The notes beneath the pieces are model-generated. The model ran no database searches. It was not told where the DNA came from and saw only the letters and a program-made list of their open reading frames with translations. A stretch of DNA of 64,000 nucleotides from Paludibacter sp. (lineage in GTDB: Bacteria > Bacteroidota > Bacteroidia > Bacteroidales > Paludibacteraceae), in assembly GCA_019163375.1 (NCBI GenBank), contig JAFLKK010000008.1:310001-374000 (forward strand), given 5' to 3'. Both the position numbers and the translations under genes were made by a program. This document shows positions 1 through 64,000 of the stretch, in pieces. How positions within the stretch are numbered: position 1 is the stretch's first letter; the number at the start of each line of letters is the position of its first letter.

Positions 1-1293
1 GGAGTAAAAGCCATTGACTTTTCCGGTCGTGGACTAAAAAGCAAGATATCTACCTTCCTCGATTTAGGCATGGGCATAGTGGCCTGTACCAACTGCGGAC
101 AGTGCGCACTGGTTTGTCCTACCGGCGCCATTACCGAAAAAAGTGCCGTGAGCGAAGTATGGGACGCCTTGCACCATCCTGATAAAGTAGTATTGGTACA
201 AACCGCTCCTGCCGTAAGGGTCGCTATTGGCGAAGCCATGGGCATGCCCGATGGCAGTCTCGTAACCGGAAAAATGGTAGCCGGTCTGCGCCGGTTGGGG
301 TTCTCGAAAGTCTTCGATACCAACTTTGCTGCCGACCTCACCATTATTGAAGAAGGAAACGAACTGATAGATCGGATTAAAACCGGCGGCGTTTTACCCA
401 TGATCACTTCCTGCTCGCCGGGTTGGATTAAGTATATCGAACATTTTTATCCAAAATCACTCACGCATTTATCCAGTTGCAAATCACCGCAACAAATGTT
501 TGGCGCCATTGCCAAGACCTATTATGCCGAAAAAGCAGGCATCGATCCCCGCAATATAGTGGTAGTATCGGTGATGCCCTGCACCGCCAAGAAATTTGAA
601 GCCCGCCGACCCGAGATGGATGGCGCTTTTCAGTATTGGAAAGAAAAAGTGACCATGACCGACGAAGAGCACTTTTTCGATGTAGATGCCGTACTCACTA
701 CCCGCGAACTGGCGCGTATGTTCAAGGAAACAGGCATTGATTTCACACATTTGCCCGAAGAGCAGTTCGACAATCCGCTGGGAGAATCAACCGGTGCAGC
801 CGTCATCTTTGGGGCTACCGGAGGCGTTATGGAGGCTGCTTTGCGTACCGCCTACGAAGTATTTACCGGGAAAACCCTGGCGAATATCAACTTTACGGCT
901 GTACGCGGACTCACCGGCATCAAGGAAGCAGAAGTCGATTTGGAGGGTACAAAAATCAAAATAGCAGTAGCGCATACGCTGAAAAATGCAGCTATCCTAC
1001 TGGAGCAGATCGAAAATGGAACGTCGCCCTACACCTTTATCGAAGTGATGACCTGCCCCGGTGGTTGCCTGGGCGGTGGCGGACAGCCCATACCTACCAA
1101 TTACGAGATACGTAAAAAACGTGCCGAATCTATTTACTACGAAGATGCCCACAAAGGCCTCCGCAAATCGCACGAAAACCCCGAAATACTCACGCTCTAT
1201 AACGATTTTTTGATAGAACCGTTAGGTGAAAAGTCACACCACCTACTCCATACCAACTATATTGAAAGAGGAAAATATAAAAAATATAATTAA
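1..1293 (+). CDS. hydA: [FeFe]-hydrogenase catalytic subunit (HydA/HndD-type), 5' truncated by window edge
   Basis: The frame is open from base 1, so the gene starts before the window; the ORF track's ATG at 70 is internal. The visible 430 residues carry a 4Fe-4S motif CTNCGQCALVCP (about 29-40) followed by the three H-cluster signatures: TSCSPGW (about 136), MPCTAKK (about 192) and MTCPGGCLGGGGQP (about 350). An iron-hydrogenase small-subunit-like tail follows. This is the catalytic core that makes or consumes H2, in the cytoplasm. In anaerobic Bacteroidetes such subunits usually pair with NADH- and ferredoxin-handling partners (HydBC/HndABC), which would lie upstream; that is inference. All H-cluster cysteines are present, so the enzyme looks intact. 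Confidence 0.95.
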   Translation, partial: GVKAIDFSGRGLKSKISTFLDLGMGIVACTNCGQCALVCPTGAITEKSAVSEVWDALHHPDKVVLVQTAPAVRVAIGEAMGMPDGSLVTGKMVAGLRRLGFSKVFDTNFAADLTIIEEGNELIDRIKTGGVLPMITSCSPGWIKYIEHFYPKSLTHLSSCKSPQQMFGAIAKTYYAEKAGIDPRNIVVVSVMPCTAKKFEARRPEMDGAFQYWKEKVTMTDEEHFFDVDAVLTTRELARMFKETGIDFTHLPEEQFDNPLGESTGAAVIFGATGGVMEAALRTAYEVFTGKTLANINFTAVRGLTGIKEAEVDLEGTKIKIAVAHTLKNAAILLEQIENGTSPYTFIEVMTCPGGCLGGGGQPIPTNYEIRKKRAESIYYEDAHKGLRKSHENPEILTLYNDFLIEPLGEKSHHLLHTNYIERGKYKKYN

Positions 1294-1379
1294 AAAAACA
1301 ACTTAAATTCATCCAACTAAATCGGAGAAAGTTTTGTTACATTTGTTGTAAATTTAAATTGAGAATACTCTAAAATATC

Positions 1380-2042
1380 ATGAAACAAAACTGGTTGGAA
1401 CATCTGGAGCCACTTATGGCTCAGTATCATCATCGCAAGCATCCGCTTGATTATAAAAGTCGTTATCAACTGTTGGTAATGGTGATCCTCTCGGCGCAGG
1501 ACTCTGATAAACATATCAACGAACTGGCTCCGGCGGTATTTGCAGCCTACCCGTCGATGAACAGCCTGGCGCAAGCCACGGTTGAAGACCTGCACCAATA
1601 CATTAGCACGGTACGGAATTTTGGCAACAAAGCCAACTGGTTGGTAAAACTGGCACAACAGATTAGTGATGACGATAACATCCCCACCACTATGGCCGAG
1701 CTAACCAAGCTGCCGGGCATTGGGCGCAAATCGGCTAACGTTGTCATTCGTGAGTCGGGCAATACAGCCGAAGGCGTTATCGTCGACCTGCACGTCGTGC
1801 GCGTTGCCCCACGAATTGGGATTGCTTCGGGCACACAACCCGAGAAGATCGAGAAACAGATCATGGCCATCGTACCACAAGAGCGTTGGAACGACATCGG
1901 AATGGCTATTTCCTTTCTCGGTCGCGAGATATGCCGCCCCACCAACCCAAAGTGCGACAGTTGTGTGATGAGTGCGGTGTGCCACTTTCACAATGGAATT
2001 ACCGACAAGGAAGAAAATAGTAATGAATTAAAATTGTTTTAG
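1380..2042 (+). CDS. nth: Endonuclease III (DNA glycosylase/AP lyase)
   Basis: The 220-residue protein has the normal length for endonuclease III, which removes oxidized pyrimidines and nicks AP sites in base excision repair. The helix-hairpin-helix LPGIGRKSANVV contains the expected catalytic lysine (K117) and VDLHVVR the catalytic aspartate (about D136). The C-terminus has the 4Fe-4S loop C-x6-C-x2-C-x5-C (CRPTNPKCDSCVMSAVC). A Bacteroidetes -7-like TACATTTG lies at 1338-1345, about 35 bases before the ATG, so it is probably transcribed on its own after the hydrogenase gene. Confidence 0.96.
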   Translation: MKQNWLEHLEPLMAQYHHRKHPLDYKSRYQLLVMVILSAQDSDKHINELAPAVFAAYPSMNSLAQATVEDLHQYISTVRNFGNKANWLVKLAQQISDDDNIPTTMAELTKLPGIGRKSANVVIRESGNTAEGVIVDLHVVRVAPRIGIASGTQPEKIEKQIMAIVPQERWNDIGMAISFLGREICRPTNPKCDSCVMSAVCHFHNGITDKEENSNELKLF

Positions 2043-2156
2043 TTGTAGGTAACAAAAGAAATATCCTAAGTAATTAATAACAGCCGTAGTGTATTTGATA
2101 GATATTTTCATTAAAAATATAAAGAATATTGAATTGCACACAGTTTGTCAACGACT

Positions 2157-2351
2157 GACCTCGTCTGGTGAACCGAAAAACAAGTGAAGTTGGCGTTTGA
2201 AACTGTCCTGTTTGAGCGACGAAGGAGCGAGTTTGGACGGTTTTAGCCAACTGAGCGTAAGTTTTTCGAGTGAAGCAGGCGTAGTCTTGACTTTTTTGCT
2301 TACTTTTTGTGTCAAGACAAAAAGTAAGTCAGGGTTTGGGGCGGAAGCCCC
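2157..2351 (+). repeat. Interspersed ~195-bp repeat, copy 1 (inverted relative to copy 2)
   Basis: This stretch matches, in reverse complement and almost base for base, 48691-48886. It contains GCGACGAAGGAGCGAGTTT, a hairpin TACTTTTTGT/ACAAAAAGTA, and ends with the small palindrome GGGGCGGAAGCCCC. It fills most of the 463-bp gap between nth and the helicase gene and carries no credible ORF. Confidence 0.9.
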
Positions 2352-2451
2352 GATAAAGTAAAATAACTTTTTCTAACTACACTACAGGTTACACTAATTC
2401 TTTTCTGCCACTTAAACCTTATCACATACGAATTTATACAACAAATACACT

Positions 2452-2459
2452 TACCTTTG
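2452..2459 (+). promoter_or_regulatory. -7 element of the helicase promoter
   Basis: TACCTTTG matches the TAnnTTTG -7 consensus of the Bacteroidetes primary sigma factor and lies 46 bases before the helicase ATG. I see no good TTG at the -33 position. Confidence 0.5.
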
Positions 2460-2505
2460 TAGTCAAATCCTCCATACGAGCATTTTAAACTAAATTGGAA
2501 CAAAC

Positions 2506-3897
2506 ATGACTTTTACAGACTTAGGAATTAACGATAATATAGTTCAGGCACTTCAGGAAAACAGAATCACAGAACCTACCGACATTCAGCTTCAGGCCAT
2601 TCCGCATATACTCACTTCGGAACAAGACCTGGTGGCCATAGCGCAAACCGGGACAGGTAAAACGGCTGCCTTTTGCTTGCCTATTCTCCAAACCATCGAT
2701 CCTAAATTAGCAAAAATACAAGCACTGGTATTGGTTCCAACGCGCGAGCTCGGGCAACAGGTGGCGCGTGAATTCTTTCTTTTCTCCAAACACATGCCAC
2801 GCGTATTTGCCGAAGCGGTGTATGGTGGTACTCCTATCGAAGATCAAATTCAGAAATTAAAACGTGCCACACATGTGGTGGTAGCTACTCCCGGCCGTTT
2901 GCTAGATTTGTTGGATCGGAACGCACTAAGCCTTCAGGATTTGAAGTATCTGGTACTGGACGAGGCAGACGAAATGATCAACATGGGCTTTAAATCCGAA
3001 ATCGATCAGATTTTGGAGTCTTGTAAGCGCGATATTACCAGCATGTTGTTTACAGCTACTATGCCTAACGACGTAAAACAACTGGTACGTGAATATCTGC
3101 GTCCGAATGCTGTAGAGATCAGAATTAATGCCGAAGAGTTTGTCAATCAAAAAATTGATCATCAATATATTATATACAAACAAGGTTATAAGCTCGATTA
3201 TTTAAAAGCATATTTATCGCAACGACTCGATCAACGTGGCATCATGTTTTGTAGAACAAAAGTAGCAGCTAAAAAACTGGCCAAACAATTGGCCGGCTTT
3301 GAAGTAGTTGCTGATGCCTTGCACGGCAACTTAAATCAGGAAATGCGTGATAAAGTAATGCGTGGCTTCAAAAAGGGTAGAATCAACCTGCTGGTAGCTA
3401 CAGATATTGCTGCCAGAGGAATCGACGTGAAGGATCTGGATTATATTATCCATTATCATTTACCCGAAAAAACAGAGCAGTACACCCACCGAAGCGGCAG
3501 AACGGCTCGTGCAGGCAAATCGGGAAATTCAGTATGTCTGGTCAAAACAGAAGATATGCCCGAAATCAAAAATCTGGAGTCGGAACTTAAGATTCAGTTT
3601 TCGGCTTTAAACATCGAGCCCAAACCCGAACGTCCAAGTGCTCCGGTAACTATTTATATGAATATTGGTTTTGGACAAGGTTTTACGAAGGGCAATGTCT
3701 CCGATTTCTTAGTGGAAGAAGCAGGACTTAATCTCTCGGACATAAAAAATGTGGTGGTGGAAGACAATCGCTCTTACTTTGACATTCCACAAAAATACCA
3801 GCAACAGGTTTTCCTAAATCTGAAAGGGTTTAAACTGGCTCACCGGAATCTGAAATTCACCTTGGACGGTGCAAATAGTAAACGAAACATTTACTAA
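2506..3897 (+). CDS. DEAD-box ATP-dependent RNA helicase with DbpA-type RNA-binding domain
   Basis: The 463-residue protein shows all helicase motifs in order: Q motif near residue 22, AQTGTGKT (Walker A), PTRELGQQ, TPGRLLD, DEAD, TAT, IMFCRTK, ARGID and HRSGRTARAG. Residues from about 385 to the end (PVTIYMNIGFGQGF onward) resemble the DbpA RNA-binding domain, which in E. coli targets 23S rRNA hairpin 92, so a role in 50S ribosome assembly is likely. It could also be a general cold-shock DeaD/CshA-like helicase. Its stop codon overlaps the first possible start of the next gene. Confidence 0.93.
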   Translation: MTFTDLGINDNIVQALQENRITEPTDIQLQAIPHILTSEQDLVAIAQTGTGKTAAFCLPILQTIDPKLAKIQALVLVPTRELGQQVAREFFLFSKHMPRVFAEAVYGGTPIEDQIQKLKRATHVVVATPGRLLDLLDRNALSLQDLKYLVLDEADEMINMGFKSEIDQILESCKRDITSMLFTATMPNDVKQLVREYLRPNAVEIRINAEEFVNQKIDHQYIIYKQGYKLDYLKAYLSQRLDQRGIMFCRTKVAAKKLAKQLAGFEVVADALHGNLNQEMRDKVMRGFKKGRINLLVATDIAARGIDVKDLDYIIHYHLPEKTEQYTHRSGRTARAGKSGNSVCLVKTEDMPEIKNLESELKIQFSALNIEPKPERPSAPVTIYMNIGFGQGFTKGNVSDFLVEEAGLNLSDIKNVVVEDNRSYFDIPQKYQQQVFLNLKGFKLAHRNLKFTLDGANSKRNIY

Positions 3898-4300
3898 CGT
3901 GAAACCGGCTCGCAATCGAATCGTCTATCTCATTTCCGTAGCTATAGTTATGGTATTGGGACTTTCGTCGAGAAAATACGCCTGTTATCTGCCCGAATAT
4001 ATCAACACCTACCTTGGCGATGCACTGTGGGCGGTTATGATCTATCTCTTCGCCGCACTGCTATTAAACGACCGTAAACCGTCGCTAATAGCGTTACTCA
4101 GCTTGTTATTTTGCTACCTCATTGAAATAAGTCAACTCTATCACGCCCCATGGATTGATGCTATCAGAAACACCCGTTTAGGAGGTTTAGTATTGGGATT
4201 TGGATTTCTGTGGACGGATATAATTGCCTACACGATGGGGATTGGTGTTATGCTGGCAATTGAAAGCGTATATTTTTGGTCAAAAGAAAAGAAAGAGTAA
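3869..4300 (+). CDS. DUF2809 family membrane protein
   Basis: The protein is about 133-143 residues with four hydrophobic segments. It has the family pattern of DUF2809: GDALWAVMIY followed by EISQLYHAPWID. The function of the family is unknown. Two GTG codons can start it: 3869, which overlaps the helicase by 29 bases, or 3899, directly after the helicase stop. I slightly favour 3899 because it avoids the overlap and the family normally begins close to the first membrane segment. Either way it appears co-transcribed with the helicase. Confidence 0.8.
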   Translation: MQIVNETFTNVKPARNRIVYLISVAIVMVLGLSSRKYACYLPEYINTYLGDALWAVMIYLFAALLLNDRKPSLIALLSLLFCYLIEISQLYHAPWIDAIRNTRLGGLVLGFGFLWTDIIAYTMGIGVMLAIESVYFWSKEKKE

Positions 4301-4349
4301 TATCGGATGAGTTCGAGAATATGTAACCTACATCCGCTGTCAAATAGAA

Positions 4350-4446
4350 CAAATGGTTCGGTGCGCTGCACCTTAAATTGAGGGACAGCGTCCCGAACCA
4401 TTTGTAGTATATTATAAAAGAAAGTTACAAAGGTGCAGCGCACCGA
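4350..4446. repeat. Palindromic multi-hairpin element, copy 1
   Basis: CAAATGGTTCG (4350-4360) pairs with CGAACCATTTG (4394-4404) and encloses two small hairpins, GGTGCGCTGCACC and GGGACAGCGTCCC. A third arm, GGTGCAGCGCACCGA (4432-4446), is the exact reverse complement of 4358-4372. The arrangement and core sequence (GAACCATTTGTAG plus a following AT-rich ATAAAAG stretch) recur inside the MITE-like element at 46830-47130. This fills most of the gap between the DUF2809 gene and the tsf terminator. Confidence 0.8.
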
Positions 4447-4562
4447 CCCAAGGTTGAAACAAGTAACCGATCTGTTTGTAATACAATTGTTTTTCTACAT
4501 TTTACATGCAATTATTACACTCATACCACACTTTCCCTCAACAAATCTTCAATCTATTGCAC

Positions 4563-4596
4563 AAAAAAACCTCTTGAATAACTTCAAGAGGTTTTT
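4563..4596 (-). terminator. Intrinsic terminator of the rplM-rpsI-rpsB-tsf operon
   Basis: A perfect 11-bp stem AACCTCTTGAA/TTCAAGAGGTT with a four-base loop is followed, on the minus strand, by a T run. It lies about 30 bases past the tsf stop. Confidence 0.92.
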
Positions 4597-4626
4597 AAAT
4601 TTTATATCAATCAGTAAAGTTGAATC

Positions 4627-5625
4627 TTATTCTTGATTCAAAGTTACACGTTTGAAACCAACACAAGTTAACTGTTTTTTCACAAGCAGTTCTTTTACTG
4701 TTATTTTTCCAGCTTCTTCACCGCCACCTTCATATTTTTGTTCTAAAAGGGTATATTCTTTGTAGAATTTAGCCATACGTCCGGCAGCAATACTGTTTAC
4801 TTTCTGTTCTGGTAAAGTTGCAGATTTCTCTGCAGTAACTGTTGCTCTAATTTCGCGGGCTTTTGCAGCTTCCTCAGCAGTAATCCAGCCCTTAGCCATG
4901 TTTGATTCAATGTGGTTTTCGCTATCAACGTGAGCAGGATTGATGCCCGCTTTTTTTATCGCGACTTCAACTTCCTTTGCAACAAGTTCGCTTTTGGTTT
5001 TTTCGATAGCCACTGCAAGCTCGTTATCTTTTACTTTTTGAGGCACTTCGGATTCATCAATAGCCACAGGCGCCATTGCTGCAATATGCATCGCCATGCC
5101 ACGTAAGGTTTCGTTTTGGGCGTTTTCTTGAGCAACTGCCACCAATGTAGCAAGTTTGTTTCCCGGGTGAATATAAGCAGCAGTAGTACCACCCTGAACG
5201 AATTCGTAGTAGTCCAATTCCATTTTTTCACCAGTAATACCTGAACGATCAAGAATTACATCTGAAATAACGCGACCATCAATCGTCAAAGCTTTAAGTT
5301 CTTCGATTGTAGCTGGTTTTGTAGCCATGGCTACGTCAAGAATTGATCTAGTCAAAGCTACGAAATCTGCATTGATAGCTACGAAATCTGTTTCACATTT
5401 CAATGCTAATACAGCTGCAAATCCACCTTCAGCTTTAGCCAAAACGCAACCTTCAGAAGCTTCACGGTCGCTACGTTTTGATGCTGTAGCCTGACCTTTT
5501 TTACGAATAATTTCAACTGCTTTGTCAAAATCGCTATTGGCTTCAGTGAGTGCATTTTTGCAATCCATCATACCAGCACCAGTCATGGTACGCAATTTTG
5601 AAATTTCTGCCATTGTTACTGCCAT
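4627..5625 (-). CDS. tsf: Elongation factor Ts
   Basis: The 332-residue protein is longer than E. coli EF-Ts (283) but normal for Bacteroidetes. It begins with the family signature AEISKLRTMTGAGMMDCKNAL and contains the TDFVA motif of the core that inserts into EF-Tu. It catalyses GDP/GTP exchange on EF-Tu. It lies last in the conserved rplM-rpsI-rpsB-tsf order, separated from rpsB by 227 bases that contain a hairpin (5730-5781). Translation level is probably set partly by that hairpin. Confidence 0.97.
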   Translation of the reverse strand: MAVTMAEISKLRTMTGAGMMDCKNALTEANSDFDKAVEIIRKKGQATASKRSDREASEGCVLAKAEGGFAAVLALKCETDFVAINADFVALTRSILDVAMATKPATIEELKALTIDGRVISDVILDRSGITGEKMELDYYEFVQGGTTAAYIHPGNKLATLVAVAQENAQNETLRGMAMHIAAMAPVAIDESEVPQKVKDNELAVAIEKTKSELVAKEVEVAIKKAGINPAHVDSENHIESNMAKGWITAEEAAKAREIRATVTAEKSATLPEQKVNSIAAGRMAKFYKEYTLLEQKYEGGGEEAGKITVKELLVKKQLTCVGFKRVTLNQE

Positions 5626-5729
5626 AATTATAAGTATTTTACGACTCTCTGTCCTTAATAAAAATAAGAGAGCTGTGAGTTATTAATATATTTGATATGT
5701 TTCTTCTTTGAAAGAATATTGAAAGACAA

Positions 5730-5781
5730 GAAAAAACGAGTTACAAGCTACAATAATTCATAACAGGTAACTCGTTTAAAA
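5730..5781 (-). terminator. Attenuator-like hairpin between rpsB and tsf
   Basis: AAACGAGTTAC and GTAACTCGTTT form an 11-bp stem with a 22-base loop, followed by a T run on the minus strand. It could terminate part of the transcripts leaving rpsB and so lower tsf expression. Confidence 0.65.
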
Positions 5782-5852
5782 ATATATAATCGTCAATTCT
5801 TGGTGAACCAAGCGGCTAAAACCGAGCGGTCACTGACAACTTTCAATTAATC

Positions 5853-6686
5853 TTATTCTTCTTCTTTGACGAATTTTTTGATCACGTTAGCGTTCAAAGC
5901 ATCATCATCTTCTTTTTGAGTTCTTGGTTTTTTAGTAATTCTTGACTTTTTGTCTTTTGAAACAGGAGCTTCAGCAGCTTCAGTATCAATTTTTTCTACT
6001 TTGCGTTCTTCCAAACCTTCTTGGATAGCAGCAACCATAGCGCCTAAAATTACGTCAACCGATTTTGTTGCGTCATCATTTGCAGGAATTACGAAATCAA
6101 TTCCGTTAGGATTTGAGTTAGTGTCCACGATTCCGAAAACCGGAATACCCAAACGTTGAGCTTCTAATACGGCAATGTGTTCTTTCATCACGTCTACAAT
6201 AAAAAGTGCTGAAGGAAGACGAGTCAAATCAGCGATAGAACCTAAGTTCTTTTCTAATTTCTCGCGTTGACGAGTAATTTGAAGTTTTTCGCGTTTTGAA
6301 ATATTTTCGAATGTACCATCAGTCGCCATTTTGTCGATAGTGGTCATTTTTTTAACGGCTTTACGAATAGTAGGGAAGTTAGTTAACATACCACCGGCCC
6401 AACGCTCAGTAATGTATGGCATTCCAACAGCTAATGCTTTTTCTGAAACTACATCTTTAGCTTGTTTTTTAGTTGCAACGAAAAGGATTTTACGTCCTGA
6501 TTTTGCAATTTGTTTCAATGCTGCTGCAGCTTCGTCAATTTTCACTACTGTTTTGTGCAAATCGATAATGTGAATATCGTTACGCTCCATGAAAATGTAA
6601 GGAGCCATTGCTGGATTCCATTTACGTTTCAAGTGACCAAAGTGGCAACCTGCTTCTAATAATTCGTCAAAATTTGTTCTAGACAT
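5853..6686 (-). CDS. rpsB: 30S ribosomal protein S2
   Basis: The 277-residue protein starts with the S2 signature LLEAGCHFGHLKRKWNP and carries the conserved LFVATKKQAKDVV and ERWAGGMLTNF stretches. S2 joins the small subunit late, near S1. An acidic/basic extension after about residue 230 is longer than in E. coli. It is the third gene of the operon; a 188-base gap with a large hairpin separates it from rpsI. Confidence 0.97.
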   Translation of the reverse strand: MSRTNFDELLEAGCHFGHLKRKWNPAMAPYIFMERNDIHIIDLHKTVVKIDEAAAALKQIAKSGRKILFVATKKQAKDVVSEKALAVGMPYITERWAGGMLTNFPTIRKAVKKMTTIDKMATDGTFENISKREKLQITRQREKLEKNLGSIADLTRLPSALFIVDVMKEHIAVLEAQRLGIPVFGIVDTNSNPNGIDFVIPANDDATKSVDVILGAMVAAIQEGLEERKVEKIDTEAAEAPVSKDKKSRITKKPRTQKEDDDALNANVIKKFVKEEE

Positions 6687-6783
6687 TTTTTTTGTTTAAA
6701 AAGTTGTTTACATTCTGTTTAACTCAATTGCCAAGTAGCCTTTAATTTTACTCAGAGTCTCGACAATTTAGATACTAAACCAA

Positions 6784-6866
6784 AACCATCTACTATTCAT
6801 CCATTTACTATTTACGATAGGCTTACGCGCATTGCAAAATAGTAAATGGTAAATGATAGAATGGTA
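6784..6866. repeat. Large imperfect palindrome between rpsI and rpsB
   Basis: CCATTTACTATTT (6801-6813) is the reverse complement of AAATAGTAAATGG (6837-6849), and partial pairing extends outward. The rest of the 188-base gap is AT-rich with no ORF. It could be a processing site or REP-like element within the operon. Confidence 0.6.
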
Positions 6867-6874
6867 AATAAATA

Positions 6875-7261
6875 TTAACGTTTCGAGAATTGGAATCTCT
6901 TACGTGCTTTTGGTTGACCTGGTTTTTTACGCTCAACACCACGAGGGTCACGAGTCATAAATCCTTCAACTTTAAGTGCTGGTTTGTCCTCTGGGTTCAT
7001 TTTCACCAACGCACGAGCAATTGCTAAACGCAAAGCACCCGCTTGTCCGTTAAATCCACCACCATTTAGATTTACTTTAATATCGTATTTTTCAGTCACT
7101 CCCAATTTGGTAAGAGGTTGTTTAACCACAAATTGTAATAATGGTGACGGAAAGTAAACGTTTATATCGCGTTTATTAATGGTAATTTGTCCAGTTCCTT
7201 CGCTCACGAAAACACGAGCAACAGCCGCTTTTCTTCTTCCTAAGGCATTTATTACTTCCAT
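6875..7261 (-). CDS. rpsI: 30S ribosomal protein S9
   Basis: At 128 residues it has the usual S9 length. The N-terminus NALGRRKAAVARVFV and the basic C-terminus RKRFQFSKR, which in S9 reaches the P-site tRNA, are both clear. It follows rplM after five bases, so the two are co-transcribed and probably translationally coupled. Confidence 0.97.
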   Translation of the reverse strand: MEVINALGRRKAAVARVFVSEGTGQITINKRDINVYFPSPLLQFVVKQPLTKLGVTEKYDIKVNLNGGGFNGQAGALRLAIARALVKMNPEDKPALKVEGFMTRDPRGVERKKPGQPKARKRFQFSKR

Positions 7262-7266
7262 ACTGA

Positions 7267-7722
7267 TTATTTAAGTGAGTTTAAATCTAATTGTTTTGGT
7301 TGTTGAGCTTGCATATTGTGTTCCGCACCTGGGAATACATACAAATTGCCCAAAAGTTTGTCTCCAAGACGGTTTTTAGGTAACATACCTTTCACCACTT
7401 TCTTGATAAGTTTTTCAGAACTTTTTTCCATCAATTTAGCTGGTGTAATTTCACGTTGTCCACCTGGATAGCCTGTGTGGCTTAGATAGATGCGATCGTT
7501 CCATTTGTTACCGGTTAATTGTACTTTTTCTGCATTGATAATAATCACATTATCTCCACAGTCTACGTGAGGAGTGAAACTTGGTTTGTATTTTCCGCGC
7601 AAAAGTTTTGCAACTTTTGAACCCATACGTCCCAATACCAAATCGGTAGCATCCACAACTACCCATTCTTTCTGCACCGTTGCTTTGTTGGCAGAAATGG
7701 TTTTATAACTTAACGTATCCAC
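7267..7722 (-). CDS. rplM: 50S ribosomal protein L13
   Basis: The 151-residue protein matches L13 throughout: WVVVDATDLVLGRMGSKVAKLLRGK near the N-terminus and VKGMLPKNRLG in the middle. L13 is an early-assembly protein of the large subunit. It is first in the operon, behind a consensus promoter at 7859-7888 and a leader of about 130 bases that may be regulatory. Confidence 0.97.
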   Translation of the reverse strand: MDTLSYKTISANKATVQKEWVVVDATDLVLGRMGSKVAKLLRGKYKPSFTPHVDCGDNVIIINAEKVQLTGNKWNDRIYLSHTGYPGGQREITPAKLMEKSSEKLIKKVVKGMLPKNRLGDKLLGNLYVFPGAEHNMQAQQPKQLDLNSLK

Positions 7723-7852
7723 TTGTTTAAAATGTTTTTGATTAATAATTGAGCCATTTTATTTGCTTCAATCGTATTTTGGAAGAGGCTAATCGGCACA
7801 AAATAGGATATTTACACACAACAAAACTGACCATTACACTGTGATAATAAAC
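7723..7852 (-). promoter_or_regulatory. Possible rplM 5' leader (candidate ribosomal-protein autoregulatory leader)
   Basis: About 130 bases separate the predicted start of transcription from the rplM ATG, which is long for this genome. L13 leaders are, as far as I recall, described in Bacteroidia. I can see short complementary stretches (GCC...GGC, CGATT...AATCG) but no decisive structure by eye. Confidence 0.3.
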
Positions 7853-7858
7853 GGACTG

Positions 7859-7888
7859 CAAAAATACTGTTTTTCTTTGGATTACCAA
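7859..7888 (-). promoter_or_regulatory. Promoter of the rplM operon
   Basis: On the minus strand this reads TTG-N19-TATTTTTG, a full match to the Bacteroidetes sigma-A promoter. Confidence 0.75.
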
Positions 7889-8117
7889 ACAATTAAGCAT
7901 CTTTTTTTCGCATAGATATTTTCAGCGGAAAATAGGGAGTAAATTCCTCAAAAAAAAGTGCAAAATGGTGTAGCATTTATCATTATGAATCCTTAGATTT
8001 GCACATTATTAATTTTGACCGGACAATTGATGAAAATTCCTTCGATGGGGTGTTTTCAACTTTATTCTACGACGAAATACTGTTTCTTGTCAAACTGTAA
8101 CAACTAACACATCTGCA

Positions 8118-9200
8118 TTGAAAAAAATATTTAAAGAAAAACCGTCACTTAGCATACAATATAAAACCAGTTTTTTACTTGTCTTAGTTGTTGCACTCGT
8201 CGCTTTCCTCACGCAGAAAGTAATTGGCTACATAGGCACTGCACTGTTACTGCTGGTTGTAGTGTCGTTACTGGCAATAACATTCGAAATTATGCCCGTA
8301 CTGCTTTCAGCCATCTTAAGCGCATTGGTACTTAATTTCTTCTTTATACCCCCACTCTACACTTTTCATATTGACAATTCGGAAGATATACTCCTTTTTC
8401 TAATGTTTATCGTTATAGCATTGATAAATGCAGTACTCACAAACAAGATTCGAAAAGCCGAAAAAACAGCCAGAGATAAAGAAGAGAAGGAAAACTCAAT
8501 CAGACTGTACAACACACTTTTAAACTCACTGTCGCACGAACTGAGAACGCCCATCTCCACCATTCTGGGAGCTGTAGACATTATAAAGGAGAACAGGGAC
8601 AAACTGAGCGCAAAACAACGCGACGAATTATTAACCGAAATTGGCACGGCGAGTATCCGACTCAATCATCAGGTCGACAACCTACTCAACATGAACCGAC
8701 TTGAAACGGGAATGCTGAAACTGAAACTCGATTGGTGCGATATAAATGAATTAATTTATTCTGTCATTCAGAAGCTTGATCTGACTACTAAAAAGAACAA
8801 CCTGAAATTTAAAGACAATGATCAGTTACCGCTGATAAAGCTCGACAGCGGATTGATGGAGCACGTATTCTACAATATACTGAACAATGCTATCCTTTAT
8901 ACGCCCGAATATTCAACCATAACGATTGATGTTTCCTACAATGATGGTACACTCATAATTGTAATCTTTGATGACGGCAATGGTTTTCCTGAGTCTGAAA
9001 TTCCGTTTTTGTTTGAAAAATTTTACCGCCTGCCGAACACCAAAACGGGTGGTAGCGGCTTGGGATTATCCATATCAAAAGGCTATATAGAAGCACATAA
9101 CGGCACCATTGTTGCCGAAAATAACATACCAATAGGCGCTAAATTCAGTATAAATATACCTGTTGAAAGTTCATTTATAAATAATCTGAAGAATGAATAA
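8118..9200 (+). CDS. KdpD-like sensor histidine kinase, short form without KdpD N-terminal domain
   Basis: The 360-residue protein starts at a TTG. Residues about 15-110 hold four membrane segments of the DUF4118/KdpD transmembrane type, with the FFIPPLYTF loop. Next comes the H-box SLSHELRTPIST with phospho-acceptor H140, then an ATPase domain with FYNILNNAI (N-box), FDDGNGF and GGSGLGLSIS. The universal-stress/KdpD sensor region of full-length KdpD is absent. It overlaps the response regulator by 8 bases and precedes kup, so it probably senses potassium or osmotic state. A -7-like TAGATTTG is at 7994-8001. Confidence 0.9.
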   Translation: MKKIFKEKPSLSIQYKTSFLLVLVVALVAFLTQKVIGYIGTALLLLVVVSLLAITFEIMPVLLSAILSALVLNFFFIPPLYTFHIDNSEDILLFLMFIVIALINAVLTNKIRKAEKTARDKEEKENSIRLYNTLLNSLSHELRTPISTILGAVDIIKENRDKLSAKQRDELLTEIGTASIRLNHQVDNLLNMNRLETGMLKLKLDWCDINELIYSVIQKLDLTTKKNNLKFKDNDQLPLIKLDSGLMEHVFYNILNNAILYTPEYSTITIDVSYNDGTLIIVIFDDGNGFPESEIPFLFEKFYRLPNTKTGGSGLGLSISKGYIEAHNGTIVAENNIPIGAKFSINIPVESSFINNLKNE

Positions 9201-9870
9201 TCCTGAGATTTTAATTATCGACGACGAACCACAAATACGCAAACTTCTGGAAATCACTCTAGAAAGCAACGATTACAGAGTTTGGCAAGCTGCCACAGGC
9301 AAGGAAGGCATTTTAATGGCTGCCAACCACACGCCCGAACTGATTCTACTCGATCTTGGATTGCCCGACAAAAGCGGACACGAGGTATTGAAGGAATTGA
9401 GGACGTGGTACAATAAATCGATCATTATCCTTTCGGTGCAAAACACCGAAAATGACATTATTACAGCACTGGACAATGGCGCTACCGACTATCTGACCAA
9501 ACCATTCCGCACGGGCGAACTGCTGGCCCGCATTCGATCTTCGATACGCAGACACATGTCGGAAGAAAACAACAGCTTGATAACATGCGGCGAATTGCAA
9601 ATAGACCTGGTAGCCAGAATCGTAAAACAAAACGACGAAATCGTAAAACTGACTTCGACCGAATACAACTTAATGGCATTGTTTGCTAAAAACGAAGGAC
9701 GCGTACTAACACATCAATTTATTTTGCGCGAAATATGGGGTTTCAACTATCAAACCGAGACACAATATTTACGCGTCTTTATAGGCACACTTCGGAAGAA
9801 AATTGAGCTAATACCCAATCAACCAAAACATATCATTACCGAAAATGGTGTTGGATATCGTTTTACCTAA
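9193..9870 (+). CDS. KdpE-like OmpR-family response regulator
   Basis: The 225-residue protein has a receiver domain (acidic pair D10/D11, phospho-acceptor D54 in LLDLGLPD, LTKPF lysine) followed by a winged-helix DNA-binding domain (LTSTEYNLM, EIWGFNYQTETQYLRVFIGTLRKK). That recognition region is typical of KdpE. It starts inside the kinase gene and is translationally coupled with it. No kdpFABC genes are present in the window; the adjacent kup gene is the obvious candidate target. Confidence 0.92.
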   Translation: MNNPEILIIDDEPQIRKLLEITLESNDYRVWQAATGKEGILMAANHTPELILLDLGLPDKSGHEVLKELRTWYNKSIIILSVQNTENDIITALDNGATDYLTKPFRTGELLARIRSSIRRHMSEENNSLITCGELQIDLVARIVKQNDEIVKLTSTEYNLMALFAKNEGRVLTHQFILREIWGFNYQTETQYLRVFIGTLRKKIELIPNQPKHIITENGVGYRFT

Positions 9871-9935
9871 TCAATCTTTATAAAATCTTTATACATCGCA
9901 CCAATTATTTTACTTTTTGCCAATATCCTTGTAGC

Positions 9936-9943
9936 TACTTTTG
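9936..9943 (+). promoter_or_regulatory. -7 element of the kup promoter
   Basis: TACTTTTG fits TAnnTTTG and overlaps the upstream TTG (9941) used by the ORF track, which supports the ATG at 9965 as the true start. Confidence 0.55.
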
Positions 9944-9964
9944 CCGCATAAAAATATAGCAAAA

Positions 9965-11956
9965 ATGGAAAAAACAAAAAGTGGTATAAAAAGTAAAGTT
10001 ACAGCCGCCTCATTATTAGTTGCCCTGGGTATAATCTATGGCGACATTGGAACAAGTCCTTTGTATGCTTTGAGAGCAGTAATCGGACACAGAATGATTA
10101 ATATGGATTTGGTTTATGGCGGTGTATCCTGTATTTTCTGGACACTGGTATTCCAAACAACAATTAAGTACATTTGGCTTACACTCCGGGCCGACAATCA
10201 GGGTGAAGGGGGCATCTTTTCATTGTACGCACTGGTTGGGAAGTACAACAAAAAACTAGTATTGGTAGCCATATTAGGCGCCACCACCTTATTAGCCGAT
10301 GGTATTATCACCCCTCCCATTTCCGTAGCTTCGGCCATTGAAGGTTTAAATTTAGTGCAGGGATTAGAAAACGTCATAGTACCCGGAAATGACTTAACCA
10401 TTGGTATTGTAATAGCGATACTCTCCGTCCTGTTTTTCATTCAACGATTTGGAACAGAGGTAATCGGAAAATTTTTCGGTCCTATGATGGCTGTTTGGTT
10501 TAGCATGCTTTTGGTTTTCGGAGTTCACCAAATAGTTATTCACCCCGATGTTTTAAAATCACTTAACCCTTATTATGCCTATAATCTTCTTGCCAATTAC
10601 CCCAATGGCTTCTGGCTATTAGGTGCAGTATTTCTTTGTACCACAGGTGCCGAGGCTTTATATTCCGACCTTGGACACTGCGGAATTCGCAATATCAGAA
10701 TCACATGGATTTTTGTAAAGATAAGTTTAGTAACTTGTTATCTCGGTCAGGCGGCATGGCTCATGCATCTCGGTCAACCATTTTTGAACGGTCGCAATCC
10801 TTTTTTCGAAATCATTCCTCACTGGTTCCTATTGCCAAGTATTTTAATTGCAACTGCGGCAACTATTATAGCCTCTCAAGCGTTAATAAGTGGTAGTTAC
10901 ACGCTGATAAGCGAAGCCATGAACTTAAACTTCTGGCCACGTATCACCGTGCGCCAACCGACGGAAAGTAAAGGTCAGATATATATTCCAAGTGTAAATA
11001 CCATACTTTGGTTTGGATGTATTTTAATGATTTTATACTTCAAGGAAAGCTCACACATGGAAGCCGCCTATGGGTTCTCCATCTCCATTACCATGTTAAT
11101 GACAACCGTTCTTTTGAGTTATTTTCTAATATACAAATTGCAATGGAAAAAGATTTATATTGTATCCATTCTAATGATATTTAGCACTATAGAGATTGCA
11201 TTTTTTATAGCCAATGTGGCTAAAATCAAAGAACGCTGGATGTTCCTTTTCTTCGAATTATTCATATTTTTGGTAATGTATATTTGGTTTAAAGCACGTA
11301 GAATATCGAACAGTTTCACAAAATTCGTTGAAATCGGACAGTTTAGCAGCAAGCTCAAAGAGCTAAGCAATGACACTTCAATTCCAAAGTTCTCTACGCA
11401 TTTAATATATCTTACAAAAGCAAATAAACGTCACGAAATTGAAGAGAAGATCTTCAATTCAATTTTTGCAAAGAAACCAAAACGTGCTGATGTATATTGG
11501 TTTGTACACATTAATCGCACCGAACATCCTTACACATTAGATTATTCTGTGTCGGAATTAATTGAAGATAAGTTGATTAAAATTGATATAAATGTAGGAT
11601 TCAGGGTGCAACCTCGTACTGAATTGTATTTCAAAAAGATAGTTCAGGAACTTATCGCCAACAAAGAACTGAATTTACACACCAGAACAGATGCTGCCTG
11701 TAAGTATAATGATGAGCCGGATTTCAAATTTGTGGTCATCGAAAAATTCCTATCAGTCGAAAATGAATTTGGCCTGCGCGAAGGAATGTTACTTAAAGGA
11801 TACGTATACCTAAAACACATGGGACTAAGGGATATTCAGGCTTTTGGATTGGATAAAAATGATGTTGAGGTAGAGCATATTCCACTTATCTATCATCCGG
11901 TAAACAATATCGATTTACATAGAATTGACAGTAATTCAAACATGAAACTAAGTTAA
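9965..11956 (+). CDS. kup: Kup family potassium uptake transporter
   Basis: Kup proteins import K+ with protons across the inner membrane. The 663-residue product begins its membrane domain with the family signature LGIIYGDIGTSPLYAL, followed by about 12 hydrophobic segments and a soluble C-terminal domain from about residue 450. The ORF track begins at TTG 9941, but that codon overlaps a -7 element, and the ATG at 9965 gives MEKTKSGIK, so I take 9965. It lies 94 bases after the KdpDE-like system and 11 bases before a HAMP protein with which it should be co-transcribed. Confidence 0.95.
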   Translation: MEKTKSGIKSKVTAASLLVALGIIYGDIGTSPLYALRAVIGHRMINMDLVYGGVSCIFWTLVFQTTIKYIWLTLRADNQGEGGIFSLYALVGKYNKKLVLVAILGATTLLADGIITPPISVASAIEGLNLVQGLENVIVPGNDLTIGIVIAILSVLFFIQRFGTEVIGKFFGPMMAVWFSMLLVFGVHQIVIHPDVLKSLNPYYAYNLLANYPNGFWLLGAVFLCTTGAEALYSDLGHCGIRNIRITWIFVKISLVTCYLGQAAWLMHLGQPFLNGRNPFFEIIPHWFLLPSILIATAATIIASQALISGSYTLISEAMNLNFWPRITVRQPTESKGQIYIPSVNTILWFGCILMILYFKESSHMEAAYGFSISITMLMTTVLLSYFLIYKLQWKKIYIVSILMIFSTIEIAFFIANVAKIKERWMFLFFELFIFLVMYIWFKARRISNSFTKFVEIGQFSSKLKELSNDTSIPKFSTHLIYLTKANKRHEIEEKIFNSIFAKKPKRADVYWFVHINRTEHPYTLDYSVSELIEDKLIKIDINVGFRVQPRTELYFKKIVQELIANKELNLHTRTDAACKYNDEPDFKFVVIEKFLSVENEFGLREGMLLKGYVYLKHMGLRDIQAFGLDKNDVEVEHIPLIYHPVNNIDLHRIDSNSNMKLS

Positions 11957-11967
11957 AAATAAACATT

Positions 11968-12930
11968 ATGAAACTAAAAATCAGAACTAAAGTTCTTCTT
12001 GGGATTCTATTTGTTTTTGTGGAATTTGTTATTATTGGCTCGCTGAGCATGTACTATATTTCCACCCTGAAATATGGCTCAGAACTATTGATCAAAAACA
12101 ATTACAGATCTGTTCAGTACGCCGAGAATATGATTCAATCGCTTGACGAAACCAACACTGCCGTTAACTCATTGTTTTTAAACAAACACTATCAATACGA
12201 CAAAGAATTGGTGGCCGGATCATTCGATAAATTTGAAAAAAATCTTCAATTAGAAGGTCAAAACATTACCGAATTAGGAGAAAAAGAATTGGTACAATCC
12301 ATCAAAGAGAAGTATGCCAGGTACAAATCACTGGTATTGGAACAAAATATAAAATCGATACCCGACAAGGTGAATTTTTACACCTTTAATATTTTGCCGC
12401 TCACCAATGAGCTCAAAGCACAGATATTCTCAGTTTCAACACTTAACATGCATTCTATTGTTCAGAAAAACGAGAAACTAAGTGAAATGGTGAGCCAAAT
12501 CTACAAAAATCTATCCATTCTACTTACGTTCTGTTTGCTGATTACAGCTTCGTTCCTGTTTAATTTTCCGAACTATATTGCAGGTCCAATTAAGCGAATT
12601 ACAGAGAACATAAAGGAAATGGTTAATAATAATTTTAGCAGTAGAATAAGAATATCGACAAACGATGAATTCAAGGAGTTATCAGAAGCAATCAATGATA
12701 TGGCAGAGAAGCTTGAAACGAACTACAAGCACGTGGAATTACAGCCAGCGGTAACGAGCGTTCCCGAGATAGATGAAAATGAGATTTTACAGAACATACA
12801 AGGCCTGCTGGAGTCAATCCGACCGGTTATTGAGTCCATTTCAAAAAACAGTGGCAACAAAACCCTGCTGCAACAATCGGAGCTTCTTAAAGAAATTGAA
12901 TACGAATTGTCGAAAGCAATTAAACCTTAA
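11968..12930 (+). CDS. Orphan membrane sensor with HAMP domain but no kinase domain
   Basis: The 320-residue protein has membrane helices at about 8-31 and 181-200, flanking a 150-residue helical extracytoplasmic region, then a HAMP linker (about 201-253; GPIKRITENIKEMV, DEFKELSEAINDMAEKL). After HAMP the related Bacteroidetes proteins I know of continue into a histidine kinase core. Here there are only about 65 residues, predicted helical, with no H-box or ATPase motif. No frameshifted kinase remnant is seen downstream. It lies 11 bases after kup and may regulate Kup or the KdpD-like kinase; this is inference. Confidence 0.8.
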   Translation: MKLKIRTKVLLGILFVFVEFVIIGSLSMYYISTLKYGSELLIKNNYRSVQYAENMIQSLDETNTAVNSLFLNKHYQYDKELVAGSFDKFEKNLQLEGQNITELGEKELVQSIKEKYARYKSLVLEQNIKSIPDKVNFYTFNILPLTNELKAQIFSVSTLNMHSIVQKNEKLSEMVSQIYKNLSILLTFCLLITASFLFNFPNYIAGPIKRITENIKEMVNNNFSSRIRISTNDEFKELSEAINDMAEKLETNYKHVELQPAVTSVPEIDENEILQNIQGLLESIRPVIESISKNSGNKTLLQQSELLKEIEYELSKAIKP

Positions 12931-12955
12931 ATAAATCAGGGACTTAAATAAAAAT

Positions 12956-12992
12956 GCGGAGGCCGGCTTGTGTTATACAAACCGGCCTCCGC
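12956..12992. terminator. Bidirectional terminator between the HAMP gene and the DUF3467 gene
   Basis: GCGGAGGCCGG and CCGGCCTCCGC form an 11-bp GC-rich stem between convergent genes. Confidence 0.8.
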
Positions 12993-13013
12993 TATTATAT
13001 TGTCAACAGCCCT

Positions 13014-13322
13014 TTACGCTTCACCTCCACCAAAACCCATTGGTACCGGAGGAAGAAAACCATTATCAGCTATTTTTATCTTCCCATTTTGCTTTTCAAA
13101 CTTAGTAATATTTTCTTGTAATGCAAAAAGCAACCGTTTTGCATGTTCCGGCGTTAAGATAATCCGCGATTTCACATTAGCTTTGGGAGTACCCGGCATA
13201 ATACGAATAAAATCGACGACAAACTCGGATGTAGAATGCGATATAATGGCCAGATTAGAATAAATACCTTCGGCTATTTCTTCCGATAGTTCAATGTTTA
13301 ATTGATTGTCTTGAAGTTCCAT
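13014..13322 (-). CDS. DUF3467 family protein
   Basis: The 102-residue cytoplasmic protein matches DUF3467 in length and pattern: EIAEGIYSNLAIISHSTSEFVVDF, then AKVKSR-like and LTPEHAKRLLFALQENI. The family is widespread in Bacteroidetes and has no known function. It ends with a glycine-rich tail. It has no signal peptide and stands alone downstream of the tRNA gene, separated from it by a terminator. Confidence 0.85.
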   Translation of the reverse strand: MELQDNQLNIELSEEIAEGIYSNLAIISHSTSEFVVDFIRIMPGTPKANVKSRIILTPEHAKRLLFALQENITKFEKQNGKIKIADNGFLPPVPMGFGGGEA

Positions 13323-13377
13323 AAAGAATTAAATTAGAAGTTGTAAATCGTGTATTTCCTACAAAGTGTTGTATTGA

Positions 13378-13412
13378 AAAAATCCCGACAATCGTTAGAT
13401 TATCGGGATTTT
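13378..13412 (-). terminator. Terminator of tRNA-Leu
   Basis: AATCCCGA/TCGGGATT stem followed on the minus strand by a T run, directly after the tRNA 3' end. Confidence 0.8.
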
Positions 13413-13415
13413 CAG

Positions 13416-13497
13416 TGCGGCTGAAGGGACTCGAACCCCCACGCCTCTCGGCACCAGATCCTAAGTCTGGCGCGGCTACCAATTACGCCACAGCCGC
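13416..13497 (-). tRNA. trnL-UAG: tRNA-Leu (anticodon UAG)
   Basis: On the minus strand the 7-bp acceptor GCGGCTG/CAGCCGC, the anticodon arm CCAGA-CTTAGGA-TCTGG (anticodon TAG), a class II variable arm (TGCCGAGAGGCG) and the T arm with GGTTCGAGTCCC are all seen. The discriminator base is A, as expected for leucine. CCA is not encoded. It reads CUN leucine codons. A full consensus promoter lies 20 bases upstream. Confidence 0.97.
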
Positions 13498-13516
13498 ATG
13501 CTGTGTAATTCGAGTG

Positions 13517-13546
13517 CAAAGATACTATCTTTTTTCGTATCCACAA
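13517..13546 (-). promoter_or_regulatory. Promoter of tRNA-Leu
   Basis: Minus strand reads TTG-N19-TATCTTTG, an exact Bacteroidetes promoter consensus. Confidence 0.85.
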
Positions 13547-13630
13547 GCACCGAGCGGTTTTTTTTCAATGTAAATATTGCATTTTTTTATTTCAGTACTT
13601 CCTGCTAATTTCAAATATACCCAACTTCAA

Positions 13631-14527
13631 TTATTGTCTCAATGTCTTATCTACTCTCACTTCCGGGCTTATCAACACAGTATCAAGCAATTCTAAATGC
13701 GATGCTCGTATCGGGTTGATGTCAATTCCACCGCGACGGGTATACATGGCAGCAACCATCAGTTTTTCGGGATTAAAAATAGCGGAGAAACGTTTGTATA
13801 TCATTTCTACTACTTCCTCATGAAAATGATTCTCTTTGCGGAACGAAACCAGATATTCCATGATAGAACCAAGCTCTATCTCCTGTTTGGTGGTCATTTC
13901 TACAAACAAATCGCCCCAGTCGGGCTGATTAGTTACTCTACAATTCGAGCGCAACAAATCGGTACTAAACGCATATGAATGTAAATCTTCCGTTTCTGTG
14001 CTCCGAAGTAATTCCGGCGACTCCGTAAAACGTTTAAATAAAATGAACTCTTGTGCTTCTAGCGGCACCAGATGAGAGAGATGGCGTTTTTGCAACTGAG
14101 GAAATGCCTGTTGAACAGCACTATCAGCGCCAAACAATGTTACGCGCGCCTCGGTCTCCAACAAGACGCTTAGATCTTTAGCGATTATTTCCGCCACCTT
14201 TTTCTCTGCTTGGGCAATCGTCTGTCCAAAACTATCCATATTGAAAGCATTGAGGTAAAGCTTCAGCGATTTCGATTCCACTAAATAGCGGCTATCTGCC
14301 GAATAAATCAATTTCATCACCCGCGAAACAGGTAAACCATTGTCGGTAAGAAACGAAAGTTCGTAACAATTCCATACGTCAAAACCTACAAAAGGTAGAT
14401 TTGTGTCGGAGATGCCGTATTGCTCTCTGTTTTCCGACCGGGGGATACGAAAAAGGAGTTGTGGATCGTAATGCTCAGGTGTGGAAGCTGTTTTTCCAAG
14501 AATAGTGTCGTTTATATTAAACTGCAT
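13631..14527 (-). CDS. queF: NADPH-dependent 7-cyano-7-deazaguanine reductase (QueF, long form)
   Basis: QueF reduces preQ0 to preQ1 in queuosine synthesis for tRNA wobble modification. The 298-residue length and two-half architecture match the E. coli-type long form. Conserved stretches are VESKSLKLYLNAFNMDSF (substrate pocket), the catalytic cysteine in RSNCRVTNQPDWGD and the NADPH-side FRKENHFHEE. Other queuosine genes are not in the window. It lies 65 bases downstream of the aminopeptidase gene, from which it is separated by a terminator. Confidence 0.95.
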   Translation of the reverse strand: MQFNINDTILGKTASTPEHYDPQLLFRIPRSENREQYGISDTNLPFVGFDVWNCYELSFLTDNGLPVSRVMKLIYSADSRYLVESKSLKLYLNAFNMDSFGQTIAQAEKKVAEIIAKDLSVLLETEARVTLFGADSAVQQAFPQLQKRHLSHLVPLEAQEFILFKRFTESPELLRSTETEDLHSYAFSTDLLRSNCRVTNQPDWGDLFVEMTTKQEIELGSIMEYLVSFRKENHFHEEVVEMIYKRFSAIFNPEKLMVAAMYTRRGGIDINPIRASHLELLDTVLISPEVRVDKTLRQ

Positions 14528-14542
14528 GCTGTTTTGTTTATG

Positions 14543-14586
14543 AAAAAAAAACTTTCCCGGAGTTCAACTCCGAAAAAGTTTTTTCT
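14543..14586 (-). terminator. Terminator downstream of the Xaa-Pro aminopeptidase gene
   Basis: AACTTT-CGGAG...CTCCG-AAAGTT hairpin with an A/T run on both sides; on the minus strand it follows the aminopeptidase stop. Confidence 0.75.
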
Positions 14587-14592
14587 TAGAAT

Positions 14593-16386
14593 TTAAAATA
14601 TCGCATCAAATACCGGTCGGCATTTTTCTTCGAGCCAAATAACTTCATCGTCTGTTAGACTTGGTGAAAGTCTTCGAAGCACCTCCTCGTGATACTCATC
14701 AATCCACATTTCTTCGTCATCGGTCAGCATGGTAACATCAATCAACTCTCTATCAATTGGGAAAAGGGTCAATGTCTCAAACTTCAAAAATTGTCCAAAC
14801 TCCGTTTTCTGCGCAGGTACTACATGCACCAAATTTTCGATTCGAATTCCATATTCATTGGTTCTATACATTCCCGGTTCGTTCGAAAGCATCATACCGG
14901 GCTGTAAAACAGTAGGATTCTCATCCATACGAATGCTTTGAGGGCCTTCGTGAACGCAAAGAAAATGTCCAACACCGTGACCGGTTCCGTGTCCATAATT
15001 CAAGCCCAAATCCCACAATGCTTTTCGTGCTAAAATATCTAATTGACTACCACGCGTTCCTGCAGGGAATAAGGCTGTTGCCAATGCAATATGCCCTTTC
15101 AATACCAGTGTAAAGTCAACCTGCTGTTCATCAGTCGGTTTTCCTAACGCTATGGTACGGGTAATATCGGTGGTTCCATCTAAATATTGTCCACCAGAGT
15201 CGAGCAAGAGAATATTTTCAGCTTTAAGAGTCAATTCCGTTTCGGGCTGTGCATTGTAATGTACAATTGCCCCATGAGCAGCATATCCGGCTATAGTTCC
15301 AAAACTTTCGCCCATGAAATTTTCCTGTTCACAACGGAAGGCACATAGTTTCTCCGAAATCGATATTTCAGATAATTTACCACTTTCAAGATTGGCTTCC
15401 AACCACATAAAAAAGCGGGTCAACGCAACACCATCCTTCACCATCGCAGAACGTACACCAGCCATTTCTACCTCGTTTTTTACGCCTTTCAATTTAAAAA
15501 CGGGCGACATAGCATTACGAATAGCACATGTAGAGGGTATGGATTCAAACAAAGCCTGATTTAATTTTGAACCATCAACAAGAACTGATTCTGAAGACTT
15601 AAGCTGTTTTAAACGATCATAAATTGCATCGTAACTTTCAACGACAACTCCTTCATTTTTGAGATAAGAACTTGTTTCGGGCGTCAATTTTTCGGGAGCG
15701 ATAAACAAGGTTGCTTTATCATTTTCAATCAAAGCATAGGATATTACTACCGGATTATAATTTACATCGTTTCCACGAATATTAAACAACCATGCAATAT
15801 CATCCAATGCCGACATGACAAATACATTAGCATACGCTTTTTTAAGTTCGGCACGCACCAAAGCCAGTTTGTCAACAGTTGATTTTCCGGCATATTTTAC
15901 ATTAAAGGCGTAGAATGGATTCAGCGGTATAGTAGGTCGATCTGTCCAAACTTCACCGGGCAAGTCGATAGACAACAATTCCAAATCATTCATTTTCAAC
16001 TCATTTTTCATTGAAGCATAACTGTTCAACGAAAATACCTGAGGGTTCACCCCTACTTTCTCGCCCGCTTTCAGTTGAGTTGCCAACCAGGGCAAAATCT
16101 CCAGTGTTTCCGGTAAACCTTGTTTCATTAGTTCTATACCGGTACCTTCGAGTTGTTCGGCCGCGTGAAGAAAATAACGGGAATCGGTCCACAGCCCCGC
16201 TGCAGTAAGTGTTACAACCGCTGTTCCGGCAGAGCCGTCGAAACCCGATATCCATTCGCGTTCTTTCCAATAATCAGCAATATATTCGCTTGCATGTGGG
16301 TCAGTGCCAGGGATTATACAGGCAGACACACCATGTAGTACCATGGCCTGACGCAAGCTTGAGAGATGTTTTAGTATTTTTTCCAT
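14593..16386 (-). CDS. Xaa-Pro aminopeptidase (peptidase family M24B)
   Basis: This cytoplasmic dimetal peptidase removes N-terminal residues preceding proline. The C-terminal M24 'pita-bread' domain has the expected metal ligands: LLLDSGGQYLDGTTDITR (two Asp), GHGTGHGVGHF (His), NEPGMYR (Glu) and IRIENLV (Glu). Two creatinase-like N-terminal domains precede it, as in eukaryotic aminopeptidase P1, giving about 597 residues. The ORF track starts 24 codons earlier at 16458, but a consensus promoter covers 16417-16448, so translation must begin at the ATG ending at 16386 (MEKILKHL). Confidence 0.95.
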   Translation of the reverse strand: MEKILKHLSSLRQAMVLHGVSACIIPGTDPHASEYIADYWKEREWISGFDGSAGTAVVTLTAAGLWTDSRYFLHAAEQLEGTGIELMKQGLPETLEILPWLATQLKAGEKVGVNPQVFSLNSYASMKNELKMNDLELLSIDLPGEVWTDRPTIPLNPFYAFNVKYAGKSTVDKLALVRAELKKAYANVFVMSALDDIAWLFNIRGNDVNYNPVVISYALIENDKATLFIAPEKLTPETSSYLKNEGVVVESYDAIYDRLKQLKSSESVLVDGSKLNQALFESIPSTCAIRNAMSPVFKLKGVKNEVEMAGVRSAMVKDGVALTRFFMWLEANLESGKLSEISISEKLCAFRCEQENFMGESFGTIAGYAAHGAIVHYNAQPETELTLKAENILLLDSGGQYLDGTTDITRTIALGKPTDEQQVDFTLVLKGHIALATALFPAGTRGSQLDILARKALWDLGLNYGHGTGHGVGHFLCVHEGPQSIRMDENPTVLQPGMMLSNEPGMYRTNEYGIRIENLVHVVPAQKTEFGQFLKFETLTLFPIDRELIDVTMLTDDEEMWIDEYHEEVLRRLSPSLTDDEVIWLEEKCRPVFDAIF

Positions 16387-16416
16387 TATATATAAAAAGT
16401 GAATAAATATGACATG

Positions 16417-16448
16417 CAAAGATAAAGATTTACATAATAATATCACAA
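16417..16448 (-). promoter_or_regulatory. Promoter of the aminopeptidase gene
   Basis: Minus strand reads TTG-N21-TATCTTTG. It is divergent from the uvrA promoter 48 bases away. Confidence 0.8.
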
Positions 16449-16495
16449 AAAAATGCAATTTTATTCAGTAAAGAATTTTTTAGAGCGCTTAGATG

Positions 16496-16525
16496 TTGTT
16501 TCACTGTTTCATTTTTGTATCTTTG
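16496..16525 (+). promoter_or_regulatory. Promoter of uvrA
   Basis: TTG-N19-TATCTTTG. It overlaps the ORF-track start at 16515 and therefore excludes it. Confidence 0.85.
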
Positions 16526-16601
16526 CGAGTTCATTAATTACGAATCAGACATATTAGCTTTGACTAAAAATAACAACATACACCCACCCGAAACATCAGA
16601 A

Positions 16602-19406
16602 ATGGTAGAGGTTATCGGAGCTCGGGTTCACAACCTAAAAAACATTGACGTTTCCATCCCACGTGATGCTTTGACCGTAATTACCGGTTTGAGCGGCAGT
16701 GGAAAATCGTCATTGGCTTTCGATACCATTTTTGCTGAAGGCCAGCGCCGTTATATCGAAACGTTTTCGGCCTATGCACGTAGCTTTTTAGGAACTATGG
16801 AGCGACCTGACGTCGACAAAATTACCGGCTTAAGCCCTGTTATCTCCATCGAGCAAAAAACTACTAACAAAAATCCACGCTCAACTGTTGGAACAACAAC
16901 TGAGATTTACGATTTTTTACGATTGCTTTATGCCCGGGCCGGCGAAGCATACTCCTATGTTACCGGCGAGAAAATGGTAAAATATTCCGAAGATCAAATT
17001 GTAGATTTGATTTTACAGGAGTATGAAGGCAAAAAAACATATCTGCTCGCACCGTTGGTTCGTGGCCGGAAAGGGCATTACAAAGAATTGTTTGAACAGG
17101 TACGCAAAAAAGGATATTTGCATGTACGTATTGATGGCGAAATACGCGAAGCTACGCACGGCTTAAAGCTAGATCGGTACAAGAACCATGATATTGAAGT
17201 GGTTATCGACAAACTGGAAGTGAGCGAAAAAGATCGCAAGCGTCTCAAGGAATCGATGCAAAAAGCCATGCAACAAGGTAATGGCATTGTTATGCTGCTG
17301 GAAAAAGATACGGATAACGCTCGCTTTTTCAGCAAAATGTTGATGTGCCCTACCAGTGGTATTTCGTACGACGAGCCAGCTCCTCACAATTTTTCGTTCA
17401 ACTCACCTCACGGGGCTTGTCCACGTTGTAAAGGACTTGGTTTTGTGAATGAGATTGACATGGACAAGATTGTTCCTGACAAAAAACTCAGCATCTATCA
17501 GGGTGGTATAGCACCGCTTGGAAAACATAAAAGCAGCACTATTTTCTGGCAAATTGAAGCCATTCTTGAAAAATATGAATGCACACTCAAATCGCCGATA
17601 GCCGACATTCCCGACGAAGCGATAGATGAAATAATGAATGGTACCGATGAACGATTACAAATAAAAAATCATTCGCTGGGTACCAATTACTTTTTGAATT
17701 ACGATGGCATTCTGAAATACATCGAAATGCAGGCCGATACAGGCGCATCGGCTACCGAGCAGAAATGGGCCAATCAATACTCTAAATCAATTGCCTGTCC
17801 CGAATGCAAGGGTGCTAAACTTCGCAAAGAATCTTTGCATTTCCGCATGCACGACAAAAATATAGCCGAATTGTCGGCTATGGACATTGTAGAATTGTCG
17901 AAATGGTTGGAAAATGTAGAGCAGTTTTTATCGGAGAAACAAAAAGCGATTGCAGTTGAAATTTTGAAAGAGATTCGCACCCGTTTGCAGTTCCTGCTTG
18001 ATGTCGGATTGACCTATCTGTCATTGAATCGCAGTTCTCAGTCGCTTTCGGGTGGTGAAAGTCAGCGTATTCGGTTGGCGACTCAAATCGGCTCGCAACT
18101 GGTTAACGTGCTCTACATTCTCGATGAGCCAAGTATCGGACTGCATCAGCGCGACAATCAACGTTTGATTCGCTCGCTGAAGCAACTGCGTGATACGGGT
18201 AACTCGGTGATAGTAGTTGAACACGATAAAGACATGATGATGGCTGCCGATTATGTGGTTGACCTTGGCCCTCATGCCGGACGACATGGTGGTGAGGTAG
18301 TGTTTGCAGGAACGCCACAAGAGATGCTAAAGGCTGACACACTGACTTCGGCCTATTTGAATGGAACAAAAACCATTGAAATTCCGGATAAAGTTCGTCC
18401 CGGAAACGGTTTGAGTCTGACCATAAAAGGTGCTAAAGGGAACAATCTAAAAAATATAAATGTTACTTTTCCACTAGGAAAAATGGTTTGTGTGACCGGT
18501 GTTTCGGGAAGTGGAAAATCGACTTTGATCAATGAAACTCTTCAACCCATACTGAGCCAGTATTTTTATCGTTCGCTGCAAGACCCATTGGAATACAAAA
18601 GTTTTGACGGAATAGATAATATCGACAAAGTGGTGGAAGTGGATCAGTCGCCTATCGGACGTACACCACGATCCAACCCGGCTACTTACACCGGCGTTTT
18701 TTCGGATATCCGTAACGTATTTGTAACTTTACCTGAGGCAAAAATACGTGGCTACAAACCCGGGCGTTTTTCGTTCAACACAGCGGGAGGTCGCTGCGAA
18801 GCATGTGGCGGAAATGGATATAAAACCATAGAAATGAATTTTTTGCCGGACGTTTACGTGCCTTGCGAGAGTTGCGATGGCAAACGGTACAACAAAGAGA
18901 CCCTGGAGGTACGTTTCAAAGGAAAATCAATAGCCGATGTGTTAGCAATGACCATCAATCAAGCTGTGGAATTTTTCGAAAATCAACCGTCAATTCTCAA
19001 CAAAATAAAGACCTTGCAAGACGTTGGATTGGGATATATCAAACTCGGACAGTCGAGCACAACACTGTCGGGCGGTGAAAGTCAACGTGTGAAACTAGCC
19101 ACCGAACTCTCAAAACGTGATACCGGCAAAACCTTGTATATTTTAGACGAACCCACCACCGGGCTGCATTTTGAAGATATCAGAGTGTTGTTAGGGGTGT
19201 TAAATCGGTTGGTGGACAAAGGTAACTCGGTGATTATCATTGAACATAATATGGACGTCATCAAAGTGGCCGATTATATTATCGACATTGGTCCTGAGGG
19301 TGGAAGTGCAGGTGGTCATGTTATCTGTACAGGTACTCCGCAAGAAGTTGCAAATCATAAAAAAAGTGAGACCGGAAAATTCTTAAAAATGGAGTTGAAT
19401 TCATAA
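16602..19406 (+). CDS. uvrA: Excinuclease ABC subunit A
   Basis: UvrA is the damage-sensing ATPase of nucleotide excision repair. Two ABC ATPase modules are clear: Walker [13 protein letters not shown] and [11 protein letters not shown], signatures [14 protein letters not shown] and [14 protein letters not shown], and ILDEPS/ILDEPT Walker B motifs. Zinc-binding cysteine pairs CPTSG...CPRC, CPEC and CEAC...CESC are present. A promoter -7 box at 16518-16525 rules out the ORF-track start. The ATG at 16602 ([14 protein letters not shown]) aligns with other UvrA N-termini; a TTG at 16560 is a longer alternative. The N-terminus shows no truncation. Confidence 0.96.
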
Positions 19407-19433
19407 AGACCTGAATGAGGCGGTGAAACAGCA

Positions 19434-19465
19434 TTGCATTTCGCTGACCATTTTCTGTATCTTTG
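19434..19465 (+). promoter_or_regulatory. Promoter downstream of uvrA, for the small membrane protein and polysaccharide genes
   Basis: TTG-N21-TATCTTTG. Its -7 box covers the ORF-track start at 19463. Confidence 0.8.
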
Positions 19466-19513
19466 AGATCTTTTTCAACTAATTATCAAACGCTAAATTC
19501 AACTTACAAACTT

Positions 19514-19723
19514 ATGCATCCAAAATTACAAACATTACTATTTGGACTAGGCGTATTTGTCGTATTCACAACTTTTGCAGTTGTGCTAAGGCAGCTTACA
19601 AGTATAACAGTTGAAAACCTTGAGTACTTTGGGCTTTTATCAAAAAGAGATATCTTTCTGGGATTAATTGTGGCTTTGGTGGTTACATTTAATCATGAAC
19701 GAAGAAAGAATTCGAAACGCTAA
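19514..19723 (+). CDS. Small two-helix membrane protein, unknown function
   Basis: The 69-residue product has two hydrophobic helices (about 7-27 and 45-60) and a basic tail HERRKNSKR. I do not recognise a family. The upstream promoter overlaps the track's start, so the ATG at 19514 is chosen. It leads the transcript that continues into the deacetylase-like and glycosyltransferase genes (next ATG 45 bases downstream). Confidence 0.6.
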   Translation: MHPKLQTLLFGLGVFVVFTTFAVVLRQLTSITVENLEYFGLLSKRDIFLGLIVALVVTFNHERRKNSKR

Positions 19724-19768
19724 ACCATTTCATTCAATGGTCTTTATTAAAACTGGAATTGTACATTA

Positions 19769-21082
19769 ATGACTGAAATAATACACTATATTATCGGGTT
19801 TTTATTAGGGGAGCATATCTCGCCCGACATAATTAAACAAATAGGTTACACCGCCAATGAAAGCGAGTTTAGCAACTATAAACTTGTGATTGTGCCCTCT
19901 CATTTCTTTGATAAAGAAATATATGGTACGGAACAATCGCTACCGGCATTGCCATTAAAAATATGGGAAGAAACGCCCATTCTTTTTGGTCAGGCCAGTA
20001 CCGAAACTGTTGGAGAAACATTGGTATTGCATGCCGATTTGGTGGCAAGTACCTACTTTTTAATTTCGCGTTACGAGGAAATAGTGCGTAGGAATGTAAG
20101 AGATGAACATGGCCGGTTCAATGGCAAAGAATCATTGCCCTTCAGAGCTGGATTTATCGATTCACCCCTGGTTGAAGAATACGGGAAACTATTGCGCGAT
20201 CAGTTACGACTTGTTGGTTGTGATATTATTGAACCCCCTAAAACCATCAAAAAAGTTTATCTGACGCACGATTTAGATCAACTGGCACATTTCCGGAATA
20301 TCCGTGGCTTTTTAGGCGGATTGTTACGCGGCATCCGTTTACCGAAAGAAGGCAACAAGGCCATCAGAAGCTTTTTTGGAGGATTGAAATACGATCCTTG
20401 GTATACGTTTCCTTGGTTGTTCAACGTTGATAATTCAGCAAAACGGGCATTGGGAGCCGACAGGTGCGAATCGGTAGTGTTTATAAGAGCCGGTGGAGGT
20501 TTACGCAAGGAAGATCAACCCATCATGCTGTTTCACACCCCCGATTTTCAGACATTTATGAAGCATTGCAGGAAGAAAAATGTTGTTTTTGGACTTCATT
20601 CGAGCTACGAAGCCGGCATTACTCCTTCAAGAATCACAGACGAGAAGAAACATTTAGATAAAATTGCAAAGAAGCAATGCAGTTATAACCGCAGCCATTT
20701 TTTAAATACCCGCGAACCGGAAGATATGCAGGCATTAATCGATGCAGGGATAACGGACGATTTCACACTGGGATATGCGGGAGTAGCCGGATTCCGGTTA
20801 GGAACTTGCAGAGCAGTACGCTGGATAAATCCAACAACACAGCAACTTACACCGCTTACACTACATCCGCTGACCATAATGGACGGCAGCTTGACCGATA
20901 AAAGATACATGTTTTTGAATGCGCATGAAGCCTATGAATATTGTGTGCGATTGATAAATATGGTGGAAAACTGGAACGGTGAGTTGGTACTGCTTTGGCA
21001 CAACACATCGGTAGAGGACACTCCAAAATCGTATCACCGCAAGTTGTACAAAGATGTTATCGACCATTTGAAAACAAAATAA
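19769..21082 (+). CDS. Polysaccharide deacetylase-like protein (DUF7033-type N-terminus)
   Basis: The 437-residue cytoplasmic-looking protein resembles Bacteroidetes proteins annotated as polysaccharide deacetylase family near surface-glycan genes. The NodB-like half starts near VYLTHDLDQLAHF (about residue 168), where the paired aspartates fit the metal/catalytic motif; FGLHSSYEAG supplies a later histidine, and LVLLWHNTSVED the C-terminal histidine. The first 160 residues match what I recall as DUF7033. Metal ligands look largely preserved, but activity is inferred. Its stop is one base before the glycosyltransferase ATG, so the two are coupled. Confidence 0.75.
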   Translation: MTEIIHYIIGFLLGEHISPDIIKQIGYTANESEFSNYKLVIVPSHFFDKEIYGTEQSLPALPLKIWEETPILFGQASTETVGETLVLHADLVASTYFLISRYEEIVRRNVRDEHGRFNGKESLPFRAGFIDSPLVEEYGKLLRDQLRLVGCDIIEPPKTIKKVYLTHDLDQLAHFRNIRGFLGGLLRGIRLPKEGNKAIRSFFGGLKYDPWYTFPWLFNVDNSAKRALGADRCESVVFIRAGGGLRKEDQPIMLFHTPDFQTFMKHCRKKNVVFGLHSSYEAGITPSRITDEKKHLDKIAKKQCSYNRSHFLNTREPEDMQALIDAGITDDFTLGYAGVAGFRLGTCRAVRWINPTTQQLTPLTLHPLTIMDGSLTDKRYMFLNAHEAYEYCVRLINMVENWNGELVLLWHNTSVEDTPKSYHRKLYKDVIDHLKTK

Positions 21083-21083
21083 T

Positions 21084-22175
21084 ATGCAGAAAACGGCTAT
21101 CGTATGTGTTAGCAATGATTTGAGCACCGACCAACGCGTTCATAAAACCTGCCTGACACTACAAAAGTGCGGTTACTGGGTCGTAGAAGTGGGTCGATTG
21201 CTCCCTGACAGCTTACCGTTGGAGCGCCCCTATTTCGTATTACGAAAAAAACTAAGGTTCCGCAGCGGACCATTCTTTTATGCTGAGCTAAACATACGTT
21301 TTTTCCTGTATTTCTTATTTGCTGAAGTGGATTTGATTTTTGCCAATGACCTGGATACACTGCCGGCCGCATTTTTGGCTGCAAAACTCCGCAACAAAAG
21401 ATTGATTTACGACACTCACGAATATTATACAGAGACACCCGAACTCATCCATCGTCCGGTAACGCAAGCTATTTGGAGAACGATTGAGAACTTTATATTT
21501 CCGCGTCTCACAGACATCATTACTGTAAATGAGTCTATTGCCAAACTTTATAGTGATAAATTCAATAAAAAGGTTCATGTTTGTAGAAATATTCCACTTT
21601 CAGTAGCATCAAAATCTCACATAAAAAAAGAAGACCTGGGGATTTCTTCTGATAAGAAAGTTATTTTATATCAGGGTGCTTTGAATGTAGGTAGAGGACT
21701 CGAATGGATATTGGAAGCAATGCCTTTGATCGAAAATGCCATCTTGTTGATTATTGGAGAGGGAGATATTCGAAAAAAATTACAACAACAAACAAAGAAA
21801 CTGGACCTTGAAGATAAAGTCGTCTTTTTAGGTAGAATTGACAGCAATAAACTGGCTGAATATACTCCACTGGCTGATATTGGGTTGTGTTTACTGGAAG
21901 AAAAGGGCTTAAGTTATTACTATTCCCTACCCAATAGGGTGTTCGATTATATGAATGCCGGTGTTCCTATTCTGGCAACCGACTTTCCTGAAATTGCCAA
22001 AATTGTAGAAACATACAAAACCGGAATGCTAATCAACCATTACGAACCGGACTATTTGGCAAAAGTAATAAACGAGATGCTAACAGTCCCATTGAACACC
22101 GACCATTTTAAAAATATATCGAAAGAACTGTGTTGGGAAAAGGAAGAAAAAGTACTTGTATCAGTAATCAGTTAG
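21084..22175 (+). CDS. GT4-like glycosyltransferase (GT-B fold)
   Basis: The 363-residue protein has the GT-B layout: an N-terminal acceptor domain (VCVSNDLSTDQRVHKTC, IYDTHEYYTETPEL) and a C-terminal nucleotide-sugar domain (ILYQGALNVGRGLEW, LPNRVFDYMNAGVPILAT with the family glutamate/aspartate region). It probably transfers a sugar in synthesis of a surface polysaccharide or glycoprotein glycan. It is one base downstream of the deacetylase-like gene and 60 bases upstream of a GT2 gene. Confidence 0.88.
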   Translation: MQKTAIVCVSNDLSTDQRVHKTCLTLQKCGYWVVEVGRLLPDSLPLERPYFVLRKKLRFRSGPFFYAELNIRFFLYFLFAEVDLIFANDLDTLPAAFLAAKLRNKRLIYDTHEYYTETPELIHRPVTQAIWRTIENFIFPRLTDIITVNESIAKLYSDKFNKKVHVCRNIPLSVASKSHIKKEDLGISSDKKVILYQGALNVGRGLEWILEAMPLIENAILLIIGEGDIRKKLQQQTKKLDLEDKVVFLGRIDSNKLAEYTPLADIGLCLLEEKGLSYYYSLPNRVFDYMNAGVPILATDFPEIAKIVETYKTGMLINHYEPDYLAKVINEMLTVPLNTDHFKNISKELCWEKEEKVLVSVIS

Positions 22176-22235
22176 CAGTAAACAGTAAACAGTAATCCAA
22201 AATTATCCAAAGGTTTATATTTAGATTTAGATTAA

Positions 22236-23132
22236 ATGATTTCAATTTTAATCCCCACATACAATCATAACATTACACGCCTGGTGACAGACCTACACCA
22301 ACAGGCGATGGAAACTTATGTCGATTTTGAAATTATCGTGGTGGAAGATGGGTCTACTCTATCTATTGAAGAGAACAAAACAGTTGCTGATTTTGAATTT
22401 TGTCGGTATATTATTCTAGATAAAAATATTGGCAGGTCGGCAGTACGGAATAGGTTAGCCGACGAGGCCCGATACAATCACCTATTGTTTATTGATGGCG
22501 ATGCTGAGGTTTGTTCGGAGTATTTCGTGGCGAAATATGTGTCGTTTTGCAAAGAGGAATGCGTGGTAATAGGCGGAACAGCTTACGATATAGAGGAGCA
22601 CGATACACGTTATTGCCTTCGGTTGAAGTATGGTCGTGAACGGGAAGCCAAATCTGCAATCAAACGATCAAAACAAAGCACTTATCACAACTTTTCTACG
22701 TTCAATTTTCTTATTTCAACATCACTCTTCAACAGCATTCGTTTCGATGAAAGTATTCGTGGTTATGGCCATGAGGATACACTTTTCGGGCATCAACTAC
22801 ATGAACTGGGGTGCGAATTTATACACATCGAAAATCCACTCCTACATAAAGGATTGGATGACAACGAGACCTTTATTCGCAAAACAGAAGAAGGCACCCG
22901 CAATCTTTTTCTACTCTATCAAAGCGGCAACTATCCATTTTTGACACACGAATCTAAATTGCTTCACAGCTTTGTACAACTAAAGAAAGCAGGACTTACG
23001 CGAGTAGGTGCAGCAGCATTTGATGTATCCAAACGTTTTTTGCTTCGCAATTTATTCAGCCCATCACCTTCCCTCCGCCTCTATGATATTTACAAACTCC
23101 TTTTTATCTGCAAAACTTCATTGGCAAAATGA
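22236..23132 (+). CDS. GT2 family glycosyltransferase
   Basis: The 298-residue protein has the GT-A features of family 2: ISILIPTYNHN at the N-terminus, VVEDGST, the metal-binding LFIDGDAEV, and RGYGHEDTLFGHQL, a motif of the chondroitin/galactosyl-type GT2 members. It has no transmembrane domain. With the two preceding genes it forms a small glycan-assembly unit. The donor and acceptor cannot be read from the sequence. Confidence 0.88.
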   Translation: MISILIPTYNHNITRLVTDLHQQAMETYVDFEIIVVEDGSTLSIEENKTVADFEFCRYIILDKNIGRSAVRNRLADEARYNHLLFIDGDAEVCSEYFVAKYVSFCKEECVVIGGTAYDIEEHDTRYCLRLKYGREREAKSAIKRSKQSTYHNFSTFNFLISTSLFNSIRFDESIRGYGHEDTLFGHQLHELGCEFIHIENPLLHKGLDDNETFIRKTEEGTRNLFLLYQSGNYPFLTHESKLLHSFVQLKKAGLTRVGAAAFDVSKRFLLRNLFSPSPSLRLYDIYKLLFICKTSLAK

Positions 23133-23206
23133 CAAGTTGGCAGTGAAACGGCTAAACTTTTAGGGCGGAAAATAGTTATTTATGTCATAATTGACACGAT
23201 TACGCA

Positions 23207-23223
23207 TTGGCACAAAATTAGCA
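23207..23223 (+). promoter_or_regulatory. Candidate sigma-54 (-24/-12) promoter upstream of groESL
   Basis: TTGGCACAAAATTAGCA keeps the strict GG-N10-GC spacing and the TGGCAC half of sigma-54 promoters, with TAGC in place of TTGC. It lies 115 bases before the groES ATG. I find no CIRCE inverted repeat and no good TAnnTTTG box there. Confidence 0.4.
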
Positions 23224-23337
23224 AAGACAGACTTCGCGCGATTTATACAATGTTCGTCGACAATTTCCAGGAGCAATTGTTTCCTTTGACAGTAAAACTC
23301 AATAGTAAAATATATTAATCAATTAAAAACTGAAAAC

Positions 23338-23607
23338 ATGAATATTAAACCTTTAGCCGACCGAGTGTTGGTACAACCCGTAGCGGCAGAAGAAAAAACA
23401 ATCAGTGGAATCATTATTCCCGATTCAGCAAAAGAAAAACCTTTGAAAGGTGAAGTAATGGCAGTAGGTAACGGAACAAAAGATGAAGAAATGGTGGTTG
23501 CCGTTGGTAATACTGTGTTGTATGGTAAATATGCCGGACAAGAACTGGAATGGGAAGGTGTGAAGTATTTGATTATGAAACAATCGGATATTTTAGCCAT
23601 TATCTAA
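23338..23607 (+). CDS. groES: Co-chaperonin GroES
   Basis: The 89-residue protein is a typical Gro[21 protein letters not shown] at the start, the mobile loop [13 protein letters not shown] that docks on GroEL, and a conserved YGKYAG. It caps the GroEL folding chamber. groEL follows after 83 bases in the same direction. Confidence 0.98.
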
Positions 23608-23663
23608 ACAGATTTTTAGAACCAAGACAAAAGAACCAAGACAAGACCAAGGTTCTGCAATAA

Positions 23664-25322
<1,659 letters not shown>

Positions 25323-25405
25323 TTCTCAGTTATCAGTAAACAGTTATCAGTAAACAAAACTAATGACTGTTTACTGATTACTACTCACTGTAAAAGAACT
25401 ATCTT

Positions 25406-25480
25406 CCCGCAGGCGCAACCCTGTGGATTCTATATATAAGCCAAACCCCTTGTCGCTCTCGAGTGACAAGGGGTTTTTGG
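25406..25480 (+). repeat. 75-bp repeat with terminator, copy 1
   Basis: From CCCGCAGGCGCAACCCTGTG through the hairpin AAACCCCTTGTC/GACAAGGGGTTT (25443-25478). The same unit, with one mismatch in the first 44 bases, is at 28030-28104, so the pair flanks the GH74 gene. It also ends the groEL transcript. Confidence 0.9.
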
Positions 25481-25500
25481 TTTAAATTCTCCAAATGGAA

Positions 25501-25550
25501 AATAAAATCTCCGAACGACTTGATCTAGGTTGTTCGGAGATTTTATTTTT
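25501..25550. terminator. Bidirectional terminator between groEL and the GH74 gene
   Basis: AATAAAATCTCCGAACGAC and GTTGTTCGGAGATTTTATTTTT form a long stem with A/T runs on both sides. Confidence 0.88.
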
Positions 25551-25578
25551 AGCAGTTATTGCTTGTCAAGTAATATAA

Positions 25579-27906
25579 TCATTTTCCCGAATCACCATAA
25601 AAAGTTCCGCGACCATGAGTCCCCACATAAACACGCCCGTAAGTTTTGGGATCACCGGTTATATGCAGGATCAATCCCCATTGATGTTGATCGTCATTAA
25701 TGCGAACCCAGGTTTTAGCCGTGTCATCTGAGCGAAAAATTCCACGAAGTCCATTTACAACACCAACCAGGTATAGTGCAGCATAGTCAGCATTAGGTGC
25801 CGCTTTTCCAAAACCGAATGCATGTATTTCCTGAACACCTTCAAGTTTAATAAATTGTTTTCCGCTAACTGTTGAATGATACAGTCCGTCAAATGAAGCA
25901 ATCCATAAATCACCTTCTTTACCGGGAGCCGCGTAAATACGATCTTGTCCACCTCTTGAATCTCCACGGTTGCCTCTGTGTTTAGGTAATCCATCAGATA
26001 AATTCAAGACCTCTTCTGTGAAATTAAGTCCTTTGTCGTTACTGACAAACAACTTTCCTTCAAAAAGGGAAATAGCATAGAATTTTGTTGGATTGACAGG
26101 ATCGGCAATAACTCGTGTATCACCTGGAATACCTTTACATTCAATCCAACTTGCACCTTTATCCGAAGTAGCATAAACCGGGATTAGTTTTTGTGAGCGA
26201 TTGCCCGAACCATAATCGCCCCGAACAGGAGTTGGTGCCCAAATCCAGGTTGCTCCATCGGCTGAAACGGCGATATACCCAAGGCTACTTTGCGACGTAG
26301 GCATAGAAGTGGGTTGCCAATTCTTCCCAAAGTCGTTAGAATAAGCTATATTTTCATGTATATTATCATTCGAAGATCTACCTACACGAACAATAATTTC
26401 AGGATTATTTGCGGCACAAGCCACGCCATTTGTATTATTAAAGCGAGGATTGTCAAAACTTCCCGTGGCTGGTTTGTCTAAATTCCAATGCACAAAACCA
26501 CCGTAATCACCGATTGCAGTAATTACCGGCGCACCTTTCGATGGGCTAAGCAATTCGAGTGCTACCGTTTCTTCAACTCCGGTAGTCATCACACTCCATT
26601 TTGTCGGTTTACCTTTGTCCATATCGGTCAGGTTAAAGGTTTCATGCCCGCCGTAACCGGTTGTAAACATTGCATGATCGGAATTAGAAGGATCTATTTC
26701 AATATCAAACAACCAGTGAATACCGGTTTTTTGTACATAAGGTGCGAGAGAATAGTCGTAAGTTCCACCACCTGCAAATACCTTTGCCCAGGTTTTACCT
26801 CCATCAAGACTGCGGAAGATTTCTTCTCCTTTTTCAATTCTATATCGGTTATACGAGCTCACGATAAGTACTTTCGGATTTCTCGCATCCACCGAAACGG
26901 CAGCGTAACCAAAAGCCCGTGTTTTTGGATCAGGTTTATCCGGTGTAATTTCTGTCCATTCATCGGTTTTTGTATTCAGTTTCCACACTCCTCCGTTGGT
27001 CATTTTAGTAGGACCAGGAGCATCTCCATAGGTTATAAACATATTTCCGTCGGAAGCAAGCACTGCGCGAGTCGGACGATATTGAACCGGTTGTTTGGGA
27101 ACAGGCTGCCAGGTTTTACCACCATCGGTACTTCGAAACAAATTATGATGATTCAAAAGTGATACTCCCACATAAATCGTGGAACTAGCTTTTCCGGCTG
27201 TTCCGCTTCTCGGATCAAAAATTGTAAAAATAACTCCGCTTCCCTGATTCATTCTAATCCAACGCATAATGCTGTCCTTATCACGCATAGACGTAGGAGA
27301 ATTTTCAGTAATATCAGGAAAGTTTTCTACTTTATTCCAGGTCACTGCGCGGTCGGTACTTCTCCAAAGTCCGGCATGACGTGTGCCTACATAGAGAATA
27401 TTCCCGTTGTTTGGATCAATAGCCATACGTTCGCCATTGCCACGACCATCTTCGTTGCCACCCATTTTGAACGGGACATTGGTGCGCTGAAAAGTTTTGC
27501 CGCGATCATCGGAACGAAGAATTGCTCCGTTTGGGGAACGATCGTTGGTATAAGTTCCGCATGAAAGGAAAAGTCTGTCGGGATCGGAAGGGTCGAGGGC
27601 AATGCTCTCAACTCCCATCAGGTTAACATCTTCGTAAGGCACCCAATCCAACAAGGGTTCCCAACGCAAGGTTGCCGGATCCCGGCGATAAGCACCGCCC
27701 ATGTCGGTACGACAATAACACAAATCTTTGACCGTAGGATGAAAAACGATTCCGTCAACAAATCCACCTCCTACCATTTGAACATTTTTCCAGATGTAGG
27801 GTGTTGACGAAGGTTTCTGACTAAAAGTATCTGCATTTATGGCAAAGACCAACATGATACCTGCAAGACTGATTCTAAAAGACTTTGATCTAAGATATTT
27901 GTTCAT
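25579..27906 (-). CDS. GH74 family endo-glucanase/xyloglucanase, secreted
   Basis: The 775-residue protein has a signal peptide (about 1-29) and two seven-bladed propeller halves marked by repeated Asp-box motifs (STDGGKTW, SLDGGKTW, SDDRGKTF, SDKGASW, SDDTAKTW). The N-terminus GGGFVDGIVFHP...CRTDMGGAYR and the later GDYGGFVHW hold the two catalytic aspartates of GH74 (about D68 and D466). Such enzymes cleave the beta-1,4-glucan backbone of xyloglucan. It is flanked by 75-bp direct repeats, with no SusCD pair beside it. A -7-like TAACTTTG lies at 27979-27986 on the minus strand. Substrate is inferred. Confidence 0.9.
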   Translation of the reverse strand: MNKYLRSKSFRISLAGIMLVFAINADTFSQKPSSTPYIWKNVQMVGGGFVDGIVFHPTVKDLCYCRTDMGGAYRRDPATLRWEPLLDWVPYEDVNLMGVESIALDPSDPDRLFLSCGTYTNDRSPNGAILRSDDRGKTFQRTNVPFKMGGNEDGRGNGERMAIDPNNGNILYVGTRHAGLWRSTDRAVTWNKVENFPDITENSPTSMRDKDSIMRWIRMNQGSGVIFTIFDPRSGTAGKASSTIYVGVSLLNHHNLFRSTDGGKTWQPVPKQPVQYRPTRAVLASDGNMFITYGDAPGPTKMTNGGVWKLNTKTDEWTEITPDKPDPKTRAFGYAAVSVDARNPKVLIVSSYNRYRIEKGEEIFRSLDGGKTWAKVFAGGGTYDYSLAPYVQKTGIHWLFDIEIDPSNSDHAMFTTGYGGHETFNLTDMDKGKPTKWSVMTTGVEETVALELLSPSKGAPVITAIGDYGGFVHWNLDKPATGSFDNPRFNNTNGVACAANNPEIIVRVGRSSNDNIHENIAYSNDFGKNWQPTSMPTSQSSLGYIAVSADGATWIWAPTPVRGDYGSGNRSQKLIPVYATSDKGASWIECKGIPGDTRVIADPVNPTKFYAISLFEGKLFVSNDKGLNFTEEVLNLSDGLPKHRGNRGDSRGGQDRIYAAPGKEGDLWIASFDGLYHSTVSGKQFIKLEGVQEIHAFGFGKAAPNADYAALYLVGVVNGLRGIFRSDDTAKTWVRINDDQHQWGLILHITGDPKTYGRVYVGTHGRGTFYGDSGK

Positions 27907-28029
27907 ATATTAGTTGTAAATGTTCTTTCATTCTGTAACCGGAAAATCATTTTATATTTGCACATCCACTGCAAGGAACAAAGTTAAGCAAAGTTTTCAA
28001 AAATGATATCTAAACTAACTAAAAGTTAG

Positions 28030-28104
28030 CCCGCAGGCGCAACCCTGTGGATACTATATATAAGCCAAACCCCTTGTCGCTCTCGAGTGACAAGGGGTTT
28101 TGGT
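28030..28104 (-). repeat. 75-bp repeat with terminator, copy 2
   Basis: Near-identical to 25406-25480, in the same orientation and 2624 bases away. Its hairpin (28067-28100) terminates the lipoprotein gene that ends at 28170. Confidence 0.9.
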
Positions 28105-28169
28105 AGAATTTTACTAATAAAAAAACGGCTGAACATCTTTATAGAAATTCAGTCGAATTAGTCATTATC

Positions 28170-28973
28170 TTATCGTCTATTACTTTTCATCAATAATCTC
28201 TTAAACGCATTAGCCTTACTGCGTACATTTAGTGCACCATCATCATCTTTAAAATACATCCATTTAAAATCTGAAGGAATAGTGTTCGACATCCTCATTG
28301 TTACATCACCTGTGGTTTTTGAAACTTTCTCTATCTTAAGAACTATTTCATTCCACCCTTTCTTATATTTTATATCATAAATAATAGTTCCCGTAAAACC
28401 ATCTACAGTTCCATCACACATTCCTCTTTGTGTAACTTCTCTATCGGCATAGATAAACAATGATAATGCAACGCCCTGTAGCTTGGAGAAATCAATATCA
28501 AAATCTAGTAAAATACTATCCAAAGTAATATCTGTCAGTGAAGCGCTATCCAAACCTGCCAGTAAAGTGCTATCAAAAGTAATAGTTATTAACGAATTAA
28601 TACTCGTAGTAATATTTGTTCTCATCAATTCCCCTTCTTGTCCATTATGGTAAGCAACAATATCAACCGGTTCACTAATTAGTGCCTCTGCATCACTAAC
28701 CTGAACCCCACTTATTGCACCAATCTCCGAGAAATAAGGCGTCATAGGAATTGGTAATATAATTGAAAAATCTCCAACCTTCGACACTTTTGCAATAAAA
28801 TCATCATTAAATGTGATTGATTCAGCAGGACTTGCTGCATAGTTTACAATCGTACCATGAATAAATCCACTGCTTGTTATTGAACTCTCCGCCGATGGTA
28901 CATTTTCATCTTTTCCGCAGCTGTATACAGCTGCAACAACTACAAATAAAACTACTTTGAAAGTTATTTTCAT
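28170..28973 (-). CDS. Putative lipoprotein, unknown function
   Basis: From the ATG ending at 28973 the 267-residue product begins MKITFKVVLFVVVAAVYSCGKDE, a lipoprotein signal with lipobox cysteine C19. The mature part is rich in beta-strand-like stretches and contains an internal SITFDSTLLAGLDSASLTDITLDSILLDF low-complexity segment (only part is distinctive). I do not recognise a family. The ORF track's start 12 codons earlier is not part of the signal peptide. Its upstream region is nearly identical to that of the next gene. Confidence 0.7.
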   Translation of the reverse strand: MKITFKVVLFVVVAAVYSCGKDENVPSAESSITSSGFIHGTIVNYAASPAESITFNDDFIAKVSKVGDFSIILPIPMTPYFSEIGAISGVQVSDAEALISEPVDIVAYHNGQEGELMRTNITTSINSLITITFDSTLLAGLDSASLTDITLDSILLDFDIDFSKLQGVALSLFIYADREVTQRGMCDGTVDGFTGTIIYDIKYKKGWNEIVLKIEKVSKTTGDVTMRMSNTIPSDFKWMYFKDDDGALNVRSKANAFKRLLMKSNRR

Positions 28974-29115
28974 AATTAAACTTTGGTTATATTCGCCATT
29001 CTTTGGCATTATCCCCCTACTCTTATGACGGATTTTCGGGTTACTCCATTTTCTTTATAAACTAAAGGTGCACAACTATATAAAGTTATGCTACCAGATT
29101 AGTTTAATCCCACTA

Positions 29116-29146
29116 CAAATATAGTGAGTTAATTTGACACTGTCAA
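29116..29146 (-). promoter_or_regulatory. Promoter of the lipoprotein gene
   Basis: Minus strand reads TTG-N20-TATATTTG; predicted leader of about 136 bases before the start codon. Confidence 0.8.
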
Positions 29147-29282
29147 CAAATACGAGATGTATTTTTAATATTATTTTTATAAAATACGAAATTGTTATTA
29201 TCAATAACTACTACATACAGAAGTTGATGAGATGACGGAACCCGACAACGGCCTTGCACCTGTCAGCATCCCCAAAATACGA

Positions 29283-29320
29283 AAAACCCCCTTGTCGCTC
29301 TAAAAGTGACAAAGGGGTTT
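29283..29320 (-). terminator. Terminator of the 29350-30171 gene
   Basis: AACCCCCTTGTC/GACAAAGGGGTT hairpin, same family as the three other minus-strand terminators in this region. Confidence 0.82.
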
Positions 29321-29349
29321 GATTAGTTAGAATGTGCAGCAACGAATAA

Positions 29350-30171
29350 CTATTTTACTCCAAAATCAAATACCTTTCCAGCTGACCCTCCAGGATTTGA
29401 ATTTCCTGCTGACAGAAAACAGTATTCACCTACCTCTAGATCGACATTTGGAGTAACTTTATACACTCCGGATTTTAATTTCTCAACATTAAAACGAATT
29501 CTTAATTTATCGTCAACTCCCATTGAAACGCCTGAGTAGGCATTCATTGAACCAATAACAAATTCCCTGTTCTTTTTCTTTGAACTTAATTTTATTAAAA
29601 TAAATTCATTTGGACTGGATGAAGACGAAAACCAAGAGGTAGATGCATTTAAGCTCTGCCCTTTTTCAAAATAAAAATAAAACACTGGTTTTGTCTCAAA
29701 GATTTGTAAGAGTGCTGTAGGTGCATCAATTGTCGATTTCATTTTTGTTTTGGCAATTCCATAGGTCATCTGCGTCATAATACCACTACCCATTTTTGTT
29801 TGCGAACAAACTGTAGGTTCTATTGATTTCATTTCTGTTTTACCCTCATTAACCATCAAATAATAAACTCCCGATTCATGAGCTGCATTTGGGTCATTAA
29901 TATCACTTGTTGCATTTTCTTTATTGCCTGAAGCATCTACCATTGCACTTGTAATCTCATCCGGAATTTTGTCATCTTTCATTTTAATTAAAGCGTCAAT
30001 CGAAACGTCAAAATTAGTTTTAGATGTTTTGATTTTACTAATAATGATTGAAGGAGATAGTCCTTTTTGAAGAAGTGTAATTACAGTAGCGTTTGTAAGT
30101 ACTTCATCATTAATTTGTCCAGAAACTGTTACACTAAACAGTAAAGCGAAAATGAAGAATAATTTGTTCAT
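29350..30171 (-). CDS. Secreted protein of unknown function
   Basis: The 273-residue product has a signal peptide ending near VSGQ (about residue 19). Residues 25-80 contain a helical motif (VITLLQKGLSPSIIISKIK, then DALIKMKDDKIPDEI) that I have seen in Bacteroidetes secreted proteins without a known role. The remainder looks beta-rich. No lipobox cysteine. It has its own copy of the duplicated promoter and terminator, so it is transcribed alone. Confidence 0.72.
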   Translation of the reverse strand: MNKLFFIFALLFSVTVSGQINDEVLTNATVITLLQKGLSPSIIISKIKTSKTNFDVSIDALIKMKDDKIPDEITSAMVDASGNKENATSDINDPNAAHESGVYYLMVNEGKTEMKSIEPTVCSQTKMGSGIMTQMTYGIAKTKMKSTIDAPTALLQIFETKPVFYFYFEKGQSLNASTSWFSSSSSPNEFILIKLSSKKKNREFVIGSMNAYSGVSMGVDDKLRIRFNVEKLKSGVYKVTPNVDLEVGEYCFLSAGNSNPGGSAGKVFDFGVK

Positions 30172-30327
30172 GAATGTGATTTTTACTATTTTGCCTACTC
30201 TACAGCTTTTCGGCTTACGCTCCCTATTCTTTATCGGGCTTAGGGTTATTCCGTTTTGAATCTAAATTAAATAAATAAGCAATTTTACATTGCAAAATCC
30301 ATGCCATTTTTTAGTCAAATTCCGCCA

Positions 30328-30358
30328 CAAATATAGTGAGTTAATTTGACACTGTCAA
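30328..30358 (-). promoter_or_regulatory. Promoter of the 29350-30171 gene
   Basis: TTG-N20-TATATTTG on the minus strand, identical to the promoter at 29116-29146; predicted leader about 150 bases. Confidence 0.8.
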
Positions 30359-30475
30359 CAAATTCGAGATATATTTTTAATATTATTTTTATAAAATACG
30401 AAATTGTTATTATCAATAACTACTACATACAGAAGTTGATGAGATGACGGCACCTGTCAGCATCCCAAGAATACG

Positions 30476-30514
30476 AAAAACCCCCTTGTCGCTCTCGAGT
30501 GACAAGGGGGTTTT
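30476..30514 (-). terminator. Terminator of the GH20 gene
   Basis: AAAACCCCCTTGTC/GACAAGGGGGTTTT hairpin, followed on the minus strand by a T run. Confidence 0.88.
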
Positions 30515-30536
30515 GGAATAAGTACTATCTGTTGGG

Positions 30537-32891
30537 TTACCACGCTCCTATTTCGTCCACAAACAGGGTGCTGCTGCCACCCACTCTGGGGAAATCGAGT
30601 GGACTGTCGGGGGCTTTTTTGAGCACCACTTTCAGGAAGCGAACACGCACAGGTGGGAAAATCATCAGCGGACGATACACTTCCCAAATGGGAGCGGTGG
30701 GGTGAGTCGTTGTATTGTCGGCAATAAGATTATATTGTTTACCGTCGAGCGACCCATACAATTGTATTTCGGGCGAAATGGCTACTCCAAGAGCTGTGGC
30801 GTGAAGCATGCCTATCGAAAATTTCTCGATAGTAACGGAATTCAAAGCATAGGTACACTCAAAAATAATCTCGCGGTCGGCACCTTTGCCCAGCGCCACC
30901 CACTGATTGGTAACTTTTGCATTGCCTTCCCTCCCATCGGTCAGCGCATTGGCATTACCCCCATCGTACCACCCGCTAGCCACATTTTTGGTATAACTCA
31001 GCCCCGTGAGTTTACTCACCACAAAAGAGCCTGAAGTAGCTTTGCCAATCATTTTACCGTTTAGAAAAGCCGCAGCAGTAAATCTTACAGAAGCATCAAT
31101 CGCAAAGGGGCGAATGTACAAGGCATCAGTTACTGTGGGTGTCTTGCCGGTGGTATTATAATGAATCTGTACATCGGGGTGATCGCACAGCAAGGCTATT
31201 CGCAACTTCCTGTCGGCAGTAGGTGTAGACTGAAACTGCACATCGAAAAATGCACGGCCAGGCTGCATGTTCAACTTGTTCAACCGATCAAAATCGGCCG
31301 ACATACGGCTACGAAAGCTATCCCAGTTACGATTCTCTTTACTTCCCCATACCACTTCGGCCATGGCCGACACGCGCGGAAAAGCCATATACTCAACCCG
31401 CTCGGACGTAGGCATATACTCCGTCCACACATTGGCCTGCGCACCCAGCACATGTTTGGCTTCGTCGGCAGTCAGCTCGGCTGGTATCGGTTCATATTCG
31501 TACACCATTTTCAGGGGCAAAAAACCGCCGATAGTTGTTGGCTCATTCAACGGTTCGGCCTGGTATTTATCCAGATAACAATGCGTACCCGGAGTCATAA
31601 TCACATCATGACCGCTTTTGGCTGCTGCCACACCACCCTGCGTACCGCGCCATGACATCACGGTGGCGTTAGGCGCCAATCCACCATCCAAAATTTCATC
31701 CCAACCTATGATTTGTCGACCTTTAGAATTCGCAAATTGCTCGATGCGCTCTACAAAATAGCTTTGCAACTCTTCTTCATTTTTTAAATTCCGGCGTTTG
31801 ATAAGCGCCTGACAATCGGTACATACTTTCCATCGATCTTTCAGACATTCGTCGCCACCGACGTGAATGTACTTGCCGGGGAAAATATCCATAACCTCAG
31901 TCAATACATTCTCCAGAAAATCAAAAGTTGTTTCACGCGGACAGAACACTTCAGTGAAAATACCCCACTTGGTAGCCACTTTTATGGTCGAATCCTGTGT
32001 GCACGACAGATACGGATAGGCAGCAATAGCTGCTTGCGCATGTCCGGGCAACTCAATCTCTGGAATCACTGTGATAAAACGCGCCTTTGCATACGCTACC
32101 ACCTCGCGGGCTTCAGCCTGCGTATAAAATCCACCGTAAGGTTTTCCATCGTATTGCTGTGGATAGCGATCGAAATAGTAGCCTTCAAGCGTTTCGCTGC
32201 GCTTAGAGCCTACCTCGGTCAGGCGGGGATATTTTTTTATCTCAATGCGCCAGCCCTGATCATCGGTGAGATGCCAGTGAAAAGTATTGAGCTTATGAAT
32301 GGCCATTGCATCAATGTATCTTTTGATGAATGATAGCGGGAAGAAGTGACGACTAACATCCAGATGCAATCCACGGTATGCAAACCGGGGCACATCACTT
32401 ATAAGCACACACGGCACCACCCACCTGTTTAGTATCGATCGCTTTTGGACGTAAATATCGGTAGGCAATAGCTGATAGAGCGATTGTAAACCATAAAAAA
32501 AGCCGTTGCCAGCTTGCGCACTTAATTTGATATTTTGTGGCGAGATTTGCAAGTCGTAAGCCTCTGTATTTACATCGGGACTGGTTATTTGTTGAAAAAT
32601 TACAGCGTTAGTCGCGCCAGTTTTGCTATTGTGCTGAACATCTAATTTGATGCCGGTCACCAATGCAAACCGGGTAGCAAACTGCTGCGCCAGTTTCATC
32701 ACTTCGGGTTTGTTTGGACAAAGAATTACGGTCTTTTTATTAAACGTAAACATCCCACTTTGAGGTATCAATTTTTGGGGATAAGGAATAATATTATATT
32801 CGCTTGCAACAAGATGGCTAAAACCGGCAGCACCTACCAGAAAGAAAAAACCGACAAAAATGCGTTGTAAAGATGAAGGTAATTTTATCAT
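30537..32891 (-). CDS. GH20 beta-N-acetylhexosaminidase, secreted
   Basis: The 784-residue enzyme has a signal peptide, a GH20b N-terminal domain (NIIPYPQKLIP), and a catalytic barrel with the Asp-Glu pair in HVGGDECLKDRW (about residue 345). FHWHLTDDQGWRIEIK and the WDEIL motif are typical of the family. A chitobiase-like C-terminal domain (IHYNTTGKTPTVTDALY) and a final F5/8-type-C-like carbohydrate-binding module follow. It trims terminal GlcNAc/GalNAc from glycans in the periplasm or on the surface. A -7 box TATATTTG at 32922-32929 (minus) overlaps the ORF-track start at 32924, so I start at 32891. Confidence 0.94.
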   Translation of the reverse strand: MIKLPSSLQRIFVGFFFLVGAAGFSHLVASEYNIIPYPQKLIPQSGMFTFNKKTVILCPNKPEVMKLAQQFATRFALVTGIKLDVQHNSKTGATNAVIFQQITSPDVNTEAYDLQISPQNIKLSAQAGNGFFYGLQSLYQLLPTDIYVQKRSILNRWVVPCVLISDVPRFAYRGLHLDVSRHFFPLSFIKRYIDAMAIHKLNTFHWHLTDDQGWRIEIKKYPRLTEVGSKRSETLEGYYFDRYPQQYDGKPYGGFYTQAEAREVVAYAKARFITVIPEIELPGHAQAAIAAYPYLSCTQDSTIKVATKWGIFTEVFCPRETTFDFLENVLTEVMDIFPGKYIHVGGDECLKDRWKVCTDCQALIKRRNLKNEEELQSYFVERIEQFANSKGRQIIGWDEILDGGLAPNATVMSWRGTQGGVAAAKSGHDVIMTPGTHCYLDKYQAEPLNEPTTIGGFLPLKMVYEYEPIPAELTADEAKHVLGAQANVWTEYMPTSERVEYMAFPRVSAMAEVVWGSKENRNWDSFRSRMSADFDRLNKLNMQPGRAFFDVQFQSTPTADRKLRIALLCDHPDVQIHYNTTGKTPTVTDALYIRPFAIDASVRFTAAAFLNGKMIGKATSGSFVVSKLTGLSYTKNVASGWYDGGNANALTDGREGNAKVTNQWVALGKGADREIIFECTYALNSVTIEKFSIGMLHATALGVAISPEIQLYGSLDGKQYNLIADNTTTHPTAPIWEVYRPLMIFPPVRVRFLKVVLKKAPDSPLDFPRVGGSSTLFVDEIGAW

Positions 32892-32921
32892 ATCACTATT
32901 TGTTTTTGTATTTTGCTTGCA

Positions 32922-32929
32922 CAAATATA
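32922..32929 (-). promoter_or_regulatory. -7 element of the GH20 gene promoter
   Basis: TATATTTG on the minus strand, 30 bases from the chosen start; no clear TTG at -33. Confidence 0.55.
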
Positions 32930-33153
32930 CGATATTTTTAATAGTTTATCTTAAAATACAAACCCATTATTTGCACAAATAGATATAGATTAACTGTTTT
33001 GTAATAACAATGCAATCAACGCACTTTTATATCTGACTAAATATCAGTAATATAAAAACAGCACACTCACATGTAAAAAAAAACATTCGACAAAGTCGGC
33101 CAAAAAAGAATAATTTCTTACTTTAGTGGTCTGAAAACTAACATAAAAACAGT

Positions 33154-33774
33154 ATGCTAATAATTGGAATTGCGGGCGGCACAGGATCGGGAAAATCAAC
33201 TGTTGTTCGTAAAATTTTAGAACGTTTACCTCAGGGCGAAGTAGTCATTCTTCCACAAGATTCGTATTATCGGGATAGCAGTCATCTCCCGTTGGAAGAG
33301 CGGTTGGAGATCAACTTCGATCATCCCGATTCGATTGAATTTGAGTTATTAGTAAAGCATTTGAAAGAGCTTAAAAAGGGTAAAACTATTGAACAGCCCA
33401 TCTACTCCTATCTCACTTGCACCCGTGCCACCGAAACTATTCCTATAGCACCCTGCCATGTTATCATTGTAGAGGGAATTTTGGTACTTACCAATCCCGA
33501 ATTGCGCGAGATGATGGATTTGAAAGTATTTGTCGATGCGGATGCTGATGATCGACTGATTCGCGTGATCAATCGCGACATTGTGGAACGCGGACGATCG
33601 GTAAACAAGGTTATGGAACGCTACGAATGTACTGTAAAACCAATGCACCAGCAATTCATTGAGCCCTCAAAACGCTTTGCCGACCTTATCATTCCGCAAG
33701 GCGGCAACAACCATATTGCCATTGACATCTTAACCAAGTATATCCTCAGCAGACAACTATCAGTGAACAGTTGA
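33154..33774 (+). CDS. udk: Uridine kinase
   Basis: Udk phosphorylates uridine and cytidine in pyrimidine salvage. The 206-residue length is normal. The P-loop GGTGSGKSTVV, the substrate-binding PQDSYYRD and the NFDHPDS motif are all present. The 262-base gap before it shows no promoter that I would defend. It leads a run of plus-strand housekeeping genes separated by repeat-filled gaps. Confidence 0.96.
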   Translation: MLIIGIAGGTGSGKSTVVRKILERLPQGEVVILPQDSYYRDSSHLPLEERLEINFDHPDSIEFELLVKHLKELKKGKTIEQPIYSYLTCTRATETIPIAPCHVIIVEGILVLTNPELREMMDLKVFVDADADDRLIRVINRDIVERGRSVNKVMERYECTVKPMHQQFIEPSKRFADLIIPQGGNNHIAIDILTKYILSRQLSVNS

Positions 33775-33903
33775 TAGTTGATAATTGATAGTTGATAGTT
33801 GACAATTATCGACTTGCTGCCTATTGATAACTGTTTACTGATGACTGATGACTGATAACTATTAACTGAAAACTGTTAACTGAAAACTGATAACTGAAAA
33901 GCT
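33768..33903. repeat. Short tandem-repeat tract of TTGATAGT- and ACTGATAAC-type units
   Basis: The left half repeats (T)TGATAGTTGA/TGATAATTGA, the right half ACTGATAACT/GACTGATGA/TAACTGAAAA, so the halves are partly complementary. Weaker tracts of the same kind lie at 22160-22200, 25325-25395, 34645-34712, 56852-56905 and 57349-57380. Confidence 0.8.
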
Positions 33904-33904
33904 T

Positions 33905-34651
33905 ATGTTGAAAAGCGACTTACAAAAAATCATGTTTCTGGACATAGAAACGGTGCCGCAAACTGCCGACTATTCGCAACTGTCGGAGGCATTGGCGCAT
34001 AGTTGGGACGATAAGTTCAAGCTCATTCAGGCACGTATGCCCGAGAAATACACCGATGAAACTTCTGCGAGTGAAGCGTTTAATTCGAGCGCAGGCATCT
34101 ATTCCGAATTTGGAAAAATCGTTTGTATATCAGTAGGATTTATCCATTTTCAGGGTGTAGAAATGCACATTCGTACCAAATCATTTGCCAATGATGATGA
34201 ACGACAATTGCTCATTGAATTCACGCATCTTATCGCCAAATTTTGCACCACTAAAGAGCACACACTCTGCGGACATAACGTAAAAGAGTTTGATATTCCG
34301 TATATTTGCAGACGAATGCTGATAAACGGATTGGCTTTACCCGCCATTTTTCAGATTGCCGGTAAAAAACCATGGGAAATAAATTTTATCGACACCTTGG
34401 AATTGTGGAAGTTTGGCGACTATAAAAATTATACTTCGCTCAAACTGCTTACAGCTGTTTTCAATATCCCTACACCAAAAGACGATATCGATGGAAGTCA
34501 GGTGGCGGAAGTTTATTACAAAGAAAAGAACCTCAACAGAATAGCCACCTACTGTCAGAAAGATGTGCTTGCCACCGCACAGGTTTTTCTGCGAATGAAC
34601 GGGTTTGAACTAATTAAAGATCAAAATATTGAGCACGTTCAAAACAGTTGA
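33905..34651 (+). CDS. Predicted 3'-5' exonuclease (DNA polymerase B exonuclease-like, DEDDy)
   Basis: The 248-residue protein shows the three exonuclease motifs: FLDIETVP (Exo I, D-E), GHNVKEFDIPYICRR (Exo II, D) and YCQKDVLAT (Exo III, Y-x3-D). It matches the PolB-like exonuclease family (PF10108 as I recall) found as a stand-alone protein in Bacteroidetes. Probably acts in DNA repair or nucleic-acid turnover; its substrate is not known from the sequence. Confidence 0.88.
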   Translation: MLKSDLQKIMFLDIETVPQTADYSQLSEALAHSWDDKFKLIQARMPEKYTDETSASEAFNSSAGIYSEFGKIVCISVGFIHFQGVEMHIRTKSFANDDERQLLIEFTHLIAKFCTTKEHTLCGHNVKEFDIPYICRRMLINGLALPAIFQIAGKKPWEINFIDTLELWKFGDYKNYTSLKLLTAVFNIPTPKDDIDGSQVAEVYYKEKNLNRIATYCQKDVLATAQVFLRMNGFELIKDQNIEHVQNS

Positions 34652-34718
34652 CAATTGAAAGTTGATAATTGACAACCGCAACTTTCAACTTTCAACTATT
34701 AACTATCAACTAATATCT

Positions 34719-36095
34719 ATGCGAATCACAAACCACATCATGCTCCTGTTATTTTCCGTTTTTTTGCTTGCTTCGTGCGGAGCAAAGAAAAAGGAGGTGG
34801 ATTTTGTGGCGCAAACTACCGATCTGAAAAAAATCATCAAATCCGACACACTACGGGTTGCAACCATGTACGGATCAACATCCTACTTTCTGTATCGCGA
34901 CGAAATGATGGGATTCGACTATGAAATGGTCAGCAATTTGGCCAGTAACCTGAATGTGAATCTCAAGATCAATATTGCCAAAAACGAAGAAGAGATGACA
35001 CAGTGGCTGCGCGAAGACAAAGTGGATATAGCCTGCTATAATTTTATTGAAACAAAAGCATTGAAAGAACACTTCCACTTTGTGGTACCTCAGTCGGAGT
35101 CCTATCAGGTGTTGGTCCAGAATTTAAGTGCCAATTCCTTATCTGATGTTTCTGAGCTGGCCGGCAAAAGTGTTTCTGTGAAAGCAAACAGCGTTTTTCA
35201 CCAACGATTGCAAGCAATTAACGACGAAATTGGTGGAACGATAAATATCGTTATAGCCGCCGACTCGCTCTCAAACGAAGATTTGATTGAAATGGTGGGC
35301 GAAAAAAAGATTGATTACACAATGGCTTATCACAACATGGCGTTGCTTCATAAATCCTTTTACCGGGATATAGATTGCCGAATGCCGGTAAGCTTCGGAC
35401 AGCGCAACGGTTGGTTGATTCGAAAAGGAAATCCCGACTTGCAAAAAGCCATCGAGACTTGGGATAAACTACCGGAAATTGTAGATTTAAAGTCCTCACT
35501 TTTCGATAAATACTGGGACGAAAGTCCATATTTTGCACTCAAAAGAATAAGAATCCCCAAAGGTGCCATATCACCTTTTGATCATTTATTTAAAAAATAC
35601 GCTCCCCTAATTGGTTGGGACTGGCAATTATTGGCCGCAGTGGCATTTCACGAATCGCGATTTGTTGCTACGGAAAAATCGTGGGCAGGTGCTGTAGGAC
35701 TTATGCAACTGATGCCACATACAGCATCTAATTTTGGACTAAACAGTACTACTAAATTAGACCCCGAAATGAATATCGAAGCAGGGGTTCAGTATATCAA
35801 GAGTTTAAGCATGACCTTCAGGCAAATTACTGACAAGAACGAGCGAATTAAATTTATATTGGCCGGCTATAACTCCGGCCCTGCACACATACTGGATGCC
35901 GTGGCTTTGGCTAAAAAACATGGAAAGAACCCTCAGATTTGGTTCGACAACGTAGAATATTATCTTCTCAAAAAAAGCGAGCCCGAATTTTATCAGGACA
36001 AAGTGGTAAAATATGGTTTCTTTAGGGGTAGAATAACAGCAAGATATGTGCATGATGTACTCGAAACAAGAGAAAAATACATGCGTCGAAAATAA
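34719..36095 (+). CDS. mltF: MltF-like membrane-bound lytic murein transglycosylase (lipoprotein)
   Basis: The 458-residue product has a lipoprotein signal with lipobox LASC (C20). An extracellular solute-binding-like domain (about 40-270; GFDYEMVSNLASNL) precedes a soluble lytic transglycosylase domain (about 290-430) with catalytic glutamate in AFHESRF and the GLMQLMP and AGYNSGPAH motifs. It cleaves peptidoglycan glycan strands from the outer membrane. The ORF track starts at 34662 inside a repeat tract; the ATG at 34719 directly precedes the signal peptide. Confidence 0.93.
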   Translation: MRITNHIMLLLFSVFLLASCGAKKKEVDFVAQTTDLKKIIKSDTLRVATMYGSTSYFLYRDEMMGFDYEMVSNLASNLNVNLKINIAKNEEEMTQWLREDKVDIACYNFIETKALKEHFHFVVPQSESYQVLVQNLSANSLSDVSELAGKSVSVKANSVFHQRLQAINDEIGGTINIVIAADSLSNEDLIEMVGEKKIDYTMAYHNMALLHKSFYRDIDCRMPVSFGQRNGWLIRKGNPDLQKAIETWDKLPEIVDLKSSLFDKYWDESPYFALKRIRIPKGAISPFDHLFKKYAPLIGWDWQLLAAVAFHESRFVATEKSWAGAVGLMQLMPHTASNFGLNSTTKLDPEMNIEAGVQYIKSLSMTFRQITDKNERIKFILAGYNSGPAHILDAVALAKKHGKNPQIWFDNVEYYLLKKSEPEFYQDKVVKYGFFRGRITARYVHDVLETREKYMRRK

Positions 36096-36177
36096 AAACT
36101 TAATTTTAGCGTTAAAAGTACGAAAGTGCTGCAACGTTAGATCTTAATATCTCATCTAATAATACAGTTATCAATTT

Positions 36178-37401
36178 ATGCCAAACAGTGAAATAATTTT
36201 AATCAGTATATCGGGCGATGACAAACCCGGAGTAACATCAGCAATTACAGAAATTTTAGGAAAATACGATGCCACCATTTTAGATATCGGTCAGGCGGAT
36301 ATTCATCACACGCTCTCACTGGGTATATTGTTCAAAATGTCGGACAATGCGGCATCAGGACATATTTTGAAAGAAGTTTTATTTAAATGCTCTGAATTGA
36401 GTGTAAATGTTCGTTTTACAACGGTAAGCGAAGAAAGATACACCAACTGGGTAGGCCGTCAGGGTAAAGGCAGATACATTGTTACTATTTTGGGCAAAAT
36501 AATTACTGCCAAACAATTATCAAAAGTAACAAAGGTAATCTCCGACCAAAATTTAAATATTGATTCTATCCGCCGCTTAACCGGTCGTCCAAGTCTGCAA
36601 ACGGAGGACGAAAATGCAATTCGTGCGTGTATGGAACTTTCGGTTCGTGGTGAGTTAGTCGATAAAAGTATACTTTCGGCACAGTTTTTGGCATATTCTG
36701 CCGAGCTTGGTATCGACATTTCATTCCAAAAAGATGATATGTTCCGCCGTAATCGCCGCTTGATATGTTTTGATATGGATTCTACACTTATCAAAACAGA
36801 GGTGATAGACGAACTTGCCGATCGTGCCGGTGTAGGCGAACAGGTGCGAGCCATTACCGAAGCAGCGATGCGTGGCGAAATTGATTTTACCGAGAGTTTC
36901 AAACAACGGGTGGCACTACTCGAAGGGTTGGACGAAAGCGTGATGGAGGACGTTGCAAAAAACCTTCCCATTATGGATGGTGCCGAACGACTGATGTCCA
37001 TTCTCAAAAAATGTGGCTTCAAAATTGCGATACTTTCGGGAGGTTTCACCTATTTCGGTAATCATCTGAAAAAACTGTTCGATGTGGATTATGTTTACGC
37101 CAACGAACTGGAAATTATCGATGGAAAACTTACCGGAAATCATGTGGGTGATATTGTTGATGGAAAGCGCAAAGCTGAATTGCTGAAACTTATTGCTCAG
37201 GTAGAGAAAATTGATTTGGAACAAGTAATTGCTGTAGGCGACGGCGCTAACGATTTGCCCATGTTGAACCTTGCCGGACTTGGAATTGCGTTCCATGCCA
37301 AACCAAAGGTGAAAGCCAATGCGCAACAATCTATTTCTACCATTGGACTGGATGGCGTATTGTACTTCTTAGGATTCAGAGATATACATATAGATAGTTA
37401 A
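36178..37401 (+). CDS. serB: Phosphoserine phosphatase with N-terminal ACT-like domains
   Basis: SerB makes serine from phosphoserine. Of its 407 residues, about 1-180 form two ACT-like regulatory domains (ILISISGDDKPGVTSAI; RYIVTILGKI). The HAD catalytic part has the nucleophile motif CFDMDSTLIKTEVIDELA, ILSGGFTYF and VGDGANDLPML. The ACT domains may bind serine for feedback control, as known in relatives; that is inference here. Confidence 0.95.
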   Translation: MPNSEIILISISGDDKPGVTSAITEILGKYDATILDIGQADIHHTLSLGILFKMSDNAASGHILKEVLFKCSELSVNVRFTTVSEERYTNWVGRQGKGRYIVTILGKIITAKQLSKVTKVISDQNLNIDSIRRLTGRPSLQTEDENAIRACMELSVRGELVDKSILSAQFLAYSAELGIDISFQKDDMFRRNRRLICFDMDSTLIKTEVIDELADRAGVGEQVRAITEAAMRGEIDFTESFKQRVALLEGLDESVMEDVAKNLPIMDGAERLMSILKKCGFKIAILSGGFTYFGNHLKKLFDVDYVYANELEIIDGKLTGNHVGDIVDGKRKAELLKLIAQVEKIDLEQVIAVGDGANDLPMLNLAGLGIAFHAKPKVKANAQQSISTIGLDGVLYFLGFRDIHIDS

Positions 37402-37593
37402 TAATTGAAGTTGTTGCTAATTGCAGGCATTACTCCAATTGAATAACATCAATGAGCAGATAAGTACCCGAAAAGCGGAAATGATTACAATTCATTTCAT
37501 TGTACAAAAATGTAATTCATTGGGCTTGTTTGTAATGAAAAGTAATGTCCCGATATATATAACGCAACAAAAACAACCTGTAACTAACTTATT

Positions 37594-38244
37594 ATGAACA
37601 ATCAAAAAGCTATTGTGATAGGCTCTACCGGAATGGTCGGCAAAGAGCTTGTCAAAAAATTAATTGAAAACGAACATTATTCGGAAATTATCTCACTGGT
37701 ACGCCGTCCGAGCGGAATTACAAATCCAAAACTCGATGAGCATGTAATTGATTTCGACCGACCTGAAACGTGGAAAGACCTGGTAAAGGGAGATGTGCTT
37801 TTTTCGGCTCTGGGAACTACTATTGCGAAAGCAAAAAGCAAAGAAGAGCAATTCAAAGTCGACTTTACCTATCAGTACAATGTTGCTAAAATAGCAGTTG
37901 AAAACGGAGCTACAAGTTATGTACTGATCTCCTCGGCAGGGGCTAATTCCAACTCCAAAGCATTCTATATGAATACGAAAGGAAAACTGGATGAAGCTGT
38001 TCAGGGTTTACCATTTGAGTACATCAACATCCTGCGCCCCGGTCAGCTTCACGGCAAACGAACCGAAAAACGCCTCGGAGAAAAGGTTGGATTATCGGTA
38101 ATGTATAGCCTGAATAAAATAGGATTATTCAAACGTTACAAACCCATTAATGACAAAAAGGTGGCTAAAGCAATGATTCATGCTGCCCGAAAAACACATT
38201 CTACTATTTACACCCTCGACGAAGTACACGAACTGGCTAAATAA
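37594..38244 (+). CDS. NAD(P)-binding Rossmann-fold protein (HTATIP2/TIP30-like), copy 1
   Basis: The 216-residue protein has an N-terminal dinucleotide-binding motif VIGSTGMVGKELVKKL and the SDR-related pattern GDVLFSALGTT, YVLISSAGAN and NILRPGQLHG, as in the atypical short-chain dehydrogenase group of HTATIP2/oxidoreductases. It lacks a clear YxxxK catalytic pair, so a redox role is uncertain. A close paralogue follows 310 bases downstream. Confidence 0.85.
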   Translation: MNNQKAIVIGSTGMVGKELVKKLIENEHYSEIISLVRRPSGITNPKLDEHVIDFDRPETWKDLVKGDVLFSALGTTIAKAKSKEEQFKVDFTYQYNVAKIAVENGATSYVLISSAGANSNSKAFYMNTKGKLDEAVQGLPFEYINILRPGQLHGKRTEKRLGEKVGLSVMYSLNKIGLFKRYKPINDKKVAKAMIHAARKTHSTIYTLDEVHELAK

Positions 38245-38265
38245 CATCGAAATATTTACAACCAG

Positions 38266-38303
38266 AATCCTCACATAACCAATTGGTTTGTGGGGATTTT
38301 CTA
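38266..38303 (+). terminator. Terminator after Rossmann protein copy 1
   Basis: AATCCTCACA/TGTGGGGATT stem followed by TTTT. Confidence 0.65.
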
Positions 38304-38422
38304 TAATCGCCCTCAGGCATTCGGATTATTTACTACATGGCTAGTAATAATTACTAGATATAAAACTACAAAATAATTTAATAATATTTATTTTTGCTAC
38401 GTTTCGATTCAAAATCATTAAC

Positions 38423-38430
38423 TACATTTG
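38423..38430 (+). promoter_or_regulatory. -7 element candidate for Rossmann protein copy 2
   Basis: TACATTTG in an otherwise featureless AT-rich 309-base gap, 123 bases before the start; weak -33 region. Confidence 0.35.
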
Positions 38431-38553
38431 CAGCTACTTTCGCATAAAAATACTCTCTTTGTAACGTTTGCATAATTTTTATTGTATTGATATCATCTTC
38501 ATCAACAAATGATATTTCACTAAATAGCATAACCTGTAACTAAATTGTATCTT

Positions 38554-39204
38554 ATGAGTATCCAAAAAGCAATTGTTCTTGGAGCTACCGGAACGGTAGG
38601 CAAAGAACTTATCGAAAAACTTATCGAAAACGAAAATTTTACGGAAATCATCTCTCTGGGCGTAAAACCCTGCGGCTTAACAAGCCCAAAACTGACTGAG
38701 CACATCATCGACCTCAGCACACCCGAAATATGGAAAGACGCCGTACAAGGCGATGTACTATTCTCAACATGGGGCACATTCGTAGAACAAGCCAAAACCA
38801 AAGATGAGCAATACACGGTAGACTACAGCTATCAGTACAAAGTGGCCGAAGTTGCAGCTCAAAATGGTGTTACAGCCTATGTTCTCGTTTCGTCGGCAGG
38901 CGCTGATATTAATTCAAATGCATTTTACAAGAAAATAAAAGGAAGACTTGACAAAGCCGTTCAACGTCTACCATTTGAATATATAAATATTCTACGTCCG
39001 GGTAAACTGTACGGAAACAGAAACGAAACAATACTTAGCGAACGGATAAAATTATCGATGCTGCGACGTTTGAATAAAATCGGATTATTGAAACAATTCA
39101 GACCCATTAAGGAAAAAATAGTGGCAAAAGCAATGATCCACGCAGCACGAAAATATCACTCCACCATCTATACGCTCGACGAGGTATATCAACTGGCCAA
39201 ATAA
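38554..39204 (+). CDS. NAD(P)-binding Rossmann-fold protein (HTATIP2/TIP30-like), copy 2
   Basis: 216 residues from the ATG at 38554; the track's TTG three codons earlier is less likely. It aligns with copy 1 along its whole length (IVLGATGTVGKELIEKL, GDVLFSTWGTF, YVLVSSAGAD, NILRPGKLYG, and an almost identical C-terminus). The central ALGTT of copy 1 became TWGTF, which may alter cofactor or substrate contacts. A terminator follows at 39231. Confidence 0.85.
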   Translation: MSIQKAIVLGATGTVGKELIEKLIENENFTEIISLGVKPCGLTSPKLTEHIIDLSTPEIWKDAVQGDVLFSTWGTFVEQAKTKDEQYTVDYSYQYKVAEVAAQNGVTAYVLVSSAGADINSNAFYKKIKGRLDKAVQRLPFEYINILRPGKLYGNRNETILSERIKLSMLRRLNKIGLLKQFRPIKEKIVAKAMIHAARKYHSTIYTLDEVYQLAK

Positions 39205-39230
39205 CCCTGAATACCCACTACACCTACTAT

Positions 39231-39266
39231 CCCCGCACTCGTTATTGAGTTGCGGGGACTTTTTTA
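39231..39266 (+). terminator. Terminator after Rossmann protein copy 2
   Basis: CCCCGCA/TGCGGGG stem followed by a T run. Confidence 0.85.
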
Positions 39267-39389
39267 TCACTCATTATCAACCTGATATGAATTAATTACT
39301 ACATCCCTTAAATAAATTATTATTATGTAATCTACAAACTTTTTTAGCATTATAAATGTTTTACTACATTAAATGACAAATGTTCTAAA

Positions 39390-39397
39390 TATATTTG
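39390..39397 (+). promoter_or_regulatory. -7 element of TonB receptor 1 promoter
   Basis: TATATTTG, 28 bases before the ATG; no TTG at the expected distance. Confidence 0.5.
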
Positions 39398-39425
39398 CAT
39401 ATCACTTTAACCAGAATGCGTTTCT

Positions 39426-41900
39426 ATGACGAAATACATCCTCATATTCATAGTGTTTACGTTTATTACTTTGTTTACTCATGCTCAAAATGTTACCATT
39501 AGCGGACACATTACAGATGCTAAAAGTGGCGAAACAATGATAGGAGCGTCAATTTATGACGCAAATTCAAAAAAAGGAAGTTTAAGCAATACCTATGGTT
39601 TCTATTCACTCACTGTCCCCAGGGGCATGGTGAATCTAAGCTATTATTATACAGGTTACACTTCGAAACATCAATCATTTGATCTGAACAGAGATACAAT
39701 TATCAATATCCGTATCAATGAATCTATTGAACTGAAAGAACTGGTAGTAATTGGCAATCAGAAAAACATTGGAGTTCAGGGCTCGCAAATGAGCACCATT
39801 GATGTTCCCATCAGTTTGATAAAAACAGTACCGTCGCTTTTTGGCGAAAAAGACGTGATTAAAACATTACAATTGCTACCGGGTGTAAAAGCAGGGGTCG
39901 AAGGTTCGGCCGGTTTGTATATTCGTGGTGGTGGTGCCGATGAAAACCTGTTATTGCTCGATGGAGTACCTGTTTACAATGTAAATCACATGTTTGGGTT
40001 TTTCTCCATATTCAATGCAGATGCCATTAAAAACGTGACATTGTACAAAGGCAGTTTCCCTGCACGGTTTGGAGGAAGACTTTCGTCGGTAGTGGATATA
40101 AGAATGAAAGATGGCGACAATAAAAAATTACATGGTAGTCTTTCACTCGGATTAATTTCGGCTAAAGTCAATTTAGAAGGCCCGATAGGCAGTGAAAACA
40201 CCACGTTCAATGTTTCAGCACGACGCACATTCGCTGATCTGCTGGCACAACCGTTTTTAAAGACAGCAATTGGCGAAAAAGGACTCGAGAAAGCCAGAGC
40301 AGGATACTATTTTTACGATGTAAATGCAAAGATAACACATAAATTCTCTGACAAAGATCGCATCTATTTAAGCGCCTATATTGGCAACGATGTAATATTT
40401 ACAAATATCAAACAAAGTGAAGCAAAATACACAAACGCTAGTGGTGGTGTAAACGGATATGAAACAAACTGGTTAAAGATGGACTGGAACTGGGGAAATA
40501 TAATAAGTGCATTGCGTTGGAATCATGTTATTTCCAACAAGCTTTTCGTGAATGCAACTTGCTCCTATACCCATTATGGTTTCGATTTGGCTGTTGGAAA
40601 TGAAAACCAAACCGTTAGATACTCCCCTGCAAAAGAAACATTCAAAAACACAACGCTCACGTACAATTCCGGCATTGAGGATGTGTCGGCAAAAATGGAT
40701 TTTGATTACTCGCTAAATTCCAACAATGACATTAAGTTTGGCGCAAACTATACTTTTCACCGTTTTAAACCGGGAATAACTGTAGCCGAAATGGAAAGCA
40801 ATACTTCAGGTTCGTCAGACACAGTGATTGGCGACCAGAATATTGTTTCGCACGAAGCCATAGCCTATATTGAAGATAACATACGTATCAGTCGTGCAAT
40901 AAAAGCAAATATTGGCGTGCACTACTCCTCATTTTTGGTACAAAACCATTTTTACAACTCAGTACAACCGCGCTTAGGAATCCGCTATTTACTGAATGAA
41001 AAGCTGTCGCTAAAAGCCGGATATGCCTCCATGAGCCAATATATCCACTTATTATCGAACAACAATGTTTCGTTACCAACCGATTTGTGGGTGCCGGTTA
41101 CAAAAAGAATCGAACCAATGAAATCACAGCAAGTGTCCTTTGGAACTTTTTATAATCTAAACGATTTTGTTGAGTTATCTGTTGAGACCTATTACAAATC
41201 AATGGATAATTTAATTGAATATAAAGATGGAGCATCGTTTTTCGGATCGAGCACCGGATGGGAAGACAAAGTAAGTGTAGGCCGTGGTTGGGCCTATGGA
41301 ATTGAGTTTCTGGCACAAAAATCAGTGGGCAAAACTACCGGTTGGGTTGGTTACACCTGGGCAAAATCCGAACGGAAGTTTGACAGACCCGGCGAAGTGT
41401 TAAACAACGGAAAAACCTTTCCAACAAAATACGACAGAAGGCACGACCTGAGCATAGTGGTTGCGCATAAATTCAGCGAAAAGATTGATGTATCGGCAAC
41501 ATGGGTCTATAGCTCGGGGAGCGCAGGTACCTTGTCCTTGCAAAACTACCTGGCCACCGACATACCGGGAACTAATCCTACATCGACAGTTCCGAGTGAT
41601 GCAACGACGGTAGACGTTACAAATTCAATACCCTATATCAGCTCTCGTAACAATTATCGGTACGAACCTTATCATCGCTTGGATGTGGGCGTAAACTTCA
41701 ACAAAAAACTGAAACATGGAACGAGGACCTGGAATATAAGCATTTACAACGCATACAATCAACTTAATCCGTTTTTGGTTACCGTAAAATCTAATTCTAC
41801 CTACAACGAATCGACACATGTTTACACAAAAAAGAATACGCTTATACAGACTTCTATTTTCCCCATTATTCCGTCAGTAAGTTATTGTTATAAATTTTAA
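39426..41900 (+). CDS. TonB-dependent outer-membrane receptor, copy 1
   Basis: The 824-residue protein has a signal peptide (cleaved near THAQ), a carboxypeptidase-regulatory-like domain (about 24-105; GHITDAKSGETMIGASIY), a TonB plug (about 120-230; LQLLPGV, LYIRGGGADENLLLLDGVPVYN) and a beta-barrel ending in the aromatic YCYKF. It imports an unknown ligand with TonB/ExbBD energy. Its partner is the DUF4249 lipoprotein 11 bases downstream. It is a close paralogue of the receptor at 43165. Confidence 0.94.
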   Translation: MTKYILIFIVFTFITLFTHAQNVTISGHITDAKSGETMIGASIYDANSKKGSLSNTYGFYSLTVPRGMVNLSYYYTGYTSKHQSFDLNRDTIINIRINESIELKELVVIGNQKNIGVQGSQMSTIDVPISLIKTVPSLFGEKDVIKTLQLLPGVKAGVEGSAGLYIRGGGADENLLLLDGVPVYNVNHMFGFFSIFNADAIKNVTLYKGSFPARFGGRLSSVVDIRMKDGDNKKLHGSLSLGLISAKVNLEGPIGSENTTFNVSARRTFADLLAQPFLKTAIGEKGLEKARAGYYFYDVNAKITHKFSDKDRIYLSAYIGNDVIFTNIKQSEAKYTNASGGVNGYETNWLKMDWNWGNIISALRWNHVISNKLFVNATCSYTHYGFDLAVGNENQTVRYSPAKETFKNTTLTYNSGIEDVSAKMDFDYSLNSNNDIKFGANYTFHRFKPGITVAEMESNTSGSSDTVIGDQNIVSHEAIAYIEDNIRISRAIKANIGVHYSSFLVQNHFYNSVQPRLGIRYLLNEKLSLKAGYASMSQYIHLLSNNNVSLPTDLWVPVTKRIEPMKSQQVSFGTFYNLNDFVELSVETYYKSMDNLIEYKDGASFFGSSTGWEDKVSVGRGWAYGIEFLAQKSVGKTTGWVGYTWAKSERKFDRPGEVLNNGKTFPTKYDRRHDLSIVVAHKFSEKIDVSATWVYSSGSAGTLSLQNYLATDIPGTNPTSTVPSDATTVDVTNSIPYISSRNNYRYEPYHRLDVGVNFNKKLKHGTRTWNISIYNAYNQLNPFLVTVKSNSTYNESTHVYTKKNTLIQTSIFPIIPSVSYCYKF

Positions 41901-41911
41901 AAAATTGAAAT

Positions 41912-42901
41912 ATGAAAACACTACATATCATATGGTTTGTTTTGCTGAGCATTTCAATTTTTACGTCCTGTGAAAAAGAAATTGACTTCGACGGAGAAAC
42001 TACCGAATCGCAACTAGTGCTCAACAGTTTTATTACGCCCGACTCAACCATTGCTGCCAACATATCCGAGAGTCAGTTTTTTCTAAACAACGATTATCTT
42101 TTTAAAGCAGTGGAGAATGCAGAAGTATCCATTTATTGCAATGGCATTTTAAAAGAAACAATGCAACATAGTTTAAATGGCAAATACATCTCAGCCACTA
42201 AACCGGAGGTGGGTGACATCGTGAAATTAGTTGTGAAAGTACCTGAAAAAGAAGAAATCAGCGGCGAAACAACTATTTACCCCAAAGCGAATGTACTTAA
42301 ACTCGACTCTATCGTTATCTGGACCGGGGCAAAACCGATTATCGAAACAGTAAATACCGTTGATAACGGATTACCGAAAACAGAAACAATAGTAGTGGGG
42401 AAATACAGATTCAGAACCATTCGATACATTCTGACTTTTGAAGATGCTGCGAATATGAAAAACTACTATCGCCTGGTAGTAAGCCAAACAAGCTCTTTCG
42501 AAGGTAAAAAGAAAGTGAACTACGATTACACTCTGGACGATATCGTTTCCGGCAACACGAAAGATTTGTTACCCGGCATTCCTGCTATCAACGAGTCCAA
42601 AAATCAATTTCATGTTTTTACCGATGAACTTATTAACGGAAAAACATATCCACTTTCGTTCACCATTCGCGACACAGCAAGCATATACCTGCCGGAATAT
42701 CAACGGCCACTACCTAAAAAAACGGTAGAAATTGATTTACAATCGGTTTGCAACAATTTCTATTTATTTTTAAAGACCCGATCTGATCAGCAAACAGCTA
42801 GTCCACTCTTTTCGGAACCCATTCAGATATTCAACAATGTAAATGGAGGAATTGGTTTGGTGGGAAGTTATACCAGCAATGTTGTGAAAGTCACTCTATA
42901 A
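41912..42901 (+). CDS. DUF4249 lipoprotein, partner of TonB receptor copy 1
   Basis: The 329-residue product begins with a lipoprotein signal with lipobox FTSC (C20) and the family start CEKEIDF...SQLVLNSFITPDSTI. DUF4249 proteins are regularly encoded behind this class of TonB receptors and probably sit on the outer membrane as substrate-binding partners; that role is inferred by analogy with SusD. Spacing of 11 bases shows co-transcription. Confidence 0.92.
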   Translation: MKTLHIIWFVLLSISIFTSCEKEIDFDGETTESQLVLNSFITPDSTIAANISESQFFLNNDYLFKAVENAEVSIYCNGILKETMQHSLNGKYISATKPEVGDIVKLVVKVPEKEEISGETTIYPKANVLKLDSIVIWTGAKPIIETVNTVDNGLPKTETIVVGKYRFRTIRYILTFEDAANMKNYYRLVVSQTSSFEGKKKVNYDYTLDDIVSGNTKDLLPGIPAINESKNQFHVFTDELINGKTYPLSFTIRDTASIYLPEYQRPLPKKTVEIDLQSVCNNFYLFLKTRSDQQTASPLFSEPIQIFNNVNGGIGLVGSYTSNVVKVTL

Positions 42902-42954
42902 AAATCCTGCATACATACCCATATTGCAAACAAAATCAGGTTGTTTTGTTTACT

Positions 42955-42993
42955 AAAGCCCTCCTATTCGAAATTGAACAGGTGGGCTTTTTC
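42955..42993 (+). terminator. Terminator of TonB/DUF4249 pair 1
   Basis: AAAGCCC/GGGCTTT stem followed by a T run. Confidence 0.8.
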
Positions 42994-43102
42994 ATTGTGG
43001 ATGTATCTTAGATTACCATTCAATAGATTTGTATTCTTACGCCCACACAACATTAACAAAGTTCATAAAATTACATAATTAACTTTAAATTCGACAGAAC
43101 CA

Positions 43103-43135
43103 TTGTTAATCTGCAATTTCCATTAACTATCTTTG
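43103..43135 (+). promoter_or_regulatory. Promoter of TonB/DUF4249 pair 2
   Basis: TTG-N22-TATCTTTG, 30 bases before the ATG; the spacer is one base longer than usual. Confidence 0.65.
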
Positions 43136-43164
43136 CGCCAAATTTAACTCAACAATACTTATTT

Positions 43165-45669
43165 ATGAAAAGAAACTTTCTATTATGTACCATTTTTCTG
43201 TTAGTTACAGTAGTTGTTCAGGCGCAAAACTATACGGTGAGCGGCTATATCAGCGATGCCAAAAGTAGTGAAACCCTTATCAGCTCTTCGGTATTCGATG
43301 CTAAATCGGGTAAAGGAACGGTAAGCAATGCCTACGGTTTTTACTCGCTCACACTGCCCAAAAGCGAAGTGTCCCTCTCCTACTCCTATGTAGGGTATCG
43401 TGGTGAGCAGCGGGTATTTAAATTATCAAAAGACACGGTTATAAACATTCAACTGCAGGAAGCTACCGAGTTGAAAGAAGTGGTGGTTATAGCTAATCGT
43501 AAGGAACTAGGTGTAAAGGGCTCGCAAATGAGTGCTATAGACATACCTATCACACAGATAAAAACGATACCTGCCCTGTTTGGAGAAACAGATGTACTGA
43601 AAGCATTGCAACTGTTACCCGGCGTTAAAGCAGGAACAGAAGGATCGGCCGGGTTTCACGTGCGTGGTGGCGGACCGGACGAGAACCTGTTATTGCTCGA
43701 CGGAGTACCGGTGTACAATGTGAATCACCTGTTTGGATTCTTCTCGGTGTTCAATGCCGATGCCATTAAAAACGTAACGCTGTACAAGGGTAGTTTTCCG
43801 GCACGGTTCGGAGGTCGACTTTCGTCGGTAGTGGATATACAAATGAAGGATGGCAACAATAAAAAACTTCATGGAAACTTTACTATAGGTCTTATTTCCA
43901 CAAAAATCAATCTTGAAGGACCGCTTTTCAGCGATAAAACCACCTTCAATATCTCGGCTCGCAGAACCTATGCCGATTTACTGGCAAAACCGTTTATGGC
44001 AATGGCCAATTCTAATAGTACAACGGATAAAACCAGTGGAGGATATTACTTTTATGATTTGAATGCCAAAATATCGCATCGTATCTCGGACCGGGACAAA
44101 CTATTCCTGAGCACCTATATGGGCGACGATGTTATTAATGTAAAGAATCAGTACACTTACAATAGTGGTTCCGATAATTATTCCAACTCAGGCTCTACCA
44201 ACACTTACAAACGAACAGATATTGACAAAGTGGACTGGAAATGGGGAAATATCATCAGTGCGTTGCGTTGGAACCACTTGATAAACAATAAACTGTTTAT
44301 GAATACTACGGCGGCCTATACCCGTTACCGATTCAACATGGGTATTGGCACGGATTACGAATCAAGCACTACTTCGCCCGTAACCTACTCGAAAGAAACA
44401 ACAAACGTCAGATACAAATCGGGCATTGTGGATTATTCGGCAAAGGTAGATTTTGACTACACGCCTAATTCTAACCACGACATAAAATTCGGAGCCAACT
44501 ACACCTTCCACACCTTTCGGCCGGGCGTGCTGGTAGCAAGGTCTAAAACGATAGAAGACAACAGCACCGAACGTAACGATACCACTGTTGGCGATAAAAA
44601 TGTAAGCTCGCACGAAACCATGATGTATGCCGAAGATAATATCAGCATCAACCGGGTGGTTAAGCTAAATGCCGGACTACACTACTCCAGTTTTATTGTA
44701 CAAAAACAATTTTACAATTCATTACAACCCCGACTCGGAGCGCGCGTTTTGCTTAACGACAAACTATCGTTGAAAGCCGGCTATGCCTACATGAGCCAAT
44801 ACATCCACCTGCTTTCGAACAGTAATATCAGCCTGCCTACCGACTTGTGGGTACCTGTTACCAAGCGCATTGCCCCTATGAAGTCCAATCAATACTCGCT
44901 GGGTGCTTTCTATAACCTGTTGAATTTATTCGACATATCGGTAGAGGGCTATTACAAGTCGATGGATAACCTGATCGAATACAAAGACGGTGCAAGCTTT
45001 CTGGGGTCGAGTACCGGGTGGGAAGACAAGGTGAGCATGGGTCGCGGTTGGGCATACGGCATAGAGCTTATGGCACAAAAAACAGTAGGAAAAACCACCG
45101 GTTGGGTTGGATATACCTGGTCGAAAACAGAGCGACTGTTTGACCGCGAGGGGGAAGAATTGAACAACGGAGTAGCCTTTCCGGCAAAGTACGACCGCAG
45201 ACACAATATCAATATCGTGCTGTCGCATAAGTTCTCCGAAAAGTTCGACATAGCTACTACCTGGACCTACAGCACCGGTAGCTGTGGGACATTGGCGTTG
45301 CAGAACTTTGCCGGCACAACGTTACCCGGCAATTATCAAACCTCATCGCAATACAGTTGTGGCTATTCTTCATCATCATCTCAATACAATGTCTATTTAC
45401 CCTACGTGGGATCACGCAACAATTATCGCTACGCCCCTTATCACCGTCTGGACGTTGGTATGAACTTTCACAAGCAACGTAAACATGGTATCAGAACATG
45501 GAATATCAGCGTGTACAATGCCTACAATCAGCAGAACCCATTCATCACCATGCAGAACGATAGATATACCTATGACCCCGCAACCAATACGGGCAAAACA
45601 ACCAAAAAGCTGACACAGTATTCTATTTTCCCCATCATACCATCGGTAAGTTATAGCTATAAATTTTAA
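43165..45669 (+). CDS. TonB-dependent outer-membrane receptor, copy 2
   Basis: The 834-residue protein has the same domain order as copy 1, with a signal peptide ending near VVQAQ, and is closely similar over its whole length. The plug is almost identical (ADAIKNVTLYKGSFPARFGG). Differences concentrate in barrel-loop segments (for example the YNSGSDNYSNSGS and SQYSCGYSSSSSQYN insertions), as expected if the ligand changed after duplication. Ends with SYSYKF. DUF4249 partner follows after 27 bases. Confidence 0.94.
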   Translation: MKRNFLLCTIFLLVTVVVQAQNYTVSGYISDAKSSETLISSSVFDAKSGKGTVSNAYGFYSLTLPKSEVSLSYSYVGYRGEQRVFKLSKDTVINIQLQEATELKEVVVIANRKELGVKGSQMSAIDIPITQIKTIPALFGETDVLKALQLLPGVKAGTEGSAGFHVRGGGPDENLLLLDGVPVYNVNHLFGFFSVFNADAIKNVTLYKGSFPARFGGRLSSVVDIQMKDGNNKKLHGNFTIGLISTKINLEGPLFSDKTTFNISARRTYADLLAKPFMAMANSNSTTDKTSGGYYFYDLNAKISHRISDRDKLFLSTYMGDDVINVKNQYTYNSGSDNYSNSGSTNTYKRTDIDKVDWKWGNIISALRWNHLINNKLFMNTTAAYTRYRFNMGIGTDYESSTTSPVTYSKETTNVRYKSGIVDYSAKVDFDYTPNSNHDIKFGANYTFHTFRPGVLVARSKTIEDNSTERNDTTVGDKNVSSHETMMYAEDNISINRVVKLNAGLHYSSFIVQKQFYNSLQPRLGARVLLNDKLSLKAGYAYMSQYIHLLSNSNISLPTDLWVPVTKRIAPMKSNQYSLGAFYNLLNLFDISVEGYYKSMDNLIEYKDGASFLGSSTGWEDKVSMGRGWAYGIELMAQKTVGKTTGWVGYTWSKTERLFDREGEELNNGVAFPAKYDRRHNINIVLSHKFSEKFDIATTWTYSTGSCGTLALQNFAGTTLPGNYQTSSQYSCGYSSSSSQYNVYLPYVGSRNNYRYAPYHRLDVGMNFHKQRKHGIRTWNISVYNAYNQQNPFITMQNDRYTYDPATNTGKTTKKLTQYSIFPIIPSVSYSYKF

Positions 45670-45696
45670 TTCTTTTCCATCTAAAAAAATACGACA

Positions 45697-46674
45697 ATGA
45701 AATCTGTAAAAATATATTTGAGTCTGATAATAAGCCTGGTGCTGTTCGCATCCTGCGAGAAAGATGTGGAGTTTAAGGGAACAATGACCAAATCCGTATT
45801 GGTAGTCAATAGTTTTGTATCGCCCGACTCGGTAGTATCGGCTAACGTATCCGAAAGCACGTTCTTTCTGGAAGAGGAAAGCAAGATAACAGGCGTAGAA
45901 AATGCCACCGTATCGGTATATGTGAATGATACGTTCAAAGAAAAAATGATTCATACCGATAAAGGAAACTATAGAGGCACCTACATACCGACCATAGGCG
46001 AGATAATAAAGCTGCTAGTAACCGTTCCCAATAAAACCGATGTGAGCTGCCAGGATAAAGTGCTTACCCGACCTGAAATAGTATCGGTAGATACAACAGT
46101 GACTTCGGGACACTCGTATTATAATTATACAGTTAAAGACATAATAAATAAAGATGGCAGTAAGGGTTATGTATACGACACTATTTCTAAGCAAGTATAC
46201 ACCGATTACGAGTTCAAATTAAAAATGAAGGATAATGGAAGCGAAAAGAATTATTACCGACTGGCCGTTATGAGAAAATACACATATATAGACGGTACGG
46301 TATATTATGGTGATCCTCATATTTGGGAAAACATAGACCCGCAAGCTTATTCGTCGGACCCACTGCAGACCGGAGATGACAGTAACCCTTTTTGCGTATT
46401 TCCCGACGATATTATTAATGGGAAAGAGTACACGATGAAATTTAAACTGAGCGAAAGTACAACCGTGCACTATGACCAATCGCTGAACGGCAAAACTGAG
46501 ATGATCATTTCTCTACAGCAAATCAGCAAAGATTATTACCTCTACCTGCGCACCAGAGCTGCAGCTAACGAGGACGATGTATTCTCCGAGCCGGTTCAGA
46601 TTCATTGTAATGTAAAAAATGGACTGGGCGTGTTTGGAAGTTATTCGAGCAGTGTGAGGATAATGAGGTTGTAG
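45697..46674 (+). CDS. DUF4249 lipoprotein, partner of TonB receptor copy 2
   Basis: The 325-residue product has lipobox FASC (C20) followed by EKDVEFKG and LVVNSFVSPDSVVSANVSES, the same family start as the gene at 41912. Similarity to that paralogue is strong at the N-terminus and near the C-terminus (SEPVQI, GLGVFGSYSS) and weak in the middle, so the predicted ligand-facing part has diverged. Confidence 0.92.
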   Translation: MKSVKIYLSLIISLVLFASCEKDVEFKGTMTKSVLVVNSFVSPDSVVSANVSESTFFLEEESKITGVENATVSVYVNDTFKEKMIHTDKGNYRGTYIPTIGEIIKLLVTVPNKTDVSCQDKVLTRPEIVSVDTTVTSGHSYYNYTVKDIINKDGSKGYVYDTISKQVYTDYEFKLKMKDNGSEKNYYRLAVMRKYTYIDGTVYYGDPHIWENIDPQAYSSDPLQTGDDSNPFCVFPDDIINGKEYTMKFKLSESTTVHYDQSLNGKTEMIISLQQISKDYYLYLRTRAAANEDDVFSEPVQIHCNVKNGLGVFGSYSSSVRIMRL

Positions 46675-46689
46675 GGGAAGGCTGAGGCG

Positions 46690-46725
46690 AAGGAAAAGGA
46701 AAAGGAAAAGGAAAAGGGAAAGGGA
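46690..46725. repeat. GGAAAA microsatellite
   Basis: AAGGAAAAGGAAAAGGAAAAGG followed by a degenerate GGGAAAGGG, 16 bases after the DUF4249 stop. Confidence 0.85.
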
Positions 46726-46776
46726 TTCTTGCCACGAAGTGGCTAAATGTGAATTGAAAATCGGCGTAGCCAATAA

Positions 46777-46795
46777 CCGCCGGTAAAACCGGCGG
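46777..46795. terminator. GC-rich hairpin
   Basis: CCGCCGGT-AAA-ACCGGCGG perfect 8-bp stem; no T run, so termination is uncertain. It may be a small palindromic repeat. Confidence 0.45.
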
Positions 46796-46820
46796 ATGCA
46801 AATATACGAGTTGGATGAGC

Positions 46821-47139
46821 CCTGAAAGGTGGGGTGTAAAAAATCAGGGTTCATTTTTAAAAGTACATGTTCTTATTTTAATTTACATTTTATGTTCGGT
46901 GCTTCCGTCAAGCCGGAATGTACCATACGCACCTTTGTTTTCTTTGTTTAATTTTTCTACAAATAGTACGGTGCTACGCACCTAAAAGCAACGTAGTTGC
47001 GAACCATTTGTAGAATTATAATAAAAGCTAACTATAAGGTGCGTATGGTACATTCCGACTTAACGGAAGCACCGAACCTAAAAAAATGGTAGAAAAATAT
47101 ATTTATTTAAATCAGATTTTTTACACCCCACCTGAAAGG
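46821..47139. mobile_element. MITE-like non-autonomous element with 16-bp TIRs and 9-bp target duplication
   Basis: Perfect terminal inverted repeats TGGGGTGTAAAAAATC (46830-46845) and GATTTTTTACACCCCA (47115-47130) bound a 301-bp element with no ORF. It is flanked on both sides by the direct repeat CCTGAAAGG (46821-46829 and 47131-47139), which fits a target-site duplication. Inside lies a second, nearly perfect ~42-bp inverted repeat (46895-46937 with 47038-47079), and inside that a CTACAAAT...ATTTGTAG stem enclosing two small hairpins (GGTGCTACGCACC and GCAACGTAGTTGC). The inner part resembles the element at 4350-4446. No transposase is in the window. Confidence 0.85.
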
Positions 47140-47206
47140 GTTCAATGTTATGATATCGAACCCACGTTACCCATACATTTGACTACTGTATAACTAAACA
47201 CCCTGA

Positions 47207-47261
47207 ATGCAGGTGTACTTATTCGATTGATTTCAATCTGTAAGTGCACCTGCATTTTTTG
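47207..47261 (+). terminator. Intrinsic terminator downstream of the MITE-like element
   Basis: ATGCAGGTG.ACTTA/TAAGTG.ACCTGCAT long stem followed by TTTTTT. The rest of 47262-47572 is AT-rich with CCTACCCC/GGGGTAGG (47488-47510) as the only structure I see. Confidence 0.75.
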
Positions 47262-47572
47262 TAGTATATCAGCAGTATTTTATGTGAATAAACAGCAGAA
47301 AACAAGTATTTTGTCACACAACCACACCCACAGCAAACGATTCAAAACACACTCTAAGTCCTTACAAATAAGCCTTTATCAAATTTATTTACAACACATA
47401 GCAAATAAATTAAATTTCATGTTCCAATTTGAAATTAATCTTGTATTTTTACAGCGTATTTATGCAGAAATATGAAATATGAAGACCTCCTACCCCAAAA
47501 TGGGGGTAGGAACTTAAACATGTTATTGAACACATACATTCACTTTATTTACCTATTAAAATAAACAAGCAT

Positions 47573-48658
47573 ATGAAAATTGGAATTCCAAAAGAGATCA
47601 AGAACAACGAGAGCCGCGTTGCATTGACACCCGCAGGAGCTAAAACACTGGTTCAACACGGACATACGGTACTGGTAGAAACACATGCCGGCGAGAACAG
47701 CGGTTTCACCGATGTGCAATACCTCAAAGCCGGTGCGGACATTATCCCTACTGCTGCCGAAGTGTACGCTGCTGCCGAGATGATTATGAAGGTAAAAGAA
47801 CCTATCGCTTGCGAATATAAACTGATTCGTCCCAACCAGCTGGTGTTTACCTACTTTCACTTTGCATCGGGCAAGGAGCTGACCATGGCCATGATAGAAA
47901 GCAAAGCCGTGTGTCTGGCCTACGAAACGGTGGAAAAAGCCGATCGCACGCTGCCCCTGCTCATTCCTATGTCGGAAGTGGCAGGACGCATGTCGATACA
48001 GGAGGGTGCGCGCTGTCTGGAGAAACCCAAAGGAGGCAAAGGCATTTTACTCGGAGGCGTACCGGGTGTGAAACCTGCTCATGTGTTGGTACTGGGTGGT
48101 GGTGTGGTAGGCACGCAAGCTGCTCTAATGGCTGCCGGACTGGGAGCACATGTTACCATTGCCGATATCTCGTTGCCACGCTTGCGTTACCTTGCCGAAA
48201 TTATGCCGGCCAATGTGGACACGCTTATGTCTACTTCCTACAATATCGAAGAATTGCTGCCACATACCGATTTGGTGATTGGCGCAGTGCTGATACCAGG
48301 TGCTAAAGCGCCACACCTTATCACCCGCGACATGTTGAAACTGATGCAACCCGGCTCGGTATTGGTGGATGTGGCTATCGACCAGGGCGGTTGTTTCGAA
48401 ACCTCGCACCCTACCACCCACGCCGAACCTGTTTATACCGTGGACGGTATTTTGCACTACTGCGTGGCCAATATTCCCGGTGCAGTACCGTTTACCTCTA
48501 CCCTTGCACTCACCAATGCCACGTTGCCTTATGCAGTTACGCTGGCAAATATGGGTTGGGAAAAAGCCTGTGAAGTGAACGAAGACCTGCGCAAAGGATT
48601 GAATATTGTAAATGGCAAAGTGGTTTGTAAGGCAGTAGCTGATACTTTTGGACTGTAA
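47573..48658 (+). CDS. ald: Alanine dehydrogenase
   Basis: Ald interconverts L-alanine and pyruvate with NAD(H). The 361-residue protein is full length. It starts with the family signature MKIGIPKEIKNNESRVALTPAG, has TVLVETHAGENSGFTD, MKVKEPIA and the NAD-binding VLVLGGGVVGTQAALMA. SVLVDVAIDQGGCFETSHPTTH is the diagnostic C-terminal motif. It stands alone; no Lrp-type regulator is adjacent. Confidence 0.96.
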   Translation: MKIGIPKEIKNNESRVALTPAGAKTLVQHGHTVLVETHAGENSGFTDVQYLKAGADIIPTAAEVYAAAEMIMKVKEPIACEYKLIRPNQLVFTYFHFASGKELTMAMIESKAVCLAYETVEKADRTLPLLIPMSEVAGRMSIQEGARCLEKPKGGKGILLGGVPGVKPAHVLVLGGGVVGTQAALMAAGLGAHVTIADISLPRLRYLAEIMPANVDTLMSTSYNIEELLPHTDLVIGAVLIPGAKAPHLITRDMLKLMQPGSVLVDVAIDQGGCFETSHPTTHAEPVYTVDGILHYCVANIPGAVPFTSTLALTNATLPYAVTLANMGWEKACEVNEDLRKGLNIVNGKVVCKAVADTFGL

Positions 48659-48690
48659 GTACTTATAATTATATTATATTCATTTGAAAT

Positions 48691-48886
48691 GGGGCTTCCG
48701 CCCCAAACCCTGACTTACTTTTTGTCTTAACACAAAAAGTAAGCAAAAAAGTCAAGACTGCGCCCGCTTCACTCGAAAAACTTGCGCTCAGTTGGCTGAA
48801 ACCGTCCAAACTCGCTCCTTCGTCGCTCAAACAGGACAGTTTCAAACGCCAACTTCACTTGTTTTTCGGTTCACCAGACGAGGTCG
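48691..48886 (-). repeat. Interspersed ~195-bp repeat, copy 2 (inverted relative to copy 1)
   Basis: Reverse complement of 2157-2351 with few differences (for example TGTGTCAAGACA versus TGTCTTAACACA in the loop). It directly follows ald. Confidence 0.9.
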
Positions 48887-48944
48887 ATCCCAGCAGAACG
48901 ATTGTAAAAGTAAATAGGGAGTATACATCTACTGATTAACAAAG

Positions 48945-48975
48945 AAGGTTCGCGTGAGTTTATCATGCGAACCTT
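48945..48975 (+). terminator. Hairpin before the 21-bp repeat array
   Basis: AAGGTTCGC/GCGAACCTT perfect 9-bp stem with a 13-base loop; short T-containing tail. Could end a transcript from ald or lead into the repeat ORF seven bases later. Confidence 0.6.
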
Positions 48976-48981
48976 TCTGTT

Positions 48982-49206
48982 ATGAGTCGGGGTGCTCAAT
49001 CTATAAATCGGGGTCTTAAAATTATAAATCGGGGTGTTAATAACATAACTAGGGGAGCAAAAAATATAAATCGGGGCGTTAAAAACATAAGTCGGGGCGT
49101 TAAAAACATAAAACGGGGTGTTAATAATATAAATCGGGGTCTTAAAAATACAATTCGGGGAGCAAAAAATAGAATTCGGGGAGCCGAAAATATAAATCGG
49201 GGCTGA
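48982..49206 (+). repeat. 21-bp tandem repeat array coding for a possible 74-residue heptapeptide-repeat protein
   Basis: Eleven GGGG tracts occur at exactly 21-bp spacing from 48989 to 49202 with no insertion or deletion. The plus-strand ORF reads as heptads of the form I-N-R-G-V-K-N; Arg-Gly is present in every unit. Gly third bases vary (GGT/GGA/GGC), Arg alternates CGG/AGG and Asn AAT/AAC, which hints at selection on the protein. The ORF starts with ATG at 48982 and ends in a TGA inside the last unit. The product would be very basic. The opposite strand is also open (48996-49214), a consequence of the period being divisible by three. I know of no family. Confidence 0.75.
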
Positions 49207-49298
49207 GTTTGCAATTATTGGGGAGCGAGAATTTTCATTTAAGTGAGCAATGCGGTAAAAGAATCCGAAAAAAGAAAGAATTAATCAGCAAATAATTA

Positions 49299-49331
49299 AA
49301 ACCACGACTGACAAAAATCAATCGTGGTTTA
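49299..49331. terminator. Terminator downstream of the 49365-50108 gene
   Basis: AAACCACGA/TCGTGGTTT stem with A/T runs on both sides. Confidence 0.75.
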
Positions 49332-49364
49332 TTCTTCAAGAGAGAAAGGGACTATGACAAGCTG

Positions 49365-50108
49365 TTATTTCTTATTTGGAGAAAATTTTAATTTTGAAAT
49401 TTGTTTGTACTCAGCACTGGTAGGGCCAAAAACCGATTTTACGTAAGTCTTCACATCTAAAGCTACTTCCACCAGCCCGGTAAGGGGTGCATACATCACT
49501 TTGTTGCGGCTTAAGCGGGCGTTATCTATCCTTACCTGAATATCTACAGCCGCATTATTTTTCGCGCTTAGGTCATTATACAAAGCCTGAAGCGAACCAA
49601 TCTGCAACTCCTGCTCATTAGGTGCATATTGCGGTATAAACGCCAACTGTTTGATTAATATATCCAAATAATTCAGACGGTTATTAAAATCCAGCTGCGA
49701 CGACGACTGCTCGTTGGGCGCATCAGTCGGTACAACGCCTTCTACCTTTACTACCACGGTTTTGGCCGAAGCTCTCTCTCCTTTAATTTTCCGTACATAG
49801 GTTTTAATGTTATCATCCACTTTGGATGATGTGGTACTGGCCTTAATAGCATTAAGCAAACGGGTAGCCAATGGCGATAGCGGTTTGAACGCCAAAGCAC
49901 GTTCGGTACGGGCAGCATTATGCGGTGCCATAAGTTCGTTAACTACCCCCGAAAGAGATTTGGAATTATCGCACAACGCTCGCAAATACGGAATTTGCAA
50001 ATAGGGATTCGATGGATTGTACTTACTCCCATAAGCTTCGCAATAAGCCACTAGTTTAAATAAATTGGCTACATTCATAGCATGTCCTGTTTCATTGATT
50101 TTGTTCAT
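49365..50108 (-). CDS. Uncharacterized Bacteroidetes protein
   Basis: The 247-residue protein has no signal peptide and no membrane segment and looks mostly helical (FKLVAYCEAYGSKYNPSNPYLQIPYL near the N-terminus; LDVKTYVKSVFGPTSAEYKQISKLKF near the C-terminus). Its charge pattern resembles hypothetical proteins of about this size common in Bacteroidetes, but I cannot name the family. It has a good ATG and its own terminator. Confidence 0.65.
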   Translation of the reverse strand: MNKINETGHAMNVANLFKLVAYCEAYGSKYNPSNPYLQIPYLRALCDNSKSLSGVVNELMAPHNAARTERALAFKPLSPLATRLLNAIKASTTSSKVDDNIKTYVRKIKGERASAKTVVVKVEGVVPTDAPNEQSSSQLDFNNRLNYLDILIKQLAFIPQYAPNEQELQIGSLQALYNDLSAKNNAAVDIQVRIDNARLSRNKVMYAPLTGLVEVALDVKTYVKSVFGPTSAEYKQISKLKFSPNKK

Positions 50109-50603
50109 AATTGTAACTGTTTAAATTGATGAGTACTATAATTAAGTCGCAGAAATTAAACAAAAAGGCAATTAAAACAGGTGTGATTTATTAATTGTTT
50201 CGGTGGTAAAACTATGAAATAATTTTTAGATTTCAAATAGTCAAAAGGCTGACATTAGACTTTTTTAAGGAAACAGAAAATAAGCCTCCACCCTTCCTCC
50301 TACACTTTTTTAATAAAATACTGAGCGTTAACGGTGCTTCCCGCAACCTCAAATTGTACGAAGTACAGAAAGTGAAGTTTAACACAAAATAAGATTTGGA
50401 AGAGTGGTTTTGTGGTAGGTAGCTGAATAGGACTACTTAAATTTGTATTTTAATTGGATATTTACACAAAGACAGCCTCAATCAAAGTAGAATATAAGAG
50501 TACAGAGAAAAATGACAATAAAAATGAGATAAATATCACAAAAAATGTTCAATCTTAGGATTAAATTTATTAATCTCAGCTTCATTCTTAACTATATAGT
50601 TTG
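50109..50603. other. AT-rich gap between divergent genes, left border of the defence-like locus
   Basis: About 500 bases upstream of both the 49365-50108 gene and the methyltransferase gene. I see no ORF, RNA gene, long repeat or att-like site; only the methyltransferase -7 box at its right edge. Confidence 0.6.
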
Positions 50604-50611
50604 TATATTTG
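50604..50611 (+). promoter_or_regulatory. -7 element of the methyltransferase operon promoter
   Basis: TATATTTG, with TTC rather than TTG 20 bases upstream. It overlaps the ORF-track start at 50609 and puts the transcription start only about 9 bases before the ATG at 50627. Confidence 0.6.
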
Positions 50612-50626
50612 CATAAAATTTATTAT

Positions 50627-51844
50627 ATGAGCGCGAAACAATACAAATATATCGATCTATTTGCCGGATGCGGAGGACTTTCTTTAGGTCTACACAATGC
50701 AGGTTGGAAGGGAATATTTGCCATTGAAAAAAATTCCGATGCATTCAAAACCCTGAAATATAATCTGATTGACAATAAGAAACATTTTGACTGGCCTGAA
50801 TGGCTCCCTCAAGAAAGTATCGAAATTGATAAAGCTGTTGAACTTTACAAAGACAATTTTTTGAAGTTACGAGGCAAAGTAGACTTAGTGGCAGGAGGAC
50901 CGCCCTGTCAAGGTTTTTCTATGGCGGGACGGAGAAATGAAAGTGATCAAAGAAATAATCTGATTACTTCCTATATAGATTTTATCAAAGTAATACAACC
51001 TAAAATCCTTTTTTTCGAAAATGTAAAGGGTTTTACAATGGAGTTTAAAAAGAACAGAGATAAGGGGAAAGAATATTCTTCGTATGTTGAAAGTGAGCTT
51101 AATGCCGCTGGTTATTTTGTAAAAGGTCAGTTGGTCAACTTTGGAGAATATGGCGTACCTCAAAAGAGAACACGATTTATTCTTGTTGGCGTTAGAAAGA
51201 ACTTGAAAAATGCAACACAAGAAACAGCCAATGCATTTTTCTCTAAAATACAAGAGAATAAGCACTCATTTCTAGCTGAAAAAAATCTAACAGTAGGTAC
51301 AAATCTAGAAGATGCAATCTCTGATTTGCTAAAAGAAAATGGCCTAAGAGAATCGCCAGATACAAAAAGGTTCGAGGCTGGAATATACTCAGATGCTGAT
51401 AGCAACTATCAAAGACTTATGCGTGTAGGTATTGAAAATGAAATTGCAGATAGTCATCGGTTTCCGAAACATAGACCAGATATTATTGCTAAGTTTCAGG
51501 TCATTTTAAATAATTGCAGAAAAAACTTCGATATTGATGCTAAAACAAGAGAGCACTTTAACATCAAGAAACACACCATTATTCCACTTGACAAGAACTC
51601 AAAAACGCCTACAATAACCACTTTGCCAGATGATTATATTCATTACTCTGAACCAAGAATTCTGACAGTTAGAGAGTACGCAAGAATTCAATCATTCCCT
51701 GATTGGTATAAATTCCGAGGTAAATATACAACTGGCGGTAAACGCCGCACACAAGAAGTTCCCAGATACTCACAAATAGGAAATGCTATACCACCTCTTT
51801 TTGCTGAGCAAGGTGGATTAGTGTTGAAACAATTGATAAGCTAA
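50627..51844 (+). CDS. DNA (cytosine-5-)-methyltransferase
   Basis: The 405-residue protein (from ATG 50627) has the ordered C5-MTase motifs: I DLFAGCGGLSLGLHNAGW, IV GGPPCQGFS with catalytic C94, VI ENV (131-133), VIII QKRTRF, and IX/X in YARIQSFPDWYKF and QIGNAIPPLFAEQ. The target-recognition region is about 215-330. It presumably protects host DNA at a site that cannot be read from sequence. Its TAA overlaps the next ATG by one base (TAATG), so the neighbouring ATPase is translationally coupled. No helicase or specificity subunit is present. Confidence 0.95.
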   Translation: MSAKQYKYIDLFAGCGGLSLGLHNAGWKGIFAIEKNSDAFKTLKYNLIDNKKHFDWPEWLPQESIEIDKAVELYKDNFLKLRGKVDLVAGGPPCQGFSMAGRRNESDQRNNLITSYIDFIKVIQPKILFFENVKGFTMEFKKNRDKGKEYSSYVESELNAAGYFVKGQLVNFGEYGVPQKRTRFILVGVRKNLKNATQETANAFFSKIQENKHSFLAEKNLTVGTNLEDAISDLLKENGLRESPDTKRFEAGIYSDADSNYQRLMRVGIENEIADSHRFPKHRPDIIAKFQVILNNCRKNFDIDAKTREHFNIKKHTIIPLDKNSKTPTITTLPDDYIHYSEPRILTVREYARIQSFPDWYKFRGKYTTGGKRRTQEVPRYSQIGNAIPPLFAEQGGLVLKQLIS

Positions 51845-54435
51845 TGGCAAACAGTTTAGAATTTCGTGTTAGTACAGGGCTCAAAGATATAATTGGCAAA
51901 GATTTAATTACCGATGAATTTATTGCTGTATTTGAACTTGTCAAAAACTCTTATGATGCAAGAGCCAAAAATGTTTCAATAACGATTGAAGATGATAAAA
52001 TTGTTATTGCGGATGATGGGAAAGGCATGTCGTTAGATGATCTGAATAACAAGTGGCTATTTGTAGCTTTTTCTGCAAAAAAAGATGGAACAGAAGATGA
52101 ATATTTAAATCAAGATAAATCTTATCGAGATAAAATTCAAGAAAGACGTCATTACGCGGGTGCAAAAGGTATTGGAAGATTTTCTTGTGACCGTTTAGGT
52201 CGATTTCTTACTGTAATAACACAAAAAGAAAAATTAGATTTAATTGAACAGATTAAAGTTGATTGGAGTAAATTTGAAGTTGACCAAAAAGAAGTTTTCC
52301 AGAAAGTGAAAGTCGATCATGATACAATAAAAGAATATTGTATACCTTTTCCAAAGGATTCTTTAAATGGAACTATCTTGGAGATAACAGGTTTATATAC
52401 AAATTGGAATCGAGAACGTTTGAAACAACTAAAACACTCGCTTGAAAAATTAATAAATCCATTTTCAGAAACAAATGACTTTAATATTGAAATTATTTGC
52501 AAAAGAGAGGAGATCGAAGATAATACTAAAGATAATGGGGGTATTTACAAATATATTGAAAGAGATAGAGTTAATGGTCCTGTAAAGAATTCAATACTCC
52601 AAATACTTGAAATTAAGACAACTCAATTAAGTGTAGAAATTAATTCAGAATCAATAACTAGCAAAATCATTGATAGAGGCAATTTGATTTATAGCATTAA
52701 AGAAAAGAATAGTGATTTTCCATTTCTTTCTAATTTGAGAATGGATCTGTTTTTTTTAAACAATTCTGCAAAAAATAATTTCACTCGTAAGATGGGTATT
52801 GAGCCTGTAAATTTCGGGTCGATATTCCTTTTTAAGAATGGGTTTCGTGTACAGCCATATGGTAATCCTGGAGATGATAGTTGGGGATTAGATTATCGAG
52901 CTCAGCAGGGATACAATAGATTCTTAGGAACTCGAGATTTATTTGGAAGAATTGAGATACAAACTGATGACACGGACCAATTCAAAGAAGTTTCTAGTCG
53001 AGATGGGGGACTTGTAGAGACATTTGGTTATTATCAAATAATGAAAGCCTTTAAAGAAAAAGGGTTAGTTAGATTAGAAAGATACGTAGTTGGAGTACTT
53101 TGGGGAGAGGGTTTCAAACGAAAAAAATATTTTGGAGAAGGCAAAGATGCAAATTTGACTGCTGATAATTATAGGAAGAATCTTCAAGATTATGATAAGA
53201 TTTCTGATAATGTCAATTCGGTAAAATCCAATTTGGGAAGTAAAATTGATTTTATACAAATCATTAAAAGTTTAGCCTCAAATAAGGATGTTGAAATACT
53301 TGAATATGATAAAGAATTTATCAATCTAATTAACGATAAACTAGATGAAAATCAATCAAGATTTATCTCTGATTTGCATGATATTGCAGAACAGACCCAT
53401 GATGAGGAACTAAAAGAGAAAATTTTAGATGAAGAAAAGAGATATCAACAATTATTATTAGAAAAAGAAGAGGCCGAAAAGAAAGCACTTGATGAAGAAA
53501 ATAAAAGAATTGAGGCTGAATCAAAAGCAAAAAAAGAAGAAGAAGCAAGGATAAGGGCTGAAAAAAAACAGAAAGAAGAAGAAGAAAAAAGAAGATTAGC
53601 TGAGGTTGCAACATTAATAAAAGAAAAGGAAAGGGCAGAAGCAGTTATTGCAAAGCTTCTAGCTGAAAGAACAGCAAAAGAGGAAGCGGAAAAAAGAGTA
53701 AAAGAAGAGCAGGCAAGGATAAAAGCTGAAAACGAAGTCTTAAAAAGAAAAGAACAAATTTCTAGATATAAAGCTGCTGAAACTATTGAATATAAAGATT
53801 TAAGAGACTCTAATCACATTATTGGCGTTTATTCTGATGACATTTCTAAAAAAATATTATTGCTAAAAAGAAAATTAGATAGAGGTCAAGCTATAGATAA
53901 TAATAGTTTAATAAGCTTCATACAAGGAGTTAGTCTTGCTAATGAAAAAATATCGACATTAACACGATTTACTACAAAGTCTGGGTTTTTACAAGCATCA
54001 TTAGAGACAGAAGAAGACATTGTTTCTTACATTTCTAAATATATTAAAAATATATATCAGATTTTATACAAAATTGAGATTGAGATTATTGATAATGGAA
54101 TTTCATTTCAAAAGAAATTTCAACCAATAGAATTATGTGTAGCATTAGATAATATATTGAGTAACTCAAGGAAGAAAAATGCTAAAAAGATAATATTAGA
54201 GTTTGAAAATAGAGGTGAAATGCTTTCTATAAAAATTAGAGATGTAGGCGAGAAATTGTCTGAAAGTATAAAAGATTGGAAATTGATATTTGAAGAGGGG
54301 GTAACTACAACAAAAGGTTCAGGACTTGGGCTAAATCATGTCAAAAGAATCATCGAAGATGATTTAGGTGGTGAAATAATTTATAATCCAGAATATAAAA
54401 ATGGTTTTGAACTAATAATATCAATGAAAAAATGA
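51844..54435 (+). CDS. Two-headed GHKL protein: HSP90/MORC-like ATPase domain plus histidine-kinase-like core
   Basis: Of 863 residues, 1-205 form a GHKL ATPase of HSP90/MORC/MutL type: FELVKNSYDA (31-38), DDGKGM (57-62), GAKGIGRFS (106-114). Residues about 295-420 fit the following S5-like domain (FLFKNGFRVQPYG). A long charged coiled coil covers about 515-645. The C-terminus (650-863) looks like a histidine kinase: H658 in DSNHIIG is a possible phospho-acceptor, DNILSNSRKKNA an N-box, IRDVGEKL and GSGLGLNHVK the ATP lid. No membrane segment. It overlaps both neighbours (TAATG and ATGA). Codons are AT-rich compared with flanking genes. Sensor of infection or DNA state is inference; the ATPase motifs are seen. 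Confidence 0.88.
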   Translation: MANSLEFRVSTGLKDIIGKDLITDEFIAVFELVKNSYDARAKNVSITIEDDKIVIADDGKGMSLDDLNNKWLFVAFSAKKDGTEDEYLNQDKSYRDKIQERRHYAGAKGIGRFSCDRLGRFLTVITQKEKLDLIEQIKVDWSKFEVDQKEVFQKVKVDHDTIKEYCIPFPKDSLNGTILEITGLYTNWNRERLKQLKHSLEKLINPFSETNDFNIEIICKREEIEDNTKDNGGIYKYIERDRVNGPVKNSILQILEIKTTQLSVEINSESITSKIIDRGNLIYSIKEKNSDFPFLSNLRMDLFFLNNSAKNNFTRKMGIEPVNFGSIFLFKNGFRVQPYGNPGDDSWGLDYRAQQGYNRFLGTRDLFGRIEIQTDDTDQFKEVSSRDGGLVETFGYYQIMKAFKEKGLVRLERYVVGVLWGEGFKRKKYFGEGKDANLTADNYRKNLQDYDKISDNVNSVKSNLGSKIDFIQIIKSLASNKDVEILEYDKEFINLINDKLDENQSRFISDLHDIAEQTHDEELKEKILDEEKRYQQLLLEKEEAEKKALDEENKRIEAESKAKKEEEARIRAEKKQKEEEEKRRLAEVATLIKEKERAEAVIAKLLAERTAKEEAEKRVKEEQARIKAENEVLKRKEQISRYKAAETIEYKDLRDSNHIIGVYSDDISKKILLLKRKLDRGQAIDNNSLISFIQGVSLANEKISTLTRFTTKSGFLQASLETEEDIVSYISKYIKNIYQILYKIEIEIIDNGISFQKKFQPIELCVALDNILSNSRKKNAKKIILEFENRGEMLSIKIRDVGEKLSESIKDWKLIFEEGVTTTKGSGLGLNHVKRIIEDDLGGEIIYNPEYKNGFELIISMKK

Positions 54436-55331
54436 GGCTAGAATATAGAATACTATGGGTTGAAGATAATAAATCTTGGTACGAAACGACAAAAGAATTG
54501 TTCACAGATACATTAGATGAACTAGGATTTAGACTTGTTTCGAAAAAGTGTGAGAATATTGATGAGGTAAAAGCTGAAATAAGTAAAAATTGGCTCAAAG
54601 AATATGATTTACTGTTAGTTGATTTCACTCTTAAAAATTCAGAATCAGGAGACAAAATAATAGAATTCATCCGTGGAATTCAAGAACAGCCTATTTTAAC
54701 TGACATTATTTTCTATTCAAGTGCAGTTGAAAATGTTAGAGAAAGTATGCACAAGCTTGGATTAGAAGGCGTTTATTCTGCAGATAGAAATGAGATAGAC
54801 ACAAAGTTTGACCTTGTCGTGAATACAACAATTAAAAAGGTTCAAGACATAAATAATATGAGAGGATTAGTTATGGCTGAAGTTGCAGAACTTGATAACA
54901 AAATGATTGATTTGCTAAAGAGATATGTAGATGGACTTAAATCTGAACAAAAACAAGAATTCATAGATAAAAGGAAAAAACGAGTTCTTGAATCTCTGGA
55001 AAAAATGATCAATGACTTTACAGACATTTCCGAAGTTTCAATTTTTGAACATAGAGATTTTAATACATATCATAAATGGATGTCTGTGAAAAACCTTGTA
55101 AAGAATATTGATGATAAGGACATAAAAACGAAGCTTAATGAATACGAAAAAGAAATTATACAAAAACGAAATAAACTAGCGCATGTAAAAGAAATAACTG
55201 GCGAAAATGGCGAAAGAACTTTAGCAGATGGCGATTTTATTTTTAACGATGAGATATGCCGAGAGATAAGAAAAGATTTGCAGAAACACGCTGAGAATTT
55301 CGAAAAGATTAAAGAAAAACTTACCGTTTAG
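54432..55331 (+). CDS. Receiver-domain protein with C-terminal HEPN-like Rx4H domain
   Basis: Residues 1-130 form a receiver domain: ILWVEDN (E11/D12), phospho-acceptor D64 in LLLVDFT, and FYSSA (S96/S97); the usual KP lysine is not obvious. Residues about 145-295 are all-helical and contain KRNKLAHVKE, an R246-x4-H251 motif as in HEPN ribonucleases of toxins and CRISPR/abortive-infection proteins. There is no DNA-binding domain of OmpR/NarL type. The gene starts four bases before the kinase-like gene ends (ATGA) and precedes the HNH gene by 10 bases. Likely the phosphorylation partner of the upstream protein; RNase activity is inferred only from the motif. Confidence 0.8.
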   Translation: MRLEYRILWVEDNKSWYETTKELFTDTLDELGFRLVSKKCENIDEVKAEISKNWLKEYDLLLVDFTLKNSESGDKIIEFIRGIQEQPILTDIIFYSSAVENVRESMHKLGLEGVYSADRNEIDTKFDLVVNTTIKKVQDINNMRGLVMAEVAELDNKMIDLLKRYVDGLKSEQKQEFIDKRKKRVLESLEKMINDFTDISEVSIFEHRDFNTYHKWMSVKNLVKNIDDKDIKTKLNEYEKEIIQKRNKLAHVKEITGENGERTLADGDFIFNDEICREIRKDLQKHAENFEKIKEKLTV

Positions 55332-55341
55332 TTTTCATTAA

Positions 55342-56118
55342 ATGAAGGCAGGACAAAGACTTTGGACAAGAGATGAGTTGATTTTATTAATGAATCTTTA
55401 CTGTAAGCTCCCTTTCGGTAAAATGAATCATACCAATTCGTTAATTATCCAATTGGCAGAATTGATAGGAAGAACCCCATCTTCTGTTACTTTAAAGTTA
55501 AGTAATCTTGCTAGCTTTGATCCGTCATTAAGGGCAAGAGGAGTAAGAGGAGCTGTAAATGCAAGTAAACTAGATAAAGAAATATGGGATGAGTTTTATC
55601 AGAATTGGGATAATACTTTGATACAGAGTGAAACATTATTGGCAACTAAAAGCCACTCTACCATAGAAAAAATTAATCATATTGATCTTACAGATTTGCC
55701 CAAAGATGGTATTGAAAAAGAGAGATTGGTAAAGACCAGAGTCAACCAATCAATTTTTAGAAATATTGTGTTGGCAACCTACAACAGCCGCTGTTGTATT
55801 ACCGGTATTGAAAATGCTGAGCTTTTAATTGCTAGTCATATTGTTCCTTGGAGTAAAGACGATAAAAACAGGCTGAACCCTATGAATGGCCTTTGTTTAA
55901 ATTCACTTCACGACAAAGCATTTGATTGTGGTTTAATAGCGATTTCTCCCGATGATTATTCATTAAAAATTTCTCCTACATTAAAAAGCAAGACTATTTC
56001 ACCTGCTATTGAAAGTAATTTTATTGCTTTTGAAAACAAATCTATCATTCTCCCTGATAAGTTTCTGCCATCGAAGGAGTTTCTGGATTATCATTATCAG
56101 CATATTTTCAGAAAGTAA
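55342..56118 (+). CDS. HNH endonuclease, probable restriction enzyme
   Basis: The 258-residue protein has an HNH_2-type nuclease domain at about 135-215: CCITGIE, ASHIVPWSKD (H166), NPMNGLCLNSLHDKAFD (N182, H190). The first 90 residues (RLWTRDELILLMNLYCKLPFG, TPSSVTLKLSNLASFDP) are typical of stand-alone restriction-type HNH proteins. As the only clear DNase of the operon it is the probable restriction counterpart of the methyltransferase at 50627. A terminator follows at 56152. Confidence 0.88.
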   Translation: MKAGQRLWTRDELILLMNLYCKLPFGKMNHTNSLIIQLAELIGRTPSSVTLKLSNLASFDPSLRARGVRGAVNASKLDKEIWDEFYQNWDNTLIQSETLLATKSHSTIEKINHIDLTDLPKDGIEKERLVKTRVNQSIFRNIVLATYNSRCCITGIENAELLIASHIVPWSKDDKNRLNPMNGLCLNSLHDKAFDCGLIAISPDDYSLKISPTLKSKTISPAIESNFIAFENKSIILPDKFLPSKEFLDYHYQHIFRK

Positions 56119-56151
56119 TCGCTCCTACTCTATTACCCCCCCAACTACTAT

Positions 56152-56178
56152 CCCCGCATAAGAATGTGGGGATTTTTT
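56152..56178 (+). terminator. Terminator of the methyltransferase-HNH operon
   Basis: CCCCGCAT...ATGTGGGG stem followed by ATTTTTT. Confidence 0.8.
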
Positions 56179-56272
56179 ATGTGTAGGAGTTCGAAAAAAA
56201 ATGAATTTTTACTGAACAAAAAATGCTGATTAAAGTTATAAGATTGGAACTATTTAGATAAATCTACTTGAA

Positions 56273-56851
56273 ATGAACACAGCAACACAAAATTTAGAAA
56301 ACGATCATGTCTATATCCTCAGATTGATAGATGTGATGGGAAAAATGGTATTGAATTGTGCCACCGACACTGTACACATGGAAATGGTGGTAAACCTGAT
56401 AAAGACCTATGCCGATGGTTTTCATCATGCCAAAGAAGAAAAAGTACTATTTCCGCTATTGGTGGAAAAAGGTTTTTCGAATGAACAGGGTCCCGTGTCG
56501 GTTATGCTTCACGAGCATGTGGAAGGGCGTGAATTTGTGACAGGAATCAGCCGCAGAATAGATGTATATAAGGCAGGTAACGTGTCGGCATTGCCCGAAA
56601 TTTACCAGTATATGCAGGGTTATGTAGATTTATTGCGGGCGCATATTGGCAAGGAAAACAATGTGCTTTTCAGAATGGCCGACAAAGCACTGAGCAACGA
56701 CGAACAGTTGAGCCTGCTCAATAAGTTTGCCGCTATTGAAAACCAATACGAGAAGGGACAAATAGCCGAATCGATATTGGAAATTGAGGGGCTGGAGGCA
56801 TTCTATCTGGAAGATGTGCCGGAAACGATTTCGCCGGCTAGCGGACTTTAA
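56273..56851 (+). CDS. Hemerythrin-like (HHE) domain protein
   Basis: The 192-residue helical protein has the histidine/glutamate pattern of a di-iron hemerythrin domain: LENDHVYILRLID, HHAKEEKVLFPLL, MLHEHVEGREF and LRAHIGKENNVLFRMAD. Such proteins bind O2, NO or iron, or act in repair of iron-sulfur clusters; which one applies cannot be told. Cytoplasmic, no signal. Followed by a small Tat-exported protein 130 bases downstream. Confidence 0.9.
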   Translation: MNTATQNLENDHVYILRLIDVMGKMVLNCATDTVHMEMVVNLIKTYADGFHHAKEEKVLFPLLVEKGFSNEQGPVSVMLHEHVEGREFVTGISRRIDVYKAGNVSALPEIYQYMQGYVDLLRAHIGKENNVLFRMADKALSNDEQLSLLNKFAAIENQYEKGQIAESILEIEGLEAFYLEDVPETISPASGL

Positions 56852-56981
56852 TCAGTTGATAGTTGACAATTGATAGTTGACAGTTAATAATTTATAATTT
56901 ACAATTATAATAATAGCAATTAATAAATAACCGGACGATACAGCTACTGTAGAAAAGCCGGACTAAAAAAATAGAGAGAGC

Positions 56982-57353
56982 ATGGATGGATACGAATCAA
57001 AACGTCGCGATTTTTTAAAAAAACTGGGGCTTATAGCGAGTGCTACGGTACTTACCGCAACCGGTGCAATAAAACTAACCGAAATTATTGAAGATAAAAT
57101 AGAAGATATTGTACTTACAAAGGAGCAGTCGGCTTTTTTGGATAAGTACGAAAACTGGCTGGAAGCTTTTCACGATATGGCTAAGTTTCAGAAAAAAGAT
57201 CCTGACCACCTGGAAAACAACAAGAAACTGATGGCACTGTCGGAAGACGCTAAGGGCTGGCAAAAAGACCTGATAGAACACATGAAGGACGAAAACTTTG
57301 CGCGGTATTTTATGATCAGAACGGAGAGAATTACGGACACGATAAATGGTTGA
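56982..57353 (+). CDS. Small Tat-exported protein, unknown function
   Basis: The 123-residue product begins with a twin-arginine signal (SKRRDFLKKLGLIASATVLTATGA), so it is probably exported folded, perhaps with a cofactor. The mature part is about 85 residues, helical and charged (FLDKYENWLEAFHDMAKFQKKDPDHLENN). I do not recognise a family. Its position behind the hemerythrin gene suggests, weakly, a redox or metal-related job. Confidence 0.75.
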   Translation: MDGYESKRRDFLKKLGLIASATVLTATGAIKLTEIIEDKIEDIVLTKEQSAFLDKYENWLEAFHDMAKFQKKDPDHLENNKKLMALSEDAKGWQKDLIEHMKDENFARYFMIRTERITDTING

Positions 57354-57390
57354 TAGTTGAGAGTTGATAGTTGATAGTTAAGACCCCCTG

Positions 57391-57406
57391 TCCGTCAGCT
57401 GACGGA
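57391..57406. repeat. 16-bp palindrome TCCGTCAGCTGACGGA, copy 1
   Basis: Exact palindrome in the 298-base gap after the Tat protein gene. The gap also holds TTGATAGT-type repeats, CCCCCATTTGGGGG (57496-57509) and a TAATTAATAATT tract. Confidence 0.85.
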
Positions 57407-57651
57407 GGTTTAAGAGTGGCGGCAGGAAATGACTTGGTATTAAAGTAAATATTAGGGAGCATGCCTTAGATTAAATATCAGAGAATATGTCTTAACCCCC
57501 ATTTGGGGGTAGGGGGTCATATAATACAATTAATAATTGATAATTAATAATTAATAATTATTCTTTGTTGTTGTTATATCAACACTAAGTTGTTTTATCA
57601 AATATCTTTTGTATTTTTACGGCCGAATCATTCACCTAAAAAATCACTCGC

Positions 57652-57933
57652 ATGACTTCTGTAGAAACTGTAGGTTTTCTGGCTTCTCTATTATCGGTAT
57701 TAAATCAATTTCCCCAGGCAATAAAAGTATTTCGGTCGAAAGACACTCATAGCATTTCGCTTGTAATGTATTGTATCGTGGTAGTTTGTATCACACTTTG
57801 GATGGTTTACGGCATCCTTCTACACGACGGACCGCTTATCTGGGCGAACTTATTATCACTCTTCCCTATTACCTACATTTTTATAATGAAACTCCGCAAC
57901 ACAATTATCGGCAAGGATAAATGGGCGATTTAG
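57652..57933 (+). CDS. SemiSWEET-type small sugar transporter
   Basis: The 93-residue protein has three membrane helices and the MtN3/PQ-loop signature NQFPQAIKVFRSKDTHSISL, the size of bacterial SemiSWEETs, which act as dimers to pass sugars along their gradient. The conserved Trp and Asn in the last helices (WMVYGILLHDGPLIWANLLSL) are present. It stands alone, followed by repeats. Confidence 0.88.
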   Translation: MTSVETVGFLASLLSVLNQFPQAIKVFRSKDTHSISLVMYCIVVVCITLWMVYGILLHDGPLIWANLLSLFPITYIFIMKLRNTIIGKDKWAI

Positions 57934-57980
57934 AGGGAGGGAGAGAGTTGAGAGTTGAGAGTTGAAAGTTCGACCCTCAA

Positions 57981-57996
57981 TCCGTCGGCTGACGGA
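57981..57996. repeat. 16-bp palindrome, copy 2 (TCCGTCGGCTGACGGA)
   Basis: Same palindrome with one central change, 48 bases after the SemiSWEET gene. A GAGATTTGCGTAATTTG stretch (58039-58069) that recurs at 59080-59195 follows. Confidence 0.8.
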
Positions 57997-58091
57997 AATG
58001 GGGGTCTTATTACACGAAATTCGAAAATGAAAATCAATGAGATTTGCGTAATTTGTGTAATTTGCGTTCTATCCTTTCCCTTTGAGACAAC

Positions 58092-58865
58092 TTACATTCT
58101 GAAATCGAAGCGTTCGGTGCGGGTTTCTTCGTAGATGTCGCGATTAAAGCTATACAGGCGTGCCGGCTTGTGCGAAACACCCGTTTGGAACTCGTCCAAC
58201 GGAATGAGATAGGCCATTTTATTGACTTTGCGGCGGTAGTTGCGCTTGTCGTAGGTGGTATTAAAAATTGTTTCGTACAGCTTTTGCATCTCGGTGAGGG
58301 TAAATTTTTCGGGCAATAGCTCAAACACCAACGGCTCGTGCAATAAATCGTAACGTAACTTTTTAAATGCTTCGTCGAAAATCTGGTTGTGGTCGAACAT
58401 AAGCTCCTTCACATCATAAGCATTCTCCCAGTTGGCATCTTCAATCAATTTCGAATTATCTACATCGTTTATATTCAACAAGGAATAAAAACCGACCGTA
58501 ATAACTCTGTCCTCTGCAATACGTGGTTTCAACCACTCGTAATCCACCATATTTATCTTTAAACGGTTAGGATCGCTAAACACCGAAAACTGCTTTACGT
58601 AAATGTTTTCGAGTCCGGTTTGCTCCTTTAAAATACGGGCTGCCGTTGCATCTATATCTTCGTTTCGCTTCACATGATTGCCCGGGAGCTTCCATTCAAT
58701 GTGCGTTTCGCCGTTGAAGGGGATAAACTCGCGACGAACCAACACTTTCAACTCATTTTCGCCATAACCAAAAATGGCACAATCGACAGAAATACTGGGT
58801 AAAAATTCTTTTGCAAATGCCTCCTGGCTAATTCTGTTGGGATTTGGGTTTACTTCTGATTCCAT
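58092..58865 (-). CDS. Nudix-domain transcriptional regulator (NrtR/AraR-like)
   Basis: The 257-residue protein has a Nudix-like domain (about 20-160; VDCAIFGYGENELKVLVRR, ARILKEQTGLENIYVKQF) with a degenerate Nudix box and a C-terminal winged helix (LTEMQKLYETIFNTTYDKRNYRRKVNKM). This is the layout of NrtR-family regulators, whose Bacteroidetes members include sugar-responsive AraR-type repressors. The catalytic REx2EE pattern appears reduced to RILKEQTG, so it probably binds rather than cleaves a ligand. It is divergent from the GH3 gene. A palindrome at 58953-58962 near its predicted start of transcription may be its operator. Confidence 0.88.
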   Translation of the reverse strand: MESEVNPNPNRISQEAFAKEFLPSISVDCAIFGYGENELKVLVRREFIPFNGETHIEWKLPGNHVKRNEDIDATAARILKEQTGLENIYVKQFSVFSDPNRLKINMVDYEWLKPRIAEDRVITVGFYSLLNINDVDNSKLIEDANWENAYDVKELMFDHNQIFDEAFKKLRYDLLHEPLVFELLPEKFTLTEMQKLYETIFNTTYDKRNYRRKVNKMAYLIPLDEFQTGVSHKPARLYSFNRDIYEETRTERFDFRM

Positions 58866-58952
58866 GCTAATTCGGGCGTATTAAATTTTACTGCTTGTTG
58901 CGTTACTCGGTGTTGTTCGAAAGACAGAGTTGTAAGTACTTTGAAATAAAAA

Positions 58953-58962
58953 TGTCATGACA
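58953..58962. promoter_or_regulatory. Candidate operator near the Nudix regulator promoter
   Basis: TGTCATGACA is a perfect palindrome; further TGACA/TGTCA half-sites lie at 58973-58979 and 58992-58999. A minus-strand -7 box TATCTTTG sits at 58977-58984, so these sites surround the predicted transcription start. Confidence 0.4.
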
Positions 58963-59056
58963 CTTTAATTTTGTGACAAAGATATTGTAAATATGACACT
59001 TCTGTATACATCGCATCTAAAAAAATAATATTTTTTTTATAGACCTCTATCCCTAA

Positions 59057-59212
59057 GAGGGTGTCCAATAAGTGTTTTTTTGAACGCAAATTACGCAAAT
59101 AGCACAAATTTTCGCAAATCTCATTTTTATAAATACAAATATATCAGCAATTTATATTTTGTGTCGATTTGCGGTTTTTGCGTAATTTGCGTTCTTTTTT
59201 TTAGACACCCTC
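59057..59212. repeat. Palindromic element bounded by GAGGGTGTC/GACACCCTC
   Basis: Outer arms GAGGGTGTC (59057-59065) and GACACCCTC (59204-59212), and inner arms GAACGCAAATTACGCAAA and TTTGCGTAATTTGCGTTC, pair across 156 bases. No ORF. Similar inner sequence occurs at 58039-58069. Confidence 0.75.
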
Positions 59213-59214
59213 GA

Positions 59215-59515
59215 CACAGCACCGTAAGTAACAGAATATGCTGTTAGTCCACACTCGGCAAAGTCCCTCCCTTGTAGGGAGGGATTTAGGGAGAGGTCAA
59301 TAATATTTTTTTACAGACCTCTATCCCTAACCCTTTCTCCATAGGAGAAAGGGGACACAGCACCGTAATTAATGAGAATATACTGTTAGTCCGCAGTCGG
59401 CAAAGTCCCTCCAAAAACTCCATTTCCTATTTCTTTCTCCTTTTGGAGAAAGTATCCGTCAGCTGACGGAGGATAGAGGTAGGGAGGGATTTAGGGAAAG
59501 GTCAAATAATGTCTT
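59215..59515. repeat. Duplicated intergenic repeats
   Basis: 59215-59270 (CACAGCACCGTAAGTAACAG onward) recurs at 59356-59412. GGGAGGGATTTAGGGAGAGG near 59276 recurs near 59484. Third copy of the palindrome TCCGTCAGCTGACGGA at 59455-59470. No ORF; this explains most of the 978-base gap between the Nudix regulator and the GH3 gene. Confidence 0.8.
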
Positions 59516-59634
59516 CACAAATACAAACAACATTCGCTTATTTTCACGCTAAAGTTAACTATCTATATACCAATATATTTACATCGAACTACTGTTAAAT
59601 ATCATACTTAGTGTAAAATAAACACACTCTTTGT

Positions 59635-59665
59635 TTGGAAAATGAAATAATACTGTATATATTTG
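59635..59665 (+). promoter_or_regulatory. Promoter of the GH3/SusC locus
   Basis: TTG-N20-TATATTTG; predicted leader about 170 bases before the bglX ATG. Confidence 0.8.
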
Positions 59666-59843
59666 CAGCATCAAACTTATTGTGCATTTGACACTATAGC
59701 CTGATAAAAACCTTTGAATCTGTACTGACAAGTTATATCAATTAGATGGGAGACATCGGTCCGGTTCAAAATAGAAATTAATCTGTTATCGAAGTTTCGT
59801 CAACTTAAACTCATCAAATTTCAGTTATAACAAACATTATCAC

Positions 59844-62087
59844 ATGAAAAAGTTCTTACCCTTACTTATCCTCTCTCTTATCTGCCTGAGCGTTTTCGGG
59901 CAAAAAAAATCCTCACCGGCTTTGCGAGCCGACATGCTGATTCGTCAGATGACCCTCGACGAAAAAATCGGACAACTCAATCAATACACCAGCGATAGAA
60001 ATGCCACAGGCAAAATTACTGCCGACGGCGATAAAGCCAATCAGGTGCGCCAGGGAAAAGTGGGTTCGATGCTCAACGTAGTAGGTGCAGAAGAAACCAG
60101 AAAGCTACAGGAACTGGCCATGCAGTCGCGCTTAAAAATTCCCATGATCTTCGGGTTGGATGTTATCCACGGTTTTCGAACTACCTTCCCTGTTCCACTG
60201 GCTGAAACCGCAACATGGGATGTAGCCCTGATGGAAAAATCGGCACGCATAGCAGCAACCGAAGCAGCAGCGTATGGAATTCACTGGACATTTGCTCCAA
60301 TGGTGGACGTAGCCCGCGATCCTCGTTGGGGGCGCGTGATGGAAGGTGCCGGCGAAGATACTTACCTGGGCAGTCTGGTGGCAAAAGCCAGAGTAAACGG
60401 ATTTCAGGGAAATGGACTGGGAAATACAGATGCTGTAATGGCCTGTGCTAAACACTTTGCGGCCTACGGTGCTGCTGTGGGTGGCCGCGACTATAACTCT
60501 GTGGATATGAGCCTCAGACAATTGAACGAAACCTACCTCCCACCCTTCAAAGCAGCTGCCGAAGCCAATGTGGCTACGTTTATGAACTCGTTTAATGACA
60601 TTAATGGTATACCGGCTACAGCTAATAAATATATCCAACGCGACTTGTTGAAAAACCAATGGAATTACAAAGGTTTTGTGGTGAGCGACTGGGGCAGCAT
60701 TGGTGAAATGGTAGCACACGGTTACGCTAAAAACGGTTACGAAGCAGCCATGAAGGCCATCATAGCCGGTTCGGATATGGATATGGAAAGTCGTTGTTAC
60801 CGCGATCACCTGAAACAACTGGTGCTCGATAAAAAAGTGGATATATCCATTATCAACGATGCTGTAAAAAGAATCCTTATCAAAAAATTTGAACTGGGCT
60901 TGTTTGAAGATCCTTACCGCTTCTGCAATATAGAAAGAGAAAAGCAACAAACCGATAATGTTGCGAATAGAGAAGTGGCACGCGAGATTGGCAAAAAAAG
61001 TATCGTTCTGCTTAAAAACGAGAAACTTAGCAATGGCAAAACCCTCCTACCACTTTCGAAACAAACAAAAAGAGTGGCGCTGATAGGGCCGTTGTTCAAA
61101 GCTACTACTGCCAATCACGGATTCTGGTCGGTGGCTTTCCCCGATGACACTGCAAGAATTGTTTCTCAATATCAGGGCATCAAGAATCAATTGGATAAGA
61201 ATTCCGAAATCCTTTATTCGAAAGGCTGTAACATTAATGATACCGACACATCCGGTTTTGAAGCAGCAATAGCTACTGCCAAAGCGGCCGATGTAGTTAT
61301 TCTGTCGCTGGGTGAAGCAGCCGATATGAGCGGCGAAGCAAAAAGCAGAAGCAGCTTGCAACTTCCGGGCGTACAGGAAGAATTGATGAAAGAAATATAC
61401 AAAACCGGTAAACCTATTGTATTGCTGCTCAATACCGGACGCCCCTTGATTTTCAATTGGGCTGCCGATAATATTCCGGCTATTTTATACACCTGGTGGC
61501 TGGGTACCGAAGCAGGAAACTCAATAGCCGACGTAGTGTTTGGCGATTATAACCCGGCGGGCAAATTACCTATGTCGTTTCCAAGAACAGAAGGTCAGAT
61601 TCCAATTTACTATAACCATTACAGCACCGGTCGACCTGCCAAAGATGAAAATGACAAAAACTATGTTTCGGCCTATATCGATTTACAAAACAGTCCACGC
61701 TTTCCGTTTGGTTACGGCTTAAGCTACACTAAATTCAACATCAGCAATTTAAAACTATCTGCTAACGAATTAGCAATAAACGGTGGAAAGCTGACGGTGA
61801 CTGTAGATGTAGAAAACGCAGGAGATTATGATGGCGAAGAAGTGGTACAACTTTACGTTCGCGATTTGTTTGGCTGCGTTGTTCGTCCGGTAAAAGAATT
61901 GAAAGGGTTTAAGAAACTGTTTCTGAAAAAAGGAGAAACTCAATCGGTTAGCTTCACCCTTACCGCTACTGATTTGAAATTCTACAACGACGAGGTAAAA
62001 CTTATCAACGAAGCTGGAGACTACGAACTATTTGTTGGAAATTCTTCGGATGCCCATCTAAAAACGAAATGCAAATTAACTCTATAA
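59844..62087 (+). CDS. bglX: GH3 beta-glucosidase, periplasmic
   Basis: The 747-residue protein has a signal peptide (cleaved near VFGQ), a GH3 N-terminal barrel (APMVDVARDPRWGRVMEGAGEDTYL; CAKHFAAYG), the nucleophile aspartate in GFVVSDWGSI (about residue 282), a GH3 C-terminal domain and a fibronectin-like tail (EEVVQLYVRD). BglX-type enzymes release glucose from beta-linked oligosaccharides in the periplasm. It lies 113 bases before a SusC gene, so it likely acts on oligosaccharides imported by that receptor. Confidence 0.95.
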   Translation: MKKFLPLLILSLICLSVFGQKKSSPALRADMLIRQMTLDEKIGQLNQYTSDRNATGKITADGDKANQVRQGKVGSMLNVVGAEETRKLQELAMQSRLKIPMIFGLDVIHGFRTTFPVPLAETATWDVALMEKSARIAATEAAAYGIHWTFAPMVDVARDPRWGRVMEGAGEDTYLGSLVAKARVNGFQGNGLGNTDAVMACAKHFAAYGAAVGGRDYNSVDMSLRQLNETYLPPFKAAAEANVATFMNSFNDINGIPATANKYIQRDLLKNQWNYKGFVVSDWGSIGEMVAHGYAKNGYEAAMKAIIAGSDMDMESRCYRDHLKQLVLDKKVDISIINDAVKRILIKKFELGLFEDPYRFCNIEREKQQTDNVANREVAREIGKKSIVLLKNEKLSNGKTLLPLSKQTKRVALIGPLFKATTANHGFWSVAFPDDTARIVSQYQGIKNQLDKNSEILYSKGCNINDTDTSGFEAAIATAKAADVVILSLGEAADMSGEAKSRSSLQLPGVQEELMKEIYKTGKPIVLLLNTGRPLIFNWAADNIPAILYTWWLGTEAGNSIADVVFGDYNPAGKLPMSFPRTEGQIPIYYNHYSTGRPAKDENDKNYVSAYIDLQNSPRFPFGYGLSYTKFNISNLKLSANELAINGGKLTVTVDVENAGDYDGEEVVQLYVRDLFGCVVRPVKELKGFKKLFLKKGETQSVSFTLTATDLKFYNDEVKLINEAGDYELFVGNSSDAHLKTKCKLTL

Positions 62088-62200
62088 ATCAAACGGATAA
62101 AACTCAACTATTATGAACAATTCTACGTGAATTAAAGCAAAATCAACAACTAAAATCATTAATTTACTAAAAACAATCATCTAATTATTAAATTAAATCT

Positions 62201-64000
62201 ATGAACAAAAATTCACACCAAAGATGTAGGCTCTTCAACTTGCATCTGAACAAACTATTTATTAGTTTGCTTAGTACGTTTATTTTTATAATAATCGGTA
62301 CAGTCTCGGCTTCAGCAGCAAATCCTGTAAAAGGAGTTGTAACTGACGCAAAATCGAACGAAGCGCTAATTGGAGTAAGTATTAAAGTAGAAGGTAGCAG
62401 CGTTGGAACAATCACCGACACGAATGGTGCATTTAGAATTGAAACACCATCTGCTAACTCCGTGTTAGTGGTATCTTATATAGGTTACATCACCCAAAAA
62501 GTGAATGTAAGCGGACAGAACGACCTAAAAATAAATTTAATAGAAGACACTAAAAACCTCGACGAACTAATCGTTGTAGGATACGGTGTTCAAAAAAAGA
62601 GTGTAGTTACTGCAGCCATCAGCCGTGTATCGGCCGAGGATTTGAGTAAAACCACTCCTTCGCGCATCGAAGATGCCTTAAAAGGTAAAATTTCGGGTGT
62701 ACAAATTACTCAAAGTTCAGGACAACCGGGATCGGATTCAAAAGTTCGTATTCGTGGTATTGGTACCGTAAACAATAGCGAACCGCTTTATATTGTTGAT
62801 GGTATGGCTGTTGACGGTGGTATCAACTACCTGAATCCTGCCGACATTCAGTCTGTAGAAATTTTGAAAGATGCTGCATCAGCCGCTGTGTATGGTACAC
62901 GTGGTGCTAACGGTGTAGTGTTGGTAACTACCAAAATGGGACTAAAAGGTAAAATGGCCATCAATTACAATGTGACCTATGGTATGCAAAACCCTTGGAA
63001 AAAAAGATCGGTATTGGATGCAACTCAATACATGACTTTAATGAACGAGGCATCTATTAATGATGGCAATGCTCCTAAATATACTAACGCTCAGATTTCG
63101 TCTGCCGGAAAAGGCACCGACTGGCAAGATGCCACCTTCAATTATGACGCTCCTGTAGTTAGTCATCAAATAAGTGCAAGTGGTGGTACCGATAAAGCTA
63201 CCTATTTCTTATCGTTTGGATATTTCGATCAGGAAGGTATTGTAGGCGGTAACTTTGGTAAATCGAACTACAACCGCTACAGTTTGAGATCAAATAATAC
63301 CTACAGTGTATTTGAAACAAAAACACGTGACTTCTTAAACAGATTGAAAGTGGGTGTAAACGTGAACTACTCAAGAATGAAATCTACAGGCGTTGAAACA
63401 AACTCTGAATATGGTTCAATTTTAGGTAGTGCCTTGGCATTCGACCCTACTGTTCCTGTATATGCATTGGATCCTGCTGCAGTGTTAGCGGCTCATCCTA
63501 CAGCAGTGAAAGATAAAAACGGAAATGTATATTCAACTCCTCCCGGTGGTTTTCAGGAAATTGCAAACCCGGTAGCTATGCTGGATGCACCTTCAAAATC
63601 GACAGGCAATGCTGATAAATTTGTAAGTAGCTTTTGGGCTGAAATGGATGTAATCAAAGACTTGAAATTCAAAACTAATTACGGTGTCGATCTTGCATTC
63701 TGGGGTAACGACGGATATTCTTTCCCTCACTTCCTGGCTTCGCAAGGTAAAGACATAACTCAAAGTTCCGTTCACTCTGAAATGCACCGCGGGTTTACAT
63801 GGCAACTTGAAAACACGCTGAACTACACAAAGAAAATTGCAGAAAAACATAACATATCTGTTTTATTAGGTCAATCGGCAAAAAAATACACGTATCGTAA
63901 TTTATATGGCGATGACTATAACTTGTTGGAAACAAACCCTGACAAAGCCAATATCAACTCGGCTATTGCTGCCAGAACTCTCGAAAGAGTTGCCGGTGGA
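62201..64000 (+). CDS. SusC-like TonB-dependent receptor, 3' truncated by window edge
   Basis: The ORF track omits this gene because it runs off the window: 600 codons from ATG 62201 are open to base 64000. It has a long signal peptide (ending near SASAA), a carboxypeptidase-regulatory-like domain (VKGVVTDAKSNEALIGVSIKVEG), the SusC hallmark LDELIVVGYGVQKK, and a plug (VQITQSSGQPGSDSKVRIRGIGTVNN; PLYIVDGM; ILKDAASAAVYGTRGANGVVLVTTK) followed by barrel strands. A susD gene is expected just beyond the window. With bglX it marks a glycan-import locus, substrate unknown. Confidence 0.95.
   Translation, partial: MNKNSHQRCRLFNLHLNKLFISLLSTFIFIIIGTVSASAANPVKGVVTDAKSNEALIGVSIKVEGSSVGTITDTNGAFRIETPSANSVLVVSYIGYITQKVNVSGQNDLKINLIEDTKNLDELIVVGYGVQKKSVVTAAISRVSAEDLSKTTPSRIEDALKGKISGVQITQSSGQPGSDSKVRIRGIGTVNNSEPLYIVDGMAVDGGINYLNPADIQSVEILKDAASAAVYGTRGANGVVLVTTKMGLKGKMAINYNVTYGMQNPWKKRSVLDATQYMTLMNEASINDGNAPKYTNAQISSAGKGTDWQDATFNYDAPVVSHQISASGGTDKATYFLSFGYFDQEGIVGGNFGKSNYNRYSLRSNNTYSVFETKTRDFLNRLKVGVNVNYSRMKSTGVETNSEYGSILGSALAFDPTVPVYALDPAAVLAAHPTAVKDKNGNVYSTPPGGFQEIANPVAMLDAPSKSTGNADKFVSSFWAEMDVIKDLKFKTNYGVDLAFWGNDGYSFPHFLASQGKDITQSSVHSEMHRGFTWQLENTLNYTKKIAEKHNISVLLGQSAKKYTYRNLYGDDYNLLETNPDKANINSAIAARTLERVAGG

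Follow-up and report, generated by a model that had tools for sequence, protein, structure and literature searches.

The interval between hex and groEL in this Paludibacter sp. genome carries two non-homologous secreted-protein genes, X and Y, each preceded by a near-identical copy of the same intergenic tract. The tract is composed of the terminator hairpin of the preceding gene, a 110-nt spacer and the Bacteroidota-type predicted promoter of the next gene. Our preferred reading, to which we assign a probability of about 0.6, is that genes for secreted proteins were added singly at a hotspot between hex and groEL, while the neighbouring terminator-promoter segment was copied by unequal recombination or gene conversion. 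All positions refer to the window, the whole stretch of 64,000 nucleotides that was analysed.

The interval is bounded by two constant neighbours. The hex gene (30537-32924, minus strand) encodes a GH20 beta-N-acetylhexosaminidase (Pfam PF00728, 7.8e-125) with 57-65% orthologues in the genus, and groEL (23691-25322, plus strand) is convergent with the interval genes. Read 5' to 3' on the minus strand, the order is hex-T1-spacer-P1-leader-X-T2-spacer-P2-leader-Y-T3-Z-T4-groEL, where T and P denote predicted terminators and promoters. X (29350-30171, minus strand) is a secreted protein of 273 aa, 83% identical to its counterpart in P. propionicigenes and 39% identical to one in an uncultured, distant bacterium (L137). 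Y (28170-28973, minus strand) is a lipoprotein of 267 aa with homologues in G033, G009 and G002; in G009, arrays of Y paralogues are also present at two other loci (L077 5488-9587 and L134). The start of Y is likely to be 28973 rather than 29009, because the longer reading frame would begin 4 nt past an RNA motif of the leader, unlike the Y relatives. Z (25579-27906, minus strand) is a BNR/sortilin-type secreted protein by Pfam, with best relatives 42% identical.

The original prediction held that the two genes behind the repeat are unrelated and that both are secreted, and the protein comparisons bear this out. X begins with a signal peptide and Y with a lipobox, VYSC. Homology between the two, which that prediction had named as the finding that would reduce the arrangement to a plain tandem gene duplication, was not detected (BLASTP E 2.8, hhalign probability 2.6%). 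A domain search with X gave a sub-threshold match to PPC, and the search for solved-structure relatives of X or Y returned none of weight.

The core of the repeat also proved to be as first described: 124 bp that include a predicted promoter align between 29115-29238 and 30327-30450, with mismatches only at 29152 and 29159. The full direct repeat extends over 29099-29320 and 30311-30513 with one 18-bp indel (86% identity overall, E 6e-74), the 18 bp of copy 2 (29099-29320) being missing from copy 1 (30311-30513). As both genes are read from the minus strand, copy 1 lies 5' of X and copy 2 lies 5' of Y; the terminator half closes the preceding gene, which is hex for copy 1 and X for copy 2. The repeated unit is thereby the terminator of the gene before joined to the promoter of the gene after, rather than a promoter and terminator placed around one gene. 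Identity ends at the promoter, and the tract includes neither a leader nor any gene; past the promoter, the leaders of X and Y are about 55-62% alike. The proposal of a cassette duplication or a gene insertion therefore survives in part, in that a segment has been duplicated before non-homologous genes, but the copied DNA is purely intergenic and reaches no further than the promoter.

If an entire gene unit had been duplicated in tandem and one of the two coding sequences had then changed until no likeness was left, a direct repeat flanking one gene and two secreted products with the same kind of leader would be accounted for. However, this scenario would have to leave intergenic DNA 98% identical beside coding regions that retain no homology, and X has an 83% orthologue while Y has its own family elsewhere. 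We regard such a history as very improbable.

Searched across all 29 contigs (4.66 Mb), the genome yielded two copies of the tract, both at the hex-groEL locus; the further cassette copies for which the original prediction proposed to look did not appear. Since the tract is present only as two neighbouring copies, it was duplicated locally and does not belong to a repeat scattered through the genome. Among 59 relatives, the search for further copies returned just a weak 66-bp match, in G001.

The two predicted promoters within the tract are identical. P1, ahead of X (30327-30358, minus strand), reads TTGACA-N17-TATATTTG and has a promoter score of 11/12; P2 lies ahead of Y (29115-29146, minus strand). 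We take this sequence also to match the Bacteroidota promoter consensus TTG...TAnnTTTG. The predicted terminator of hex, T1 (30477-30514, minus strand), has 18-nt arms that are 94% complementary, followed by a T-run (-25 kcal/mol, z -7.1). In T2, the predicted terminator of X (29285-29320, minus strand; -22.2 kcal/mol), the spacer-side arm is identical to that of T1, whereas the opposite arm differs; of the two hairpins, T2 has diverged more. T3 (28030-28101, minus strand), a predicted terminator behind Y that has a 33-nt tail, lies upstream of Z, and T4 (25406-25477), a predicted bidirectional terminator beside groEL, lies downstream of Z. Folding energies of the hairpins range from -22 to -28 kcal/mol, much lower than those of shuffled sequences, and T1, T2 and T4 have the G+C-rich stem and the following U-run on the transcribed strand expected of putative rho-independent terminators.

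This hairpin occurs four times in the present genome, always at the hex-groEL locus, and once in P. propionicigenes (G016), while none was found in the remaining 46 of the 48 genus genomes. The single homologue in P. propionicigenes sits between X and groEL, and by this position T4 is the putative ancestral groEL-side terminator. A possible relic of the hairpin downstream of hex in G005 (score 30, against a shuffle maximum of 24) is suggestive only.

The near-perfect arms of the hairpin could recall a short mobile element, or a repeat of REP/MITE type, that entered both gaps, and a different dispersed repeat does occur in the gaps of G033. On the other hand, two adjacent tract copies in 4.66 Mb and a hairpin confined to this locus within the genome are not what such an element would leave, and the predicted promoter and terminator stand in working positions within the tract. 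Pfam searches of the tested neighbour genes revealed no transposase or other mobile-element gene. An inserted element of this kind is thus improbable.

The gene content of the interval varies among relatives, which were compared with one genome per species. In G007 and G009 the interval is empty and hex adjoins groEL. P. propionicigenes has the order hex-X-groEL with one hairpin, beside groEL. Two other genes lie between hex and groEL in G005, and four genes occupy the interval in G033, where a Y homologue adjoins groEL. The present genome has X, Y and Z. The suggestion that X (29350-30171) alone was the inserted unit does not agree with this distribution: X is already beside hex in P. propionicigenes, and it is Y and Z that are absent there. 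Z was absent from every hex-groEL interval read in the relatives, and is a newcomer at the site.

Z is moreover flanked by a second direct repeat, formed by T3 and T4 (28030-28101 and 25406-25477; 72 bp, 98.6% identical), one copy on each side. This pair, which the original prediction did not mention, is an independent instance of local intergenic copying. Together with the terminator-promoter tract pair, it means that intergenic DNA has been freshly copied nearby at two separate gene boundaries.

Two further observations concern repeats and duplications in the same regions. The G033 interval contains several copies of a different repeat of ~85 nt (TTCAACTGCTGACAAGG...; L066 5685-5772, 8416-8508 and 9176-9443), of which relics are found in G016 and G009, and which is possibly REP-like. 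Elsewhere in the window, 37594-38244 and 38545-39204 encode adjacent, similar NAD(P)-binding-type proteins, and the relatives read have one gene there.

The spacer and promoter upstream of X are unrecognisable in P. propionicigenes (best local score 26, as compared to a shuffle mean of 26.6). Because no counterpart of this DNA can be detected there while X itself is 83% identical, the 98% identity between the two copies in the present genome points to recent copying rather than to slow change. The same comparison bears on the idea that the two regulatory regions are independent and resemble each other through functional convergence or strong constraint. The promoter does lie within the tract, but the 110-nt spacer is near-identical as well, and it is precisely this spacer that cannot be recognised before X in P. 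propionicigenes; we give constraint or convergence very little credence.

According to our preferred reading, local copying of the hairpin-spacer-promoter tract would have placed X and Y each behind the same promoter, and copying of the groEL-side terminator would have left one on each side of Z. The most likely mechanism would be homologous recombination at the shared hairpin or intergenic DNA. This could have been unequal crossing-over between a hex-T-P-X chromosome and a hex-T-P-Y chromosome, or ectopic gene conversion in which the hex-X gap overwrote the X-Y gap. As a result, each gene would be transcribed singly: the predicted promoters are identical, while a DUF805b-type leader and a predicted terminator belong to each gene separately.

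The boundaries of the tract, one inside the hairpin and one at the promoter, are compatible with recombination between similarly organised gaps. A T2 that is half identical to T1 is expected if the exchange stopped inside the hairpin, but mutation could give the same result. Counting against the explanation, efficient recombination would call for more homology than the ~38 bp of the hairpin. Which copy gave rise to the other is not readable from the two sequences, because copy 1 lacks the 18 bp of copy 2, yet T2 is the more diverged hairpin. The arrangement resembles the products of gene conversion and unequal crossing-over, a general bacterial process, in its near-identical non-coding direct tracts with sharp ends and one gene between them. 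It differs from them in that a complete terminator-promoter module has been copied between non-homologous genes, and not part of a paralogous pair. Such an event is unusual, although it does not form a category of its own.

The leaders that follow the two promoters contain a DUF805b-type RNA motif. The motif lies at 30192-30223 in the X leader (minus strand; RF02914, 32.8 bits, E 2.5e-6) and at 29014-29049 in the Y leader (minus strand; 35.1 bits, E 4e-7), scores that fall 2.8 and 0.5 bits under the RF02914 gathering cut-off of 35.6 bits. The leaders of the X orthologue in P. propionicigenes (37.7 bits) and of the Y homologue in G033 (45.7 bits) score above it. Both motifs are in the same-strand 5' leader, 20 nt before the start of X and ~40 nt before the preferred start of Y. 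Other Rfam matches in the region (ohsC, mir-1537 and others) were below cut-off and were taken as chance.

DUF805 or DUF805b motifs were found in 46 of 60 relatives, often clustered at ~0.6-1.5 kb from one another. As called by a simple home-made rule, a signal- or lipoprotein-like N-terminus is encoded by 60 of 74 motif-led genes, as compared to 58 of 159 control reading frames, and the 74 genes fall into 52 families. A DUF805b-type leader before unrelated secreted-protein genes is thus a genus-wide pattern, often in arrays. Arrays of unrelated secreted-protein genes, each with a DUF805 or DUF805b leader, are also present at L124, L125, L126, L127 and L137, and similar gene types recur in the arrays of distant bacteria, such as the FISUMP-like proteins in L127 and L137.

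We considered, and rejected, array leaders as local duplicates of one another: leaders within an array are no more alike than those elsewhere in one genome (p 0.58), and therefore leader copying does not account for the arrays. Likewise, the 55-62% likeness between the X and Y leaders is no greater than that seen when DUF805-type leaders of different loci in a single genome are compared; it is older than, and separate from, the recent tract repeat. The locus resembles the DUF805/DUF805b RNA families (RF03081 and RF02914, cis-regulatory candidates) in that the motif stands right before the start codons of X and Y. It departs from them in that the genes behind the motifs encode unrelated secreted proteins and not DUF805 proteins, the recent repeat leaves the motif out, and the X and Y copies score below the Rfam cut-off. 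The literature searched contained no description of a role for this RNA family.

The tight arrays of DUF805/DUF805b-led, mostly unrelated genes could be taken as the work of a dedicated, site-specific system that exchanges secreted-protein genes as integron-like cassettes, with the present locus as one such array. The distant homologue of X in L137, which lies between two DUF805-led lipoprotein genes, would suit it, and a variable number of unrelated genes with a recurring hairpin between them is shared with integron cassette arrays. Nevertheless, it is the promoter and not the motif that marks the end of the copied tract, leaders within arrays are no more alike than elsewhere, and the motif has the position expected of a leader, immediately ahead of start codons. 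No recombinase was seen nearby, and Pfam found no integron integrase among the flanking genes. Unlike the promoterless cassettes of integrons, each gene here has its own predicted promoter, a plain terminator hairpin and a differing spacer; attC features such as paired R boxes and extrahelical bases are absent, the hairpins being almost perfectly palindromic and followed by a T-run. A dedicated cassette system is unlikely. Our preferred reading, accretion at a hotspot with recombinational copying of neighbouring intergenic DNA, would catch the addition of genes soon after it occurred.

A gene added behind a near-exact copy of a terminator and promoter could be transcribed immediately and separately from its neighbours. 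The ~200-bp direct repeats should also permit the loss of X. The DUF805/DUF805b leaders, which precede genes for many kinds of unrelated secreted proteins, offer a handle on the role of the motif. A broader and rather doubtful extension is that DUF805-type leaders may mark exchangeable secreted-protein genes of Bacteroidota, whose arrays acquire, drop and rearrange members through recombination in common non-coding DNA. If this were true, non-homologous genes would each keep their own promoter, leader and terminator, and the surface proteome would shift while the expression module remained constant.

Follow-up and report, generated by a model that had tools for sequence, protein, structure and literature searches.

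A C5-methyltransferase-linked histidine kinase and receiver-HEPN protein in Paludibacter sp.: a candidate two-component abortive-defence locus

Four intact co-directional genes occupy the plus strand at positions 50627–56118 of the window, that is, of the whole 64,000-nucleotide stretch of Paludibacter sp. DNA that was analysed. They specify a C5-cytosine DNA methyltransferase, a histidine kinase with two GHKL ATPase domains, a receiver protein with a HEPN-type output domain, and an HNH endonuclease. We think it probable that this is a methylation-guarded two-component abortive-defence locus, in which a phosphorelay would release an RNase and the HNH protein would be an accessory. The locus represents more than a chance assembly since the set of methyltransferase, kinase and receiver recurs in unrelated phyla. 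In a survey of 96 kinase loci a C5-methyltransferase gene accompanies the kinase in 93, and in a group of sister loci the HEPN-type output is exchanged for a caspase-like protease.

Gene organization and encoded proteins

The features of the locus, all on the plus strand, are as follows:

50604–50611, +, candidate Bacteroidota-type -7 box TATATTTG, read by eye, 16 bases 5' of the methyltransferase ATG
50627–51844, +, C5-cytosine DNA methyltransferase, 405 aa (ATG 50627, TAA 51844; PF00145, 7.4e-59)
51844–54435, +, double-GHKL histidine kinase, 863 aa (HATPase_c_3 and HATPase_c)
54432–55331, +, receiver protein with HEPN-type domain, candidate effector, 299 aa
55342–56118, +, HNH_2 endonuclease, 258 aa (PF13391), an optional member
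56150–56178, +, intrinsic terminator, about 32 bases past the HNH stop (-15.4 kcal/mol, z -3.65)

The initial annotation had described a tightly packed, AT-rich gene set bounded by a promoter box and a terminator, and most of this description stands. One base is common to the methyltransferase stop and the kinase start (TAATG), the receiver start overlaps the kinase stop by 4 bases (ATGA), and 10 bases separate the receiver stop from the HNH start. An in-frame TTG at 50609 is a possible alternative start for the methyltransferase. The GC content of the operon is 31.9% versus 40.5% in the remainder of the window, and none of the upstream stretches of operon length that were sampled fell below 37%. 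Based upon this difference in composition, recent acquisition of the operon is plausible. Neither an integrase nor an empty site was found for it; in the empty-site comparison the upstream neighbours of the hemerythrin gene which lies downstream of the operon varied among relatives. The terminator is a 10-pair hairpin (ATCCCCGCAT-AAGA-ATGTGGGGAT) followed by T's. As for the promoter, the Bacteroidota -7 consensus is TAnnTTTG and the box TATATTTG can be read by eye, but a sigma-70 scan of the region returned sites no more numerous than in shuffled sequences. Since the box was read by eye and only sigma-70 sites were scanned, the evidence for a promoter at this box is weak. Further upstream, at 48987–49203 and just past an alanine-dehydrogenase-like gene, lie about 10 copies of a tandem 21-base unit (78% matches), an array that reads through as NRG-rich ORFs on either strand.

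The first protein is the C5-methyltransferase that it had been taken for. Its catalytic motifs are complete (DLFAGCGG, PPCQ, ENV, QKRTRF and GNAIPP), all of the C5 motifs looked for being present, and it is 86% identical to the methyltransferase of the corresponding operon in genome G037 (locus L017).

The second protein, originally described as an HSP90/MORC-histidine kinase hybrid, has just this construction. Its Pfam matches are HATPase_c_3 [2.5e-20, residues 27–155] and HATPase_c [2.7e-16, residues 762–861]. An N-terminal MutL/MORC-like ATPase, which aligns with PMS1/MutL, is followed by a middle region to about residue 420, a coiled coil (about 510–650), a DHp-like helix bearing His658, and the C-terminal HATPase_c domain. 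The C-terminal 230 positions align with HK853 [2c2a/5uht, 1.5e-11], placing His658 on the phospho-His H260. His658 is invariant (105/105 kinases), and across the same 105 proteins the ATP-site residues checked are invariant in the N-terminal domain and nearly invariant in the C-terminal domain. The protein thus possesses the phospho-His and the N, G1 and G2 boxes of a histidine kinase as well as the N-terminal GHKL domain with ATP motifs found in paraMORC proteins. On reading the sequence no membrane part was found. An S5 domain after the N-terminal GHKL domain is only suggested, from the region of the conserved Lys310.

The third protein comprises a receiver (residues 1–137, phospho-Asp 64) and a helical HEPN-type domain (140–298) which carries R246-N-K-L-A-H251. 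A model based upon a 61-row alignment (pLDDT 89) displays a (beta-alpha)5 domain and then a helical domain. While the window protein alone matches no receiver family, Response_reg is matched by 46 of the 61 family members [best 3.6e-11], the family profile matches CheY-type receivers in the PDB by sequence, and the fold of the model also matches receivers. In an alignment of 85 receivers, which includes the receiver-only protein of locus L085, no variation occurs at Asp64 or at the acidic pair (85/85). Of the features of a receiver, namely the (beta-alpha)5 fold, phospho-Asp, acidic pair, beta-4 Thr/Ser and beta-5 Lys, only the last deviates, being mostly replaced by Arg (R119 in 71/85).

Active HEPN RNases are helical bundles in which helix 3 ends in an Rx4-6H motif with a polar residue after the Arg (PMC3710099). 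In the model the Rx4H motif RNKLAH (246–251) ends a helix at 229–249, and where the alignment of 85 has a letter R246 is conserved in 83/83, the Asn in 80/83 and H251 in 84/84 proteins. HEPN_Swt1 is the only Pfam match of the window protein [E 0.019 to 0.0088, 15.7–16.8 bits versus a cut-off of 27.5]; relatives match HEPN_RiboL-PSP, down to 1.1e-5, and the Pfam families recurrently matched by the isolated C-terminal domains are HEPN families, below their curated cut-offs. No curated HEPN profile matched the window protein above its cut-off, the HEPN part by itself, searched against PDB sequences, gave only chance helical matches, and Foldseek with the whole model reported the receiver half and not the HEPN half. 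No DNA-binding output domain was found. Because the family matches lie under the curated cut-offs, we regard the C-terminal domain as a probable HEPN domain, for which the sequence predicts RNase activity. The original assignment of this gene as a receiver-HEPN protein is in agreement with the relatives, the motif and the model, though no database profile was matched above cut-off by the window protein.

The fourth protein has a DNA-binding-like N-terminal region and an HNH_2 core. Its homologs [PF13391, 2.7e-12; PADLOC HNH model PDLC04132, 1.2e-93; PDB 6yex, an HNH endonuclease, 3.6e-12] bear out its description as an HNH endonuclease.

Linkage, distribution and exchange of the output protein

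Searches for the receiver-HEPN gene were positive in 3 of 60 near relatives and, across the phylum, in 8 of 396 genomes (2%), both counts including the window's own genome. A profile search of the 396 genomes recovered the identical eight genomes obtained by the single-sequence search, all with the gene in the context of the kinase and a C5-methyltransferase. The kinase and C5-methyltransferase genes were also adjacent to each of the ten receiver-HEPN genes first found (10/10).

A larger set of loci was found by the kinase alignment alone, with one genome per species. It consists of the best 80 of at least 407 loci, ranked by kinase similarity, together with 16 loci on viral contigs, and is not a random sample. 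The C5-methyltransferase gene present in 93 of these 96 loci lies directly upstream on the same strand in 70, convergent downstream in 17 and elsewhere in 6. The three loci without it include L082, on a 6.5-kb contig, and L118, which ends just past the receiver. Since most genomes have few C5-methyltransferases, chance is not a plausible cause of this association. The link to restriction-modification drawn in the initial annotation is supported. Synteny is conserved among the homologous loci, and the kinase and receiver genes are for the most part accompanied by a methylase; the opposite of either had been named as damaging.

Members of the Bacteroidota, Pseudomonadota, Spirochaetota, Verrucomicrobiota, Planctomycetota, Campylobacterota, Calditrichota and Acidobacteriota are among the hosts, as is the archaeon Methanimicrococcus. 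Some of the 16 loci on viral contigs adjoin tail-fibre genes. A plasmid search for the receiver gave no match. The kinase matches on plasmids belong to a more distant class with varied partners: L006 (8067–9780, Hymenobacter) has a receiver gene and an MBL-fold hydrolase, and L005 (8334–9541, Bacteroides finegoldii) a receiver gene, a different HNH protein and an N6-methyltransferase. These partners suggest still more effector types.

By output the 96 loci divide into 75 with a receiver-HEPN protein, 20 with a receiver-only protein, and one (L078) in which the contig ends. Among the 75 is L116, on a viral contig, the kinase gene of which is interrupted; at 7989–11969 of this locus an opposite-strand ORF of 494 aa, probably an inserted element, splits the gene.

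The receiver-only gene encodes about 235 aa, and is followed in 19 of the 20 loci (the contig ends in L065) by a gene for a protein of about 220 aa. Neither protein of this variant, to which L085 belongs, matches a Pfam family. In 18 aligned members of the 220-aa protein a G-H-G and a Cys are invariant. Its model (pLDDT 95) matches in the PDB caspase-4 first, drICE second and MALT1 fourth, with probabilities of 0.90–0.99 and modest E-values of 0.001–0.02. Based upon the model and the invariant His and Cys, we read this protein as caspase-like. Well-supported branches of the kinase tree, which was constructed with FastTree only, force at least four changes between HEPN and caspase-type outputs. 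Exchange of the killer with retention of the methylase is what would be expected of a kinase that serves as a sensor module for interchangeable effectors.

The HNH gene behaves differently from this conserved core. It is present in 4 of the 10 loci first found by the receiver (the window, L017, L019 and L022), and in the kinase survey in 3 of the 75 receiver-HEPN loci (L064, L094 and L103; E < 1e-20). Relatives of the HNH protein occur in 31 of 297 genomes of the phylum; nearly all of 20 such neighbourhoods inspected were without a kinase of the window type. One genome (L018/L058) has a counterpart of the HNH protein's N-terminal region fused to the N terminus of the kinase itself; this hints at a means by which the kinase may be recruited to DNA. 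The HNH protein is best read as an accessory, and we have dropped it as a core gene. The fixed four-gene system originally proposed must accordingly be reduced to a conserved unit of methyltransferase, kinase and receiver/effector.

Several other genes adjoin the system. In five receiver-HEPN loci (L072, L102, L106, L108 and L117) the next gene, about 0.9 kb after the kinase gene, encodes a PNKP-type polynucleotide phosphatase [PF25109, 3.7e-31 for L106], which could heal HEPN-cut RNA ends or act as a brake. Vsr-like endonucleases, recognized by eye, adjoin nine loci (including L045, L056, L063 and L104), and HhH-GPD base-excision glycosylases adjoin seven (including L035, L055 and L061); both kinds of enzyme are expected beside 5-methylcytosine. 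The receiver gene is often followed by genes for further C5-methyltransferases and for an AAA_5 (McrB-like) protein (L034, L038, L045, L049, L050, L093 and L103), so that several modification-linked systems are stacked in those loci. In Escherichia phage PhiR44_1 (L190, record 6021–9069) a gene annotated as ParaMORC3 lies beside Dcm, between replication and portal genes; this is another methylase-GHKL pair carried as cargo by a P2-like phage.

Relation to described systems

The initial annotation knew of no named system with this set of genes, which is only partly correct. Bellieny-Rabelo et al. (2021; PMC8011034) described kinases composed of HATPase_c_3, HEF_HK and HATPase_c, linked to a receiver-like gene, C5-methyltransferases, HNH_2 and Vsr, and suggested their descent from paraMORC ATPases. 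The likeness to the window extends to the DHp region of the kinase, the adjacent receiver-like gene and the upstream C5-methyltransferase, with HNH_2 and Vsr nearby; in the examples L125–L127 the gene order is as in the window, and L127 also has an HNH gene of the window family. We nevertheless rejected both family assignments. HEF_HK (PF19191) is unmatched in the window kinase and nine aligned relatives, and anywhere in the window's genome; Response_reg_2 (PF19192) is unmatched in the window receiver and matched by 3 of 61 family members [best 0.0023]. The HEF_HK partner receiver is about 545 aa long and has no detectable similarity to the receiver-HEPN protein of about 300 aa. Since its kinases lack HEF_HK and its receiver is not Response_reg_2, the window locus is, as judged from these profiles, a separate branch of a known kinase-receiver kind. 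No report of a HEPN or caspase output for such kinases was found in the open-licence literature.

GHKL ATPases of the paraMORC/MORC group have been reported in restriction-modification operons (Iyer et al. 2008; PMC2292703), and paraMORC-Ymh(HEPN) fusions in such loci were read as defence (PMC3710099). The window locus shares with these a MutL-like N-terminal GHKL ATPase in an operon context of C5-methyltransferase, HNH and Vsr, and its HEPN coupling therefore has precedent. In the window, by contrast, one polypeptide holds both the ATPase and an entire histidine kinase, and the HEPN domain would be coupled to it by a predicted phosphorelay via a separate receiver. The BbrUII/HgiDII-type GHKL restriction enzymes (NCBIfam NF050001) match residues 29–226 of the kinase, the GHKL part only [5.7e-21]; at 75 versus 550 bits the protein falls far under the family cut-off, and the model has no kinase or receiver partner.

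The Detocs system reportedly consists of a TPR sensor kinase, a separate receiver "buffer" protein and an effector, the best known being the PNP ATP nucleosidase. This three-gene defensive two-component system (Rousset et al. 2023; PMC11249213) is the nearest working analogue, in that a relay from histidine kinase to receiver-effector in abortive defence is what we predict, from sequence alone, for the window. Features of the window locus that set it apart from Detocs are the methyltransferase, the GHKL-type sensor and the HEPN-type effector (caspase-like in the sister loci), and a third signalling gene is absent from its operon. Among the models matched in PADLOC 2.0.0 scans none was of the Detocs type. 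Of the existing defence models with which a comparison was proposed at the outset, those of PADLOC include none for the kinase or the receiver. One figure of PMC13092281, which presents predicted, unvalidated systems, abbreviates HATPase and REC.

A possible relay and competing readings

Based upon its family the C5-methyltransferase would mark host DNA at target sites. The kinase might act as a cytoplasmic sensor, its MutL/MORC-like ATPase engaging DNA and responding to unmodified or replicating foreign DNA. That it reads methylation, or phage at all, we infer from the neighbouring genes. The C-terminal kinase domain, with its conserved residues, would phosphorylate His658 in an ATP-dependent manner, and the phosphate would presumably move from there to the invariant Asp64 of the receiver encoded immediately downstream. 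The phosphorylated receiver may then release or dimerise the HEPN-type domain, the Arg246/His251 site of which would cleave RNA and stop the infected cell. The HNH protein could serve as a facultative DNA-cutting arm in this strain, outside the core relay. Because kinases of this type are paired in the sister loci with a receiver-only protein and a caspase-like protease, the core may be the sensor relay, with exchangeable killers.

Counted for this defence relay are the linkage, the relay residues, the HEPN motif, the effector exchange, the L018/L058 fusion, the loci on viral contigs and the paraMORC-HEPN precedent; counted against it are the HEPN E-value of 0.019 in the window protein, the beta-5 Arg, and the convergent orientation of about one fifth of the methyltransferases. 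The most economical reading is the one first proposed, a signalling relay with RNA cleavage as its end point, this activity being predicted from conserved residues. We advance more tentatively, and lean somewhat against, the broader proposition of an unnamed, widespread immune family in which a MORC/MutL-like ATPase-kinase reads DNA methylation as self versus non-self and a His-Asp relay arms a HEPN RNase or a caspase-like protease.

The kinase and receiver share one operon with the methyltransferase and HNH genes, and might instead be a regulatory two-component system which tunes these neighbouring restriction-modification enzymes, the HEPN-like domain being a non-catalytic output. Such a role was proposed, as speculation, for the related HEF_HK pair (PMC8011034). 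We consider it unlikely: conservation within the output domain is highest at the HEPN catalytic residues, for which a passive domain would have no need, most loci are without an HNH restriction enzyme of the window family to regulate, the output is swapped for a caspase-like protease in the sister loci, and no DNA-binding output domain was found.

Rather unlikely, too, is an ordinary type II pair of C5-methyltransferase and HNH endonuclease that gained an unrelated kinase-receiver pair. In the few loci that have both, these two enzymes do vary together: in comparisons of the window with L017, L022 and L019 the identities are 86, 76 and 68% for the methyltransferase and 74, 59 and 50% for the HNH protein, while those of the kinases are about 39%. 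In a type II system, however, a methyltransferase and an endonuclease of the same specificity would be conserved together, whereas here it is the kinase and receiver that accompany the C5-methyltransferase (93/96 loci), with HNH in only 3/75, and the HNH relatives inspected mostly lack the kinase.

We give least credence to a selfish addiction module, in which the kinase would sense that the methylation mark, or the locus itself, had been lost, HEPN would kill the losers and phage defence would be secondary; its anatomy would be identical to that of the defence relay, from which it cannot be separated by sequence, addiction by restriction-modification systems is a known phenomenon (reviewed in PMC8011034), and the locus is patchy and found on proviruses, but addiction alone leaves the caspase-like swap and the optional nucleases unexplained.

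The defence relay, which we prefer, is open to single-residue tests at H658, D64 and H251, and, for the protease, at its invariant His and Cys. Direct cutting of DNA is the usual picture of a restriction system. The present locus suggests that some methylases may work with a two-component phosphorelay, the output of which is RNA cleavage or, in the sister loci, a caspase-like protease, and it supplies a concrete candidate effector for restriction-modification kinase-receiver pairs which had been published without a function. MORC-type ATPases are known in eukaryotes for chromatin silencing; here they are linked to a role in bacterial defence which can be tested, in loci from many phyla and from one archaeon. 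If the relay operates as proposed, bacteria would possess a signalling path by which the state of DNA modification leads to RNA shut-off or to caspase activation.
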